Origin: Pectobacterium araliae
GTDB lineage: Bacteria; Pseudomonadota; Gammaproteobacteria; Enterobacterales; Enterobacteriaceae
Length of the DNA: 64,000 nucleotides
Direction: 5' to 3'
Assembly: GCF_037076465.1 (NCBI RefSeq)
Contig: NZ_AP028908.1
Location: forward strand, 3,100,001-3,164,000
Shown here one piece after another: positions 1 through 64,000 of the stretch. A model generated the notes under the pieces. The model was given only the letters and a program-made list of their open reading frames with translations, was not told where the DNA came from and ran no database searches. Position numbers and translations under genes: made by a program. Each line of letters opens with the position of its first letter. Positions within the stretch are counted from its first letter, which is position 1.

Positions 1-59
1 CGCCTGGTTTGAGGATGATGGCGCAAACAAAGAAGTACGCTAACAGTTTTACGAATCCC

Positions 60-324
60 AATGAGTTTTGCCGTTATCCGGCGTAAAAATTATGCTGAGG
101 AGATAGCAGGCTTAGGATGAGCCGCATGGACGCGGCTCAAGCTTGCGCCACGTCGGGAACGTGTCGCAAGCGGTCCTCTAAGCCTGATACCGACGAAGGC
201 ACCGCTTTAGCGGCATAATTCCCGCCAAAAGCCGGGGTTCACAGGGGGCTGGCGTAGCCCCCTGTGTCGGGCGCGTGCTACGACGTAGCATGAAAATGGC
301 GGTATGATGGCGCACGAAACCATT
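60..324. repeat. Structured dispersed repeat, copy A
   Basis: Non-coding element directly 3' of the aldo/keto reductase gene and related to the element at 10507-10800. Helices read from the sequence: P1 88-95 with 213-220; P2 107-115 with 178-186; P3 119-125 with 132-138 (loop contains TGGA); P4 141-147 with 165-171 plus 149-152 with 160-163 (loop TCGGGAA); P5 CCGC/GCGG around 202-212; P6 240-250 with 256-266 (11 bp); P7 276-281 with 285-290. The linkers GAAGGCACC, CCCGCCAAAAGCC and TCGGGCGCG are shared with copy B, as is the end GCGCACGAAACC (310-321). The left terminal arm is degenerate here. The strand, if it is transcribed, cannot be decided. I do not recognise a named family. Confidence 0.85.
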
Positions 325-362
325 TCCAAGCCTGCATAGAATGTGACGAAGAAAGCCGCTTC

Positions 363-1328
363 CTAATAGCGACTCGCATGATCCAACAGCTCAATATCTT
401 CTGCCGGCAGCACCAGCCGCGTCGCACTCGCCAGCTCAACAACCTGCTCCAGCGATGTCGCACTGGCAATTGGTGCCGTGATGCTCGGACGAGCAATCAG
501 CCATGCCAATGCAACCTGTGATGGCGTCGTCTGATGCGCATTCGCCACGCTATCCAACGCTTCCAAAATGGTGCGACCGCGCTCGTTCAGGTATTTTTCT
601 ACGACACCCTGCCCGCGTGCGCTTTTCGACGCATCCTTCGGCTGACGATACTTGCCAGACAAGAACCCGCTAGCCAGCGAATAATAGCTAATCACCCCGA
701 CGCCTTGCTCACGCACCAGCGGTTCCAGTGCGGCTTCATAGCCCTGCCGATCGTACAAATTGTATTCCGGTTGCAGCGTTTCATACCGCGCCAGATGATT
801 GGCTTTACTGACTTTCAGCGCTTCCGCCAGACGCTCAGCACTGTAGTTAGACGCCCCAATCGCGCGTACCTTACCTTCTTTAATCAGCGCATCAAACGCG
901 GCCAGCGTCTCTTCCAACGGCGTTTCTTTGTCATCCGTGTGTGCCTGATAGAGATCGATGTAGTCCGTTTGCAAGCGCCGTAATGAGGCCTCGACCGCCT
1001 GACGAATATAAGCAGCAGACAGCCCTTTCTTGCCCTCGCCCAGATCCATGCCGACTTTGGTGGCAATAATCACCTTGTCACGCTGGCCGCTTTTTTTCAG
1101 CCAGTTGCCGATGATGGTTTCAGATTCACCACCCTGATTACCGGGTGCCCAACGCGAATAAACATCGGCGGTATCAATGAAATTCAGCCCGTGCGCTAGC
1201 AGCGCATCCAGCAGGCTGAACGACGTCGATTCGTCAACCGTCCAGCCAAAGACGTTACCGCCGAAAGAAAAAGATGGAACCACGATCCCTGAACGTCCAA
1301 GCTCACGTGTGGTATCTGATACTGACAT
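363..1328 (-). CDS. Aldo/keto reductase
   Basis: 321-residue NADPH-dependent oxidoreductase of the aldo/keto reductase superfamily; a cytoplasmic TIM barrel reducing aldehydes or ketones, natural substrate unknown. The catalytic tetrad of the family is visible: Asp52 and Tyr57 (DTADVY), Lys91 (IIATKVG) and His130 (YQAH). The C-terminal SQVALAWLIARP segment is typical. The ATG at 1328 is chosen because AAGGAG lies 7 bases upstream in the mRNA; a GTG two codons earlier is a poor alternative. It is monocistronic, divergent from nupC, and ends next to repeat copy A. Confidence 0.9.
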   Translation of the reverse strand: MSVSDTTRELGRSGIVVPSFSFGGNVFGWTVDESTSFSLLDALLAHGLNFIDTADVYSRWAPGNQGGESETIIGNWLKKSGQRDKVIIATKVGMDLGEGKKGLSAAYIRQAVEASLRRLQTDYIDLYQAHTDDKETPLEETLAAFDALIKEGKVRAIGASNYSAERLAEALKVSKANHLARYETLQPEYNLYDRQGYEAALEPLVREQGVGVISYYSLASGFLSGKYRQPKDASKSARGQGVVEKYLNERGRTILEALDSVANAHQTTPSQVALAWLIARPSITAPIASATSLEQVVELASATRLVLPAEDIELLDHASRY

Positions 1329-1467
1329 AATCACTCTCCTTTTAAGTCATGCAGAAAACATCATAAAAAATCCCGCCTACCTGCAACCTAAAGTAGGGTG
1401 ACGCAACTTTCTGTATGGGATAAGAATAATGAATGAACAGAAAGGCGCAAATAACGAGACGTAGCAT

Positions 1468-1496
1468 TTAGTTTAGATAAAATCCCAAGGTATAAT
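1468..1496 (+). promoter_or_regulatory. Possible nupC promoter
   Basis: A consensus -10 hexamer TATAAT at 1491-1496 lies about 90 bases before the nupC start. The matching -35 (around 1468-1473, TTAGTT) is poor, which would fit an activator-dependent promoter. I did not find a convincing CRP or CytR site, although nupC of E. coli uses both. Confidence 0.35.
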
Positions 1497-1585
1497 TGTT
1501 TTTTTGCGTTCTTCCTCTCATTTTTAGTGCATGCGTTACATAAAATGACGTGGAAAATTTGGCCTGCCTCATATTTGGAGCACAC

Positions 1586-2782
1586 ATGTCCTTGTCCCAT
1601 ATCGCGCAATTTATTCTGGCGCTGGTTGTTGTTGCGGCGCTATCGCTACTCGTCTGCCGCGATCGTAAAAGTATTCGTATTCGTTTTATTATTCAGCTAC
1701 TCGTCATCGAAATTCTGCTCGCTTACTTCTTCCTGTACTCAAACATTGGGTTAGGTGTGGTCAAAGGGTTCGCAGCAGTCTTCGACAAACTACTCGGATT
1801 TGCGGGCCAAGGGACGGACTTCGTATTCGGTGACATGGTGAATAGTGAGAAGAACCTGATTTCCTTCTTCTTCAAAGTGCTCTGCCCTATCGTCTTCATT
1901 TCTGCGCTGATCGGTATCCTGCAACACATTAAAGTGCTGCCAATCATCATCCGCGCTATTGGTACGATCCTGTCCAAAGTGAACGGCATGGGCAAACTGG
2001 AATCCTTTAACGCAGTCAGCTCACTGATTCTCGGCCAGTCCGAAAACTTCATTGCCTACAAAGACATTCTGGGCAAGATGTCCGAAAAACGTATGTACAC
2101 CATGGCCGCTACCGCCATGTCCACCGTGTCGATGTCCATCGTCGGTGCGTACATGTCTATGCTGGATGCCAAATTCGTCGTTGCCGCGCTGATTCTGAAC
2201 ATGTTCAGTACCTTCATCGTGCTGTCACTGATTAACCCCTACAAAGTCGGTGAAGAACCGGAATTGCAGTTGGGTAATCTGCATGAAAATCAGAGCTTCT
2301 TTGAAATGCTGGGCGAATACATTCTGGCGGGCTTCAAAGTTGCCGTCATCGTGGCCGCCATGCTGGTCGGTTTCATTGCACTGATTGCGGCAGTCAACGC
2401 CATTTTCAGCGCCATTTTCGGTATCAGCTTCCAGGAAGTCCTCGGCTACGTGTTCTATCCGTTCGCCTGGATCATGGGTATCCCGTCTCATGAAGCGCTT
2501 CAGGTGGGTAGCATCATGGCAACCAAACTGGTTTCTAACGAATTTGTCGCAATGCTGGAACTGCAAAAAGTGGCAGGCGAACTGTCTCCGCGCAGCGTGG
2601 GTATTCTGTCCGTGTTCCTGGTGTCTTTCGCCAACTTCTCGTCCATCGGTATTATTGCGGGCGCGATTAAAGGGCTGAATGAGCAACAGGGCAACGTCGT
2701 TTCCCGTTTTGGCCTGAAACTGGTTTACGGTTCTACGCTGGTGAGCATCCTTTCCGCCGCTATCGCGGGTCTGGTGCTGTAA
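1586..2782 (+). CDS. nupC: Nucleoside permease NupC
   Basis: 398-residue inner-membrane concentrative nucleoside transporter (CNT family), importing nucleosides with protons. The sequence can be aligned along its full length with E. coli NupC (400 residues), including the core motif region [17 protein letters not shown], with about ten hydrophobic segments. The ATG at 1586 follows TTGGAG at 1575-1580 and gives the usual family length; an upstream in-frame start would add 12 residues lacking a Shine-Dalgarno. It is a single-gene unit followed by a strong terminator. Confidence 0.95.
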
Positions 2783-2814
2783 CCCCAGATCACGTTATAA
2801 AATTCTTATCCCAG

Positions 2815-2845
2815 TCCGGCAGGCTTACACTGCCGGATTTTTTTT
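2815..2845 (+). terminator. nupC rho-independent terminator
   Basis: Stem TCCGGCAG (2815-2822) with CTGCCGGA (2830-2837), 7-base loop, then eight T (2838-2845). It lies 33 bases after the nupC stop. Confidence 0.9.
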
Positions 2846-2955
2846 CCTACAAACCCTGACACATCTTCCATATTTCCTTCATTTTTGTCCGGCATCCACT
2901 GTTTAAACTAGTAAAATGCGGCCATTGGTCCAATAACGTGCTGGGTATAACTGCC

Positions 2956-2986
<31 letters not shown>

Positions 2987-3028
2987 GATCGTGCTTCCCG
3001 CGCAACCTGGAGAGAGTAATCCACCACT

Positions 3029-4264
3029 ATGAATGCTAAACGTATCCGAGGCCTGCTGGTACTTGCCGCCGTTATCGCTATTGCTGTACTGATCTGGCGC
3101 CATTTTACCCAGACATCGCCTGCCGCCAACGGCACGAGTGAACAGCACGCCGCCCGTACGTCACATTCGGGAAATAACGCCGCTGGTGGTGGACGCAGAG
3201 CGGCCATGCGCACGCTGGCTCCCGTGCAGGCGGCGCTGACGCAATCCGCCTCCGTGCCTTATTATCTCTCCGGTTTAGGCACCGTAACGGCGGCCAATAC
3301 TGTGACGCTGCGCAGTCGGGTGAACGGGCAACTGATGGCGCTGCACTTTCAGGAAGGGCAACAGATTAAGGCTGGCGATCTGCTGGCAGAAATCGACCCG
3401 CGTCCTTTTCAGGTCGAACTGACGCAGGCACAGGGGCAATTGGCAAAAGATCGTGCCGTGCTGGCTAACGCTCAGCAGGATTTAGCGCGCTATCAGCAAC
3501 TGGTGAAAACCAACCTGATCTCCCGTCAGGAACTGGATGCGCAGACCGCCGCGGTGCGTCAGGCGGAAGGCTCGCTAAAAGCCGATGAAGGTGCCGTCGC
3601 CAGCGCACAACTCCAGTTGGATTACAGCAAGATCACCGCGCCTATCAGCGGTCGGATCGGTTTAAAACAGGTCGATGTGGGGAATTACATCACCAGCGGC
3701 GACACCAATGGCATTGTCGTGATTACGCAAACGTACCCTATCGATGTCGTCTTTACCGTGCCGGAAGCGGAAATCGCCACCATTATTAGCGCACAAAAAT
3801 CAGGGCAGCCGCCCGTGGTCGAAGCCTGGGATCGCGCCAATCAGAAGAAACTCTCGCAGGGTAGCCTGCTCAGTATGGATAACCAGATCGACACCACCAC
3901 CGGTACGATCAAGCTCAAGGCGCGTTTTGACAATCTAGATGATACCCTGTTCCCGAACCAGTTCGTGAATATCCGCATGAAGGTCGATACGCTGCAAAAC
4001 GCCGTCGTCGCCCCCTCCGCCGCGGTGCAAATGGGTAATGAAGGCCGCTTCGTCTGGATTCTGAATGATAAAAATGAAGTCAGTAAGCGTCAAATCACGA
4101 CCAGTATTCAGTACGGTCAGTTGGTTGTGGTGACCGCCGGACTGGATGCCGACGTTAAGGTTGTCACTGACGGCATCGACCGTCTGACTGAAGGAACCAA
4201 AGTGGAGGTCGTTCCCTCTACGCTAACGGAGAAAACACCTGCCATCACTGGGGAGAAATCCTGA
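3029..4264 (+). CDS. mdtA: Multidrug efflux periplasmic adaptor MdtA
   Basis: 411-residue membrane-fusion protein linking the MdtBC pump to an outer-membrane channel (TolC in E. coli). An N-terminal hydrophobic anchor (about residues 7-24) is followed by a Ser/Gly/Ala-rich linker. Next come the lipoyl half-motifs ([20 protein letters not shown]), a long alpha-hairpin rich in Gln/Ala (about 125-185), and the beta-barrel domain. First gene of mdtABC; its stop overlaps the mdtB ATG by one base. In E. coli the operon is induced by BaeSR in response to envelope stress; baeSR lie downstream here. Confidence 0.95.
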
Positions 4265-7200
4265 TGCAGGATACCGTTCCAGCCAGCGGCGGCGGGCCGT
4301 CACGCCTGTTTATTCTACGCCCCGTCGCAACTACGTTGTTAATGTTCGCCATTCTGTTGGCCGGTATCATTGGCTATCGGGCGTTGCCAGTGTCCGCGCT
4401 GCCTGAAGTCGATTATCCGACGATTCAGGTCATTACCCTGTATCCCGGTGCCAGCCCCGACGTGGTGACCTCGGCGATTACCGCGCCGCTGGAACGGCAG
4501 TTCGGCCAGATGTCCGGGCTAAAACAGATGTCGACACAGAGCGCAGGCGGCGCATCCGTCATCACGCTTCAGTTCCAACTTGAGCTGTCGCTGGATGTCG
4601 CGGAGCAGGATGTACAGGCCGCCATTAATGCGGCAAGCAATCTGTTGCCAAGCGATCTGCCCTACCCACCCACTTACAGCAAAGTGAATCCAGCCGATCC
4701 GCCGATTATGACGCTGGCTGTCACCTCCACCGTAATGTCGATGACGCAGGTACAGGACATGGTGGACAATCGCATCGCGCAAAAAATTTCGCAGGTCGCG
4801 GGTGTCGGGCTGGTGTCGTTAGCCGGTGGCCAGCGTCCTGCCGTGCGGGTAAGGCTGAACGCGCCAGCGCTGGCGGCTTACGGCCTGACCAGCGAAACCA
4901 TTCGCACCGCCATTACCGCTGCCAACGTGAATTCCGCCAAGGGGAGTCTGGATGGCCCAACGCGCTCAGTGACGCTCTCTGCCAACGACCAGATGAAATC
5001 TGTTGATGATTACCGCAAGCTGATTGTTGCGTGGAAAAACGGCGCACCGGTAAGGCTTCAGGATGTAGCCACGATTGAGCAGGCCGCCGAGAATATTCAT
5101 CTCGGCGCCTGGGCGGATCGACAGCAGGCGATCATTATCAACGTTCAGCGCCAGCCAGGTGCTAACGTCATCACGACCACGGACAGCATTAACAAGATGC
5201 TGCCCGCGTTAAAATCCAGCCTGCCAAACGCCGTCGAAGTCACCACGCTGACCGACCGCACCACCAGCATTCGTGCCTCAGTAAAAGATGTCCAGTTCGA
5301 GTTGCTACTGGCGATCGCACTGGTTGTGATGGTGATTTACCTGTTTTTGCGTAATGCCGTTGCCACGCTGATCCCCAGCATTGCCGTACCGCTGTCGCTG
5401 GTCGGCACCTTTGCCGCCATGTATTTCCTCGGTTTTTCCATTAATAACCTGACGCTGATGGCGCTCACCATCGCGACGGGTTTCGTAGTAGATGATGCCA
5501 TTGTGGTGATCGAAAATATCTCACGGTATATCGAAAAAGGGGAAAAGCCGCTTAACGCCGCGCTGAAAGGGGCGGGAGAAATCGGCTTCACCATCATTTC
5601 CCTGACCTTCTCACTCATCGCCGTGCTGATCCCCCTGCTGTTTATGGGTGATATCGTCGGACGCCTGTTCCGAGAGTTTGCCGTGACGCTAGCGGTATCG
5701 ATCCTGATTTCTGCCGTTGTTTCACTCACGCTGACCCCCATGATGTGCGCACGGATGCTGAGCCATCAGTCGCTAAGTAAACAGAACCGTTTTACGCGTG
5801 CCAGCGAGCGTTTCTTCACCCGTCTGATCAATGTCTACGGCGTCTGGCTACGCAAAGTACTCAATCATCCGTGGCTGACGCTCAGCGTCGCACTGGGTAC
5901 ACTTCTGCTCACTATCCTGCTCTATATCTGGATTCCGAAGGGCTTCTTCCCGCTACAGGATAACGGCATCATTCAGGGCACAATACAGGCGCCGCAGACG
6001 GTGTCCTTCAGCAATATGGCCGACCGCCAGCAGCGCGTCGCATCCATCATCATGAAAGATCCGACGGTGGAGAGTGTGTCCTCGTTCATCGGCGTTGATG
6101 GCACGAATGCCGCGCTAAACAGCGGCCGACTGCAAATAAACCTGAAACCGCTCAGTGAACGCAGCGAACGTATTCAGGCGATCATCAGCCGCCTACAACA
6201 GCAGACCGCCCAAATTCCCGGCATCCAACTGTATCTGCAACCGGTGCAGGATCTCACCATCGACACCCAAATTAGCCGCACGCAATATCAGTTTACCTTG
6301 CAGGCGATGTCGCTGGACGAGCTGAGCCAGTGGGTGCCCAAGCTGATGACTGAGCTGAAAAAGCTGCCGCAGCTAGAGGATGTCAGCAGCGACTGGCAAG
6401 ACGGCGCCGCGGTCGCCTACGTCAACGTGAACCGCGACAGCGCCAGCCGTCTGGGCATCACCATGTCACAGGTCGATAGCGCGCTGTACAACGCTTTTGG
6501 TCAGCGTCTGGTTTCCACCATCTATACGCAAGCCAGCCAGTACCGCGTGGTGCTGGAGCACGATACGACCAACAATACCGGTCTGGACGCGTTGAATGAC
6601 GTGCGTCTCATCAGCAGCGACGGCGGTACGATCCCACTCAGCAGCATTGCCACCATTGAAGAGCGTCAGGGGCCGCTGGCGATCAACCATATCGACCAGT
6701 TCCCGTCGACGACAATTTCCTTCAATGTCGCCAGCGGCTATGCGCTAGGCGAAGCGGTTGATGCCATCACGCAGGCCGAGCAGCAGATGAATCTGCCTGC
6801 GGATATCACTACCCGTTTTCAGGGCAGTACACTGGCGTTTCAGTCGGCGCTGAGCAGCACCGTGTGGCTCATCGTGGCGGCGATTGTCGCGATGTACATT
6901 GTACTCGGCGTGCTGTACGAAAGCTTTATTCACCCGATCACCATCTTGTCTACATTGCCAACGGCGGGCGTCGGTGCGTTGTTGGCGCTGATGATGGCGG
7001 GGAATGAGCTGGATGTGATCGCCATTATCGGGATCATCTTGCTCATCGGGATCGTGAAGAAAAACGCCATCATGATGATCGACTTCGCGCTGGCGGCGGA
7101 ACGAGAGCAGGGCATGACACCGTATGACGCGATTTATCAGGCCTGTCTGCTGCGTTTCAGGCCAATTTTGATGACCACCATGGCGGCGCTGCTGAGTGCG

Positions 7201-7386
7201 CTGCCACTGATGCTGAGCACTGGCGTCGGCGCGGAACTGCGCCAGCCGCTAGGGGTCTGCATGGTTGGTGGCCTGATCATGAGCCAAATCCTGACGCTGT
7301 TTACCACACCGGTGATTTACCTGCTGTTTGACCGTCTGGCGATACGTTTCCGCCATACGCCACGTCAAGAGGAAGAAACCGAGTGA
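4264..7386 (+). CDS. mdtB: RND multidrug transporter subunit MdtB
   Basis: 1040-residue inner-membrane RND proton antiporter subunit. The first membrane helix is near residues 20-38. A large periplasmic porter loop follows, then the TM4 motif [14 protein letters not shown] with the paired Asp residues of the proton relay. A second hydrophobic half starts near residue 535. MdtB and MdtC assemble as a heterotrimer in E. coli and export bile salts, novobiocin and related compounds. Translation is likely coupled to mdtA (1-base overlap) and to mdtC (4-base overlap). Confidence 0.96.
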
Positions 7387-10300
7387 AGTTCTTCGCCCTG
7401 TTCATCCACCGCCCCGTCGCCACCCTGCTGCTGACGCTGGCCATCGCGCTTTGTGGCGTATTAGGTTTCCGCCTGTTGCCCGTGTCGCCGCTGCCGCAGG
7501 TGGATTTCCCTGTGATCTCGGTCAGCGCCTCGCTGCCCGGTGCTTCACCGGAAACCATGGCCTCAGCCATTGCCACACCGCTGGAACGTGCGCTCGGTAG
7601 AATTGCAGGCGTCAGCGAAATGACCTCCACCAGCTCGCTCGGCAGTACGCGCGTCATTCTGGTGTTTAACCTCGACAGGGATATCAACGGCGCAGCGCGC
7701 GATGTACAGGCGGCCATTAACGCCGCGCAGAACCTTCTACCGTCCGGCATGTCCAGCCGCCCAACCTACCGCAAAGTCAATCCGTCCGACGCGCCGGTCA
7801 TGATTTTGACGCTGACCTCGGACACCTACAGTCAGGGGCAGCTGTACGACTTTGCCTCTACCCAGCTGTCGCAGAAAATTTCGCAGATGGAAGGCGTTGG
7901 CGATGTCTCCATCGGCGGGAGTTCACTCCCCGCCGTGCGCGTCGCGCTGAATCCGGTGGCGCTGTTTAATCAGGGCATTTCCCTTGATGAGGTACGACAG
8001 GCTATCGCACAGGCGAACGTGCGTCAGCCGCTGGGGAATGTGGAAAACAGCCAGAAAAGCTGGCAGATACAAACTAACGATGAACTCAAAACGGCTGATG
8101 CCTACGCGCCGCTGATTATCCACTACAACAACGGCACCGCCGTCCGTCTGAGCGACGTCGCCACGGTAGAAGATTCAGTCCAGAACGCCCGCAATGCAGG
8201 AATGGCGAACGCGAAGCCTGCGATTCTAGTGATGATTCGCCGTGCGCCGGATGCCAACATTATTACCACGGTAGACAATATCCGCGCCGCGATGCCGGAA
8301 CTGCGCGCCAGCCTGCCAGCCGAAATACAGTTGGATGTCGCACAGGATCGCTCCCCCACCATTCGCGCCTCGCTGGCGGAAGTAGAGCAATCGCTGATTA
8401 TTGCCGTCGCACTGGTTATTCTGGTCGTCTTCCTGTTCCTGCGTTCAGGGCGGGCGACGGCTATTCCGGCGCTGGCCGTCCCAGTCTCATTGATTGGCAC
8501 CTTCGCCGCCATGTACCTGTGCGGCTTTAGTCTGAACAACCTGTCGCTGATGGCGCTTACCATTGCCACTGGCTTCGTGGTGGATGACGCCATCGTAGTG
8601 TTGGAGAATATCTCCCGCCACATCGAAGCGGGCATGAAGCCGCTCCAGGCGTCACTTCAAGGGGTGAGAGAAGTCGGGTTCACCGTTTTATCGATGAGCC
8701 TGTCGCTGGTGGCGGTATTCATCCCGCTGCTGCTGATGGACGGGTTACCGGGGCGGTTATTCCGCGAATTCGCCGTCACACTGTCGGTGGCGATCATGAT
8801 TTCCCTGCTGATCTCGCTCACGCTGACGCCGATGCTGTGCGCACGACTACTGCGAGCGGTTCCCAAGCGCAGCCAGCCGCGCACTCAGGGGTTTAACCGC
8901 GTACTGCTCGCCATGCAACAAGGCTATGGGCGATCGCTGAAATGGGTACTTAACCACGCATGCTGGGTTTTGCTGCTCCTGCTGGGAACGATCACGCTCA
9001 ACGTCTGGCTGTATATTAGCATTCCGAAAACCTTCTTTCCTGAGCAGGACACGGGCAGGCTGATGGGCTTCATTCAGGCTGACCAGAGCATTTCTTTTCA
9101 GGCCATGACGGTGAAGCTCCAGAATTTCATGACCATTGTCAGCAGCGATCCCGCAGTGGATAACGTGAACGGATTTACGGGTGGGTCGCGCACCAACAGC
9201 GGCTCGATGTTTATCTCGCTTAAGCCACTGTCCGAGCGCGATGTTTCCGCACAGCAGGTCATTAGTCGCCTGCGCATCAAGCTGGCAAAAGAACCCGGTG
9301 CCAGCCTGTTTTTAATGCCCGTGCAGGATATCCGTATCGGCGGTCGGGAATCGAGCGCCGGGTATCAGTACACGCTCCTGTCTGATGATTTGAGCGAACT
9401 GCGTACCTGGGAGCCAAAGATTCGTGCCGCTTTCAGTAAACTGCCTGAAGTGGCCGATGTGAACTCCGATCAGCAGGATAAAGGCGCAGAAATGGCGTTA
9501 ACCTATGATCGTGATGCGATGGCACAGTTGGGCATCAATGTCTCTGCCGTCAATGCGTTGCTTAATAACGCCTTCGGCCAGCGTCAGATTTCGACCATTT
9601 ATCAACCGTTAAACCAGTACAAGGTGGTGATGGAAGTGGACGATGCCTACACGCAGGATGTCAGCTCACTGAATAAGATGTTCGTCATCAATAAAGAAGG
9701 TAAGCCAATTCCGCTTTCTTATTTCGCCAGTTGGAAGCCGATCAACGCGCCACTGTCGGTAAACCATCAGGGACTCTCTGCCGCGTCCACTATCTCTTTT
9801 AACCTGCCAGAAGGCACCGATCTTTCCACTGCCACAGCGGCAGTAGAAAGAACCATGACGTCACTGGGTGTGCCATCCTCGGTACGCGGTCAGTTCTCCG
9901 GTACGGCGCAGGCGTTCCAGCAATCACAGTCTTCTCAGCTGTTGCTGATTCTGGCGGCGATTATCACGGTGTATATCGTGCTGGGTGTGCTGTATGAGAG
10001 CTATGTGCATCCGCTGACGATTCTATCCACCCTGCCCTCAGCGGGCGTGGGGGCACTGCTGGCGCTAGAATGGTTTGGCGTACCGTTTAGTCTGGTGGCG
10101 CTGATTGGGATCATGCTATTGATTGGGATCGTGAAAAAGAACGCGATCATGATGGTGGATTTCGCACTGGTGGCGCAGCGCAGCGACAAGCTGAACGCGC
10201 AAGACGCCATTTTTCAGGCCTGTCTGCTACGCTTCCGCCCGATTATGATGACCACATTAGCCGCACTGTTTGGCGCACTGCCGCTGGTGCTGACCAGCGG

Positions 10301-10463
10301 TGACGGTGCAGAGTTGCGTCAACCGCTCGGCATCACGATTGTCGGCGGGCTGGTGATGAGCCAAATCCTCACGTTGTATACCACCCCGGTGGTGTATCTG
10401 TTTTTCGACAAGCTGAGGAATATTCGGCGCAAAACACCGGAGAAGGATTTGTCACTGTCGTGA
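7383..10463 (+). CDS. mdtC: RND multidrug transporter subunit MdtC
   Basis: 1026-residue RND subunit paralogous to the preceding gene (same FAMFIAT-like fold order; [14 protein letters not shown] proton-relay motif; [16 protein letters not shown] in the second half). The start is a GTG at 7383 overlapping the mdtB TGA, so the two subunits are probably translationally coupled. It is the partner of MdtB in the heterotrimeric pump. The next operon gene, mdtD, does not follow directly: 420 bases containing repeat copy B intervene. Confidence 0.96.
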
Positions 10464-10506
10464 CGGAACATGAGTAACGGTAAAGATCTAATAACATGCT
10501 ATTTCT

Positions 10507-10800
10507 GGGGAGGTTTCGTGCGCTTAACTCGCAACGAACTCCCACCTTGGCGTAAATTATGCTGAGGGAAAAGCATACTCTCGGATAAGCGGCATGGATG
10601 CCGCGCAAGCCGATGCCGCGTCGGGAACGCGTCATCGGCGGTCCGCAAAGAGGATGCTTTTCCCGAAGGCACCGCATAGCGGCATAATTTCCCGCCAAAA
10701 GCCAGGGTTCCAAGGGCGACGGCAATTGAGCCGCCCTTGGTCGGGCGCGTTCGGAACGCTACTAGAAAAACGGTGATGCTTGAGCGCACGAAACCTCCCC
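10507..10800. repeat. Structured dispersed repeat, copy B
   Basis: 294-base element between mdtC and mdtD. It is closed by a perfect 18-bp terminal inverted repeat, 10507-10524 with 10783-10800. Inside are P1 10554-10562/10682-10690 (9 bp), P2 10566-10576/10654-10664 (11 bp), P3 10589-10594/10599-10604 (loop TGGA), P4 10609-10615/10633-10639 with inner 10617-10620/10628-10631 (loop TCGGGAA), P5 CCGC/GCGG, P6 10710-10718/10732-10740 and P7 10747-10751/10755-10759. Each helix corresponds to one in copy A at 60-324 but P2, P3, P4, P6 and P7 have different bases that still pair. Short reading frames inside it are incidental. Confidence 0.88.
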
Positions 10801-10883
10801 CTAATATTTAAAAACACCATGTGCAATGTGAGGACATCACCGACTATGCCCAATGTATTCAACAATCAAGAAGGTCATGAAAT

Positions 10884-12284
10884 ATGACCCAACCCGCCTC
10901 CGTTCGCTGGCAGCTCTGGATTGTTGCCTTTGGCTTTTTTATGCAGACGCTGGACACCACCATCGTGAATACCGCGCTGCCTTCAATGGCGGCGAGTCTA
11001 AATGAAAGCCCGCTGCATATGCATTCGGTGATTGTTTCCTATGTACTGACCGTGGCGGTGATGCTACCCGCTAGCGGCTGGCTGGCGGATCGCATCGGCG
11101 TGAAGAACATCTTTTTCGCCGCGATTCTACTGTTTACGCTGGGGTCGCTGCTGTGCGCCCGTTCGGAAACATTGGATGAGCTGCTGCTCTCCCGCGTGAT
11201 TCAAGGCATTGGCGGCGCAATGATGGTGCCGGTAGGCCGTCTGACGGTGATGAAAATCGTCCCACGCGATCAGTATATGGCAGCAATGACCTTCGTGACG
11301 CTGCCCGGCCAGATCGGTCCGTTACTGGGACCCGCGCTCGGCGGCTTTCTGGTGGAATACGCCAGTTGGCACTGGATTTTCCTTATCAACCTGCCGGTTG
11401 GTATTATCGGCGCACTGGCAACCTGGTTTCTGATGCCCAATTACACCATGCAAACTCAGCGCTTCGATGTTAGCGGTTTCCTCTGGCTTGCCGTCGGTAT
11501 GGCAACCCTGACGCTAGCGCTGGACGGTAACCGCAGTCTCGGTATTCCACCGATTGCCATTTTCGCGTTGATTGCCATCGGACTCATCGCGCTATTGAGC
11601 TACTGGCTGCACGCTCGTCATAACGAACAGGCGCTGTTCAATCTGCGTCTGTTCGACACCCATACCTTTTCTATCGGCCTGACAGGCGGACTTCTGGCGC
11701 GCATCGGCAGCGGCATGTTACCGTTTATGACACCGCTATTTTTACAATTAGGAATGGGGTTTTCCCCGTTTCATGCCGGGCTGATGATGGTGCCGATGGT
11801 GCTAGGTAGCATGGGAATGAAACGGATCGTGGTACAGATCGTCAACCGACTCGGTTATCGCCGTGTGCTGATTATCTCCACGCTGCTGCTGGCAGTGATC
11901 ACGGCGCTGTTTGCGCTGGTCGCCCTGATGCAATGGATCTGGATGATCCCGATTGTGCTGTTCTTTCTCGGCACGGTGAATGCCATTCGCTTCTCCACCA
12001 TGAACACGCTGACGCTGAAAGATCTGCCAGACTCCCTCGCCAGCGGCGGTAATAGCCTGCTGTCGATGACCATGCAGTTATCCACCAGCCTGGGAGTGAG
12101 CATCGCGGGTATTCTCTTGGGCATGTTTTCTCAACCGCATATCGCAGCAGAAAGTGGGGCAACCCACACGGTATTTCTCTACACCTATCTCAGCATGGTC
12201 GTCATCATCGCTCTGCCAGCGTTGATTTTTAATCGTGTCCCACCTGACACCGTAAAACAGTCAACGCTACCGCGTAAATCGTGA
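10884..12284 (+). CDS. mdtD: MFS transporter MdtD
   Basis: 466-residue major facilitator protein of the 14-helix drug/H+ antiporter (DHA2) type, close in length to E. coli MdtD (471). It begins in TM1 with [14 protein letters not shown], the motif D1 of 14-TMS exporters. The loop 2-3 motif is [13 protein letters not shown], and the TM5 antiporter motif C region reads [12 protein letters not shown]. In E. coli it sits in the mdtABCD-baeSR operon, although its efflux role was not shown to be needed for MdtABC resistance. The stop is 7 bases before baeS. Confidence 0.93.
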
Positions 12285-12291
12285 GGTCATT

Positions 12292-13659
12292 ATGAAATTC
12301 GGAATCACCGCCAAACTGTTTCTCGCGATTTTCGCCACCTGCATGCTGGTGCTGGTAACCATGCACTGGGGGGTACGCGTCAGCTTCGAACGCGGTTTTA
12401 TCGACTACATTAAGCGCGGCAATGAACAGCGGGTTATACAGCTACGCGATGCGCTGGCAGAGCAATATCAGTTGCATGGCGATTGGTCATTCCTACGCAA
12501 TAATGACCGGCTGGTGTTCAAGATGCTGCATGCTGTGGATCAGAACAGCGACACCGACAACAACATGCAGGGATGGCGAGTGCGTCTTTGGGTACTGGAT
12601 ACCGGTAAACGCAAACTGTTTGGCTCTCCCGCCCCCATCCCCAATGAAGGCACCTGGCAGCCCATTCAGGTACAGAACCAAACCGTCGGCTGGATTGTCG
12701 CCTCGCCCGTTGCACGCCTGACTCGCAACGCCGATATCAGTTTCGATCAACAGCAGCAGCGCACCAGTTGGCTGATTGTGGCGCTATCAATGTTGCTGGC
12801 TATCATCGCCGCCTGGCTGACTGCACGTGGCCTTCTCTCCCCCGTCAAGCGGCTGGTCAACGGCATGCACAGCCTAGCGTCAGGAGATTTCAGCACCCGA
12901 GTAACGGCAAGCTCGCACGATGAACTGGGCAGGCTGGCGCAGGATTTCAATCAGCTTGCCAACACGCTGGAAAAAAATGAACAGTCTCGCCGCGCGTTTA
13001 TGGCCGATGTGTCCCACGAGTTGCGCACACCGCTGGCAGTGCTACGCGGTGAGTTGGAAGCCTTACAAGATGGTGTGCGCAAGCCCGACGCGCATTCTCT
13101 GCATTCACTTCAGTCTGAAGTCGCGACGCTGACCAAACTGGTGGACGATCTGCATCAGCTTACGCTGTCCGATCGCGGGGCACTGGCCTACCGCAAAACG
13201 GCAGTGGACGTGGTGCAAATTCTGAATATTGCTATCGCCGCGTTTCATGAGCGTTTCCAGAAAAAACAGATTACGCTCACCACCGATTTACCGGCTCAGG
13301 CTGGTGTTTTTGGTGACCCGGACCGGCTGAGTCAACTATTTAATAACCTGCTGGAAAACAGCCTGCGCTACACGGATGAGCAGGGTCAGTTGACCATTAC
13401 GGTGGTTCAGCAGCATAAACGCTGGGCGATTATCTGGCAGGACAGCGCCCCTGGCGTAACCGATGAGCAGCTCACACTGATTTTCGAGCGCTTCTATCGT
13501 GCGGAAAGCTCGCGCAACCGCGCCAGCGGTGGAGCAGGACTGGGGCTGGCTATCTGCAATAATATCGTTGAGGCGCATAGCGGACGGCTGTATGCTGAAC
13601 ATTCGCCATTAGGGGGAGTGATGATTACCATCGAGTTTCCATCGCACCTCCCTGATTAA
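12292..13659 (+). CDS. baeS: Envelope-stress sensor kinase BaeS
   Basis: 455-residue inner-membrane histidine kinase. TM1 is near residues 8-27, then a periplasmic sensor region to about 160 and TM2 at about 162-183. A HAMP domain follows ([10 protein letters not shown] onward), then the H box SHELRTP with phospho-acceptor His242 and the ATPase boxes [11 protein letters not shown] and GAGLGLAIC. It phosphorylates BaeR in response to envelope damage, indole and metals in E. coli, inducing the mdt operon. It lies 7 bases after mdtD and 41 bases before baeR. Confidence 0.95.
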
Positions 13660-13700
13660 ACACCACGCCACGCCAAGCGAAACTGAAGATAAACAGAGCT

Positions 13701-14429
13701 ATGACAACCGCACCCGATTTCGCGATGACGTCACCCATTTTGATCGTCGAAGATGAACCCAAGCTGGGGCAACTGCTGGTGGATTACCTTCAGGCTGCAG
13801 ACTATGCCACGCACTGGCTGACAAATGGTAATGACGTCGTTGAGTGGGTGCGACAGCATTCTCCTTCACTCATTCTGCTGGATTTAATGCTGCCGGGCTG
13901 TGACGGCCTGACCCTCTGTCGCACCATCCGCCAGTTTTCCAACGTGCCGATTATCATGGTCACCGCCCGTAGCGAAGAAATCGATCGCTTGCTGGGGCTG
14001 GAAATTGGTGCCGATGACTATATTTGTAAGCCTTTCAGCCCGCGTGAAGTGGTTGTACGCGTCAGAACGCTGCTGCGCCGTTGCGGCTGGCAGAACGACG
14101 GTCTGAAAGCCACAGAGAAAAGCGAAACAGCGCTGTTGATTGATAAAAGCGGCTTTCAGGCCAGCTATCTGGGGCAGAATCTCGATCTCACGCCTGCGGA
14201 GTTTCGTCTGCTCAAGACGCTCTCCACTGAACCGGGCAAAGTGTTTTCACGCGAGGCGCTGTTGGATAAGCTTTACGACGATTATCGTGTCGTGACCGAT
14301 CGCACCATCGATAGCCACATCAAAAACCTGCGTCGCAAGCTGGAACAGCTGGATGAAGAGACCTCATTTATCCGCACGGTGTACGGCATCGGCTATCGCT
14401 GGGAAGCCGCGCCCTGCAATGAGATATAA
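13701..14429 (+). CDS. baeR: Response regulator BaeR
   Basis: 242-residue OmpR/PhoB-class regulator. The receiver domain shows the acidic pair in IVEDEP (about residues 17-19), phospho-acceptor Asp61 in ILLDLMLPG and the conserved Lys in YICKPFSP. The C-terminal winged helix includes [14 protein letters not shown] and [17 protein letters not shown]. It nearly matches E. coli BaeR (240 residues). Last gene of the operon; the product activates the mdt promoter of its own operon in E. coli. Confidence 0.95.
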
Positions 14430-14632
14430 CACGCCGTGCTATCGTTCGGCGGCTGAAGGCTAACCCCCCCTTCCCGTGCTGGTCAAAAATACTGTCCGAC
14501 TTAATGAAAATTTTGTCATTTTTTCTTTTCCCACGGCTGCTACCATTTCAAGCCTACAATAATGACAGGTATCCGCCCGCACTCGATGCGGAACATCGGT
14601 CACCTGCAACAGTACGGATAAGGGGAAAATGT

Positions 14633-15592
14633 ATGTCAGGCTTAGTGAATGGCAAATGGGTTAACGGCGATGTCGCGGCTGAAGAGATCAAAAACGGGGC
14701 GTTCCACCGCGAAGAGACCAAATTTCGGCAAACCAAGCTAGTGCCAGAAGCCGGGCGTTACCAGCTTTTTGTTTCTTACCTCTGCCCGTGGGCATCACGC
14801 ACGCTGATTTTCCGTAAGCTGAAAGGGCTGGAGAACGTCATTTCGCTCTCAATTGCCAACCCACGCATCGCCGATAACGGCTGGGAATTTGCCACGCCGC
14901 AGGATGCTGGCGAGCACGCAGGTGAGATTCACTACCTGCACCAGTTGTACACCGCCAGCGTACCCGACTATACCGGAAAGGTCTCCGTGCCTGTGCTGTG
15001 GGATCGAGTAGAAGGCCGTATCGTTAACAACGAATCGGCGGATATCATCCGTATGCTGAACAGCGAATTTAACGACCTGACTGGCAACCACCTTGATTTC
15101 TACCCGTCTGAACTGCACGGCGAGATCGACCGTTGGAACGAAACCGTGTACCACAACGTCAATAACGGCGTGTATAAAACCGGATTTGCTAAAACGCAGG
15201 AACACTATAATGATGCTGTCACCACGCTTTTCACCACGCTGGACGAGCTGGACGCTCATTTGGGCAGCCATCGTTACATATTGGGTGATACGCTGACCGA
15301 AGCCGACTGGCGTCTGTTTGTAACGCTGATACGTTTTGACGTGGCCTACCACGGTGCATTCAAATGTAACCTGAAACGCATTGCCGACTACCCGAACCTG
15401 TCGAACTACCTGCGCGAACTGTATCAGTGGCCGGGCATCGCGGAGACGGTCAATATCGACCACATCAAAGCGGGCTATTACGGTATTGCCTGGCTGAACC
15501 CGACGCAGATTGTGCCGGTTGGCCCACAGGTTGATTTATACCAGCCTCACAACCGCGACACCCTCGGCACATCCCGTATCGCCACGCGCTAA
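14633..15592 (+). CDS. yqjG: Glutathionyl-hydroquinone reductase (YqjG family)
   Basis: 319-residue Xi-class glutathione transferase that reduces glutathionyl-hydroquinones to hydroquinones. The catalytic Cys51 is in SYLCPWASR (E. coli YqjG has CPWAHR), within the N-terminal thioredoxin-like domain. The helical C-terminal domain shows SNESADIIRMLN equivalents and the conserved FDVAYHGAFKCNLKRI stretch. The ATG at 14633 is preceded by AAGGGG and matches the start of homologues; a longer frame to 14504 has no ribosome site. A possible role in detoxifying plant phenolics is inference. It is followed by its own terminator. Confidence 0.88.
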   Translation: MSGLVNGKWVNGDVAAEEIKNGAFHREETKFRQTKLVPEAGRYQLFVSYLCPWASRTLIFRKLKGLENVISLSIANPRIADNGWEFATPQDAGEHAGEIHYLHQLYTASVPDYTGKVSVPVLWDRVEGRIVNNESADIIRMLNSEFNDLTGNHLDFYPSELHGEIDRWNETVYHNVNNGVYKTGFAKTQEHYNDAVTTLFTTLDELDAHLGSHRYILGDTLTEADWRLFVTLIRFDVAYHGAFKCNLKRIADYPNLSNYLRELYQWPGIAETVNIDHIKAGYYGIAWLNPTQIVPVGPQVDLYQPHNRDTLGTSRIATR

Positions 15593-15604
15593 GACGGCGC
15601 GATC

Positions 15605-15640
15605 TGGCCTGCTCTAGTAATAGCAGGCCATTCTTTATTT
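15605..15640 (+). terminator. Terminator after yqjG
   Basis: Stem TGGCCTGCT (15605-15613) with AGCAGGCCA (15622-15630), 8-base loop, followed by a T-rich tail TTCTTTATTT. Confidence 0.8.
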
Positions 15641-15652
15641 AGGTCAAAAAAA

Positions 15653-15684
15653 TTGATTTACGTCAAACGATTGATTTACGTCAA
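15653..15684 (+). promoter_or_regulatory. Two tandem FNR-like sites before trhP
   Basis: The sequence TTGATTTACGTCAA occurs twice, at 15653-15666 and 15671-15684, 18 bases apart centre to centre. Each matches the FNR consensus TTGAT-N4-ATCAA in 9 of 10 positions (the sole change is A to G). They lie 120-150 bases before the trhP start. Regulation by FNR is inference from the match. Confidence 0.6.
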
Positions 15685-15805
15685 ACAAGAGCCCCATGTT
15701 TCGTGTGTCGTCTACTGCAATTTCCCCCTATTAGCGCTAGAATCCTCCGCCTTTACTGTTCCCACCGTGGAGCAGCCTGACTTGTGATCAGAATCGAGAG
15801 ATACC

Positions 15806-17167
15806 ATGTTTAAACCGGAACTGCTTTCTCCGGCCGGTACGCTGAAAAATATGCGCTACGCCTTTGCCTATGGCGCGGACGCGATTTACGCCGGTCAACC
15901 CCGCTACAGCCTGCGCGTGCGCAACAACGAATTCAACCATCAGACGCTGGCGCAAGCCATTAACGAAGCGCATGAACTAGGCAAGAAATTCTACGTCGTC
16001 GTTAACATCGCGCCGCACAATGCCAAACTGAAAACCTTCCTGCGCGATCTGCAACCCGTGATCGAAATGGGGCCGGATGCGCTGATCATGTCCGATCCGG
16101 GGTTGATCATGCTGGTGCGGGAAAACTTCCCACAGATGGATGTTCACCTTTCCGTTCAGGCCAATGCGGTCAACTGGGCGACGGTGAAATTCTGGCAGCA
16201 GATGGGGCTGACGCGCGTGATTCTGTCCCGCGAACTATCGTTGGAAGAGATTGCGGAAATTCGCCAAAACGTGCCGGATATGGAACTGGAGATTTTCGTT
16301 CACGGTGCACTGTGCATGGCCTACTCCGGCCGCTGCCTGCTGTCTGGCTACATTAACAAACGCGACCCGAATCAAGGCACCTGTACCAACGCCTGCCGCT
16401 GGGAATATAAGGTTCAGGAAGGCAAAGAGGACGACATCGGCAATATCGTCCATCAGCATGAACCTATTGCGGTGAAAAACGTTGAACCTGCGCTGGGCAT
16501 CGGCGCACCGACCGACAAAGTCTTTATGCTGGAAGAAAACCTGCGCCCCGGCGAGTACATGAGCGCCTTTGAAGACGAGCACGGTACCTACATCATGAAC
16601 TCCCGCGATCTGCGTGCCATTCAGCACGTTGAACGCCTGACGCAAATGCAGGTTCATTCGCTGAAAATCGAAGGCCGTACCAAGTCATTCTATTACTGTG
16701 CCCGTACCGCACAGGTGTATCGCCGCGCCATCGACGATGCTGTCGCGGGGAAACCGTTCGACCCGACGCTGCTGGAAACGCTGGAAGGCTTGGCGCACCG
16801 TGGCTACACAGAAGGCTTCCTGCGTCGCCACGTGCATGAAGATTACCAGAACTACGAATACGGCTACTCCGTTTCCGATCGTCAGCAGTTTGTCGGTGAA
16901 TTCACCGGCGTGCGCCGCGATGGGCTGGCGGAAGTCAATGTGAAGAACAAATTTTCCTGCGGCGACAGCGTAGAGATGATGACGCCAAGCGGCAATATTC
17001 AATTCACCATCGAATCTATGCAGAATACCAAAGGACAGCCGACCGATGTGGCACCGGGTAACGGCCATATCGTCTATCTGCCCGTGCCGGACGATGTCTC
17101 GCTGGATTACGCGCTACTGCTGCGCAATCTGCCGGGCACCACCACGCGTAATCCTAACGCGGAATAA
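15806..17167 (+). CDS. trhP: tRNA 5-hydroxyuridine synthesis protein TrhP (YegQ, U32 family)
   Basis: 453-residue peptidase-U32-family protein matching E. coli YegQ in length and sequence. In E. coli TrhP is required for prephenate-dependent hydroxylation of U34 in a set of tRNAs. The N-terminal domain contains ELLSPAGTLKNMRYAFAYGADAIYAG and HLSVQANAVNW. Clustered cysteines around residues 169-192 (ALCMAYSGRCLLSGY and GTCTNACRWEY) are those proposed to hold an Fe-S cluster. It is followed by the cyaR locus, as in E. coli. Old annotations call it a collagenase-like protease; that name is misleading. Confidence 0.93.
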   Translation: MFKPELLSPAGTLKNMRYAFAYGADAIYAGQPRYSLRVRNNEFNHQTLAQAINEAHELGKKFYVVVNIAPHNAKLKTFLRDLQPVIEMGPDALIMSDPGLIMLVRENFPQMDVHLSVQANAVNWATVKFWQQMGLTRVILSRELSLEEIAEIRQNVPDMELEIFVHGALCMAYSGRCLLSGYINKRDPNQGTCTNACRWEYKVQEGKEDDIGNIVHQHEPIAVKNVEPALGIGAPTDKVFMLEENLRPGEYMSAFEDEHGTYIMNSRDLRAIQHVERLTQMQVHSLKIEGRTKSFYYCARTAQVYRRAIDDAVAGKPFDPTLLETLEGLAHRGYTEGFLRRHVHEDYQNYEYGYSVSDRQQFVGEFTGVRRDGLAEVNVKNKFSCGDSVEMMTPSGNIQFTIESMQNTKGQPTDVAPGNGHIVYLPVPDDVSLDYALLLRNLPGTTTRNPNAE

Positions 17168-17327
17168 ACCGGTAATACCGCCGGATGTCACGTACATCCG
17201 GCAATGCCTCCCACAAGGCAATCCTTCCTTGTAGTATGCTCCCCCCTTATCGACCTTTCCCAACCGCGAATCAGTACGTCAGCCGCCCGAAGGTATCGTT
17301 ACAAAGCTCAGGGTTTTTTAACGAATA

Positions 17328-17370
17328 TTAGAAACAGATCACATCAATTCGCTGGTCTTGTGGTTAGTAT
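17328..17370 (+). promoter_or_regulatory. cyaR promoter with CRP site
   Basis: A CRP-like palindrome TTAGA-N6-TCACA spans 17328-17343 (8 of 10 consensus positions) with its centre at 17335.5. A -10 element TAGTAT is at 17365-17370. With transcription starting at G17377 the CRP centre falls at -41.5, the class II position; E. coli cyaR is CRP-cAMP dependent. Start site inferred from the E. coli 5' end GCTGA. Confidence 0.75.
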
Positions 17371-17376
17371 TGCATC

Positions 17377-17470
17377 GCTGAGAAAACATAGAACGAAAAA
17401 TAAGCGTAGTGATACTACTAGGAACCACCTCCTTGGCCAGCTCAATCTCCCTTGAGCTGGCTTTTCTTTT
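17377..17470 (+). ncRNA. cyaR: Small regulatory RNA CyaR (RyeE)
   Basis: 94-nt Hfq-dependent sRNA gene. The 5' end GCTGAGAAAACAT resembles E. coli CyaR (GCTGAAAAACAT). The seed region AGGAACCACCTCCTT (17420-17434), complementary to Shine-Dalgarno sequences, is identical to the E. coli molecule as I know it. The terminator is a perfect 10-bp stem 17436-17445/17452-17461 with loop TCTCCC (E. coli has the same loop on a different stem) and tail TTTTCTTTT. The position after yegQ is the E. coli position. CyaR represses ompX, luxS, nadE and others in E. coli. A group II intron begins at the next base. Confidence 0.92.
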
Positions 17471-19391
17471 GTGCGCCGGGCATGGCGCGTAGCGCCTTGA
17501 CGGGCGCTGTCCGTTGACTGTAGTGGTCAAGGGGCGACTTGGCGGTGAAAGTCCTCTACACACCCGGCAAGGGGAAGTGTTAGCCGAACGGCAAGGGTGC
17601 CCACCGCGAGGTGGGATCTGAAGGAAGCTGAAGGCAAAATGCTGGCCTGACGAACAGGAAGCAGTTTAGGCGGCACAGCGGGGTAAGGTGGCAAATATCA
17701 TCAAAGCCCAATACTTGCACAGAACGCTGTGACGTAAAGCTGACAGGCATAAGCAGGAAGGTCGCGCGAATTACCCCGGGAGGGCTGCACGTTTGCTTCA
17801 GGGCTACCGAGCGTCGAGAGGCGACGGGATGAACGTGCAGCAGTCAGCCGAAGCCGTAGTAGTGCTGCATAACTGGCAGCATGAAGGGCTGAACATGATT
17901 AACCGTGATTAGGACACCGATACTCGATGGGAATTAATGAGGCACAAGCGCAGAGCACTGCGGCCAGCGGCAGAGGAGACGGACAGTATCCGTCAGTGCT
18001 GCATGAGGGTGCTGAAATCCCCACGGCGGTCGGTGGGCAAACGAAAGCGGAAATGCCGTTGACGATGGAAACGGTGATAACGAGAGAGAACCTGATGCTG
18101 GCCTATCAGCGCGTGGTGGAAAACAACGGCGCGGCAGGGGTAGATAACCTGAAAGTGACGGAGTTGAAGCCGTGGCTGAAACAGAACTGGGCGAGTATCA
18201 GGCAGGCATTGATTACGGGCGCCTACCAGCCGCAGGCGATACGCAGAGTGGATATCCCAAAGCCGGACGGCGGCGTGAGAACCCTGGGTATCCCGACGGT
18301 AGTGGACAGGCTTATCCAGCAGGCGATAGCACAACAACTCAGTCCGGTCGTGGAGCCGCACTTCTGCGAATCGAGTTACGGGTTCAGAAGTAACCGCAAT
18401 GCGTGGCAGGCAGTGCAACAGGCACAGCGCTACATACAAAGCGGGAAACGCTGGGTGGTCGATCTGGATCTGGAAAAGTTCTTTGACCGGGTGGATCATG
18501 ACATTTTGATGTCACGTCTGGCGAGGCATGTCAGGGATAAACGGCTGTTGAAACTGATACGTCGCTACCTTGAAGCGGAAATGACGAACGGGTGCGAGAC
18601 AGAGAAGCGAGGTAAGGGAATGCCGCAGGGCGGACCGTTGTCGCCGCTACTGTCGAACATTCTGCTGGATGAACTGGATAAAGAACTGGAGCGTCGAGGT
18701 CACAGCTTCTGTCGCTATGCGGATGACTGCAACATTTACGTGAGCAGTCGCAAAGCAGGCGAGCATATCTTTAGGGCAATCAGGGTGTACCTGAGAGACA
18801 TACTGAAGCTAAAGGTCAATGAGCAGAAGAGTGCGGTGGCGCGACCGTGGGAGCGTAAGTTCCTGGGATACAGCGTGACACGGCACAAACAGACCCGACT
18901 GAAGATCGCAGGGAGCAGTGTCGAGAGGCTGAAGGAGAAGATCCGTAGCCTGACGACAGGGCACGCGACGAAATCAGTGAAAGGCGTAATCAATGAACTC
19001 ACACCGATACTGCGAGGCTGGATGAGCTACTTCAGATACACGGAAGTAAAAGGAGTTCTGGAGAAGATTGACGGCTGGGTCAGGCGTAAACTGCGCAGTC
19101 TACTGTGGCGGCAATGGAAACGAACGTATACGCGAGCCCGAATGCTAATGCGAGCGGGCTTGTGTGAAAAGCGAGCGTGGAGGTCGGCGAGTAACCAGCG
19201 AGGAGCGTGGTGGAACGCGGGGTCGAGTCACATGAATGATGCGATAAAGACGGCGCAGTTCAGACGACTCGGCTTGATATCACTAGTGGAGCAGCAACGG
19301 CAGTTCCAGAGTTAACATGAACCGCCGTATGCGGAACCGCACGTACGGTGGTGTGAGAGGACGGCGGGAGTAATCTCGCCTCCTACTCGAT
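17471..19391 (+). mobile_element. Group IIC (bacterial class C) intron, complete
   Basis: 1921-base self-splicing retroelement starting GTGCG at 17471 and ending CCTACTCGAT at 19391. Domain V is at about 19319-19353, immediately after the maturase stop. Its lower stem ACCGCCGT/ACGGTGGT contains the CGC triad typical of class C rather than AGC, and it has a 2-base CG bulge. Domain VI is the hairpin around GGCGGGAG/CTCGCC with a bulged A. Class C introns target the base of rho-independent terminators, and this one follows the cyaR terminator tail with no spacer. The single intact ORF suggests it may be active. Confidence 0.92.
17927..19315 (+). CDS. ltrA: Group II intron reverse transcriptase/maturase
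   Basis: 462-residue intron-encoded protein inside domain IV. RT blocks in order: VDNLKVTELKPWL, PKPDGGVRTLGIPTVVDRLIQQA, SSYGFRSNRNAWQAV, VVDLDLEKFFDRVDHDILM, MPQGGPLSPLLSNILLDELD, and the catalytic RYADDCNIYV (YADD at 264-267). A maturase domain X follows (LTPILRGWMSYFRY) with a basic C-terminus. No HNH endonuclease domain is present, as expected for class C. The frame is uninterrupted. The first in-frame ATG is used; the N-terminal 40 residues are low-complexity and translation could begin later. Confidence 0.93.
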   Translation: MGINEAQAQSTAASGRGDGQYPSVLHEGAEIPTAVGGQTKAEMPLTMETVITRENLMLAYQRVVENNGAAGVDNLKVTELKPWLKQNWASIRQALITGAYQPQAIRRVDIPKPDGGVRTLGIPTVVDRLIQQAIAQQLSPVVEPHFCESSYGFRSNRNAWQAVQQAQRYIQSGKRWVVDLDLEKFFDRVDHDILMSRLARHVRDKRLLKLIRRYLEAEMTNGCETEKRGKGMPQGGPLSPLLSNILLDELDKELERRGHSFCRYADDCNIYVSSRKAGEHIFRAIRVYLRDILKLKVNEQKSAVARPWERKFLGYSVTRHKQTRLKIAGSSVERLKEKIRSLTTGHATKSVKGVINELTPILRGWMSYFRYTEVKGVLEKIDGWVRRKLRSLLWRQWKRTYTRARMLMRAGLCEKRAWRSASNQRGAWWNAGSSHMNDAIKTAQFRRLGLISLVEQQRQFQS

Positions 19392-19521
19392 CCTCCCGTT
19401 TACCCATTTCCCTACCGCAAACATTCACCGATTCTTCTGATGTCTACCTGCTAATTTAGTGTCTATGATTAACTGCAACGTTTCTGTCTTAACGACAACA
19501 TCGCAGCCAGAGAAAGATGAC

Positions 19522-20421
19522 ATGGAAAAAAATCCAATCACGCTACTGATTTTGAATGGAAAAAGCGCGGGTAATGAAGAACTGCGCGAGGCCATCGATA
19601 AGCTACGCAAGGACGGCTATACGCTGCATGTCCGCGTGACCTGGGAATACGGTGATGCCAAACGCTATGTGGAAGAGGCGATTCAGCTCAACGCGGATAA
19701 CGTGATCGCTGCCGGAGGCGACGGCACTGTCAATGAAGTCGCTGCGGCATTGGCGGTACAGCCGGAAGCGGTGCGTCCGTGTCTCGGAATTGTACCGTTA
19801 GGCACGGCTAATGATTTTGCCACCAGCTGTCAGATTCCAATGGAGATGTACAATGCGCTGACGCTGGCGATAAAAGGCCGCGCGACTGCGATTGATATCG
19901 CCAAGGTCAACGACAGCCATTATTTCATCAACATGGCGACGGGCGGATTCGCCACGCGTATTACCACCGAGACGCCAGCCAAGATGAAGGCCGCGCTGGG
20001 GAGTGCCTCTTACGTGCTGCACGCGCTTTTTCGCATGGACATGCTGCAAGCCGAACGCTGTGAAATTCGCGGGCCAGGTTTTCACTGGTCGGGGGATACG
20101 CTGGTTGTCGCGGCGGGAAATGGCCGTCAGGCAGGCGGCGGACAGCAGCTTTGCCCTGAAGCGCTGGTTAACGATGGGCTGCTGGAACTGAGCGTGCTGT
20201 CAGCAACCGAGCTGTTGCCCAATATGCTTCAGGCCTGGTTTACTGGCAGCGAAAACCAGAACATGATTTCCGCTACCTTGCCCTGGCTGGAGATCACCGC
20301 ACCAGACGATATGACGTTTAATCTGGACGGCGAGCCACTTACCGCCAAACGCTTCCACATTGAGGTACTTCCCGCAGCGATCTCCTGTCGACTGCCGCCT
20401 CAGTGTTCGCTGTTGGAATAA
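19522..20421 (+). CDS. yegS: Lipid kinase YegS
   Basis: 299-residue diacylglycerol-kinase-fold protein, the same length as E. coli YegS, which phosphorylates phosphatidylglycerol in vitro. The nucleotide-binding signature GGDGT is at residues 65-69, followed by the GTANDFA motif near residue 95. The ATG at 19522 matches the family start; an in-frame ATG 21 codons earlier is unsupported. In E. coli the order yegQ-cyaR-(prophage genes)-yegS is known; here only the intron separates cyaR from yegS. Confidence 0.93.
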
Positions 20422-20433
20422 CGACGTGTTTGC

Positions 20434-20841
20434 TTATTCCCGCTTCAGGCGATTACTGTTTGCCAGATACAACGTCACCAGCAGCAGCAGGATCGCCGCG
20501 GAATAAATCAGCGTATCCGCTGGGCTTTTGTGATCGACAATAATCAGGCGAATAATGGCCGTAATGCCGATGTAGATAAAATAGCGCAGCGGGAAGTGAT
20601 AGCCGGACTGAAAATACTTCACGATCAGCGCAATAAATTCAAAATAAAGGAAATAGATCACGATGCCTTCTATCAACTGATAGGAGGAATCTTTCTCGTT
20701 GGAGATCAGCAGCACTTTCGCCAGATGAAACGTTTCCTTGACCAAAAAAATAACCAGAATGGTCGCCAGCGCCAGCAGGCCGATATTGAGTATCGTCTGA
20801 AGCGCCTTGGCAGCCATCGCACTGCGAGCAGAACCTGCCAT
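20434..20841 (-). CDS. psiE: Phosphate-starvation-inducible protein PsiE
   Basis: 135-residue inner-membrane protein with four hydrophobic segments; the core [18 protein letters not shown] and [11 protein letters not shown] is almost the same as E. coli PsiE (136 residues), ending in RLKRE. In E. coli it is under PhoB and CRP control; function unknown. Convergent with yegS, with 12 bases between stops. I saw no clear Pho box in the 175 bases upstream. Confidence 0.93.
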
Positions 20842-20985
20842 ATGTTATCCATCCTATTTCACATTAACGCCAAGAATTCACTGCAAAATAACCGGCCAAC
20901 CCGCGTACTGTCTATGACAAACACGCTTAATTTAGTTTGAAATTACTGACAAAGATGTCACGCAAAGTACAAGTCAATTTACTTA

Positions 20986-21016
20986 TACCCGTCATACTTC
21001 AAGCTGAATGTGCGTT
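20986..21016 (+). repeat. 31-base dispersed repeat, copy 2
   Basis: Starts TACCCGTCATACTTCAAGCT and ends at the base before the thiD stop codon complement. It matches the minus strand of 2956-2986 in 30 of 31 positions. No T-run is present, so it is not an obvious thiD terminator. Confidence 0.75.
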
Positions 21017-21820
21017 TTACCACCAGCGGTAGAAATGATGAACGGGGCCGATTCCGTGCCCGACCTCCAGCGTGTCGGCATGCTGTAACGCCTGCTGTAA
21101 ATACGCCTTCGCGGCCTTAACCGTCTCGCCCCAGCTAGCGTGACGCGGTCGCAGTGCCGCTAACGCGGCAGACAGCGTGCAGCCGGTGCCGTGCGTATTG
21201 CGTGTATTCACACGCGGTGAGCTAAAGCGCTGCGGATCGGCCTGTCGACTGAACAGCCAGTCTGGGCTTTCCGCTTCGCTAAGGTGTCCGCCTTTCATCA
21301 GCACCGCCTGACAGCCCATCGCCAGCAGCGCTTCCCCCTGCTCACGCATTTCCCGCTCGTTGGTGGCCGATGACGTATTCAGCAGCGCAGCGGCCTCCGG
21401 CAGGTTCGGCGTAATCAGGGAAACCAGCGGCAGCAGCTCACGACGGATCGATTCCACCGCCTCGGGAGCCAGTAGCGGATCGCCACTTTTCGCCAGCATC
21501 ACGGTGTCCAATACCACGAAAGGCACGGCGTAATGGCGCAGGCGCTCGGCAACGGCTTCGACAATATCGGTCTGCGCCAGCATACCAATCTTGGCGCTGT
21601 CGATACGCACATCGCTCAGCACGGAATCCAGTTGTGCCGCGACAAAATCCGGTTCAATTCGGTAGACGGACTGCACGCCACGCGTATTTTGCGCCACCAG
21701 CGCGGTAATGACCGACGTGCCGTAAGCACCCAGCGCGGAAAACGCTTTTAAATCCGCCTGAATCCCCGCACCGCCGCTCGGATCGGTGCCCGCAATCGTC
21801 AACGCATTGATACGTTTCAT
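21017..21820 (-). CDS. thiD: Hydroxymethylpyrimidine/phosphomethylpyrimidine kinase ThiD
   Basis: 267-residue cytoplasmic ribokinase-fold enzyme that phosphorylates HMP and HMP-P for thiamine synthesis. N-terminal [22 protein letters not shown] binds substrate, and the anion-hole motif [12 protein letters not shown] is near residue 211. It overlaps thiM by 4 bases (ATGA), so it is translated in the thiM-thiD salvage operon controlled by the upstream TPP riboswitch. Confidence 0.95.
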
Positions 21821-22611
21821 GCCAGTTCCTCCGCGCGCAGGGTATACAACCTATCGAGGAAATGGGGGATAAAACTGCCTGTACCTTGTGATGCTGAAGC
21901 TGCCTGCTGCCCCGCTAACGCCATGACATAACACGCCGCCGCCACGTGGGATAAGCGATCGCCGTCCAGAGAAGAAAAACCTGCGACCACCGCCGACAGC
22001 GCACAGCCCGTGCCGACTACCCGCGTCATCATGCTATCGCCGCCGGTTACCGCGATATCTCGCTCACCGTCCGTGACATAATCCACCACGCCGGTCACCG
22101 CAACAATCGTCCCCACTTGTCGAGCCAGCTCGCGTGCGGCAGGGAGCGCCGCCAGCGAATCATCAGCGCTATCGACACCCCGCCCCTGTGCGGCTAACCC
22201 CGCCAGCGCCATGATTTCAGACGCGTTGCCGCGGATCGCCGTCGGTTTCCATGTCAGCAGCTCTCGGCAAAATTCGGTACGAAAGGTTAAACCGCCTACG
22301 GCAACCGGATCGAGCACCCACGGCGTATCCACCTGATGTGCACTCTTTACCGCCGCTCGCATCGCATCGGCACGCGAGCGCTCCAGCGTCCCGACATTAA
22401 TCAGCAGCGCATCGGCCACCGCGCTGAACTGCGCGGCTTCATCGGGATCGACCACCATCGCAGGCGACGCATTCAGCGCCAGCAGCACATTAGCAGTAAA
22501 AGATTGCACCACGTCGTTGGTCAAACAGTGCACCAGCGGTGAAGCAGAATGAAATTGGGTGAGCGATATTGCTGCCTGAGCGGCAGAAAAGTCGGCGGGT
22601 CGCGTGTTCAT
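21817..22611 (-). CDS. thiM: Hydroxyethylthiazole kinase ThiM
   Basis: 264-residue ribokinase-like enzyme that phosphorylates the thiazole alcohol (THZ) for thiamine salvage; E. coli ThiM has 262. Motifs: [25 protein letters not shown] at the N-terminus, [11 protein letters not shown] in the middle and [10 protein letters not shown] at the C-terminus. The ATG at 22611 gives the family length; GGGAG about 8 bases upstream is the likely ribosome site, next to the riboswitch expression platform. First gene of thiMD. Confidence 0.94.
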
Positions 22612-22650
22612 AAATCTCCCAACCGGCGTGGAAGAAGGCGGCAACCGGTG

Positions 22651-22740
22651 GGCATACCGTGACTTCCCTACGCTGGCATTATCCAGTTCAGGTGGTACGG
22701 GTATTTCTCAGCCTTCACAAAGAAGGGCACCCCGAGTCAT
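22651..22740 (-). promoter_or_regulatory. TPP riboswitch (THI element)
   Basis: On the minus strand the conserved core is seen in order: CGGGGTGCCCTTC, GTGAAGGCTGAGAAATACCC, GTACCACCTGAACTGGATAAT, GCCAGCGTAGGGAAG. This is the canonical thiamine-pyrophosphate aptamer, 40 bases from the thiM ATG. GC-rich self-complementary sequence (CCGGTTG / CGCCGGTTG) between aptamer and the GGGAG site could be the switching hairpin, suggesting translational control as for E. coli thiM. Confidence 0.95.
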
Positions 22741-23009
22741 TTAAAATCAAAATGTTGCGATTAATGTTTTATTAATCTTCGATCAGGATAATGCCAGTGG
22801 GCAGTATTGTAAATGGACATCCAATCCTACTAGTGTCCAGCGGATATTGACCTTATCCACAAGCAGTGGACTAAACAAGGTTCTGGTTCCCAAACAGTTC
22901 CTGACTGATATCACCACAGGTACTCTGAAGAATCAGCGAGTTATCTCCTTTCGCCAAAGAAGTCTGTATTCGATCAAATTTTTATTTTTTTGCGCATTAT
23001 TGACATTGT

Positions 23010-23036
23010 CGCAAGCCTTGTCAGACAAGGCTTGCG
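23010..23036. repeat. 13-bp perfect inverted repeat
   Basis: CGCAAGCCTTGTC (23010-23022), one central base, then its exact complement (23024-23036). It lies in an AT-rich gap (22741-23339) with no convincing gene. There is no T-run on either side, so it is not a terminator. It may be a protein-binding site or cruciform. Confidence 0.7.
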
Positions 23037-23117
23037 CATTTATTAACCTTTCGCAATCTAAATTTAACCTCAAAATCAAGCCTTGTACTCAAAAGAATCT
23101 CAACTAAAATACACAGC

Positions 23118-23150
23118 ATGTAGTGCATTAATGAAATTAATGCACTACAT
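23118..23150. repeat. 15-bp perfect inverted repeat
   Basis: ATGTAGTGCATTAAT (23118-23132), loop GAA, exact complement (23136-23150). It sits between the 23010 palindrome and the minus-strand terminator at 23177. It lacks a T-run, so a role as terminator is unlikely. Confidence 0.7.
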
Positions 23151-23176
23151 ATAGATATCGCATTAATAACAGGCAT

Positions 23177-23208
23177 AAAAAAACCGGATTCACAAATTGT
23201 GAATCCGG
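23177..23208 (-). terminator. Rho-independent terminator, minus strand
   Basis: Perfect stem CCGGATTCAC/GTGAATCCGG with the central bases AAATT, and seven A on the plus strand just to its left, giving seven U on the minus-strand RNA. No T-run on the plus strand. Confidence 0.8.
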
Positions 23209-23308
23209 CTTATGAAGCATGACCACCATGAGTTTGCAGACTCATAACGTTTGTTAGCCTCACTTTCATTTCTACGGTTTGATTGTGCCGAGCTTGGATG
23301 GTCATGTA
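23177..23308 (-). ncRNA. Probable minus-strand small RNA ending in a terminator
   Basis: A strong minus-strand terminator (stem 23184-23193/23199-23208, followed on that strand by seven T, 23183-23177) has no coding sequence in front of it. Upstream on the same strand lies an 8-bp closing helix, 23218-23225 with 23299-23306 (CATGACCA/TGGTCATG), enclosing a hairpin 23228-23233/23240-23245. Together these suggest a roughly 130-nt structured transcript starting near 23310, divergent from the 90-residue ORF. The promoter was not identified and transcription is inferred from the terminator alone. Confidence 0.5.
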
Positions 23309-23339
23309 AATACCAATTAGTGCTCATAAGGAGCTACAC

Positions 23340-23612
23340 ATGACAATCTGTAATAAGTCTCATCGATACAATACGGCTTTCATTAACCTGCCAGATGACC
23401 AAGGTGGTGAGGGGCGGCATAAATGTTGTGGTTGTGGCTGCGCCTACGATCAAGGATACCAATCAGGTTTATCTCGAACGGAACAAGTCTGGGTAAATTT
23501 GCATGTTTTGCCTGATAGCCAAGCGGGCACTGTACGCCATAAAAGCCCGCAAGCAGCATTTGCTGAAGGCTATCGTGATGGTATGCGTGATTCCTATAGC
23601 TACGCTGGTTAA
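23340..23612 (+). CDS. Small Cys-rich protein with internal duplication, unknown
   Basis: 90-residue protein I do not recognise. It contains two related units: residues 17-44 (LPDDQGGEGRHK, then C29 C30 C32 C34, AYDQGYQSGL) and 57-82 (LPDSQAGTVRHKSPQAAFAEGYRDGM). The shared pattern is LPD-x-Q-x-G-xx-RHK ... A-xxx-GY-xx-G. Only the first unit has the cysteine cluster, which could bind zinc. A clear AAGGAG (23328-23333) lies 6 bases before the ATG, supporting translation. A 47-base gap with a hairpin separates it from the DUF4062 gene, so the two are probably one operon. Confidence 0.7.
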   Translation: MTICNKSHRYNTAFINLPDDQGGEGRHKCCGCGCAYDQGYQSGLSRTEQVWVNLHVLPDSQAGTVRHKSPQAAFAEGYRDGMRDSYSYAG

Positions 23613-23621
23613 TGTTGAATG

Positions 23622-23648
23622 AAGGGGCTTCATGCCCCTTCCGCTTTT
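23622..23648 (+). terminator. Weak terminator or attenuator between the islet genes
   Basis: Stem AAGGGGC (23622-23628) with GCCCCTT (23634-23640), loop TTCAT, followed by CCGCTTTT. The short T-run suggests partial termination ahead of the DUF4062 gene. Confidence 0.45.
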
Positions 23649-23659
23649 AAGGGATAGAA

Positions 23660-24682
23660 ATGGATAAACGTTACCAGGTTTTCGTAAGTTCAACTTTTAC
23701 GGATTTGGAAGAGGAACGGAAACACGTTATACAGACGCTGATGGAAATGGATTGCATCCCAGCAGGAATGGAGTTATTCCCAGCAATCGATGAAGAGCAA
23801 TGGGAATTCATAAAAAAAGTAATTGATGATTGTGATTATTATCTGCTGATCATTGGTGGACGATATGGCTCTGTCGCAGAGGACGGTTTAAGTTACACCG
23901 AAAAGGAATTCGATTATGCGGTCTCAAAAGGTTTACGTGTTGTTGTTTTAGTACATGAGAATCCGGAAAGTCTACCTTTAGCCAAATCTGAAAAAGACTC
24001 TGAGCTCAGAGAGAAGCTCACAGCATTCATAGAGAAGGCCTCAACCAATCGTCTCAGGAAAACATGGGCAACAGCTAAAGATTTACCTGGATTGGTCGCC
24101 TTAAGTATGAGTAAAACGATGAAAACTTATCCAGCAATCGGATGGGTGAGAGCCAATCTAACGTCTTCTGAAAATGACTTAAGAGCAATAGTTGATTTAC
24201 AAAAAGAAAACGAACGGTTAAAAAACGAACTGAAAATGGCAACTTCGAGTCGCAACCAAACGCTTGACTTAAATCTAGCGGATTTCGATGATGTTTTCGA
24301 TTTTAATTGCCAATCTACTTTTCCTAGAGGGCCACACACAACTGGTGGGATTAAAGTTTGGTCTGTGAGCATGGAATGGAAGGACATATTTCATACAATA
24401 TCGCCCTACCTCACTAGACATTATCCCGAATCAAGTGTCTCAGCCACAATTGCCGAAACAGCGAAAAAAATCGCAGACAAAGGAGGCACATCCGCTAAAG
24501 TTTCCTCTCAGGATCTCAAGACGATAGGCATACAATTGCGCGCATATGATTTCATTAAAATTGAATATTTAAAAACGACTGATGGCAGCATGAATACATT
24601 CTGGTCATTAACAGAATCAGGACAGGTTGAGATGCTGAAAACCAGAACGATCAAAAAGCAAAATCAAATTACAACAGAATAA
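23660..24682 (+). CDS. DUF4062 domain protein (TIR-like), possible defence effector
   Basis: 340-residue protein. Residues 4-100 match the DUF4062 family: [19 protein letters not shown], an IIGGRYGS turn and [12 protein letters not shown], where Glu81/Glu83 occupy the place of the TIR-like acidic residue. Residues about 168-193 form a likely coiled coil ([15 protein letters not shown]). The C-terminal part (about 250-330) ends in [15 protein letters not shown], reminiscent of a winged helix. DUF4062 domains are TIR-like and common in STAND NTPases of defence loci; here the domain stands without an NTPase. Function is inferred, not shown. AT-rich codon use differs from neighbours and suggests acquisition. 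Confidence 0.75.
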
Positions 24683-24693
24683 ACTATCTCCAT

Positions 24694-24730
24694 TTCGCCC
24701 CAAAGATCTGGGGCGAACTTTGTACCTCAA
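24694..24730 (+). terminator. Terminator-like hairpin after DUF4062 gene
   Basis: Perfect 9-bp stem TTCGCCCCA (24694-24702)/TGGGGCGAA (24709-24717), loop AAGATC, followed by CTTTGT. The weak T-run lowers confidence. The rest of the gap to 24992 holds nothing I can name. Confidence 0.55.
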
Positions 24731-24992
24731 ATGGATATTTACAATATTTTTTGTCCCCTCAGATTAAGTAAACACCAACTATCTCCAACCCAGGCCATCA
24801 ATTACATAGCAAATCGTGGATAACGGAAACGTATGCAGCTAACGCCGAGCTATTCCTGATCCACTTCAGCCAACCGTCAGGCTGATTGCCCCCACCTGAC
24901 ACAAAATGAAAAACCACAGGCACGTTGTGACATAGAGAAAAACGCCATAACCCTTTAGACTGGTTAATCAAACCCATACTGAGGAAATTGTG

Positions 24993-26012
24993 ATGACGAT
25001 GATAAAGAGTTATGCCGCACCGGAAGCAGGCGCAGCGCTGGAGTTGTATGAGTTTGATGCGGGTGAACTGCAAGCGGAAGACGTCGAAGTCGTAGTCGAT
25101 TACTGCGGCGTGTGCCATTCCGATCTCTCGATGATCGATAACGAATGGGGTATGTCGAGCTATCCGCTGGTTGCCGGGCATGAAGTGATTGGCCGCGTGC
25201 ACGCCTTGGGTGACGCGGCGAAAAACAAAGGATTAAAGATTGGTCAGCGCGTCGGCATCGGCTGGACGGCACGCAGTTGTGGGCATTGCGATGCCTGTAT
25301 CAGCGGCAGCCAAACCAACTGTCAGCAAGGCAGCGTGCCAACCATCCTGAATAAAGGCGGTTTCGCCAATAAGATTCGCGCGAACTGGCAGTGGGCTATC
25401 CCGCTTCCTGATTCCATTGATATCGAATCAGCTGGCCCGCTACTGTGCGGCGGCATCACCGTCTTCAAACCGCTGTTAATGCACCATGTCACGGCAACCA
25501 GCCGCGTCGGTGTGATCGGTATCGGTGGTCTGGGACATATCGCGATTAAGCTCCTGCACGCGATGGGATGCGAAGTCACGGCGTTCAGCTCTAATCCGGC
25601 CAAAGAGCAAGAAGTGTTGGCGATGGGTGCCGATAAGGTCGTCAACAGCCGCGATCCACAGGCGCTGACGGCGCTGGCAGGCCAGTTCGATCTTATCATC
25701 AACACCGTAAGTGTCGATCTGGAATGGCAGCCCTACTTCAACGCGCTCGCCTATAACGGGAAGTTCCATACCGTCGGTGCGGTGATGAAGCCATTTAGCG
25801 TTCCAGCTTTTACACTTATCGCAGGTGACCGCAGCGTTTCCGGTTCTTCTACCGGTTCTCCGCATGAGCTGCGTTCTCTAATGAAACTCGCCGCGCGTGC
25901 CGGCGTGAAGCCACAGACAGAACTGTTCCCAATGTCGAAAATCAACGATGCCATCCAGCACTTGCGTGACGGCAAAGCCCGCTACCGCGTGGTACTAAAA
26001 GCCGATTTTTAA
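24993..26012 (+). CDS. Zinc-dependent alcohol dehydrogenase (CAD/YahK-like)
   Basis: 339-residue medium-chain dehydrogenase. The catalytic zinc site starts at CGVCHSD (Cys38) with the GHE motif near residue 64. The structural zinc lobe is [15 protein letters not shown], and the Rossmann motif is [16 protein letters not shown]. The fold and motifs fit NADP-dependent aldehyde reductases of the cinnamyl-alcohol dehydrogenase type, such as YahK; the substrate is not determined. ATG at 24993 is preferred over the adjacent GTG at 24990 because GAGGA lies 7 bases upstream. It is a single gene with its own terminator. Confidence 0.9.
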
Positions 26013-26019
26013 TTGGTAA

Positions 26020-26050
26020 AGACGCCTGAGCGATCGGGCGTCTGCTTTTT
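26020..26050 (+). terminator. Terminator after the alcohol dehydrogenase
   Basis: AGACGCC (26020-26026) pairs with GGCGTCT (26037-26043), followed by GCTTTTT. Confidence 0.75.
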
Positions 26051-26165
26051 ACACCGTTGTCAGATTACCGTCATTCTCTGAACCACACCGCCCCGCACCA
26101 CGCGACTGAATGTATTCAATGGGTTTCATGGTAGGATTGAAAGGTGATGCAAGAGGAGATCCGCA

Positions 26166-27089
26166 ATGCCTTTTAAAGAGTATGACCACGACTTCATTGA
26201 TAGAAATAAGAAGGCTTCCTCGTCAATCAGGTTCGCCCTTTTATTGTCTGCGTTAATCATTATACTTAATCTCCTGTTCTTTAAGCACCGCGATTTTCAG
26301 GAGCAGTTGCACGATAATCCAGGGGTTTATACCGATTCGATTGCACTGGTTTTTCTTTTTTTTATCTTATCGTGTACCAGTAAAATATCACTTAACCATA
26401 CTTCGGCTTTATCCATTCGCCTCGGACTCCATGTCTGGATAGGCTCAGCCACATTTGACTTCATGGATGAGTTTATCTATCAACCCAAGCTAGTGGGGTA
26501 CTATGTTGAGGATATGCTGAGAATGATTGGTATGTCTGGCGTCGGATTCGGTGTCTATACCCTGATACAGCAAATCAACAATAAGTATGTCGAAGCCAGA
26601 ATACAGTCATTCAGCGATGAACTGACACAGTTACCTAATCGCCGATTTTTTATTAACGAATTAAAAAAACTCGAAGCGAAAACACCCTATTTATTTATTA
26701 TCGACATCGATAATTTCAAAGTCATCAATGACAAATATGGGCATACGAAAGGCGATGAAATATTAAGTAAGTTCGGCCATATTCTTTCCCGTTTCGATAA
26801 CAGTGAAGTCGTCGCAACCCGAATAGGTGGCGAAGAATTCGCGATTATTCTGTATGCCGGGACACAGGATCGGGCAGAGAAGCTGGCAAGAGAAGTATTA
26901 AAAAACGCCAACAAAATCATCATTAAAAATAGGCATCATCTTTCTGTCAGCATTGGGGCAGGTAAAAAACAGCCGCAGGAACCCACAGAACACTTTATGA
27001 AACGCGTGGATGTTGCACTTTACCAAGCCAAAAACACCGGCAAAGGCAAAGTGGAATGGGCTCTGGAGCCGAAAGAAAAAAACTTGTAA
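26166..27089 (+). CDS. Membrane diguanylate cyclase (GGDEF)
   Basis: 307-residue inner-membrane protein. Hydrophobic segments occur near residues 21-40, 58-75 and around 80-135, then a GGDEF domain starts at DELTQLPNRRFF. The active-site loop is GGEEF at residues 221-225 (RIGGEEFAI), an active variant, so synthesis of cyclic di-GMP is expected. The inhibitory RxxD site is not seen before the loop. The sensory N-terminus is not one I recognise. Monocistronic; the 3' end abuts a remnant of adhP. Confidence 0.9.
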   Translation: MPFKEYDHDFIDRNKKASSSIRFALLLSALIIILNLLFFKHRDFQEQLHDNPGVYTDSIALVFLFFILSCTSKISLNHTSALSIRLGLHVWIGSATFDFMDEFIYQPKLVGYYVEDMLRMIGMSGVGFGVYTLIQQINNKYVEARIQSFSDELTQLPNRRFFINELKKLEAKTPYLFIIDIDNFKVINDKYGHTKGDEILSKFGHILSRFDNSEVVATRIGGEEFAIILYAGTQDRAEKLAREVLKNANKIIIKNRHHLSVSIGAGKKQPQEPTEHFMKRVDVALYQAKNTGKGKVEWALEPKEKNL

Positions 27090-27122
27090 TACAACGACTC
27101 AGCCCCATCCGATAACATGGCC

Positions 27123-27216
27123 GCGCCGTCCGCCGCTGAAAGACATCAACGCCATTTTCGCTGAAATGAAAGACGGGAAAATCACAGGCCGTAGGGTAAT
27201 CGAACTGCCACTGTAA
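27123..27216 (+). pseudogene. Remnant of the 3' end of an alcohol dehydrogenase gene (adhP-like)
   Basis: The frame ending at the TAA at 27214-27216 reads RPPLKDINAIFAEMKDGKIT then GRRVIELPL. This closely resembles the C-terminus of AdhP-type zinc alcohol dehydrogenases (E. coli: RPLADINTIFTEMEEGKIRG and RMVIDF). Nothing upstream encodes the other 300 residues: the diguanylate cyclase ends at 27089. It appears to be what is left after deletion of an adhP gene. Tail-only similarity by eye, so a search is advisable. Confidence 0.65.
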
Positions 27217-27278
27217 GCCGCGATTTATTAATATAAAACGAGAGTGCACAGCGCTATCCCGTCTGTTTTCTCCATCTC

Positions 27279-28097
27279 TTAGCTAAGCGCTTGTGTATTA
27301 CCGGGGCACACGAGCTGCTTACTTTTAATATGGTAAACCTCAACATCAGGACGCGTGAAAAAGGCGATTTCCCACGGGTTTTTGGTGACAAATTCATGGC
27401 GCACTTTTTCATAGAGCGGATTGTCGCGCGCAATAATAAACGCGTCCCCTTCAATAATGGTGTAGTTCCATTCAATGGCTCGTTCGAAGGTATAATGGCT
27501 GCGCTCATCCATCGCAAAAAAGCAGTGCGGATTGCGTTTGAGTAACTGAGATTTAAAAGTTTCGGGGAACGTAATCAGGAAAATATCGTTATCCACGGAC
27601 GACAGGAACGCCAGCACCGTGGTATGCGGCTGTTCGGCGGCCATGGTAATCAATACGCCAACTTTATTGGAGAAATCCTGCTTTTCCGTCAGCGGAAAAT
27701 CCACCATTGGCGTCAGAGGTACAGGCATTGACGGGCGATCATCTTGCGGAAACTGATAACCCGGTTCGCGGATATCCAGCACGGGTGTGAAACCATGCAG
27801 GAGCTGACATTCCCTTGGTTCCAGTACCACCCAATCACCGTCGCTTGCTATTACGCGTCCTTTGTAAGAGGCGCGATAGACCTGAATATTGGCATCAAAC
27901 TCATCGACCCCAGAGCGGTTATCAAGGTGAATGGTTGCCAGATCGCCAACGACAAACTCATGTCCGTGCGGGAAAAAAACGCGCAGGCTGTTATCCGCAT
28001 TGGGATAGACGCCGCAAATATGGATGACCATGCCATCCTGCTTATAACCCGCCAGTACACCGAGAGTTTGCTTTCCGAGATAGCTCACGAGACTCAT
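27279..28097 (-). CDS. PNPOx-like split-barrel domain protein, unknown
   Basis: 272-residue protein. The C-terminal part, from about residue 140 (KQDFSNKVGVLITMAAEQPHTTVLAFLSSVDNDIFLITFPETFKSQLL is the region, residues about 138-185), has the order of a pyridoxamine-phosphate-oxidase-like FMN-binding barrel. Its features are a beta strand reporting substrate, KSQLLKRNPHCFFAMDERS, then EGDAFII. The N-terminal 130 residues contain NRSGVDEF and VYRASYKGRV and form a separate beta domain I cannot name; the PilZ motifs RxxxR and D/NxSxxG are not evident. Convergent with the diguanylate cyclase. Function unknown. Confidence 0.6.
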   Translation of the reverse strand: MSLVSYLGKQTLGVLAGYKQDGMVIHICGVYPNADNSLRVFFPHGHEFVVGDLATIHLDNRSGVDEFDANIQVYRASYKGRVIASDGDWVVLEPRECQLLHGFTPVLDIREPGYQFPQDDRPSMPVPLTPMVDFPLTEKQDFSNKVGVLITMAAEQPHTTVLAFLSSVDNDIFLITFPETFKSQLLKRNPHCFFAMDERSHYTFERAIEWNYTIIEGDAFIIARDNPLYEKVRHEFVTKNPWEIAFFTRPDVEVYHIKSKQLVCPGNTQALS

Positions 28098-28302
28098 ACA
28101 TCACGCCTTATTCAGATTGGGCTTCAGAGAGGGATATCGCCCGGCTTCGTTCGGGCCGTTCCAGCAACGGTCAGGGATTATTTGAGAAATCACTCCGTTT
28201 GACCGCATGACTTCCTACCTATCAACGGAGAAAGCGCTGAAAACTTTAGGCTTAATGCCTATCTATTTAAGGAATAAGTGCACATCGGGACATTTATCCC
28301 CC

Positions 28303-29361
28303 TCACTCAGGCAAGTGAGGGACTCGTAATGTGTTATTGCTAACCTCAGTAGTTATCCACTCGGTCATCTGCTTAATGGCGCCGGGTGCATAAGCCTTCC
28401 GGCCTAGAATCATGAAGGCTCCCCTTTTCCACTGCGGCCATTCCGGCGTGAGTTGGTAATTGAACAACCGTGCGCGCAGTAATCCATGCGTCGCTTCCGG
28501 CACAACGACGACTTGCTGATGAAGGCGGGCAGTCAGGAGTTGCTGATATCTCGCCGCATTCTTCTGCGGATCGACATTGAGATCGTCGCTCCCCCATAGC
28601 GCCAACACTGGGCCAGACATTGTGCTAACGCTTTTCGTGGCATCAGCCAGATAGCTACGAGCAATGAAGGCAAACCGGCGAGGCTCGATATCCGGCCGCT
28701 GAGTGGGATAGGCAAGTTCAGGCTGGCCGAAAACAGCATCATTGGCTTTTAACTCGGCGCTGACCTGACGTTCAATCTCCGCTCCCGACAATCCAGCATG
28801 CGCCAGCTTCTGGCGAGTATAATAGACACCCTGTTCTCTCCAGTTGAGCGCCCCGCCAACAATCACGGAGAACGCGGGCTGAAACTTACCAGCGGCGGAT
28901 GGAATGACCCAGCCAGCCTGAGAAAACCCAAGAAATCCGATCTTGCGCCGATCCATTTCAGGAAGCGATCTGACTGCATTCAGCGCAGCACCCGCTTCAT
29001 CAATACGATCTTGCATAGATTGATTCAGCCAATCACCTGAGCTTTCCCCAACGCCGGGTTTATCCCAGGTAAAAACGCCAATCCCGGCGTCAATAAACTG
29101 GTTAATTAAAGGGAGATAGCCAGACTCGGAGAATCGATCTTGCGCCCCATCGCCATGAACAATCAGCACAATGGGCGGAGATGTAATGCCTTTCGGCACA
29201 ATCAAAGAACCAACCAGAACATTCTGCCCCGACGGAAAATGGTGCGTCGACACAGTGGCGTTATCCAACTCAAAGTCAGATAGCCCTGAAAGCGTAAACA
29301 GCGTGGCCATAACGACAATCGACAACACACCAATCCACACTTTCCCTTTTTTCATCTGCAT
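28303..29361 (-). CDS. Alpha/beta hydrolase, exported or membrane-anchored
   Basis: About 352 residues from the ATG at 29361; other in-frame starts exist at 29370, 29355 and as far up as 29448. An N-terminal hydrophobic stretch KVWIGVLSIVVMATLFTLSG suggests a signal peptide. The oxyanion segment is IVLIVHGDGAQD, the nucleophile elbow is GFSQAGW (Ser in GxSxxG), Asp in LWGSDDLNVDP and His in PEATHGLL complete the triad. It resembles YqhA/dienelactone-hydrolase-type esterases; substrate unknown. It follows the TSUP permease gene by 38 bases and may be cotranscribed with it. Confidence 0.8.
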   Translation of the reverse strand: MQMKKGKVWIGVLSIVVMATLFTLSGLSDFELDNATVSTHHFPSGQNVLVGSLIVPKGITSPPIVLIVHGDGAQDRFSESGYLPLINQFIDAGIGVFTWDKPGVGESSGDWLNQSMQDRIDEAGAALNAVRSLPEMDRRKIGFLGFSQAGWVIPSAAGKFQPAFSVIVGGALNWREQGVYYTRQKLAHAGLSGAEIERQVSAELKANDAVFGQPELAYPTQRPDIEPRRFAFIARSYLADATKSVSTMSGPVLALWGSDDLNVDPQKNAARYQQLLTARLHQQVVVVPEATHGLLRARLFNYQLTPEWPQWKRGAFMILGRKAYAPGAIKQMTEWITTEVSNNTLRVPHLPE

Positions 29362-29399
29362 GGTTCTCATTTCGCTGCAAAAACGCATTAATTTAGCGG

Positions 29400-30167
29400 T
29401 TATTTCAGCGCCAGCATAGCGATTCCCACACCGACCAGCATCAGACAAAATGCACCGCGCAGGTAAACGATTGGCAGCTTGTGCGCTAAAGCCACGCCCC
29501 AGGACACACTAAATATTCCCCCCAGCGCCAGTGGTAAACCGATACTCCAGTCAACGTTACCCGCCTGCGAATAAGATAGCAGTGCCGCCAATGCACCCGG
29601 TACAACAAGTATCAGTGCCATACCCTGCGCCTGCGTTTGCGCAAAGGCAAACAGTGTAACCAGCACTGGCACCACCACCAGACCGCCGCCGACAGTAAAA
29701 ATACCGGACATAAACCCGCTAGCTACACCGAGCAGCGGTAGGTATTTGGTCGACAGCACAATTTCCGACGTTTGGCTGCGCTTCTTGTTATACCACTGCC
29801 AGATATAAAACGCCGCCAACACCAGCAGGAAAGTGGCAAAGGCGCGCTGGAGATTGTGAACATCAATCGATGACGCGATGTGAGCAGCAAGGTAGGCAGA
29901 CCCCGTTGCGAAAGCGCACATGGTCAAAGCCACCCGTGTATCAATACGGTTACGCTGGCGATAGCGTAGAAAACCAATCAGTACGTTAGGCGTAATCATC
30001 ACCAACGCAGTTCCCTGTGCCATATGTTGATCCATCCCGAAGAGCACGCCCAGAATCGGAATCGCGATAAGCCCACCGCCAATTCCCAGCATTCCTCCGC
30101 AAAGTCCCAGTCCGATCCCCAAAAGCAAACACAACAAAATATCGCTGAACATCATTAAGCTAAACAT
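29400..30167 (-). CDS. TSUP (TauE/SafE) family permease
   Basis: 255-residue inner-membrane protein with about eight hydrophobic segments. It has two glycine-rich repeats typical of the family: GLGLCGGMLGIGGGLIAIPIL near residue 20 and GFMSGIFTVGGGLVVVPVLV near residue 150. TSUP members export sulfite or sulfoacetate or carry other organosulfur anions; the substrate here is unknown. Divergent from a LysR-type gene, which is the likely regulator. Confidence 0.87.
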   Translation of the reverse strand: MFSLMMFSDILLCLLLGIGLGLCGGMLGIGGGLIAIPILGVLFGMDQHMAQGTALVMITPNVLIGFLRYRQRNRIDTRVALTMCAFATGSAYLAAHIASSIDVHNLQRAFATFLLVLAAFYIWQWYNKKRSQTSEIVLSTKYLPLLGVASGFMSGIFTVGGGLVVVPVLVTLFAFAQTQAQGMALILVVPGALAALLSYSQAGNVDWSIGLPLALGGIFSVSWGVALAHKLPIVYLRGAFCLMLVGVGIAMLALK

Positions 30168-30396
30168 AACCTAACCAGATAACCCATAAGGTAAAAATAA
30201 AGAGAGAACAACACCATCCTAGGTGCAGAGCCGCGTTTTGATAATTCCTGAATCGTCAATGACCCTTTCCTGTTAGGAAAACCTCCGACTGTGCTAACGT
30301 ACAGCGTGACATAAGACATATGACGGCATGCTGCGCGGAATCAAATTGCCAGCTATTGTGCGGTTTTCCAGCTCGGCTGAGGACTTTCGATAAACC

Positions 30397-31299
30397 ATGA
30401 TTAATCCAGCGCATTTTGACCTTCAGTCGCTCCGCATCTTTTTGCAGGTTGCTCAGACGGGCAGCCTGACCAAAGCCGCAGAAAAATTTCACATCACGCT
30501 TTCGGCCTTGAGCAAACGCATCGCCGAGCTGGAACGTACCGTGGACTGCACGCTATTTACCCGCATGCCGCGCGGCCTGACGCTCACTCCGGCAGGCAAG
30601 GAATTGGTGAATCTTGCAGGTAATGTGTTAAGCAACGTGGAGCGCATGGCGAGCGAAATGAACGACTACGCCGTTGGCGTGCGCGGCCACGTACACATGT
30701 GGGCGAATACCTCAGCGATTATTCAGTTTCTTCCACAGGATCTAGCATCGTTCCTGCTGGCGCGACCGCTCATTCGTATTAACCTGGAGGAAAAGCTCAG
30801 CAAAACCGTGGTGACGGCGCTGGCGATGGGCGAAGCCGATATCGGCATCTTCGTGGACAACGTCGGTTCACAGGGGGTCGAGAAAATCCCTTACCGTAAA
30901 GACAAGCTGGTTGTACTCGTTCCTCCTCAACACCCGCTTTCTTCCCTGCCAGAAGTGAGTTTTAACGACACATTGGGCTACGATTACGTCGGCCTCAATA
31001 GTGGTAGCTCGTTGCTGAAACAGCTGAAAGATGCCTCGGACGAACTGGGGAGAGTGCTGCGCCTGCGGGTACAGGTCAGCAGTTTTGACGGTATTTGTCG
31101 CATGATAGAAGCGGGGCTGGGGATCAGCGTCTTACCGGAGGGCGCGATTCGCCCGGAAGTGCTCGGTACTGGGTTACGCGCCATCAACCTCACCGACAAG
31201 TGGGCTTCACGCCAGCTCTGGCTGGGCGTGAAATCCGGCGCGATTCTGCAACCCGAAGTCGCTAATCTGCTGACACACCTGCGGCAATGCGGAGCATAA
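30397..31299 (+). CDS. LysR-type transcriptional regulator
   Basis: 300-residue regulator. The N-terminal winged helix-turn-helix reads LQSLRIFLQVAQTGSLTKAAEKFHITLSALSKRIAELE at residues 8-47 (DNA-recognition segment SALSKRIAELE), followed by a periplasmic-binding-like effector domain with GYDYVGLNSGSSL and MIEAGLGISVLPEGA. It faces the TSUP gene across 229 bases, the usual arrangement for a LysR regulator and its target. Effector unknown. Confidence 0.9.
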   Translation: MINPAHFDLQSLRIFLQVAQTGSLTKAAEKFHITLSALSKRIAELERTVDCTLFTRMPRGLTLTPAGKELVNLAGNVLSNVERMASEMNDYAVGVRGHVHMWANTSAIIQFLPQDLASFLLARPLIRINLEEKLSKTVVTALAMGEADIGIFVDNVGSQGVEKIPYRKDKLVVLVPPQHPLSSLPEVSFNDTLGYDYVGLNSGSSLLKQLKDASDELGRVLRLRVQVSSFDGICRMIEAGLGISVLPEGAIRPEVLGTGLRAINLTDKWASRQLWLGVKSGAILQPEVANLLTHLRQCGA

Positions 31300-31313
31300 A
31301 GGTGAAGCGAGCC

Positions 31314-32087
31314 TTAGCCTTCTTCACTGCCCGTTTTCTCATAGCCGAGACGGCCAACAAAGGGTAAACGCAGCGCGGGCGGATTCATATCCACGCCCAT
31401 GTTCAGCCCCAGAATATTGGCTTCGATGCCCTCTTCAACACCCATCGTGATACCCAGTATGCCCAGCAGAGAGATCTGCATCCCGCTCCCCGACGGCGAC
31501 CGCCCAACGGGACGTGTAATTGGGCGGTAATCTTTACCAATCGCATTGGCAGGCATATCCAGCTTGAGCGCAGGCACCTCACGGCCAATATGCGCGAGAA
31601 ACGTATTGCTATTCGGCCCCGGCCACGCATGATAGGTACTCGGCCACGGATAGCTTTTGATGGCGGCTTCAATTTGCGGGATCATAGCCTCCGCCTTGTC
31701 ACCACGGTGTTCGACTAATAGTCTCGGTTTCGCGCCATACCAATACGCATCCGCCGCTGAACGGTTCAAACGAACGACGTTATCGCTCCCCCAGCTCACC
31801 ACCTCATAGCGGCGATATTGGGTTTCCCCTGCATTCTTGAAAATGATCCACGGGTGCACCGCCACCAGCCCACGCCAGCCGTAAGTCGGCGCAGCATACA
31901 CCTGCACGACGGCTATTTGGCGGAATTGCACAGGGTTCGGCGCTAACCCGGAAGAATCGCGTTTAGCAGACCACCAACTTTGCCCACTAAATGTTTCGCC
32001 GTTACGTGTTGATTGCGCCCAACTTTGCCAAAAAGACAACAACAGCATACAAATAAACCCAATCCCCAAGAATTTGAGGTACGTCAT
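31314..32087 (-). CDS. DUF3750 family exported protein
   Basis: 257 residues from the ATG at 32087 (MTYLKFLGIGFICMLLLSFW, a signal-anchor or signal peptide). An upstream in-frame start at 32150 would add 21 residues without hydrophobic character. The body contains YGWRGLVAVHPWIIFK, YEVVSWGSDNVVR and a C-terminal GITMGVEEGIEANILGLNMG, features I associate with DUF3750. Function unknown. Convergent with the LysR gene. The following gap (32088-32455) becomes very AT-rich after 32280 and holds no gene I can support. Confidence 0.72.
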   Translation of the reverse strand: MTYLKFLGIGFICMLLLSFWQSWAQSTRNGETFSGQSWWSAKRDSSGLAPNPVQFRQIAVVQVYAAPTYGWRGLVAVHPWIIFKNAGETQYRRYEVVSWGSDNVVRLNRSAADAYWYGAKPRLLVEHRGDKAEAMIPQIEAAIKSYPWPSTYHAWPGPNSNTFLAHIGREVPALKLDMPANAIGKDYRPITRPVGRSPSGSGMQISLLGILGITMGVEEGIEANILGLNMGVDMNPPALRLPFVGRLGYEKTGSEEG

Positions 32088-32455
32088 AGGCCAGATAACT
32101 CGCAGAAAAGGAGTGGAACAGAATCGATACGCCTGCGGGCGAACACCCACAGTGAAAATCGGTCAAAAAATCACAGCGACCAGTTTACTGCCAGTTGGTT
32201 GTAAGATAAAAGCATGGGGTGAAACCTTGACCTATTTTTACGCTGTGTGGGGTTTTCACAACAGTCAGAAATGACACCAACCCTATTCCGAAAATCGGTG
32301 ACATTAAGGAATAGCAAACAGACAGCCCTATATAATATATTGATAATTAAGTTAATAGTTCTAAAATATTCAACCTGCGATAAGCGACAATCTTAACCAA
32401 TATATTTGCCACACATTGCTATTCACTCAGGGAATGAATTAAGGAAATAAAATCG

Positions 32456-33913
32456 ATGATAAGAAAAACAATGATTGCCGCGCTGCTCAGCCTGTCGACA
32501 GTATCTATCAGTCAGGCCAATGACAAGATAGAAGCACTCTACGAACGCCTGACGCAGCAGGATGCTCATGCATTAACCGCGTTGACGGCATTGGCGAAAG
32601 ACAACGACCCGCAGGCATTGAACACACTGGGGTTCATCTATGAATACGGTATCGATGTCCCGCAAAATACCCCACAAGCGATTCAGTATTATCAGCAGGC
32701 CTGCGAAATAGGCGGTAATATCGGTTGCTACAACGTCTGGTATTTTTATCAATACGGCAAAGGTGTGGCGCAGGATAAAGAACGCGCCAGACAGTTTGCA
32801 GAAAAAATGAATCGTGTCGATCTCAAAATACCGCCTGATGTCATAGCGGAAATCATCGATTATCTGTATAGCGTAAAAGCCAATGCCGATAGTGATATAT
32901 CACAGCGTTCTACGTTAATTTATGCCGCTAAAAGATACCTCACCAATGGTGATGAAGAGACACAACGTTTCTTTACCCGTATCGGCTTTAGCAAACGGGA
33001 TGTGCTACGGCTAGCAACATTCTGGGCAAAAGATGGCGATCCAGAACTGAATTTCCTGGTCGGTTATTTCTATAACTTTGGCTATGCCGCTATTAAAAAT
33101 GAAAATATTGAAGCGCTTAAATGGTTCCGTGTCGCTGCCGAAGGGGGTTATCCAGAAGCACAAAACATTCTGGGGTCGGTATATGAAAAAGGACGCTGGG
33201 GTATTCATGTAGACGGAGCAGAAGCTGAAAAATGGTATGAACGGGCAGCAAAACAAGGCAATGACAATGCGCTGATGAATCTAGGGAAAATGTATTACGA
33301 TGGCGTACTCATCAAGGCAGATTACCGTAAGGCGCATGCATTATTTGAACAGGCCTATAAAAATGACGTGACTGGCGCCAGCAGATATTTATCTCAGATG
33401 TATTACAGTGGGCAGTACGTTGGCGTTGATTGTCATCAAGCTCAAAAGTACCAAGGGAGCACAGATAACCCTTATTTTCGCCAATGTGAGAAAGACAAAC
33501 GCGAGAGAATAGCGACCCGCGACGTATTACCGCTTTTAACGTTAAAGCATGAATCTAGCCCATACGGTGGAGATAATAATCCCTATAAATGCGAGCTTAA
33601 TTTCTCTATCACTACGAATAAATTAGGCGAAGTCGCCAATTTTCGCGCTACGCTGCGACTCAAAAATAGTGAAGGTGCTTCGGCCGAACAAACACTCGCT
33701 TTCCCACCTTTTGGGTTGAGTAGTCTTGATGCCGGAATGATTGGAGAAAAATTCATTTTTTCTCAGGCATCTGCTCTACTCCCGCAGTACAAACCCGATT
33801 TTTGCCCATTCAGCGATCTGGAATATCAGGTCACCTCCGCTACCGCCACAATTAACGGCGAGGAGGTGGATGTGCTTAAAGCAGGGATATTGAAACAACA
33901 AGAAAAGCGTTAA
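32456..33913 (+). CDS. Secreted Sel1-repeat (SLR/TPR-like) protein
   Basis: 485 residues with an N-terminal signal peptide (MIRKTMIAALLSLSTVSISQANA-like, cleaved near residue 22). Sel1-type helical repeats are visible as A-xx-LG-xx-YE-xG motifs: LNTLGFIYEYGIDVPQN, CYNVWYFYQYGKGV, AQNILGSVYEKGRWG, ALMNLGKMYYDGVLI and ASRYLSQMYYSGQYV. The C-terminal 130 residues are not repetitive and unknown. Sel1 proteins act as periplasmic or secreted interaction scaffolds; a partner is not evident. A weak terminator follows at 33940-33961. Confidence 0.85.
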   Translation: MIRKTMIAALLSLSTVSISQANDKIEALYERLTQQDAHALTALTALAKDNDPQALNTLGFIYEYGIDVPQNTPQAIQYYQQACEIGGNIGCYNVWYFYQYGKGVAQDKERARQFAEKMNRVDLKIPPDVIAEIIDYLYSVKANADSDISQRSTLIYAAKRYLTNGDEETQRFFTRIGFSKRDVLRLATFWAKDGDPELNFLVGYFYNFGYAAIKNENIEALKWFRVAAEGGYPEAQNILGSVYEKGRWGIHVDGAEAEKWYERAAKQGNDNALMNLGKMYYDGVLIKADYRKAHALFEQAYKNDVTGASRYLSQMYYSGQYVGVDCHQAQKYQGSTDNPYFRQCEKDKRERIATRDVLPLLTLKHESSPYGGDNNPYKCELNFSITTNKLGEVANFRATLRLKNSEGASAEQTLAFPPFGLSSLDAGMIGEKFIFSQASALLPQYKPDFCPFSDLEYQVTSATATINGEEVDVLKAGILKQQEKR

Positions 33914-33939
33914 CACTCACGATTAATGCACTGCTTCTG

Positions 33940-33964
33940 ATAGCCCTGCGTTCTGGGCTATTTA
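33940..33964 (+). terminator. Weak terminator after the Sel1 protein
   Basis: ATAGCCC (33940-33946) pairs with GGGCTAT (33955-33961), followed by a short TT run. Confidence 0.4.
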
Positions 33965-34164
33965 ACGTTACTCAACACATTTGCCAACGTGGCTATAGCG
34001 CGAACTCATGCACTGGGCAGCAATTAAGTAGCCCAAAAGCGACCTCTTAGTGGTGCCCTCGGCATGATTCTGCCATACAGCAAACTGGCGTCATGTGGCT
34101 ATCACGAATTCAGTTCCCACTGTATCCCTGAAAACTCCATCGACGACTTATATCATTCTGACAA

Positions 34165-35019
34165 TTATTCATCATCGCGTTCTTTTCTTGCCCGCTGACG
34201 CTCGTAGAACTCATCTTCAGCAGCAATGATTTCATCGATCAGTGAATCCATATCCACTTCATGTGCCGCTTCCACGAAAAGACCGGTTAGCACTGTTTCT
34301 GGTGTTAATTTTCCGTCTTCATATAACATCCAGATTTCTTGCGCATACCGTGTTTGCAATAATTGTGGCGCGAACTGACCGTAATAAGCAGTGATGTTAT
34401 TCACATCGCGTGCAAACATGGATTCAGCAAGGTTGTTTCCCGCAGCATCCACAGCTTGTGGCAAGTCAATAATTACCGGTCCTTGCGCATCGAGCAGTAC
34501 GTTAAACTCCGATAAATCACCATGCACAATACCTGCGCACAACATGCGCACAATATTGCGGATCATCGTATTGAAATCAGCAATGGCGCTTTCTTCCGTC
34601 AGAATCACATCGCTAAGGCGTGGAGCAACAGCGCCTTCAGCATCAGTGACCAACTCCATCAGTAACACACCGTCAATGCAAATATAGGGTTGTGGTACGC
34701 GAACACCGGCATTAGCAAGACGAAACAATGCTTCGACTTCCGCGGTTTGCCAGGACTCTTCTTGTTGCTTACGCCCGAATTTTGAGTTTTTTTGCATTGC
34801 ACGGGCGTTACGCGTATTACGGACTTTGCGCCCTTCTTGGTACTGCACTGCCTGCTTAAAGCTACGCTGCATTGCTTCTTTGTAAACTTTGGCACACTGG
34901 ATTTTGTCACCACATAAAACAGTGTAAACGTCCGCTTCCTTACCACTTTTCAAGCGTTGGAGCACATTGTCTATCAGGCCATCATCGAACAGAGGTTGGA
35001 GCCTGTTTGGGATTTTCAT
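34165..35019 (-). CDS. RIO1-family protein kinase
   Basis: 284-residue bacterial RIO kinase. Visible elements: P-loop-like SGKEADVY (25-32), the ATP-binding Lys44 in CAKVYKE, catalytic loop HGDLSEFNVLL (Asp168), and metal-binding Asp185 in IIDLPQAVD, in place of DFG. The substrate of bacterial RIO proteins is unknown; eukaryotic relatives act in ribosome maturation. It is next to an integrase remnant and a TetR gene, so it may be part of an acquired segment. Confidence 0.9.
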   Translation of the reverse strand: MKIPNRLQPLFDDGLIDNVLQRLKSGKEADVYTVLCGDKIQCAKVYKEAMQRSFKQAVQYQEGRKVRNTRNARAMQKNSKFGRKQQEESWQTAEVEALFRLANAGVRVPQPYICIDGVLLMELVTDAEGAVAPRLSDVILTEESAIADFNTMIRNIVRMLCAGIVHGDLSEFNVLLDAQGPVIIDLPQAVDAAGNNLAESMFARDVNNITAYYGQFAPQLLQTRYAQEIWMLYEDGKLTPETVLTGLFVEAAHEVDMDSLIDEIIAAEDEFYERQRARKERDDE

Positions 35020-35129
35020 GCGGCTTTATACCTTATTTCAGCCGCTTTTCGTATCAACAACAAAGACGGCGATACTGGAAAAAATGGCAGAGTCTGAAGA
35101 AAGATTTTAATTCTACCAATAATCACCAG

Positions 35130-35358
35130 ATTTTGCTGACCTGCTGCAATCATCTTCTTGCTTCATTCATCCGTTCACCTACCGCTATAAGAGTGATCCC
35201 ACCGATACCTATCGACCAAAGGTAATGATTTCTTGTTTGCCGTGGATCGGGTAATGGTAGCGAAATGGCTGCGCTGGCTGCAAAAACTGGCACGGGTCAT
35301 TCACCTTGTCGCGTTTTTCCCTCTGTTTGAGGTTACGTCGTTTGGTATTGGTCAGCAT
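35130..35358 (-). pseudogene. Degenerate P4-type integrase, N-terminal remnant
   Basis: On the minus strand from the ATG at 35358 the frame reads MLTNTKRRNLKQREKRDKVN, then FRYHYPIHGKQEIITFGR before a stop. After frame changes it continues with ERMNEAR and KMIAAGQQN. This order matches the DUF4102 arm-binding start of P4/CTX-type integrases (typical: MLTDTKIRNLKP, WRFKYRFNGKEKTLTLG, RDEARKLIAAG). The catalytic domain is gone. The remaining gap 35020-35446 holds nothing else I recognise; no tRNA gene adjoins it. Confidence 0.7.
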
Positions 35359-35446
35359 GAAGCAGTGCACATACTGTGAGTATAATCAGCACTTTTGCAT
35401 TTCAGTAAGTCGGCGCTAAACGGAACTCTGTCCATCCCTCATGTCA

Positions 35447-36034
35447 CTAATCAAGCACGCCAAGCGCGAGAGCAACCAGGGCTTCAAGTTCATTGCGGGC
35501 TGCGCCGTCCCTCGCCTGAAATGAAATCATCTGCATGACGCCATGAATGAACGCTGAGCGTTGCTGAATATCACATTCAGGAGGAAGTTCGCCAGTATCG
35601 CGAGCATATTCAAGGCGCGTATGTATGAGTTCACGCGTCTTATTTCGTGCAGCTTTGAGATGTGCCCGTGCCGCCTCATTCTCCGGCAGACAGTTCACAA
35701 CACCAAGAATCAATAGACAACCGCCAGGACCCGTCGATAAAGCAACGTCTACACTAGCGAGAAGCATCCGCTGCAATCCTTCATGCAGGGTTGCAGCGTT
35801 GTTTAATTCTTGCATCGGCCTAGCACCAACCGTTTCAATATAGTGATCCACAGCTTCACAAAAGGCTTCTTCTTTGGAGCCGAAGGCGGCATAAAAGCTG
35901 GGAGGGGCAATGCCCGCCGCCGCTGTGAGATCAACCAGTTGCGCACCTTCGTAGCCTCGCTCCCAGAACACCTCCATCATCGCCTGAAGAGCGGTATCTC
36001 GGTCAAAACCGCGCGGGCGACCACGTTGAGCCAT
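35447..36034 (-). CDS. TetR/AcrR family regulator
   Basis: 195-residue repressor-type protein. N-terminal HTH: GRPRGFDRDTALQAMMEVFW then LTAAAGIAPPSFYAAFGSKE (about residues 38-57). The C-terminal helical ligand domain begins FCEAVDHYIETVGARP, similar to YcdC/TetR_C_33-type members. Divergent from a SnoaL-like gene across 101 bases that contain repeats suited to be its operator. Confidence 0.9.
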   Translation of the reverse strand: MAQRGRPRGFDRDTALQAMMEVFWERGYEGAQLVDLTAAAGIAPPSFYAAFGSKEEAFCEAVDHYIETVGARPMQELNNAATLHEGLQRMLLASVDVALSTGPGGCLLILGVVNCLPENEAARAHLKAARNKTRELIHTRLEYARDTGELPPECDIQQRSAFIHGVMQMISFQARDGAARNELEALVALALGVLD

Positions 36035-36056
36035 TACATCCTCCTTTTTTTAATTT

Positions 36057-36121
36057 TCACTACAATATTCTATTGACCTGCGACTTTGTAGACAATAGCA
36101 TTTATTTAAATCTCACTACAA
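36057..36121. promoter_or_regulatory. Candidate TetR operators in the divergent promoter region
   Basis: TCACTACAA occurs twice as a direct repeat (36057-36065 and 36113-36121), and the inverted pair CTATTG (36070-36075)/CAATAG (36093-36098) lies between them. All are between the two divergent starts. Binding is inferred from position only. Confidence 0.4.
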
Positions 36122-36135
36122 AAAAGGATCGCACT

Positions 36136-36537
36136 ATGAATATCTCCCCCAGCGCTGTTGTCGAAGAGTTCTTTCGTCGCACCGGATCAGGCGCCCCAGT
36201 CGAAAAGATCGCGGAACTCGTCAGTGAGCAGGTCGATTGGTTTGTGGCGGGCGACACAAGCATCGTGCCTTGGATCGGTCGCAAGATCGGAAAAGCCGGA
36301 GCTGCGGAATTTTACGCGCAGATCAGGGAACAGATCGAGTCGGAAGCTTTTGAGGTATGCGAAATGCTGGCGCAAGGCAATCGGGTCGTCGTTATCGGGG
36401 AGCTTGCTTCTCGCGTTTTGCGAACGGGCAAGCTGATCGAATCAGAATTTTGCTTCGACTTCACTGTCGAAAATGGCGAAATCATCCGGTTTCGTCTTTT
36501 TGAGGATAGTTTCGCCGTGGCAAAAGCCGCCGTATAA
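36136..36537 (+). CDS. SnoaL-like (NTF2-fold) protein
   Basis: 133 residues. The order VVEEFFRRTGSG, VDWFVAGDTSIVPWIG, FYAQIREQIESEAFEVCEM, RVVVIGELASRVLRTGK and FTVENGEIIRFRLFEDS is that of the SnoaL/NTF2-like cone fold, used for small-molecule isomerases, cyclases or dehydratases. ATG at 36136 with AAGGA upstream. Divergently paired with the TetR gene, so probably under its control. Substrate unknown. Confidence 0.8.
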   Translation: MNISPSAVVEEFFRRTGSGAPVEKIAELVSEQVDWFVAGDTSIVPWIGRKIGKAGAAEFYAQIREQIESEAFEVCEMLAQGNRVVVIGELASRVLRTGKLIESEFCFDFTVENGEIIRFRLFEDSFAVAKAAV

Positions 36538-36546
36538 TTACGTCGG

Positions 36547-36585
36547 CACACACGAGCCAAGGGAATCCGTAAGTCCTTTGGGCTC
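36547..36585 (+). terminator. Possible terminator after the SnoaL-like gene
   Basis: Imperfect hairpin: ACGAGCC-AAGGGA pairs with TCCTTTGGGCTCGT with one bulge and one mismatch; it is not followed by a good T-run. Confidence 0.35.
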
Positions 36586-36710
36586 GTAAGGTTCTTTGGA
36601 TAACCGTTCCTATAGCCTGCTTGGTCACACAGACGGTCGGTGTTGCGGTTTAGCGATGCCGTAAATCAGACGCTGGGTGATGAGAAAATTTGCCAGAAAG
36701 TGCCAGACAC

Positions 36711-36741
36711 AAAAATAAAAAACCCGCAGTTACGCGGGCTT
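36711..36741 (-). terminator. guaBA terminator
   Basis: On the minus strand the GC stem GCCCGC/GCGGG with loop GTAACT is followed by TTTTTTATTTTT. It lies 46 bases after the guaA stop. Confidence 0.7.
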
Positions 36742-36786
36742 AGGTATGTTTTTACGGTTTAACACAACGCTATTGCAGAAGCAGGT

Positions 36787-38364
36787 TTATTCCCACTCAA
36801 TCGTTGCCGGTGGCTTGCCTGATACGTCGTAAACAACACGGGAGATACCGTCGACTTCGTTGATGATGCGGTTGGAAACGCGGCCGAGGAAATCGTATGG
36901 CAAATGTGCCCAATGCGCAGTCATAAAGTCGATGGTTTCGACCGCACGCAGTGAGACAACCCAATCGTATTTACGACCATCGCCCATCACACCCACGGAA
37001 CGAACTGGCAGGAAGACGGTGAATGCCTGACTGACTTTGTTGTACAGATCGGCTTTGTGCAGCTCTTCAATGAAGATTGCATCCGCACGACGCAGCAGGT
37101 CACAGTATTCTTTCTTCACTTCACCCAGTACACGCACGCCCAGACCTGGGCCTGGGAACGGATGACGGTACAGCATGTTGTACGGCAAACCCAGTTCCAG
37201 ACCAATCTTGCGCACTTCGTCTTTGAACAGCTCTTTCAGCGGTTCAACCAGACCCAGCTTCATCTCTTTCGGCAGACCACCCACGTTGTGGTGTGATTTG
37301 ATCACGTGCGCTTTGCCGGTGGCAGACGCCGCAGATTCGATCACATCTGGGTAGATGGTGCCTTGCGCCAGCCATTTCACATCAGCTTGCTTGCTGGCTT
37401 CTTCATCGAACACTTCAACGAACACGCGGCCGATGATTTTACGCTTGGCTTCAGGATCGTTTTCGCCAGCCAGCTCGCTCAGGAAGCGTTCTTCTGCCGC
37501 TACATGCACAATGTTCAGTCCGAAATGGTCGCCGAACATTTCCAGAACTTGATCGGCTTCATTCAGGCGCAGCAGGCCGTTGTCGACAAACACGCAGGTC
37601 AGACGGTCACCAATCGCACGGTGCAACAGCATCGCGGTAACGGAAGAATCCACGCCGCCAGACAGACCTAAAATCACGTGGTCGTTACCCACCTGCTCAC
37701 GAATACGGTTCACCGCATCGTCGATAATCTTGGCTGGCGTCCACAACGCTTCACACTGGCAGATATCGCGTACAAAACGCTCTAGCAGACGCTGCCCCTG
37801 ACGGGTGTGCGTCACTTCTGGGTGAAACTGCACACCATAAAAACGCTTCTCTTCATTCGCCATGATGGCGAACGGACAGGTATCGGTACTGGCAACGGTC
37901 TCAAACCCTTCAGGGATCGCCGTTACTTTATCGCCGTGGCTCATCCAGACATCCAGCAGCGGCGCACCCGTGGCGCTCAACGCATCCTGAATATCACGCA
38001 CCAAGGCGCTATCCGTCTTAACTTCTACCTGCGCATAACCAAACTCACGCTCGTTGGAACCTTCAACGTGGCCACCCAACTGCATCGCCATCGTCTGCAT
38101 GCCATAGCACACGCCTAATACCGGTACGCCAGCATTGAAAACGTATTCTGGCGCGCGTGGGCTGCCAAATTCGGTGGTGCTTTCCGGGCCACCGGACAGG
38201 ATGATCCCGTTCGGATTAAAGCCGCGAATCTGCGCTTCCGTGACATCCCATGCCCACAGCTCACAGTAAACGCCCAGTTCACGCACGCGACGTGCGACCA
38301 GTTGCGTGTACTGCGAGCCGAAATCCAGAATAAGAATGCGGTGTTGATGAATGTTTTCAGTCAT
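36787..38364 (-). CDS. guaA: GMP synthase (glutamine-hydrolysing)
   Basis: 525 residues, exactly the E. coli length. N-terminal class I glutamine amidotransferase with the nucleophile in [12 protein letters not shown] and [16 protein letters not shown] His/Glu; central PP-loop ATPase motif [11 protein letters not shown]-terminal dimerisation domain ending PATIEWE. Converts XMP to GMP. Start at 38364 ([20 protein letters not shown]) fits the family. Second gene of guaBA, 107 bases after guaB. Confidence 0.97.
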
Positions 38365-38471
38365 GAGGAGCGTGTTCCAAAAAGCTAAAAAATAAGTAAA
38401 CCCGGCGAATAGCCCTAAAAAGGTAGGCAATAGTACCGGGTTTATCGGGTTAAATCAGCCCGCAAATTACC

Positions 38472-39938
38472 TTATGAACCCATACGGTAGTTTGGTGACT
38501 CTTTAGTAATGGTAACGTCGTGAACGTGGCTTTCCTGAATGCCTGCCCCGCTGATACGCACGAACTCAGCCTGCGTACGCAGCGCGTCGATAGTCGCACA
38601 ACCGGTCAGTCCCATACAGGAGCGCAAGCCGCCCATCTGCTGGTGAACGATCTCTTTCAGGCGGCCTTTATAGGCTACGCGGCCTTCAATACCTTCCGGC
38701 ACCAGTTTATCGGCAGCGTTATCGGTCTGGAAGTAACGATCTGATGAGCCTTTAGACATCGCGCCCAGTGAACCCATGCCGCGATAAGATTTGAATGAAC
38801 GGCCCTGATACAGTTCAATTTCGCCCGGGGATTCTTCTGTACCTGCCAGCATGGAACCGACCATGACACAGGCCGCACCTGCTGCGATGGCCTTAGCGAT
38901 GTCGCCGGAGAAGCGGATACCGCCATCGGCGATAACCGGAATGCCCGTGCCTTCCAGCGCTTCAACCGCATCAGAGATAGCCGTAATCTGCGGTACGCCC
39001 ACGCCAGTCACGATACGAGTGGTACAGATAGAGCCAGGGCCGATACCGACTTTCACCGCGCTCACGCCAGCTTCAACCAGCGCTTTCGCGCCAGAACCCG
39101 TTGCAACGTTGCCACCGATGATTTCGAGGTTCGGATATTTAGCGCGCGTTTCACGAATACGCTGCAATACGCCTTCGGAATGGCCGTGTGAGGAGTCGAT
39201 CAACAGGACGTCTACGCCTGCGGCAACCAGCGCATCAACACGCTCTTCGTTACCCGCACCCGCGCCAACCGCCGCACCGACGCGCAGACGGCCGTGTTCG
39301 TCTTTACAGGCGTTCGGTTTGCGTTCTGCTTTCTGGAAATCTTTTACCGTGATCATGCCGATCAGGTGGAATTGCTCGTCAATGACCAGCGCTTTTTCAA
39401 CGCGTTTTTCGTGCATTTTTTGCAGCACGACATCACGCGCTTCACCTTCTTTAACCGTAACCAGACGCTCTTTCGGCGTCATGAACGCGCTAACTGGTTT
39501 TTCCAGATCGGTAACAAAACGCACGTCACGACCGGTGATGATACCAACCAGTTCGTTGTCTTTTGCGACAACCGGGTAGCCCGCGAAGCCGTTACGCTCG
39601 GTCAGCTCCTTCATTTCACGCAACGTCGTTTCCGGCGTTACTGTCTGTGGATCAACCACCACGCCGCTTTCATGTTTCTTCACGCGGCTAACTTCTTCAG
39701 CCTGACGCTCAATCGACATATTTTTGTGAATAAAGCCCAAGCCGCCTTCCTGCGCCAGCGCAATGGCCAAGCCGGATTCGGTAACGGTATCCATCGCTGC
39801 GGACAGCATAGGAATATTCAGGCGAATGTTTTTCGTCAACTGCGTGGACAGATCGGCAGTATTAGGCAAAACGGTAGAATGAGCAGGAACCAGGAGGACG
39901 TCGTCAAACGTCAGTGCTTCTTTAGCGATACGTAGCAT
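38472..39938 (-). CDS. guaB: IMP dehydrogenase
   Basis: 488 residues, the E. coli length. Catalytic barrel interrupted by a CBS pair (about residues 95-200: [21 protein letters not shown] and [21 protein letters not shown]). The active-site loop reads [13 protein letters not shown] with the catalytic Cys. Converts IMP to XMP with NAD, the first step of guanine nucleotide synthesis. Start at 39938 ([13 protein letters not shown]) matches homologues. Divergent from xseA. Confidence 0.97.
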
Positions 39939-39990
39939 GGGCAATATCTCACCAAGGTGGATGTAAGAATAGATAAAATATTGCCGTGGC

Positions 39991-40016
39991 ATTATACAGA
40001 GCGTAATCGGTTGCCT
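39991..40016 (-). promoter_or_regulatory. guaBA promoter with PurR-like box
   Basis: On the minus strand a TATAAT -10 element (complement of 39991-39996) follows the 16-base sequence AGGCAACCGATTACGC (complement of 40001-40016). That sequence matches the PurR palindrome ACGCAAACGTTTGCGT in 11 of 16 positions. guaBA of E. coli is repressed by PurR. The position upstream of the -10 would block RNA polymerase. Confidence 0.5.
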
Positions 40017-40109
40017 CCAGCATTATTTTACTAAAATGCTTGATTACCTGTTTCAGGTAGGTAGTATCGATCAATTAAGTGACTGTTTTAAAATTTGATC
40101 TGGCTCACA

Positions 40110-41498
40110 ATGTCTCAATTTCCCTCCTCTGCAATTTTTACCGTTAGCCGACTGAATCAGACGGTTAGACAACTGTTGGAAATGGAAATGGGCCAGATTT
40201 GGCTCTCCGGCGAAATCTCCAACCTTTCTCAGCCCTCATCGGGCCATTGGTATTTCACGCTGAAAGACGAGCGGGCACAGGTGCGCTGCGCGATGTTCCG
40301 CACCAGCAACCGTAGAGTGACGTTCCGCCCGCAAAATGGTCAGCAGGTGCTGATTCGGGCAAGCATTACGCTATACGAACCCCGTGGCGATTATCAACTG
40401 CTGGCGGAAAGCATGCAGCCCGCTGGCGACGGCCTGTTACAGCAGCAGTTTGAACAGCTCAAACAGCGTCTCGCCGCCGAAGGGCTGTTCGACCAGCAGT
40501 TTAAGCAAGTGCTCCCCTCTCCCGCCAAACAGGTCGGTGTGATTACGTCAACCAGCGGTGCCGCCCTGCACGATATCTTGCAGGTGTTACAGCGCCGCGA
40601 TCCGTCACTGCCAGTGATCGTTTACCCCACGTCAGTACAAGGCGCTGAAGCGCCGCTACAGATTGTTCGCGCTATTGAACTGGCTAACCAGAGAGATGAG
40701 TGTGACGTGCTAATTGTTGGGCGCGGCGGGGGCTCGCTGGAAGATCTCTGGAGCTTTAATGACGAACGGGTAGCCCGTGCGATTTTCGCCAGCCGCATTC
40801 CTATCGTCAGCGCTGTCGGCCATGAAACCGATGTTACCATCGCCGATTTCGTCGGTGACTTGCGCGCGCCTACGCCGTCCGCCGCTGCCGAGTTAGTGAG
40901 CCGTAACCAACTGGAATTGTTGCGTCAGATACAGTCCCAGCGCCAGCGCCTGGAAATGGCGATGGACTACTACCTTGCTCAGCGCAACCGGGAATTTACC
41001 CGACTGCACCATCGCTTACAGCAGCAGCATCCACAACTGCGGTTGGCACGTCAGCAGGCGCAGTTGGTTAAACTACGCCAGCGACTCGATGACGCGATGC
41101 AGAAACAACTTCGGCAGACCTCGCGTCGAAGTGAACGCTTACAACAGCGCCTGATGCAGCAACAGCCGCAAACCCGGATTCATCGTGCGCAACAGCGTTT
41201 ACAGCAGCTTAGCTATCAGATGCAGAGCGCGGTGGATCGTCAGTTGAATCAGAATAAGCAGAAGCTGGGCGTCGTCTGTTCGCGACTGGAAGGGGTTAGC
41301 CCACTAGCGACGCTGGCGCGTGGCTATAACGTCACCACCGCACCGGACGGTAAGGTGCTGAAAAATATCGCGCAAATCACCCCCGGCGAAACACTAAAAA
41401 CCCGTTTGCAGGACGGCTGGGTGGAAAGTCAGGTCATGACGCTGGTTTCAAACTCAAGTTCCGTGAAAAAGCGGCGAAAAAACCCATCTCAGCGATAA
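40110..41498 (+). CDS. xseA: Exodeoxyribonuclease VII large subunit
   Basis: 462 residues (E. coli 456). An N-terminal OB fold ([24 protein letters not shown] region) is followed by the catalytic domain with [15 protein letters not shown] and [19 protein letters not shown] long Gln/Arg-rich coiled coil follows (about 280-400), ending in [16 protein letters not shown]. With XseB it degrades single-stranded DNA. ATG 40110 is chosen as in homologues. A hairpin (GAGTGGGGA with TCCCCCACTC, about 41528-41569) lies downstream. Confidence 0.96.
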
Positions 41499-41732
41499 AA
41501 ATCGCTCGAACATCATAAAATGCACGGAGTGGGGATTTATCCTAAAACGACGGCGATCCCCCACTCTTGCCACCAGCATCTGAACTATACTCATTTCCAG
41601 CTCACTAATTCATATTCACCGTTTTCACTGCACGGGTTACCAGCTTCAATGCGGCGAAATGAGGTGAATAAAGACAGTGAGCTTAATTGATCGTCTGTGT
41701 TACCCCAATGGTGCCTTTCAAGGAGATGAGGT

Positions 41733-42776
41733 ATGAAGTCCAGACCGATTTGTAGCGTAATTCCCCCTTATATCTTGCACCGCATTATTGCAAACGGCAC
41801 TGACGAGCAGCGACACTGTGCGCAACAAACACTGATGCACGTTCAGTCATTAATGGTCAGCCACAACCCGCGCCCAGAACCCCATGAGAAATTGCCCGCC
41901 GGGCAGGCTAATCGCCGCATCCTCGATGCCGAACAGCAGCAACAGTTGCCTGGCAAATTGGTGCGCGCTGAAGGTCAGGCCGGCAACGGTGATATCGCAG
42001 TGGACGAGGCCTATGACTATCTAGGCGTAACCTATGATTTTTTCTGGAAGGTTTTCCAACGCAATTCGCTGGACGCTGAAGGACTGCCACTGGCTGGCAC
42101 CGTGCATTACGGCCAGGAGTACCAGAATGCCTTCTGGAATGGGCAGCAGATGGTGTTTGGAGATGGCGACGGCAAAATATTCAATCGCTTCACGATTGCG
42201 CTTGATGTGGTTGCGCATGAACTCGCTCACGGCATCACCGAACATGAAGCGGGGTTGATTTATTTCCGCCAGTCCGGCGCGCTCAATGAATCGCTGTCCG
42301 ACGTCTTTGGTTCGATGGTCAAACAGTATCATTTAGGGCAAACCGCTGAGCAAGCCGATTGGTTTATCGGTGCCGAACTTCTGGCTGATGGTATCCATGG
42401 TATGGGGCTGCGTTCTATGTCTCACCCAGGCACCGCGTATGATGATGAGCTGTTGGGTGTTGATCCCCAGCCTTCCCACATGAACGAATATGTCAACACC
42501 CGTGAAGATAACGGCGGTGTACACCTGAACTCAGGTATTCCCAACCGGGCGTTCTATCTGACTGCCATCACACTAGGCAGTCATTCCTGGGAAAAAGCGG
42601 GTCGCATCTGGTACGACACGCTGTGCGACAAAGCACTGCCACAAAATGCAGATTTCGAGATTTTCGCACGTCACACCATTCAACATGCTGCTAAGCGTTT
42701 TAACCACAGCGTTGCCGACATCGTTCAGCAGTCATGGGAAACCGTGGGCGTGGAGGTACGGCAGGAGTTCTTATGA
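41733..42776 (+). CDS. prt1: Neutral zinc metalloprotease Prt1 (protealysin-like, M4)
   Basis: 347 residues, the length reported for Prt1 of Pectobacterium. The propeptide is short (about 1-50) with the sequence CSVIPPYILHRII, corresponding to the protealysin PPL-type precursor. Zinc ligands are HELAH (162-166) and Glu186 in ALNESLSD. The C-terminal HTIQHAAKRF and SVADIVQQSWETVGV are typical of M4. No classical signal peptide is seen, as in protealysin. It overlaps the next gene by 4 bases (ATGA), so enzyme and inhibitor are coupled. A possible virulence factor in soft rot; KdgR-type sites were not recognised upstream. Confidence 0.93.
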   Translation: MKSRPICSVIPPYILHRIIANGTDEQRHCAQQTLMHVQSLMVSHNPRPEPHEKLPAGQANRRILDAEQQQQLPGKLVRAEGQAGNGDIAVDEAYDYLGVTYDFFWKVFQRNSLDAEGLPLAGTVHYGQEYQNAFWNGQQMVFGDGDGKIFNRFTIALDVVAHELAHGITEHEAGLIYFRQSGALNESLSDVFGSMVKQYHLGQTAEQADWFIGAELLADGIHGMGLRSMSHPGTAYDDELLGVDPQPSHMNEYVNTREDNGGVHLNSGIPNRAFYLTAITLGSHSWEKAGRIWYDTLCDKALPQNADFEIFARHTIQHAAKRFNHSVADIVQQSWETVGVEVRQEFL

Positions 42777-43117
42777 AGACACTGCCTGATCTCAACGACG
42801 ACACCATCATTGAGCTAGCGCGTGAAGGGGGATTTGCCTTTATCCCCAAGCTGGCAGGGTCGCGACGCTTCGCGCTCGCCAGCGTACCGCCATCCGAACG
42901 GGAGCGTATTTGTAACGCGATCCGCAATGCCTTTCCTCAGGCTCGCGAACCCGGCCAACCAGACGGCCCCGGGCGCGGCGACCAGTTCTATTATCGTATC
43001 CACATCAGCTACTGCCAACCGCAGCAGAATCACTATACCGATGTCATCCTACTGATCCCCGAAAACCGTGCGCCACCGGAGCTGACTGAGTTGTGGCGAA
43101 ACGGCGTGCACGAGTAA
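42773..43117 (+). CDS. Emfourin-like inhibitor of M4 protease
   Basis: 114-residue protein immediately coupled to prt1. It shows FAFIPKLAGSRRFALASVPPSERERI, FYYRIHISY and IPENRAPPELTELW, features I associate with emfourin (M4in), the protealysin inhibitor of Serratia, whose gene forms an operon with the protease. Expected to bind the active site of the cytoplasmic or secreted enzyme. The family call rests on operon position, size and remembered motifs, not on a search. Confidence 0.8.
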   Translation: MKTLPDLNDDTIIELAREGGFAFIPKLAGSRRFALASVPPSERERICNAIRNAFPQAREPGQPDGPGRGDQFYYRIHISYCQPQQNHYTDVILLIPENRAPPELTELWRNGVHE

Positions 43118-43139
43118 CCATTGATTAGTAATAATGGAT

Positions 43140-43364
43140 TTAATCGGCAGGTGCGTAGCTGAAAACGACTCGTCGTTTGGAAATCATCCCGTGCTGCTGG
43201 CAGAAATAATCCACCGCACCGCAGGCTTTCAGTTCCTGAAGCGAGTGCTTACATTCAGGACAACGCGCTTCTCGTTGGTAGTGTTGCAGACAGTGTTCAC
43301 ACAGGAATGAACCATCAGGCTGCCATACCAGCGAATGTTGGCAATCAGGACAAAGCACATCCAT
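43140..43364 (-). CDS. yfgJ: Zinc-ribbon protein YfgJ
   Basis: 74 residues with two zinc-ribbon units: CPDC (residue 5) and CEHC (22), then CPEC (35) with a later Cys. It ends LKACGAVDYFCQQHGMISKRRVVFSYAP, nearly the same as the E. coli YfgJ tail. In E. coli it lies between xseA and der; the synteny is kept here with the prt1 and AEC insertions. Function unknown. Confidence 0.9.
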   Translation of the reverse strand: MDVLCPDCQHSLVWQPDGSFLCEHCLQHYQREARCPECKHSLQELKACGAVDYFCQQHGMISKRRVVFSYAPAD

Positions 43365-43404
43365 CTTTTCCCCGCTTCTGTAATCAATAGCTAATTAACG
43401 GACA

Positions 43405-44364
43405 TTAAATAACACTGAGCGAACGCAGCACATACAGCCCAATGGCAATCATGAAAAATGCCCCCACCGTCGTTATCCCAATAATATTCGCCGCCAGCGT
43501 CGCATTTCCGCCCATTGCCCGCGTCATCGCATAGCTACCTGCTGCGGTTGGCGTCGCGGAAAACAGAAAAATAATGCCCAGTTCAACACCGCGAAAACCC
43601 ACAAGCCATCCACCCAACGTGAGTAATCCTGGCACAACGACTATTTTCGCAATAGAAGACAGCACCGCAACATTGGATGAACGAAACATACTACGCCATT
43701 CCAGACTCGCACCTGCACATAACAGCGCCAAAGGCAGCGCCATTGAGGAAATAAAACCGCCAGTTTGCTTAATCACACTTGGCATCGGCAATTGGCTCTG
43801 TCCATATGCTGCCCCCAGAAGCAAACCAATGATCAGTGGGTTCGTCACAATCCCCCGCAGCAATTGGCTTACTGGGATCTTCTGTTCAGGAGACTGCCGC
43901 TGCAAGCTGCGCGTCAACGTAATGACAGACAGCGCGTTGAACATAATTACCGTTACCATCAGATACAGAGAACCGATAGCGACACCTTCATCGCCATAAG
44001 CACTCATGGCAAAAGCCAACCCCATCACCCCCGTATTAGAACGGAACCCACCTTGTACAAAAATGCCACGTTCCTTTGGATCTTTAACTAAGCGCCCCGC
44101 CGCAATTTCCAGTAGCAGAAATGTCGCTAAGGTTCCTATCGTCCCATAAACCACCAGCGGCCACTGGCTTGCGAAAGATTGATGGTTGCCTGCAACGCTA
44201 AAAAACAGCAGACAGGGAAGAGAAAGGTTGAATACAACCCGCATGGCGGTGTCACAAAACGCATCATTAAGCAGATTGAGTTTACGTAACGCGATACCGA
44301 GCAACAACATCAGTACATTAGGCATCGTGACGTTAAACGCAAAACTCCAGGTTTCCCAGGACAT
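43405..44364 (-). CDS. AEC (auxin efflux carrier) family transporter
   Basis: 319-residue inner-membrane protein with about ten helices. It starts in FAFNVTMPNVLMLLLGIALRK. The family's two related halves are visible (GGFRSNTGVMGLAFA, then ASLEWRSMFRSSNVAVLSSI and FLFSATPTAAGSYAMTRAMGGN). AEC members carry malate, malonate or similar anions; substrate unknown. Its own promoter would lie between it and the der terminator; the gene is the same strand as der. Confidence 0.88.
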   Translation of the reverse strand: MSWETWSFAFNVTMPNVLMLLLGIALRKLNLLNDAFCDTAMRVVFNLSLPCLLFFSVAGNHQSFASQWPLVVYGTIGTLATFLLLEIAAGRLVKDPKERGIFVQGGFRSNTGVMGLAFAMSAYGDEGVAIGSLYLMVTVIMFNALSVITLTRSLQRQSPEQKIPVSQLLRGIVTNPLIIGLLLGAAYGQSQLPMPSVIKQTGGFISSMALPLALLCAGASLEWRSMFRSSNVAVLSSIAKIVVVPGLLTLGGWLVGFRGVELGIIFLFSATPTAAGSYAMTRAMGGNATLAANIIGITTVGAFFMIAIGLYVLRSLSVI

Positions 44365-44394
44365 GACTTTCCTTGGTTATTATTGGTTTCTTCT

Positions 44395-44431
44395 CTGATA
44401 AAACGGGGCGAATATCGCTATTCGCCCCGTT
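44395..44431 (-). terminator. der terminator
   Basis: Perfect 12-bp stem AACGGGGCGAAT (44402-44413) with ATTCGCCCCGTT (44420-44431). On the minus strand it is followed by TTTTATC. It lies 6 bases after the der stop codon. Confidence 0.85.
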
Positions 44432-44437
44432 AATACA

Positions 44438-45925
44438 TCACTTACTCTTTTTAAGATGCGACATCAACCGCTTACGCTTGCGTAGCTGGTTTGGCGTCAG
44501 CGTATTGCGCTTGTCTGCAAAAGGGTTTTCCCCTTCTTTAAACTGAATACGAATCGGCGTTCCCATCACTTCCAGCGAACGACGATAGTAGTTCATCAGG
44601 TAGCGTTTGTAGGAATCCGGCAGGTCTTTCACCTGATTACCGTGGATCACCACAATCGGTGGGTTATAACCCCCGGCGTGCGCATATTTCAGCTTCACAC
44701 GACGACCGCGCACCAGCGGCGGCTGGTGGTCATCTGCCGCCATTTGCATAACACGCGTCAACATCGCGGTACTCACGCGTCGCGTCGCGCAAGAATAGGC
44801 TTCGGTAACCGACTCAAATAGGTTACCTACGCCGCTGCCATGTAGTGCGGAAATGAAGTGAATGCGGGCAAAATCGATAAAGCCGAGGCGCAGATCAAGC
44901 ATATCTTTCACCTGATCGCGCACTTCCTGCGACAGGCCATCCCACTTGTTCACCACGATCACCAGTGAGCGCCCACTATTGAGGATAAAGCCCAGCAGTG
45001 AGAGATCTTGATCGGAGATACCTTCACGCGCATCGATAACCAGCAGCACGACGTTGGCATCTTCAATCGCCTGTAACGTTTTGATGACGGAGAATTTTTC
45101 TACCGTTTCCGTGACTTTACCGCGCTTACGCACCCCGGCGGTATCAATCAGAATATATTCACGTTCATCGCGCACCATTGGGATGTAGATACTGTCACGC
45201 GTTGTGCCTGGCATGTCGAACACCACCACACGCTCTTCACCCAGAATACGGTTAGTCAGCGTGGACTTACCCACATTCGGACGCCCGACAATCGCCAACT
45301 TGATCGGCAAATCTTCCGGATTGAAATCGTCTTCTACTTCTTCTTCGCTGGCCTGCTCTTTCGCTTCTAACGCCGCCCAATAAGCCGCGTTCTCTTCTTC
45401 TTCGGTTAACTCGACCGGCTCTTCTATTTCATCCTGCACGAACGGTAGCAACACCGTTTCCAGTAGTGACGTCACGCCACGGCCATGAGACGCCGCGATC
45501 GCGTAGACTTCACCCATACCGAGCGAGTAAAAATCCGCCGTGACCATATCTGGGTCAAGGCCATCGGTTTTGTTAGCGACCAATACCGTCGTCTTTTCGC
45601 GGCTGCGCAAATGCTTGGCAATGCCTTCATCCGCAGGCATCAACCCTGCGCGAGCATCTACCATGAACAGCACGATATCGGCTTCTTCAATCGCAACCAG
45701 CGATTGACCCGCCATGCGCGTTTCCACACCGTCTTCTGTGCCGTCGATGCCACCGGTATCGACGATAATAAATTCATGCCCTTCCACTTCAGCACGACCA
45801 TACTTGCGGTCACGAGTCAGCCCAGGAAAATCCGCCACTAATGCATCACGAGTGCGCGTTAAGCGGTTAAATAGCGTGGATTTCCCCACATTCGGGCGCC
45901 CGACCAGCGCGACGACAGGTATCAT
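44438..45925 (-). CDS. der: Ribosome-assembly GTPase Der (EngA)
   Basis: 495 residues with two GTPase domains in tandem: [20 protein letters not shown] in the first, [19 protein letters not shown] in the second, and a C-terminal KH-like domain. An acidic linker ([20 protein letters not shown] region, about 165-200) separates the G domains. Essential for 50S subunit maturation. It follows bamB with 144 bases between, including a bamB terminator. Confidence 0.97.
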
Positions 45926-45979
45926 TGTTACAACCTCATTACTTATATTTCAATACGTTACAGCGAAACATTCGCTGAC

Positions 45980-46022
45980 GATAAAAAGACGAAACGGCCC
46001 CTGATAGTGTCAGGAGCCGTTA
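45980..46022 (-). terminator. bamB terminator
   Basis: AACGGCCCCTGA (45990-46001) and TCAGGAGCCGTT (46010-46021) pair with one GU position on the minus strand, followed there by TCGTCTTTTT. Confidence 0.7.
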
Positions 46023-46069
46023 TGGGAACGCATCCAAAAGCGCTGCGCTCCAAATCGATACGGTATTAC

Positions 46070-47251
46070 TTAGCGAGTGAACGCGTAGACATCACCGTTT
46101 TTCGCCTGAATCAACAGCTTGTCGCTGGCAATGACAGGCTTGCTCAGGAAGCCTGAGCTATCCACTTTTTGCTGCGCCACGAAGCGACCATCTGCCGTAT
46201 TCAGCCAGTGCAGATACCCTTCAGCATCGCCCACAACCAGATAACCGTTATACAGCGCTGGTGCCGTTAAGTTACGGTGCAGCAGATCGCTTTGACGCCA
46301 CAGGCTCACGCCACCGTTGGTATTCAACGCAACAACGCGATCGTCCTGATCGACCAAATAGATGCGGTCGCCGTCAATGATGAAATCATGCACGGAACCC
46401 AGTTCACGCTTCCACAGAACCTGACCAGAGCGCAGATCCAGCGCGGTCATATTGCCATTGTAACCCAGTGCGTATACCACTTCGCCCGCAACAACGGGTG
46501 TTGTATCGACATCGTTCAGACGATCAATTTCGGTAGCGCCACTCGGCTGTGAAATACGCTGTTGCCAGATGAGCTGACCCTGATTGATCATTACGGCATT
46601 CACACGACCATTGTCGCCGCCGACAATCGCTGCACCAAATGCGGTTGTCGGAGCAGATTCACCGCGCAGAGACAGCGTCGGCATATCCAGATTGACGCTC
46701 CACTTGATTGCGCCATCCGCTTCATTCAAGGCCTGTAACATACCGTTGCTGGTGTGAATCAGCACCACACCATCACTGACAACAGGACGGGACAGCGCTT
46801 CACCTGCCACTTTCGCCTGCCATACCGGCGTACCATCTTCAGTATTCAGCGCATAGACCTGCGCCTTTTCGCTGCCGACATAGACATGATTGCCCGAAAC
46901 CGTTACGCCGCCAGACAGCAGTGCAGGGTTATTGCGAGAGAAGAAGTTAGTCTTCTCGGAGAGATCGGCACGCCAAATCTCTTTACCGTCACTCAGATCC
47001 ATCGCTTTGACAGTACCACGACGATCGGCAGCGAAAACGCGGTTATCCTGCCAGGCTGGGTGAAGATTGGAATAAAACTCACCAATACCACTCCCAACCG
47101 AGCTGTTCCACACCTTGGTTGGCGTGAATTGGTTTTCCACCTGCGGCAGTGGAGACATAGTGACAACATCTTCTTCGCTGTTAAACAGCGAGCATCCGCT
47201 CAGCAGGGCAACAGAAACCAGTCCTACCAACAGTGTTTTACGCAATTGCAT
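46070..47251 (-). CDS. bamB: Outer-membrane assembly lipoprotein BamB
   Basis: 393 residues. The lipoprotein signal has LLSGCSLF with the lipidated Cys at residue 20. The rest is an eight-bladed PQQ-type beta-propeller (repeated G-x-V-x-AL-x-x-x-x-G-x-x-W, for example VYALNTEDGTPVW and MTALDLRSGQVLW). Accessory subunit of the BAM complex in outer-membrane protein assembly. Ten bases after yfgM, consistent with an operon. Confidence 0.96.
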   Translation of the reverse strand: MQLRKTLLVGLVSVALLSGCSLFNSEEDVVTMSPLPQVENQFTPTKVWNSSVGSGIGEFYSNLHPAWQDNRVFAADRRGTVKAMDLSDGKEIWRADLSEKTNFFSRNNPALLSGGVTVSGNHVYVGSEKAQVYALNTEDGTPVWQAKVAGEALSRPVVSDGVVLIHTSNGMLQALNEADGAIKWSVNLDMPTLSLRGESAPTTAFGAAIVGGDNGRVNAVMINQGQLIWQQRISQPSGATEIDRLNDVDTTPVVAGEVVYALGYNGNMTALDLRSGQVLWKRELGSVHDFIIDGDRIYLVDQDDRVVALNTNGGVSLWRQSDLLHRNLTAPALYNGYLVVGDAEGYLHWLNTADGRFVAQQKVDSSGFLSKPVIASDKLLIQAKNGDVYAFTR

Positions 47252-47261
47252 GGAATTCCTC

Positions 47262-47882
47262 TTAGCTGGACAGGTTATTCAGTTTCATGCGCAGTAACGC
47301 TTGCTGTGCCTGCGATGGATTGGAAGACAACCCTTTGTTGTAGGCATCACGCGCAGCCTGATTGTCCCCTTTGATCACCAGAATATCGCCACGAACTTCC
47401 GCTGCCTGTGACGCCCAGCCTTCCTGTTTGATGGCATCCAATGTTTTCAGCGCGTCATCCGCTTTGTTTTCCTGTAGCTGAATCCGCGCCAGACGCAGAT
47501 TCACTACCGCCAGCAGATCGGCATCTTTAGTCTGTGACTGTGCCTGTACCAGTTGCTGTGCTGCTTTAGCAAAATCTTTCTGATCAATATAATGACGCGC
47601 CAGTTCCAGAGAAGCCAGCGTGCCATAGGCATTCTTATTCTCAGCCGTAAATTTCTCTGTTGCAGCAACCGCTTCAGCTTTGCCTTCGGCCAATTGCTCC
47701 GTCACCTGCTGATAAGACGCCGATGCTGCCTGCACGCTGTCATTCTGATGACTTTGCCAGAAACGCCAGCCAACCAGAGCACCCACGCCCAATACAACAC
47801 CGACAACGAGCGCCTTTCCGTTCTCCGCGAGGAAACGACGAAGTGCATCAACCTGTTCATTCTCTGTGGTATAGACTTCCAC
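47262..47882 (-). CDS. yfgM: YfgM, ancillary SecYEG translocon protein
   Basis: 206 residues from the GTG at 47882 (VEVYTTENEQVDALRRF), the length of E. coli YfgM. One membrane helix (ALVVGVVLGVGALVGWRFW, about 24-42) and a periplasmic TPR domain. In E. coli it binds PpiD at the translocon. An in-frame ATG 26 codons earlier overlaps hisS and lacks support; the GTG is preceded by GAGAGAG. Between hisS (13 bases) and bamB. Confidence 0.93.
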   Translation of the reverse strand: MEVYTTENEQVDALRRFLAENGKALVVGVVLGVGALVGWRFWQSHQNDSVQAASASYQQVTEQLAEGKAEAVAATEKFTAENKNAYGTLASLELARHYIDQKDFAKAAQQLVQAQSQTKDADLLAVVNLRLARIQLQENKADDALKTLDAIKQEGWASQAAEVRGDILVIKGDNQAARDAYNKGLSSNPSQAQQALLRMKLNNLSS

Positions 47883-47895
47883 GGTGTCTCTCTCC

Positions 47896-49170
47896 TCAAT
47901 CCAGTAACGTTGCCAGCCGCGACGCGACGTCGGCCTGTGCCAATGTATCCTGTTCCCCATTGTTCAGGTTTTTAACCACAACCTGACCAGCCGCCACTTC
48001 ATTTTCGCCTAATACCAATGCGACGCGTGCGCCCCATTTATCAGCACGGGCGAATTGTTTCTTAAAGTTGCCACCACCGTAGTTGGTCATCAGTTTCAAC
48101 TGCGGCAGCGCATCACGTAATTTCTCCGCCAGTTGCATTGCAGCAACCTGCGTTCCCGCACCGGAAGAAATCAGGTAAGCATCTACGCTTGGCTGTGGTT
48201 TGAAATCTGGGTTTACAGACTGCACCAGCAGAACCAGACGCTCTAAACCCATCGCAAAACCGACCGCTGGCGTCGCATGTCCGCCCAGTTGCTCCACCAT
48301 ACCATCATAACGCCCACCGGCACAGACCGTGCCCTGCGCGCCCAGACTGGTTGTCACCCACTCAAATACGGTGCGGTTGTAGTAATCCAAACCACGAACC
48401 AGACGCGGATTAACGGTATATGGGATACCAGACTGCGTTAAAAGTTCACCCAGCGCCTCAAAGTGTACTCGCGATTCGTCATCCAGATAGTCCGTCAGTA
48501 CTGGCGCATCATTCAGCAACGCTTGAATCTGTGGATTTTTGGTATCCAGAACGCGCAACGGATTGGTGTACATCCGGCGCAAACAGTCTTCATCGAGCTG
48601 ATCTTTATGCTGTTCGAGGAATGCCACCAGCGCTTCACGATAGCGAGCACGTGCGTCTAACGAACCAATCGAGTTCAGTTCCAGCTTCACGTGGTCGGCA
48701 ATGCCTAGCACTCGCCACCAGCGGGCTGTCATCAGAATCAGTTCGGCATCAATATCCGGCCCTTGCAGACCAAAAACCTCACAGCCCAACTGATGAAACT
48801 GGCGATAGCGCCCTTTCTGCGGACGTTCATGGCGGAACATCGGCCCGATATACCACAACCGCTGTTCCTGATTATAGAGAATACCGTGTTCGATCCCCGC
48901 GCGAACGCAAGATGCAGTATTTTCAGGACGCAATGTCAGGCTGTCGCCGTTACGATCGTCAAAGGTATACATCTCTTTTTCGACGACATCGGTCACTTCA
49001 CCGATAGCACGTTTAAACAGCGATGTCTGCTCAACAATCGGTGTGCGAATTTCACTATAACCATAGCTACTGAGCACCTGTTTCAGGCTGTTTTCAATAC
49101 GCTGCCACAATGCCGTTTCGGCTGGCAGGTAATCGTTCATGCCGCGAATGGCTTGAATATTTTTTGCCAC
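47896..49170 (-). CDS. hisS: Histidine-tRNA ligase
   Basis: 424 residues, class II aminoacyl-tRNA synthetase. Motif 2 region [24 protein letters not shown], histidine loops [15 protein letters not shown] and [14 protein letters not shown], and motif 3 [13 protein letters not shown]-terminal anticodon-binding domain from about residue 330. It attaches histidine to tRNA-His. It follows ispG by 139 bases and probably shares a transcript. Confidence 0.97.
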
Positions 49171-49309
49171 GTCAGTTCTCTATGCGTTTTTCAAAAAATA
49201 AACCCGATTATAGAAGGATTGTCGTCGCATCTTCAATGCGGGACATCCCCCATCGGGTTCAGGAGTCGTGAATTATACAGGCGACGGCATACCGCCATGC
49301 CTTGCAAAA

Positions 49310-50431
49310 TTATTTATCCACCAGATTGACGGTAATACGCTGATTTTCGTCCATCATGGAGGCTTTCGCGCGAATCTTGGCTTCTAACTGATCGATCATC
49401 TGTTCGTTATCGAAGCGCTCTCTCTGCCGCACGCCGTCTTCATAGAAGCCGCTCTTATTGTGCCCGCCCGTAACACCAATGGTAGACACCAGCGCTTCAC
49501 CGGGGCCATTCACCACGCAACCGATAATTGAGACATCCATTGGCGTGATGAGATCTTCCAGTCGTTGTTCCAGTGCGTTCACCGTACCGATCACGTCAAA
49601 TTCCTGGCGAGAGCAGGTCGGGCAAGCAATGAAGTTGATTCCGCGAGCACGAATGCGTAGTGACTTCAGAATATCGAAGCCCACTTTCACTTCTTCAACC
49701 GGATCGGCCGCCAGCGAGATGCGCAGCGTGTCGCCAATGCCTTCAGACAGCAGCAGACCAAGTCCGATAGCTGATTTCACCGCACCGCTACGTGCACCAC
49801 CGGCCTCAGTGATACCAAGGTGCAACGGCTGATCGATACGCGCCGCCAGCAGGCGATAAGATTGCACCGCGAGGAAAACATCCGAGGCTTTGACGCTGAC
49901 TTTAAACTGATCGAAATTCAGACGGTCGAGGATATCGACATGGCGCATTGCCGATTCGAGCAACGCTTCCGGTGTTGGCTCACCGTATTTTTCCTGTAAA
50001 TCTTTTTCCAACGAGCCGCCGTTAACACCAATGCGGATCGGGATATTGTTGTAACGCGCACAGTCGACAACCGAGCGAATACGCTCTTCGTTACCAATAT
50101 TACCGGGGTTGATACGCAGACAATCGACACCGTATTCTGCGACTTTCAGCGCAATACGGTAGTCAAAATGAATGTCGGCAACGAGCGGGACATTTACCTG
50201 CTGTTTGATCAGCTTAAAGGCTTCCGCCGCGTCCATTGTGGGTACAGAGACGCGGACAATATCGACACCAACACGCTCTAGCGCTTTAATTTGGTTGACG
50301 GTGGCTTCAACGTCGGTGGTTCGAGTGTTGGTCATGGATTGCACCGCAATCGGCGCGCCATCACCAACAGGCACCTTGCCGACGTAAATCCGTGTTGATT
50401 TTCGACGGGTTATGGGTGCAGCGTTATGCAT
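49310..50431 (-). CDS. ispG: 4-hydroxy-3-methylbut-2-enyl diphosphate synthase IspG
   Basis: 373 residues. N-terminal TIM barrel ([33 protein letters not shown]) and C-terminal Fe-S domain with [10 protein letters not shown] and [10 protein letters not shown] supplying the [4Fe-4S] cysteines and Glu. Makes HMBPP from MEcPP in the MEP isoprenoid pathway. It lies 40 bases after rodZ in the same direction. Confidence 0.97.
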
Positions 50432-50471
50432 TACTTCATCTCCAACATTGCAGTCTTACTTGAACAACATA

Positions 50472-51470
50472 TTATTCGGCCGTCAGCGTCAGGCGTGCAA
50501 CCTGACTACTGCGCACAAATTGGCTTAAATCGACCGGCTTGCCTTGAAATTGGATCTGTAGCGCAGCTGGCGCACCAATTTTAAGTTTATAAGGTGACTG
50601 ACCATCCAGATTCAGCGTGCTGCCATTACGCTGCATGCCGCTGAACAGCTTCTTACCGCTCGCATCCGTGACTTCCAACCAGCAATCCGCCGTAAAGGTC
50701 ATGACCAATGCATGGGTGGCAGACACTGGGTTGCTCTCCGCGACCGTAGCAGCAGGTGCGATTGCCCCAGCGCCCAGCAAGGTATTACCCGCAGCTTGCG
50801 GCTGTACCGCATCTGCCGGTGAAGATGATTGGCTGGACGGTGCAGCAGAAGGGGCAGTTGTAGAAGAAGGCATCGCTGAGGGTGTCGCCGCGAGGGTGGC
50901 AGAAAGATCGACTGGCGTTGAAGAAGGTGCCGTTGAGGAGCCCGGCGTAGCGGTTTCCTGCGGAGCATTGTTGTCCATCAACGCAACGGACTGCCCTTCC
51001 GTTTGCGTTTGCATCGAACTGGCGTGATCAACCATGCTGTTGATCTCTGCTTGTTGAGCCTGATGATTTTGCCACCACCATGCTCCCGTCAGCCCCAGAA
51101 CAACCAGCACAACCAGCCAAGTGATGGTCATCAGCCAGCCATCACGCTTTTTGCGGTTTTTTTTCAGTGAAAAACTCTGCATCGGCGAAACCGAGATCGT
51201 TTTAGGCACAGCCTGTTTATCCACGATGGGAAGCAGGTCATCTTCGGGTAAATGAACCAGCTTGGCATAAGAACGGATATAGCCGCGCAGAAAGGTCGGC
51301 GCTAAATCGGCAGGGGCCGTACCATCTTCGATATCACGAACGGTGGTGATTTTAAGGCACAAACGCTCGGCAATAGTTTGCTGAGTCAGCCCAAGGCGTT
51401 CGCGCGCCTCACGCAGACGTTCACCGGGTAGTTTTGCTTCTGTTGTATTTTGGGTGGCTTCAGTATTCAT
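50472..51470 (-). CDS. rodZ: Cytoskeletal morphogenesis protein RodZ
   Basis: 332 residues. N-terminal Cro-like HTH ([30 protein letters not shown] at about 20-50), a single membrane helix ([22 protein letters not shown], about 112-134), a Ser/Ala/Pro-rich periplasmic linker (about 165-245) and a C-terminal DUF4115 beta domain with [17 protein letters not shown]. It links MreB to the envelope. It overlaps pilW by 11 bases. Confidence 0.95.
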
Positions 51471-52245
51471 TAGCTAAGAAATGCTGGTACTGTTTAGATT
51501 GTGGAAAACTTCGCGCCAGCACGTTGCCATAACGTTCTTTATCGCCATCATGGCCTGCTAACGCGGCGAAACGAATCTGTAACCATAAACTTTCGGCACT
51601 GGCCGGAAGGCTATGCTGATAAATATCAATCAGCAGTCGCCTTTGCTCACTTTTTCCGGCAGAAAATTGTTGATTTGCTTCCGCCAGCAATGCGATGCCT
51701 TTCTTCGGGTCATATTTCAGCGCCCGACGTAATAAATGACGTGCGTCCTCAATCTGCCCAGCATTGAAAAAGCAGTATCCCGCATTTTCCAACGCATCAG
51801 CAACCTGACTGTAATCAGGAAGTTGTGCAGCCGCACTAAACTGTCGCTGCGCCGCTACATACTGCCCTAAACTACACAGAAACGCACCGTAATTATTCAT
51901 GACGCTGCCATTTTCCGGCGCCATGTTCAACACCTGCTGATAACGCTGTTCGGCCAGACGGTTTTCACCGATCCGCTGCTCGTAAAGCGCCATCCCCAAC
52001 TGTGTTCGATAATCCTGCGGAGCAATCGCTACCGCCTTCTCAAGATTCTGCCGCGCTGAATCCAGATCGTTGTGCGCCAGATACGCCAACCCCAGTTGTA
52101 AGCGGGTTTGGGCGAGCGCTGGATTTGTCACCTCCTGAGGCGATTTCACACACCCCACTAGCAGCAGCAACGCAAACACGCTACTCAGCGGTGCTAACGC
52201 TATTCCCTGTAACAAACACAGCCCCTGCAATAAAAATTTCGCCAT
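51460..52245 (-). CDS. pilW: Type IV pilus biogenesis/stability lipoprotein PilW
   Basis: 261 residues. Lipoprotein signal with LLLVGC (Cys32) and then TPR repeats: [71 protein letters not shown]. PilW (PilF) supports PilQ secretin assembly in type IV pili. The gene is found between rodZ and rlmN in many gammaproteobacteria. Part of the rlmN-pilW-rodZ-ispG-hisS direction group. Confidence 0.88.
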
Positions 52246-52441
52246 CCCCGTTCCCTCGCCTTGTCATTCCTGACGGAGAGGTTACCTGAATATGAACAGA
52301 GTGGCTGTCAGACCTCACAACAACGCGGCACGCCTCGCAATTTGTTCACCGTTGCCCTGAAAATAACCTCAGTGAAACGACATCGGCGGCAAGACGTTGG
52401 GTTAACACTTACACATTAACATTAACTCGCGCCATTCGTTA

Positions 52442-53644
52442 TCAGACCGCTTTCACCGCGATAGGTTCACCGGCCATTTTCTTCTTCAACGTACGCTTGG
52501 TTCTGTCTACAACCTCACCGGCCAACTGACCGCAAGCAGCATCAATGTCATCCCCACGCGTTTTACGTACGATCGTCGTGAAACCATACTCCATCAGCAC
52601 CTTGGAGAAGCGGTCAACGCGGCTGTTTGAACTGCGGCCATACGGCGCACCAGGGAACGGATTCCACGGAATCAGGTTGATCTTGCACGGCGTATCTTTC
52701 AAGCATTCGGCCAGTTGATGCGCATGCTCGGTACCGTCATTGATATGATCCAGCATCACATATTCAACCGTCACACGGCCTTGATTCGCATTGGATTTCT
52801 CCAGATAACGACGCACCGCGCTCAGGAACATCTCGATATTGTACTTTTTGTTGATCGGCATGATTTCGTTACGGATATCGTCGGTCGGCGCATGCAGAGA
52901 AATCGCCAGCGCAACATCAATCATATCGCCCAATTTATCCAACGCAGGCACCACACCAGACGTGGACAGCGTCACACGACGCTTAGACAAACCAAAGCCA
53001 AAGTCATCCAGCATAATTTCCATCGCTGGTACCACGTTAGTCAGGTTCAGCAATGGCTCGCCCATTCCCATCATCACTACATTGGTGATCGGACGCTGAC
53101 CGGTGACTTTAAAAGCGCCGATGATCTTCGCTGCGCGCCACACCTGGCCGATAATTTCCGATACGCGCAGGTTACGGTTAAATCCCTGCTGTGCCGTTGA
53201 ACAGAATTTACACTCCAGTGCACAGCCGACCTGAGAGGACACGCACAGCGTGGCACGATCTTCTTCTGGGATATAAACCGTTTCAACCCGTTGACCACCT
53301 ACCAAAATCGCCCACTTAATCGTGCCGTCGGAAGAGCGTTGTTCATCCACCACTTCGGGCGCACGAATCTCAGCGATTTCCTGCAATTTGGAACGGAAGA
53401 CTTTATTGATATCCGTCATCTGGTTGAAGTCATCACAGCAGTAGTGATACATCCATTTCATAACCTGATCGGCACGGAACGGCTTCTCTCCCATCGATAC
53501 GAAAAGATCGCGCATTTGCTGGCGGTTAAGATCAAGCAGGTTAATTTTTTCCGCACTGGCTTTAACGGATTGAGAAGCATCAGCAGATGCTGGGGAGAAT
53601 TCAGACACGATAGTTTCAGACTCAGACACGATTTGCTTAGACAT
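52442..53644 (-). CDS. rlmN: 23S rRNA/tRNA adenine C2-methyltransferase RlmN
   Basis: 400-residue radical-SAM enzyme. The Fe-S motif is CALECKFCS (CxxxCxxC), GMGEPLLN binds SAM, and the second catalytic Cys is in [11 protein letters not shown] near the C-terminus. It methylates A2503 of 23S rRNA and A37 of some tRNAs. The N-terminus is about 16-20 residues longer than E. coli RlmN (Ser-rich, [20 protein letters not shown]), shared by pectobacteria by my recollection. Faces the same way as ndk upstream. Confidence 0.96.
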
Positions 53645-53911
53645 TGATAGATCCTGGCCTCGTTGTTACACGTTATGGCGCTAAAAAGAGGGTTGAATTC
53701 GATGGTAATGACCAAAGAAATGCCCCGGGCAAGTGCAGGCTCGTCCGGGGCGCAGCATTGTACAAAGTTTAAAACAGGTAAGCTACCATCACCGCTTTTT
53801 TTCTGTGTCATTGCATCAATGTCGCGCACTGACTCGGTGAAAAAAGGGCAATATGACAGAGGCTAACCAGTGATTACACACAAAAATTTATCGTGCGTAA
53901 CCTTATTTCAT

Positions 53912-54340
53912 TTACGCGCGCGGGCAGATTTCATCATCGCTGAAGAAATAAGCAATTTCACGCTGAGCAGATTCGATAGAATCAGAACCGTGTACCGCGT
54001 TCGCCGTGAAGCTGTCCGCGTAATCAGCACGCAGCGTTCCCGCCAACGCGTTCGCTGGGTTGGTGGCCCCCATGATGTCACGGTTACGTTGGACGGCATT
54101 TTCACCTTCCAGCGCCTGCACCATGATCGGACCAGACATCATGAATTCAACCAGACCGTCAAAGAATGGCTTACCTTTATGCTCTGCGTAGAAACCTTCC
54201 GCCTGTTCACGGCTCAGGCGCAGCATTTTAGCCGCAACGATGGTAAAACCAGCGCTTTCAAAACGTGCGTAAATCGCACCAATGGCATTCTTGGCAACCG
54301 CATTAGGTTTTACGATGGAGAAGGTACGTTCTATCGTCAT
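53912..54340 (-). CDS. ndk: Nucleoside diphosphate kinase
   Basis: 142 residues. N-terminal [15 protein letters not shown], catalytic His117 in NAVHGSDS. Exchanges terminal phosphates between nucleoside triphosphates and diphosphates. Monocistronic, 267 bases before rlmN. Confidence 0.97.
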
Positions 54341-54699
54341 ATTGGCCTCATTAACTAAACTATCAGATTGCAGCCGGATTATAAGAATTGTATACCCGGC
54401 CAGTGAAAGTGGCGGAAATTATAGGGGTACTGGCCTTTATTGCCTACCAAGGAGATAACATTTTATTAAAAAAACATTACCTCTTTTTTTCTCTCCATTA
54501 ACGATTACCCATCGCACTTTTTCGCCCCCCGCCGCCCCTGTGCAGAATGTAACAAATCATCGGCGATCACAGTTCTGAAGGTTACTTGTAACGTTATAGG
54601 TTATTTGTTTTTAAAACAATAAGATAACTGGAATCTCTTTGTCATTCACTGCTAGCCTTGCTGCTGTACCCACCATAATGGCCAGTTAGAGGGCTGATA
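54341..54699. other. Intergenic region between ndk and aglA
   Basis: 359 bases holding the divergent promoters of ndk and aglA; the part after 54570 is AT-rich. A half CRP site GATCACAG (54566-54573) is seen but its partner half is poor. No gene or RNA is recognised. The aglA ribosome site is GAGGG near 54690. Confidence 0.5.
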
Positions 54700-56280
54700 A
54701 TGAAAAGAGCGGTCAATGCATTGCAAAATTTCGGCAAGTCCCTGTATGGGCCAGTGCTGATACTCCCGATTGTCGGGTTATTCATCGCATTTGGGAATGT
54801 GTTCGGTAACGGTAATTTAGCGGGCTATGTCCCTTTACTTAATCACCCCTTGATTCAAGATTTTGGTCAACTGGTTTCCAAATCTGCCGTGGCGATTCTG
54901 GCTAACCTCGCGTTAGTGTTCGCCGTCGGGATTCCTATCGGATTGGCGAAGCGCGACAAAGGCTATGCCGCGCTGATCGGTCTGGTGATGTTCATCATCT
55001 TCATCAATGCTATGAATATCACGCTGCAATTACAGGGAAAACTTGTACCAGCCGCAGACATGCGCGCCGCTGGGCAAGGTATGGTGCTGGGCGTTCAGGT
55101 GCTGGAAATGGGCGTTTTCGCCGGTATTTTGATCGGTGGATTCGCAGGCTATCTGTATAACCGCTATTCCAGTAAACAGTTTAACGGCGTCATGGCGATC
55201 TATTCCGGTCACTGCTTCGTCGCCATTCTGGTTATTCCGTTAGCGATTGCGCTGGGCTTTGCAATGAGCACCCTGTGGCCATTTGCTCAGCATGGTATCA
55301 CCTGGATGGCCTTTGCCATCAAAGGTGCAGGCCCTGTTGGCATTGCGATTTACGGCTTTCTGGAACGCATCCTGATCCCCACCGGGCTGCATCATTTGGT
55401 CTATACCCCGTTCCTGTATACCGAGCTGGGTGGAGCCACAGAGGTGTGTGGCAAACTGTATCAGGGCGCACGCAACATCTACTTTGCTGAAATGGCCTGT
55501 CAGGATGTCAAACAGTTGAGTTCAACCGTGGTCTGGGATGCTCGCGGCATCAGTAAAATGTTTGGTCTGACGGCTGCTGCGCTGGCGATGTACGTGACAG
55601 CGAAGCCAGAAAAACGGCTGGCCGCCAAAGCCATTCTGATTCCTGCCGCCTTTACCTCTTTCTTACTGGGCGTCACCGAGCCGCTGGAGTTCTCCTTCTT
55701 GTTCGTCGCCCCCATGTTGTTTGCCGTCCACGCCGTACTGACCGGCATAGGGATGATGCTGTTCTCCATCATGGGCGTACACGCGATTGGTGCCAACGGC
55801 GTGATCGACTTCCTGCTTTATAACCTGCCGCTGGGCATCGAGAAATCCAACTGGCCGATGTACATCGCGGTCGGGCTGACTATGTCGGTGATTTACTTTT
55901 TCGTCTTCCGTTTCCTCATTCTGTATTTCGACATGCCAACACCAGGGCGTGAAACCGATGAGGAAGAGACGCGTCTCTATTCTAAAACTGAATATCAGTC
56001 AAAGACTGAGGGGCAGGTAAAAACGCAGGACACAGTGAAAGGTGATGCCCAACTTGTCGGAGCCACCATCATCGCAGGGCTGGGTGGTAAGCCCAATATC
56101 GAGGTGGTGGATAACTGCTACACACGCCTGCGGGTCACGCTCATCGACCCAACGTTGGTAGACGAACAACAGCTTAAGAACACCGGTGCGAAAGCCGTTA
56201 TCCAACAGGGTAACAACGTACAGGTGGTTTACGGACTTCACGTCAAAACTATACGCGAAGCAGTTGAAAACGCGCTTTAA
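54700..56280 (+). CDS. aglA: PTS alpha-glucoside permease EIICB (AglA/GlvCB type)
   Basis: 526-residue phosphotransferase transporter. An N-terminal EIIC domain with about ten helices (starts ALQNFGKSLYGPVLILPIVG; substrate-loop ATEVCGKLYQGARNIYF; GVTEPLEFSFLF) is joined by a Lys/Thr/Gln-rich linker (about 415-445) to an EIIB domain. The phospho-acceptor Cys473 is in NCYTRLRV. No EIIA domain, so EIIA-Glc (Crr) is probably required. It imports maltose, trehalulose or other sucrose isomers as 6-phosphates. Forms an operon with aglB. Confidence 0.87.
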   Translation: MKRAVNALQNFGKSLYGPVLILPIVGLFIAFGNVFGNGNLAGYVPLLNHPLIQDFGQLVSKSAVAILANLALVFAVGIPIGLAKRDKGYAALIGLVMFIIFINAMNITLQLQGKLVPAADMRAAGQGMVLGVQVLEMGVFAGILIGGFAGYLYNRYSSKQFNGVMAIYSGHCFVAILVIPLAIALGFAMSTLWPFAQHGITWMAFAIKGAGPVGIAIYGFLERILIPTGLHHLVYTPFLYTELGGATEVCGKLYQGARNIYFAEMACQDVKQLSSTVVWDARGISKMFGLTAAALAMYVTAKPEKRLAAKAILIPAAFTSFLLGVTEPLEFSFLFVAPMLFAVHAVLTGIGMMLFSIMGVHAIGANGVIDFLLYNLPLGIEKSNWPMYIAVGLTMSVIYFFVFRFLILYFDMPTPGRETDEEETRLYSKTEYQSKTEGQVKTQDTVKGDAQLVGATIIAGLGGKPNIEVVDNCYTRLRVTLIDPTLVDEQQLKNTGAKAVIQQGNNVQVVYGLHVKTIREAVENAL

Positions 56281-56293
56281 CAGGAGACTGACC

Positions 56294-57655
56294 ATGACGA
56301 AACCCCCATTTATTCTGACGATTGCCGGTGGCGGCAGCACCTATACCCCGGGCATCGTAAAAAGTCTGATGGTACGTCTTGCGGATTTCCCGCTGGCAGA
56401 GATTCGTTTGTATGATATCGACGGCCAGCGGCAGGACATCATCGCGCCGGTGGTGGAAAAGGTGATTCGCGACCACAGTGACAGCATCATCTTTACCGTC
56501 ACAACCGACGCGGAAACCGCATTTACCGGCGCTCACTTTGTCTTTGCCCAGATGCGCGTCGGCCAGTACAAAATGCGCGAGCAGGATGAAAAAATCCCGC
56601 TACGCCACGGCGTCGTCGGGCAGGAAACCTGTGGCCCCGGCGGGCTGGCCTACGGCCTGCGTACCATTCTACCGATGGCTGAACTGATCGATCTGGTTGA
56701 GCGCTATGCACATAAAGAAGCGTGGATCGTCAATTACTCCAACCCTGCGGCCATTGTCGCCGAAGGCGTGCGTCGTCTGCGTCCTAACGCCCGCGTGTTG
56801 AATATCTGCGACATGCCGGTTGCCGCGATGCGTAACATCGCTGCTGTGCTGGGCGTCGATCGACACGACATTACGGTGGATTATTTCGGGTTGAATCACT
56901 TTGGCTGGTTTACCCGCGTACTGGTCGACGGCGTCGATCGTATGCCGGAACTGCGCCAGCACATCGCCCGCTACGGCCTGCTGACCGCAGATGCCGCGGA
57001 CACTGATCCACAACACGCCGATCCGTCGTGGGTAAAAACCTGGCGCAACATCAAACCGATCATGGATCATTTCCCGGAATTCGTGCCGAATCCGTATTTG
57101 CAGTACTACCTGATGCCGAACCAGATCGTTGAGCATCAGGATCCTGACTACACGCGCGCTAATGAAGTAATGGACGGGCGTGAGAAGAAGCTGTTTGCGG
57201 CAGCGGCCAGCTACAAGGAAACCGGTATTCTGTCGGATGCGTTCCACGTTGGCGTGCACGGCTCGTTCATCGTTGATGTCGCCTGCTCGCTGGCGTTCGA
57301 TCTGCGTCAGCGCCATCTGGTGATCGTCGAAAACCAAGGTGCCATCGCTAATCTACCCTATGACGCGATGGTGGAAGTCCCGGCTTATATCACCGCTCAG
57401 GGGCCAGAGCCCGTGCGCATGGGGAATGCCCCGCAGTTCCATCGTGCCTTGCTGGAACAGCAGTTAGCGTCTGAACAATTACTGGTTGAAGCCACGCTGG
57501 AAGGCAGCTACGAGAAGGCGTTGCAGGCATTTACCCTGAACCGTACTGTGCCGACCATGCAGCACGCCAAAGCGATTCTGGACGAAATGATTGAAGCCAA
57601 TCAGGATTACTGGCCGCAATTAAAACAAGCATATAGAGACGGTATCGCCCAATAA
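56294..57655 (+). CDS. aglB: 6-phospho-alpha-glucosidase (GH4)
   Basis: 453 residues of glycoside hydrolase family 4, which needs NAD and a divalent metal. N-terminal AGGGSTYTPGIV binds NAD. CDMP near residue 174 holds the metal-binding Cys; the CDMP signature marks alpha-glucoside members. LNHFGW near 202 holds the metal-binding His. It cleaves the 6-phospho-glucosides delivered by AglA. The ATG at 56294 has CAGGAG upstream and lies 13 bases after aglA. Confidence 0.9.
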   Translation: MTKPPFILTIAGGGSTYTPGIVKSLMVRLADFPLAEIRLYDIDGQRQDIIAPVVEKVIRDHSDSIIFTVTTDAETAFTGAHFVFAQMRVGQYKMREQDEKIPLRHGVVGQETCGPGGLAYGLRTILPMAELIDLVERYAHKEAWIVNYSNPAAIVAEGVRRLRPNARVLNICDMPVAAMRNIAAVLGVDRHDITVDYFGLNHFGWFTRVLVDGVDRMPELRQHIARYGLLTADAADTDPQHADPSWVKTWRNIKPIMDHFPEFVPNPYLQYYLMPNQIVEHQDPDYTRANEVMDGREKKLFAAAASYKETGILSDAFHVGVHGSFIVDVACSLAFDLRQRHLVIVENQGAIANLPYDAMVEVPAYITAQGPEPVRMGNAPQFHRALLEQQLASEQLLVEATLEGSYEKALQAFTLNRTVPTMQHAKAILDEMIEANQDYWPQLKQAYRDGIAQ

Positions 57656-57692
57656 TCTGAGACTTGTCGGATAAGGGAAAATCGCTGACAAT

Positions 57693-57746
57693 GAATCTAT
57701 CATTGCACACCAATGATAGATTCGGGGTCGAATTCGTCGGCCCCAA
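57693..57746. promoter_or_regulatory. Two adjacent hairpins between aglB and sseA
   Basis: A perfect 13-bp inverted repeat (57693-57705/57711-57723, loop CACAC) is followed by a GC-rich hairpin GGGGTCG/CGGCCCC (57725-57745). Neither has a T-run, so termination is doubtful. The AT-rich palindrome could be an operator or an mRNA 3' end stabiliser. The sseA start at 57759 follows GGAGG. Confidence 0.45.
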
Positions 57747-57758
57747 TGTGGAGGATCT

Positions 57759-58628
57759 ATGTCAGCATCGTCTTCTGATTTGCCCGTTTCTCATGAGCGG
57801 TTTGTTTCCGCAGACTGGCTTGCCAGCCACCTGAATGACAGCAGCATCACGCTTATTGACGCCCGCATGTTGCCTCCGGGTAACGCCACCCGTGATATTC
57901 ATGCCGAATACCGCGCCGGTCACCTGCCTGGCGCGGTTTTTTTTGATATTGAAACGCTGTCCGATCACAGCACCGATCTGCCGCATATGATGCCGACACG
58001 CGAAGATTTCGCCCGCGCGATGGGCGAATTGGGGATCGATAATCAGCAGCATCTGGTGATTTACGATGAAGGCAACCTCTTTTCCGCGCCGCGTGCGTGG
58101 TGGATGCTACATACCTTCGGCGCGACATCCATTTCGATCCTGAGCGGCGGTCTGGCAGGCTGGAAAGCGCAGAACCTGCCGCTGGAACAAGGCGACGTGA
58201 CGCGTGAGCCCGTCACGTTTCATGCTACGCTGGATGAAAACGCGATTCGATCACGCGATGAAGTGCTTTCCATCTGCCGAGATAAATCAGAACAGATTGT
58301 CGATGCCCGCCCCGCTCCACGCTTTCATGCTGAAGTGGATGAGCCGCGAGCCGGCCTGCATCGCGGCCATATTCCCAGTAGCCTGAACGTACCGTGGACC
58401 GATTTGGTGAATAACGGTGCGCTAAAGCCCAATGCCGAACTGGCAACCATTCTGCATAAGCACGGTGTGGATTTCACTCGTCCCATCGTCGCCAGCTGTG
58501 GCTCCGGTGTGACAGCGTCCGTCGTCGTGCTGGCACTGACGCAGTTAAATGTCCCGAATGTGACACTGTATGATGGTTCGTGGAGCGACTGGGGTAGCCG
58601 CGGTGATGTGCCGATTGCGCGTGATTAG
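57759..58628 (+). CDS. sseA: 3-mercaptopyruvate sulfurtransferase
   Basis: 289 residues with two rhodanese domains. The N-terminal one is inactive (it has no Cys at the loop position, which reads DEGNLFSAPRAWW). The C-terminal one carries catalytic Cys247 in CGSGVTA, the SseA signature. Transfers sulfur from 3-mercaptopyruvate to cyanide or thiols. Its position between aglB and the RpiR regulator is unrelated in function to sugar uptake. Confidence 0.93.
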   Translation: MSASSSDLPVSHERFVSADWLASHLNDSSITLIDARMLPPGNATRDIHAEYRAGHLPGAVFFDIETLSDHSTDLPHMMPTREDFARAMGELGIDNQQHLVIYDEGNLFSAPRAWWMLHTFGATSISILSGGLAGWKAQNLPLEQGDVTREPVTFHATLDENAIRSRDEVLSICRDKSEQIVDARPAPRFHAEVDEPRAGLHRGHIPSSLNVPWTDLVNNGALKPNAELATILHKHGVDFTRPIVASCGSGVTASVVVLALTQLNVPNVTLYDGSWSDWGSRGDVPIARD

Positions 58629-58680
58629 TTTCGTTCGACATATCAGGGTCTGTCTGGCAAGAATCGGTCAGGAGTAACAG

Positions 58681-59469
58681 GTGGATAATCGGCTGGCATC
58701 CTTAATGCAGCACGGTCAGGCACTGACGCGTGCGGAATACCGCGTGCTGGCTTTTATCGCCGAACATTCATCGCTGATAGGCAAAATCACGGTGCGGGAA
58801 CTGGCGCAGAAAACCTATGTGTCGACGGCGACGATCATGCGGCTATGCCAGAAAATCGGCTTTAGCGGCTACAGTGAATTCATTTATCACTGCAAAACGC
58901 TGCTCACGGATAATCCGCGTCTGGCTCCCTCGCCTATCGTCACGCCCGATGATGCCTCGCTTCCTGGTGCTTTCCAGCATTTTATCGACAACTATCAGCG
59001 CACGTTTGCCTACATTAGCCATCAGGATAGAGCCGCTTTCAGCGCTATCCTGAGGCAGGAAAGCCACTTTTTCCTGTATGGCGCAGGGTTTTCCCATTTA
59101 TTTGCCGAATATTTGGCGAAGAAACTTCAGGTGCTGGGGAAAGACGCGTTCTCTTCCGGGCTAGGAGACAGCCGAGGTATTTTTCTCAATAACGCACCAA
59201 AGTATCAGGTGTTTATCGCTATTTCCCGCAGTGGGGAAACGGAACAGGTGCTGGATAAAGCGCGTATTGCCAAAAACATTGGCATGAAGGTGATCGCCTT
59301 TACTCGCGCGTCGTTGAATTCGTTAGGCGAGTTAGCCGATTTGCACTTCCGGCTCTACGATGATGCGGTTCACTATGCGGCGGAAGCCGGTGAGATTAGC
59401 TCATTTGAATCGAATCTGGTGATGCTGATTGATTTACTGCTGTTGCAGGCAACAGCGGAAAAAGCGTAA
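58681..59469 (+). CDS. RpiR/MurR-family regulator, probably of aglAB
   Basis: 262 residues from a GTG start, AGGAG 8 bases before. The N-terminal HTH_6 domain (LTRAEYRVLAFIAEH, VRELAQKTYVSTATIMRLCQKIGFSGYSEF) is followed by a SIS sugar-phosphate-binding domain (FLYGAGFSHLFAEYLAKKLQ, FIAISRSGETEQVLDKA). RpiR-type regulators often control alpha-glucoside PTS genes, so AglR-like control of aglAB is likely, but sseA stands between. Same strand as aglAB-sseA. Confidence 0.87.
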   Translation: MDNRLASLMQHGQALTRAEYRVLAFIAEHSSLIGKITVRELAQKTYVSTATIMRLCQKIGFSGYSEFIYHCKTLLTDNPRLAPSPIVTPDDASLPGAFQHFIDNYQRTFAYISHQDRAAFSAILRQESHFFLYGAGFSHLFAEYLAKKLQVLGKDAFSSGLGDSRGIFLNNAPKYQVFIAISRSGETEQVLDKARIAKNIGMKVIAFTRASLNSLGELADLHFRLYDDAVHYAAEAGEISSFESNLVMLIDLLLLQATAEKA

Positions 59470-59503
59470 TCCGCCGTTGCCTGTATCAAATTGACACCCA
59501 TTA

Positions 59504-60298
59504 TCAGGCGTTGCCGGTGGCCTTAAACTCCCGCAGGAAACTGCCCCATTTACGCTCGTAAAACGGCGTGGTGTGCTTAATCATGTAGTGGCTGATGCCC
59601 GATTCGCCTTCTTTCACCAGACACAGATCGACAGGGCGTTCGTCCGGTAACGTATCGCTGGCGACGCTGCCTGCTTCACGGATGATGGTTTCTTCATCCT
59701 GATCGGCATCAATCCCAATCAGTAGATGCGGCTGTTCTTCGCCCGGCTCCTGAATCTGTGCCAGAAACGCCCGTTTTACCTGGCGATGCTTGGCAAACAA
59801 CTGTGTCAGGGAGTCAATCATTTGTGCTGGCATCTCGGCTGGCTGACTCAGCATCACCTCCATATTTTCTTCAACAACGCGCTGCTGAACAAAACCATTG
59901 CCTTCGCCGGACAGAATATGTTCAATTTCCTGCGGCAAAAATTCTTTGCCATACGGCAGCTTAGGATTAAGGAACAACGTGACGCCCTGCGTCATTTCAA
60001 ACAACGACCGCACTGGCAGAGCCAGAAAAGGCGCTTCTTCCGTAATCACGCTCTGTAACGCTTCCAGAGAAGAAAAGAAGGGAATGGCGGATGAACCATC
60101 GTCTTTTTCCCAGTGCTGGATGTTCACATTACTGCCCGCATGCAATACCACTTCACCGGATTGATCGCCGTCATCGGTACTGCCCAGCACAAACACCGTC
60201 GCTTCCATCAGTTCACTGAAAAACTCAGGGCGATGTGCTGGCTCCGTTGCGGCCAGAATCAGCACTTCTTCCAGTTTGTTACGTGGCGAAAACTCCAT
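59504..60298 (-). CDS. sseB: SseB family protein
   Basis: 264 residues: N-terminal SseB domain (NKLEEVLILAATEPAHRPEFFSELMEA; SLEALQSVITEEAPFLALPVRSLFEMTQG, residues about 75-105) and C-terminal domain (about 150-264) ending YMIKHTTPFYERKW. E. coli SseB enhances serine sensitivity; molecular role unknown. Convergent with the RpiR gene and 94 bases downstream of pepB in the same direction. Confidence 0.94.
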   Translation of the reverse strand: MEFSPRNKLEEVLILAATEPAHRPEFFSELMEATVFVLGSTDDGDQSGEVVLHAGSNVNIQHWEKDDGSSAIPFFSSLEALQSVITEEAPFLALPVRSLFEMTQGVTLFLNPKLPYGKEFLPQEIEHILSGEGNGFVQQRVVEENMEVMLSQPAEMPAQMIDSLTQLFAKHRQVKRAFLAQIQEPGEEQPHLLIGIDADQDEETIIREAGSVASDTLPDERPVDLCLVKEGESGISHYMIKHTTPFYERKWGSFLREFKATGNA

Positions 60299-60392
60299 AC
60301 TTTCCTCAACATGATTACGTTAAAAACCGACGCGTTGAGGCTCGGCTTTATTTCTCAACACATTCTGTAAATAGCAGATAAACCGGAATCGA

Positions 60393-61703
60393 CTATTTGG
60401 CGTTGCTCAGCAGAAGATTCGCCAATGTGCGAACACCAAGCCCCGTCGCGCCTGTCGCCCACTGATCTACCGCGCCTTTACGGTACGTCGCGGAACAGTC
60501 GATGTGCAGCCAGCCCTGCTGGTAATTTTTCACAAAGTGCGACAGGAAAGCCGCTGCCGTGCTGGCACCTGCGGTGTGTGCACCGCTGGCAATGTTGTTC
60601 AGATCCGCAAAGCTGGACGGCAGATGGCTGCGATGGAACTCTTCCAACGGCAGACGCCAGAACGGTTCGTTTTCTTCTTTCGCACTTTCCTGCAATGCTG
60701 CCACCAGCGCGTCATCGAAGCTGAACAGCGCGTGGTAATCGTTACCCAGCGCCATTTTCGCTGCACCAGTCAACGTCGCACAGTCGATAATCCACTGCGG
60801 ATTCTGCTCGGAAGCATCGATCAGGCCGTCCGCCAGCACCAGACGCCCTTCCGCGTCGGTGTTCATTACCTCAACCGTTTTACCGTTGCGGTAGCGAATG
60901 ATGTCGCCCAAACGGAACGCATTGCCGCTCACCATGTTGTCTGCGCAGCACAGATATAGTTTCACACGTTGTTGCAAGCCGCGTGACGCCGCCAGCGCCA
61001 ATGCGCCAGTCAGGGTGGCCGCTCCGCCCATATCCGATTTCATGGAATCCATGGACCCGCTGGGCTTCAGGCTGTAGCCGCCGGTATCAAACGTAATGCC
61101 TTTACCCACCAGGCAGGCGAACACGGGTGCATCCGGGTTACCCGTCGGGTTATAGTCCAACGCCAGTAGCACTGGCTGACGTTCAGAACCGCGACCGACC
61201 GTGTACAGCCCGGCATAATTCTGTTCGCGCAGATCTTCACCCTTGGTGATACGGTAGCTGATCGCATCACAGGCTACGTCACACAGCAAGTCGACCGCTC
61301 GGGTTGCCAACTGCTCTGGCCCCAGATCTTCAGCAGGCAGGTTGATGGTGTCACGTACCCAGTCCACAATCTTCAGTCGGTCATTAAATTCTTTCTGGTC
61401 AGCGTCGTTCAGTTCCGCCCATTCAACCGTTCTTTGCCCTTTCGGCCCGCGATATCCCTGCCAGAATGCCCAGCTGTTTGCCAGATCCCAGCCTTCCCCC
61501 GCCAACGTAACGTGTTTAATCCCCTGCCCATCAATTTTGCGGGCGGCACGCTGGATCGTTGCCAAGGCAGCTTTGTCATTCAGCGACGTCGCCCCAACAT
61601 GAATGGTAAAGCCCTGCTCATTCACACTCAGCGTCGCTTTTTCTCCCCAGCGCGCGTCAGCAGGTTGAGTGGAGAGTGAAACCAGCATGGTATTGTTCGT
61701 CAT
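60393..61703 (-). CDS. pepB: Peptidase B (aminopeptidase, M17)
   Basis: 436 residues. The leucyl aminopeptidase signature NTDAEGRL is near residue 290, with the dimetal ligands in [14 protein letters not shown] and SDMGGAATL. PepB hydrolyses N-terminal residues from peptides in the cytoplasm. The ATG at 61703 ([11 protein letters not shown]) with GGAG upstream fits E. coli PepB (427); an upstream ATG at 61742 is unlikely. It follows the isc genes. Confidence 0.95.
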
Positions 61704-61857
61704 AGTGCTTCTCCAATAATGGGTATTCCTGCCACTTTTCATGTTTGCAGGTGATGTTCATATTTGCAGATAAATAAACGGTGCATGATGACATGCAAAT
61801 GTTACGAATTTTGTCACGAAATAAAATGAGCCACCCAAGGTAACTCCGTCATATTGC

Positions 61858-62058
61858 TTAGTCGGCTTCATCTAACCAGACCAGCAGGATCGCTTCCAGA
61901 ATTTTTTCATTGGAGGCGTCGGGTCGATCGTCAAATTCATCCAATTCGCAGATCCACTGGTGCATATCTGTGAAACGCACCGTTTTCGGATCGAGATCGG
62001 GAAACTGATCGTAAAGCGCTTCACCGATAGCCCGGCTGTCTGTCCATTTTAATCCCAT
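61858..62058 (-). CDS. iscX: Fe-S assembly protein IscX
   Basis: 66 residues, the family length: [41 protein letters not shown] and a C-terminal [10 protein letters not shown]. Acidic modulator of IscS and possible iron donor. It is 21 bases after fdx. Confidence 0.97.
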
Positions 62059-62079
62059 CGCGGTTTCTCCCTATTCAGA

Positions 62080-62415
62080 TTAATGCTCACGTGCGTGGTT
62101 GATGGTATAGCGCGGGATCTCAACGATCAGATCATCCCCGGCAACACGCGCCTGACAGCCCAAACGACTTTCAGGCTCCAGTCCCCAGGCCTTATCCAGC
62201 ATGTCGTCTTCTTCTTCTGTACTTTCTGCCAGCGAGTCAAAACCTTCGCGGACAATGCAATGGCACGTCGTGCAGGCACAGGATTTCTCGCAGGCATGTT
62301 CAACGTCAATTCCGTTACGCAAGGCGACTTCCAGAATACTTTCGCCGCGTTCCGCTTCCAAAACCGCCCCTTCAGGACACAGATCCTGATGCGGTAAAAA
62401 AACTATTTTAGGCAT
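62080..62415 (-). CDS. fdx: Isc [2Fe-2S] ferredoxin Fdx
   Basis: 111 residues. Cluster ligands CEKSCACTTCHC and the later Cys in RLGCQARV (adrenodoxin type). Supplies electrons to the ISC machinery. ATG at 62415 lies one base after the hscA stop region, as in E. coli; frames extending to 62526 overlap hscA and are not real. Confidence 0.97.
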   Translation of the reverse strand: MPKIVFLPHQDLCPEGAVLEAERGESILEVALRNGIDVEHACEKSCACTTCHCIVREGFDSLAESTEEEDDMLDKAWGLEPESRLGCQARVAGDDLIVEIPRYTINHAREH

Positions 62416-62416
62416 G

Positions 62417-64000
62417 TTACACCTCATCCACAGAATGGCCTGCCAGCGTGCGACGGATAGAGGCGTCCATGCGGCGGGCGGCGAATTCCTGGGTTTGTTG
62501 ATCGACTGTTTTAATCGCGGCTTCAATTGCCACGGGATCGCTGCCCTGCATCATCGTATGCAGATGTTCGGATGCCGCGACAATCAGACCTTGTTCGTCA
62601 TGACTCAATAATTCTGCGTCGGCCACCAGCGCAGTTTGTAAACTTTCCAACACGCGTGCCGCTTCCACTTTTTGCTCTGCCAAACGACGCGTGCCGACAT
62701 CTTCCTTCGCATTCAGCATCGAGTCGGTGATCATCGTGGCAATTTCCGTGTCGCTCAAACCGTATGACGGTTTAACCTGAATCGATGCCTCAACGCCCGT
62801 CGACTTCTCCATCGCCGTCACACTCAGCAAGCCATCCGCATCCACCTGAAAGGTCACGCGAATGTGAGCCCCACCGGCAGGCAGTGGTGGCAGACCGCGC
62901 AGCGAGAAGCGCGCCAGCGAGCGGCAATCCGCCACCATTTCGCGCTCGCCCTGCAAGACGTGGATCATCATGCCGCTCTGACCATCTTTGAAGGTGGTGA
63001 ATTCCTGTGCGCGGGCAACCGGGATCGTGGTATTACGCGGAATGATTTTCTCCACCAGTTCCCCCATCGTCTCCAGCCCCAGTGACAAAGGGATCACGTC
63101 CAGCAGCAGCATTTCACTGTCCGGCTTGTTACCTACCAGAATATCCGCCTGAATCGCGGCACCGATCGCCACAACTTTGTCTGGATCGATCGAGGTCAGC
63201 GGTGTGCGACTAAAAAACGTTCCCACCTGCTCGCGTACCAGTGGAACACGCGTCGAACCGCCCACCATCACCACTTCCAGCACGTCTTCTGCCATCAGCC
63301 CTGCGTCTTTCAGCGTACGACGGCAGGACAGCAGTGTGCGTTTCACCAGCGGAGCAATCAGCGCATCAAGCTGATCGCGGGTGATATCGCCCTGCCAGCC
63401 TGCGACATCTACACGCACTGCCTCATCGCTGCTAAGTGCAATCTTGGCTTTCACCGCCGCATCACGAAAGGCATGATCCAACTGGCGATCGTCACGATCG
63501 TGAATACCCGCCTGCTCACGCAGCCACTCCGCCAGCAGATGATCGAAATCATCACCGCCCAGCGCAGAATCACCGCCCGTCGCCAACACTTCAAAAACGC
63601 CACGGCTCAGGCGCAGAATGGAAATATCAAAAGTGCCACCGCCCAGATCGTAAATGGCGATCACGCCTTCTTTACCGGAATCCAGCCCGTAGGCAATTGC
63701 CGCCGCGGTCGGTTCATTGAGCAGGCGCAAGACGTGCAGCCCAGCCAGACGCGCCGCGTCTTTGGTGCCCTGACGCTGTGCGTCATCGAAATAAGCGGGA
63801 ACGGTAATCACCACGCCATCCGGTACGCCGCCTAACGCCGCTTCCGCCCGCGCAGCCAGCGCGGACAAAATATCTGCCGACACCTGTACAGGATTGAGGT
63901 TGCCAGCCGACGTCTGAATCAACGGCAGGCCGTTATCGCTGGCATGAAATCGATAGGGTAAATGAGGGTAACGCTGCTGAATATCGTCCAGAGAACGCCC
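62417..64000 (-). CDS. hscA: Fe-S chaperone HscA, partial (5' end outside window)
   Basis: 527 C-terminal residues of this Hsp70-type chaperone; about 89 N-terminal residues lie beyond base 64000. The first visible codons read [16 protein letters not shown], in frame with the rest. ATPase-domain signatures [15 protein letters not shown] and [17 protein letters not shown] and substrate-binding domain [18 protein letters not shown] are present. It works with HscB and IscU to transfer clusters. Same strand as fdx and iscX. Confidence 0.97.

Follow-up and report, generated by a model that had tools for sequence, protein, structure and literature searches.

The closest described relatives of the repeat reported here are the TwoAYGGAY RNAs (RF01731), which were reportedly presented in 2010 without a function. 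On the strength of motif matches, a 2014 paper proposed that TwoAYGGAY binds CsrA (PMC4333381), and the available excerpts of two reports describe CsrA/RsmA sites as GGA in hairpin loops that are generally paired (PMC4333381, PMC4383904). The excerpted TwoAYGGAY literature does not describe the family as a mobile repeat. For dispersed stem-loop families, the accessible part of a survey of 40 genomes listed BoxC, Eco-1, ERIC and PU-BIME in Escherichia coli (PMC2267715). ERIC/IRU, REP/BIME, BoxC and YPAL are intergenic, palindromic and dispersed like the present repeat but are listed at 40-169 bp compared to approximately 250 bp per unit here. No description of the present repeat was found in the open-licence literature among the matches listed.

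In the window, the whole stretch of 64,000 nucleotides of Pectobacterium araliae that was analysed, two intergenic copies were confirmed at 60-324 (copy A) and 10507-10800 (copy B) as the initial annotation had placed them. The copies showed a DNA identity of 74% (blastn match) and a shared architecture in which the helices differ in sequence yet stay paired. For example, P2 pairs as CAGGCTT/AAGCCTG in copy A (within 95-113/180-198) and as GGGAAAAGCAT/ATGCTTTTCCC in copy B (within 10562-10581/10650-10668). P1 is arranged around P2 and P5, and P2 around the tandem hairpins P3 and P4, while the region 3' of P1 contains P6 and P8, the latter around a small P7. P8, the stem closing the 3' domain, had been omitted from the layout first proposed. 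The 18-bp terminal repeat of copy B was exact (GGGGAGGTTTCGTGCGCT at 10507-10524 is the reverse complement of 10783-10800) but belongs to the element ends and not to the fold, as a head-to-head unit pair was found at the site of copy B in five of 24 genomes of the genus. Copy B looks like a one-unit derivative of such a pair. The fold of copy A was better than all 200 shuffles (z -4.86) and that of copy B better than all 100 (z -7.49). A covariance model (R1) built from 12 own-genome copies scored copy A at 244.3 bits (full model) and copy B at 241.4 bits, scores which are not independent since both copies were among the 12 sequences. The features of both copies were as follows:

76..319, + strand: copy A structured unit (covariance-model extent)
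88..220, + strand: copy A P1-P5 domain (P1 88-94/214-220, P2 95-118/173-198, P3 121-125/132-136, P4 141-153/159-171, P5 202-205/210-213)
126..131, + strand: copy A P3 loop ATGGAC, GGA hairpin 1
154..158, + strand: copy A P4 loop CGGGA, GGA hairpin 2
240..317, + strand: copy A 3' domain (P6 240-253/255-266, P8 267-274/310-317, P7 approximately 275-290 by eye)
310..354, + strand: copy A right end, GCGCACGAAAC and a remnant of the outer inverted repeat (outer limit approximate, by eye; fuller ends in same-site relatives)
10507..10524, + strand: copy B left terminal inverted repeat, 18 bp, exact
10545..10793, + strand: copy B structured unit, between two + strand genes which we take to be mdtC- and mdtD-like
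10555..10689, + strand: copy B P1-P5 domain (P1 10555-10561/10683-10689, P2 10562-10586/10641-10668, P3 10589-10593/10600-10604, P4 10609-10621/10627-10639, P5 10672-10675/10679-10682)
10594..10599, + strand: copy B P3 loop ATGGAT, GGA hairpin 1, fits AYGGAY
10622..10626, + strand: copy B P4 loop CGGGA, GGA hairpin 2
10710..10791, + strand: copy B 3' domain (P6 10710-10723/10728-10740, P8 10741-10748/10784-10791, P7 approximately 10747-10759 by eye)
10783..10800, + strand: copy B right terminal inverted repeat

The comparison with Rfam that had been proposed for the repeat showed no match over threshold at 60-324 or 10507-10800, and HEARO, omega-RNA and group II intron identities were rejected as none of them matched at the copies. 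The repeat was initially assigned to no known family, which is true at the Rfam threshold; below the threshold, however, its core relates to TwoAYGGAY (gathering threshold 43 bits; clan CL00106, which also holds RsmY). When RF01731 was compared with six own-genome copies, copy B scored 37.8 bits and three others 31.3-35.4 bits, all below threshold, while copy A (L010) had no RF01731 match and copy L002 only a 19.9-bit RsmY match from the same clan (both at E≤5). No RF01731 match was found in the own genome at E≤0.001. R1 matches in other families of the same class coincided with RF01731 matches of at least 45 bits (L227, L228, L229, L230 and L231), and a coordinate comparison showed that the RF01731 threshold is also passed within the own family, by at least 11 R1 units from other genera. 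Loci L070, L071 and L211 passed it directly, with example units scoring 47.2, 47.0 and 43.5. Judged by these coinciding matches, the unit core is homologous to TwoAYGGAY as a divergent branch of the named family. The window copies were not filed as members because they fail TwoAYGGAY on score and on the second loop. In 149 genomes of the family, RF01731 matched 21, of which 12 over threshold; 15 genomes were shared with R1, six had RF01731 only and 31 had R1 only, together 52, and none of 14 control genomes was matched by RF01731. TwoAYGGAY and the unit share a P2 closing stem around two tandem GGA hairpins with a short joint between them, and a CGG...CGU.AAG joint after P4. In other families of the class, TwoAYGGAY is likewise multi-copy and has neighbours placed head-to-head (for example 1853353(-) and 1853592(+) in genome G624), but the present units go beyond it in having P5, P6, P7, P8 and defined ends. 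What is new in the repeat is the P5-P8 domain, together with the ends formed by inverted repeats, the pairing of units head-to-head and the high number of copies, and it looks like an undescribed mobile branch of this little-studied family.

The own genome contained at least 14 R1 matches, and blastn with copy B produced 11 further long copies with 70-81% identity and several partial ones. A DNA search matched all 24 genus genomes (own included) with at least 16 to 24 matches each and none of 16 genomes from other genera of the order. The covariance-model search of relatives that had been suggested carried the repeat beyond the own genome to 46 of 149 genera of the family (one genome per genus). 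R1 also matched 18 of 197 genomes in the order sample (seven of the own family) and 12 of 274 in the class sample (own genome included); the three samples overlap, and many order and class matches were part-length, covering P2-P4. A pattern scan gave at least 118 stretches with 80 loci listed, of which 34 were tested with R1 and 31 confirmed while the other 46 were judged to be chance by organism. Carriers confirmed by R1 were Citrobacter, Silvania, Leclercia, Lelliottia, Enterobacter, Huaxiibacter, Klebsiella pneumoniae and Salinicola. In E. coli, a two-unit blastn query matched at least one place in 5261 of 5426 genomes with a median of three places, a count which rests on DNA matches; R1 confirmed two E. 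coli loci. MG1655 has a truncated unit between yegH and asmA (L095:3996-4155, R1 29.2 bits). None of the E. coli blastn relatives was annotated among the 30 matches listed, and the K-12 repeat RSA is a candidate identity. A phage or plasmid origin was rejected as copy B had no match in 50,697 phage and 72,556 plasmid records. The two-unit query from genome G100 had no phage match and matched 29 plasmid records, some being as large as chromosomes.

The own genome and other genera provided many further copies whose stems are paired. Out of 111 R1 matches, 102 were used (group A, n=43; group B, n=59) and nine were excluded, namely eight below 59 bits and the part-length L084:1906. The covariation set consisted of 32 of the 43 group A copies from six genera including the own, the other 11 being dropped for set size only. 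In this set, the 68-pair structure was paired in 95.9% of 2174 cells compared to 30.5-43.9% for slid versions, and changes on both sides were found at 40 of the 68 pairs; a given pair position held as many as five standard pair types. The covariation score of 0.415 exceeded both that of shuffles (0.163) and those of slid versions (0.051-0.083), and none of 500 shuffles reached the observed value on any of five measures. The covariation survived alignment of the copies. Group B, from other genera, was aligned and folded separately and again produced P3, P4, P5, P6 and P8; P1 and the lower P2 were not recovered in that fold of 59 copies. On the read strand, G-U pairs were more frequent than A-C oppositions in group A (169 vs 37), in group B (160 vs 101) and in the 32-copy set (94 vs 18), where 45 of the 94 G-U cells came from two pairs. 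P1 had no G-U excess in group A (8 G-U, 11 A-C), and P5 was reversed in group B (5 G-U, 24 A-C). The excess of G-U over A-C indicates that one strand folds, which on balance is the read strand in single-stranded form, as RNA or as DNA. Overall, the multi-branched fold is conserved and selected on one strand.

The P3 loop contained GGA in 100 of 102 copies (43/43 in group A, 57/59 in group B) and the P4 loop in 101 of 102 (42/43 in group A and 59/59 in group B, where the window took in some stem columns), while the stems varied. The median spacing between the two GGA was 28 nt in the 97 units measurable by pattern. The P4 loop was mostly GGGA. The AYGGAY pattern was fitted by the P3 loop in 53, by the P4 loop in only three and by both loops in none of the 102 copies, which distinguishes the units from TwoAYGGAY. 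Total GGA per unit was not above shuffles (4.3 vs 4.75 in group A; 6.9 vs 6.7 in group B), so that only the P3 and P4 loop sites are conserved and the unit is not a many-site sponge like CsrB. The unit carries GGA in the loops of paired hairpins, the sequence feature of CsrA/RsmA-binding RNAs. It shares GGA in hairpin loops, generally in pairs, with CsrB, CsrC, RsmY and RsmZ as these are described in excerpt, but has two conserved GGA loops where those sRNAs have many. It is also a dispersed repeat, whereas CsrB is a single locus, and unlike those sRNAs it has no promoter of its own detected in 19 head-to-head gaps.

Head-to-head neighbouring units were found in at least nine of 28 loci searched, and 19 measured head-to-head gaps were 56-273 bp long. 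In G100, two composites on two contigs were 96.8% identical over 723 bp, which speaks for recent copying. At the mdtC-mdtD site, element sequence was kept in all 24 genus genomes searched, as a full head-to-head pair in five, a single + unit as in copy B in four, a single - unit in eight, a - unit with pieces in three, two - units in one, a chimera of both in one and remnants only in two (G006 and G011). At the site of copy A, a unit was found in 16 of 24 genus genomes, one of them part-length, with 13 oriented as copy A and three reversed; for the other eight the right anchor fell outside the locus stretch. Terminal inverted repeats as in MITEs were present, with 18 bp in copy B and longer imperfect ends by eye in site A relatives, whose fuller left ends are TGTCTCTTAGTCACAT...GGTTTCGTGCGC. 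We take TGTCTCTTAGTCACAT at these outer ends to be close to the Tn5 end sequence, and the ends of some composites in other genera presumably resemble IS1 ends. The ends would thus resemble those of IS50-like and IS1-like MITEs, but the payload of the repeat is a conserved fold. The initial choice of a structured RNA or a MITE turned out to be no choice, as both fit: a one-strand folding unit lies inside a dispersed element with inverted-repeat ends.

Locus L014 of the own genome (match 3263378-3263449) is a deletion derivative that keeps only the P6-P8 part with ends, and is flanked by a near 9-bp duplication (GGTTAATCT/AGTTAATCT). No agreed target duplication was found in the other composites examined, and no clean empty site was found at E. 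coli tauA-mmuM (17 genomes covering at least 80% of the query), proX-ygaY, site A or mdtC-mdtD. A search for the Tn5 dimer domain matched none of 24 genomes, its control being silent too. An autonomous version was rejected as inspection by eye of the ORFs listed for the two widest gaps between head-to-head units (2.4 and 1.2 kb) revealed no recognisable transposase. In addition, the P4 loop of some units (L013:1310-1631, L184, L190, L192, L142, L148, L150, L260, L262 and L266) is the exact location of a module of approximately 75 nt with several hairpins (ACAAAAACGTC...GACGTTTTTG, GCCCGAAGGGC). The module was found in at least three genera (the G000 genus, G144 and G053), and in related species some same-site copies have it while others lack it. 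By eye, the last bases of the unit and its flank were tandemly repeated in units of approximately 18-50 bp at L078:1753-1812, L100:4539-4760 and L074:2197-2240.

The repeat is a dispersed family with head-to-head pairs, inverted-repeat ends and two near-invariant GGA loops 28 nt apart. With a probability of roughly 55%, we read it as a non-autonomous dispersed element, formerly or still mobile, whose payload is one or two head-to-head RNA units of the TwoAYGGAY superfamily that serve as a putative CsrA/RsmA dock. On transcription of a copy, the P3-P4 pair would dock one CsrA/RsmA dimer, and the copies could then act as dispersed CsrA-binding sites, either as decoys or as CsrA-controlled islands in transcripts. 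The probable role of the outer domain (P1, P5, P6 and P8) is to present the double hairpin and shield it, and a transposase acting in trans on the ends may have moved the element.

The alternative that survives best, which we nevertheless hold to be unlikely, is a DNA device without RNA function, in which the unit strand would adopt its fold during transposition, as single-stranded DNA or a cruciform, with a transposase or a host DNA-binding protein recognising the loops. The inverted-repeat ends and head-to-head units would suit such a device, as would the persistence of both orientations at one site and the lack of promoter signal in the gaps, where a divergent promoter was rejected for want of excess (mean 7.87 vs 8.02 shuffled, 19 gaps). 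Single-stranded DNA also tolerates G-T pairs, which makes the G-U excess compatible with it; a cruciform, however, is not expected to show strand asymmetry. The two GGA loops in a context like that of CsrA sites, the homology to an RNA family of the clan holding RsmY and the failure to recognise a transposase in the two widest gaps argue against the device.

A rather improbable alternative is an old repeat family without present function, in which covariation arose from few amplified masters and block exchange and the copies are decaying. The copies at both window sites are old, fixed throughout the genus and marked by deletions and mosaics, and G006 and G011 keep mere remnants between mdtC and mdtD. 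A same-site test on 10 of 15 extracted units (the five with the 75-nt insert were excluded) showed double changes at 21 pairs, mostly as shared splits (3-to-7 or 5-to-5), a pattern that suggests an exchange of blocks among the copies and not 21 events. By these shared splits, part of the double changes is from block exchange. Block exchange among decaying copies, however, does not sit well with up to five standard pair types at one pair, with the independent recovery of P3, P4, P5, P6 and P8 in the divergent 59 copies, with GGA loops that are near-invariant in 102 copies or with near-identical copies within one genome (G100).

Gene context from crude longest-ORF calls at 39 loci was convergent in 19, tandem in 18 and divergent in two, compared to four, 15 and seven, respectively, for window gaps of at least 100 bp. 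The repeat therefore prefers gene 3' ends. Single units in tandem places had the same orientation in eight cases and the opposite in six; this mixture, together with either orientation at one site, argues against the unit acting in cis on the message beside it. Inverted flanks with a score of at least 10 were found in seven of 15 composites compared to 7.6% of mispaired controls, partly from the element's own ends, and these terminator-like flanks are suggestive of insertion into terminator loops, confounded by the same inverted ends. A cis-acting 3'-end element used by the host at gene ends as a message stabiliser or terminator-like structure, like REP/BIME or ERIC, is very improbable, for although 37 of 39 loci are not divergent and the flanks of some composites resemble terminator arms, tandem units show no clear orientation preference, a stabiliser needs no invariant GGA loops, promoter avoidance alone could give the 3'-end bias and the inverted-flank result is only suggestive.

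If the mobile element with a putative CsrA/RsmA dock is the right reading, a wider one may be drawn tentatively: a selfish family, numerous in each genome, in relatives of E. coli and beyond, each copy of which carries an RNA dock for a CsrA dimer and thereby taps the host's master post-transcriptional regulator. Element transcripts might then be shielded or silenced via CsrA, or free CsrA might be tuned by copy number, and the TwoAYGGAY RNAs would be the core of this mobile family. The repeat links the orphan TwoAYGGAY family to an arrangement that is repeated, head-to-head and mobile-looking, and putatively to the global regulator CsrA. If the copies bind CsrA, repeat copy number would become a variable in Csr regulation, and a repeat with such spread would explain many 'empty' intergenic regions.

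Other RNA elements were found near copies of the repeat or elsewhere in the window. Beside the own-genome copy at L013, a C4 antisense RNA scoring 66.3 bits was found at L013:631-818 along with sub-threshold matches to isrK and c4-target, which suggests a prophage or satellite near that copy. In the window, group II intron matches (RF02001, RF01998 and RF00029) were found at 17600-19391 with a 462-aa ORF at 17927-19315, and the CyaR sRNA lies just upstream at 17383-17467. Finally, a TPP riboswitch aptamer was identified at 22648-22744 (-).
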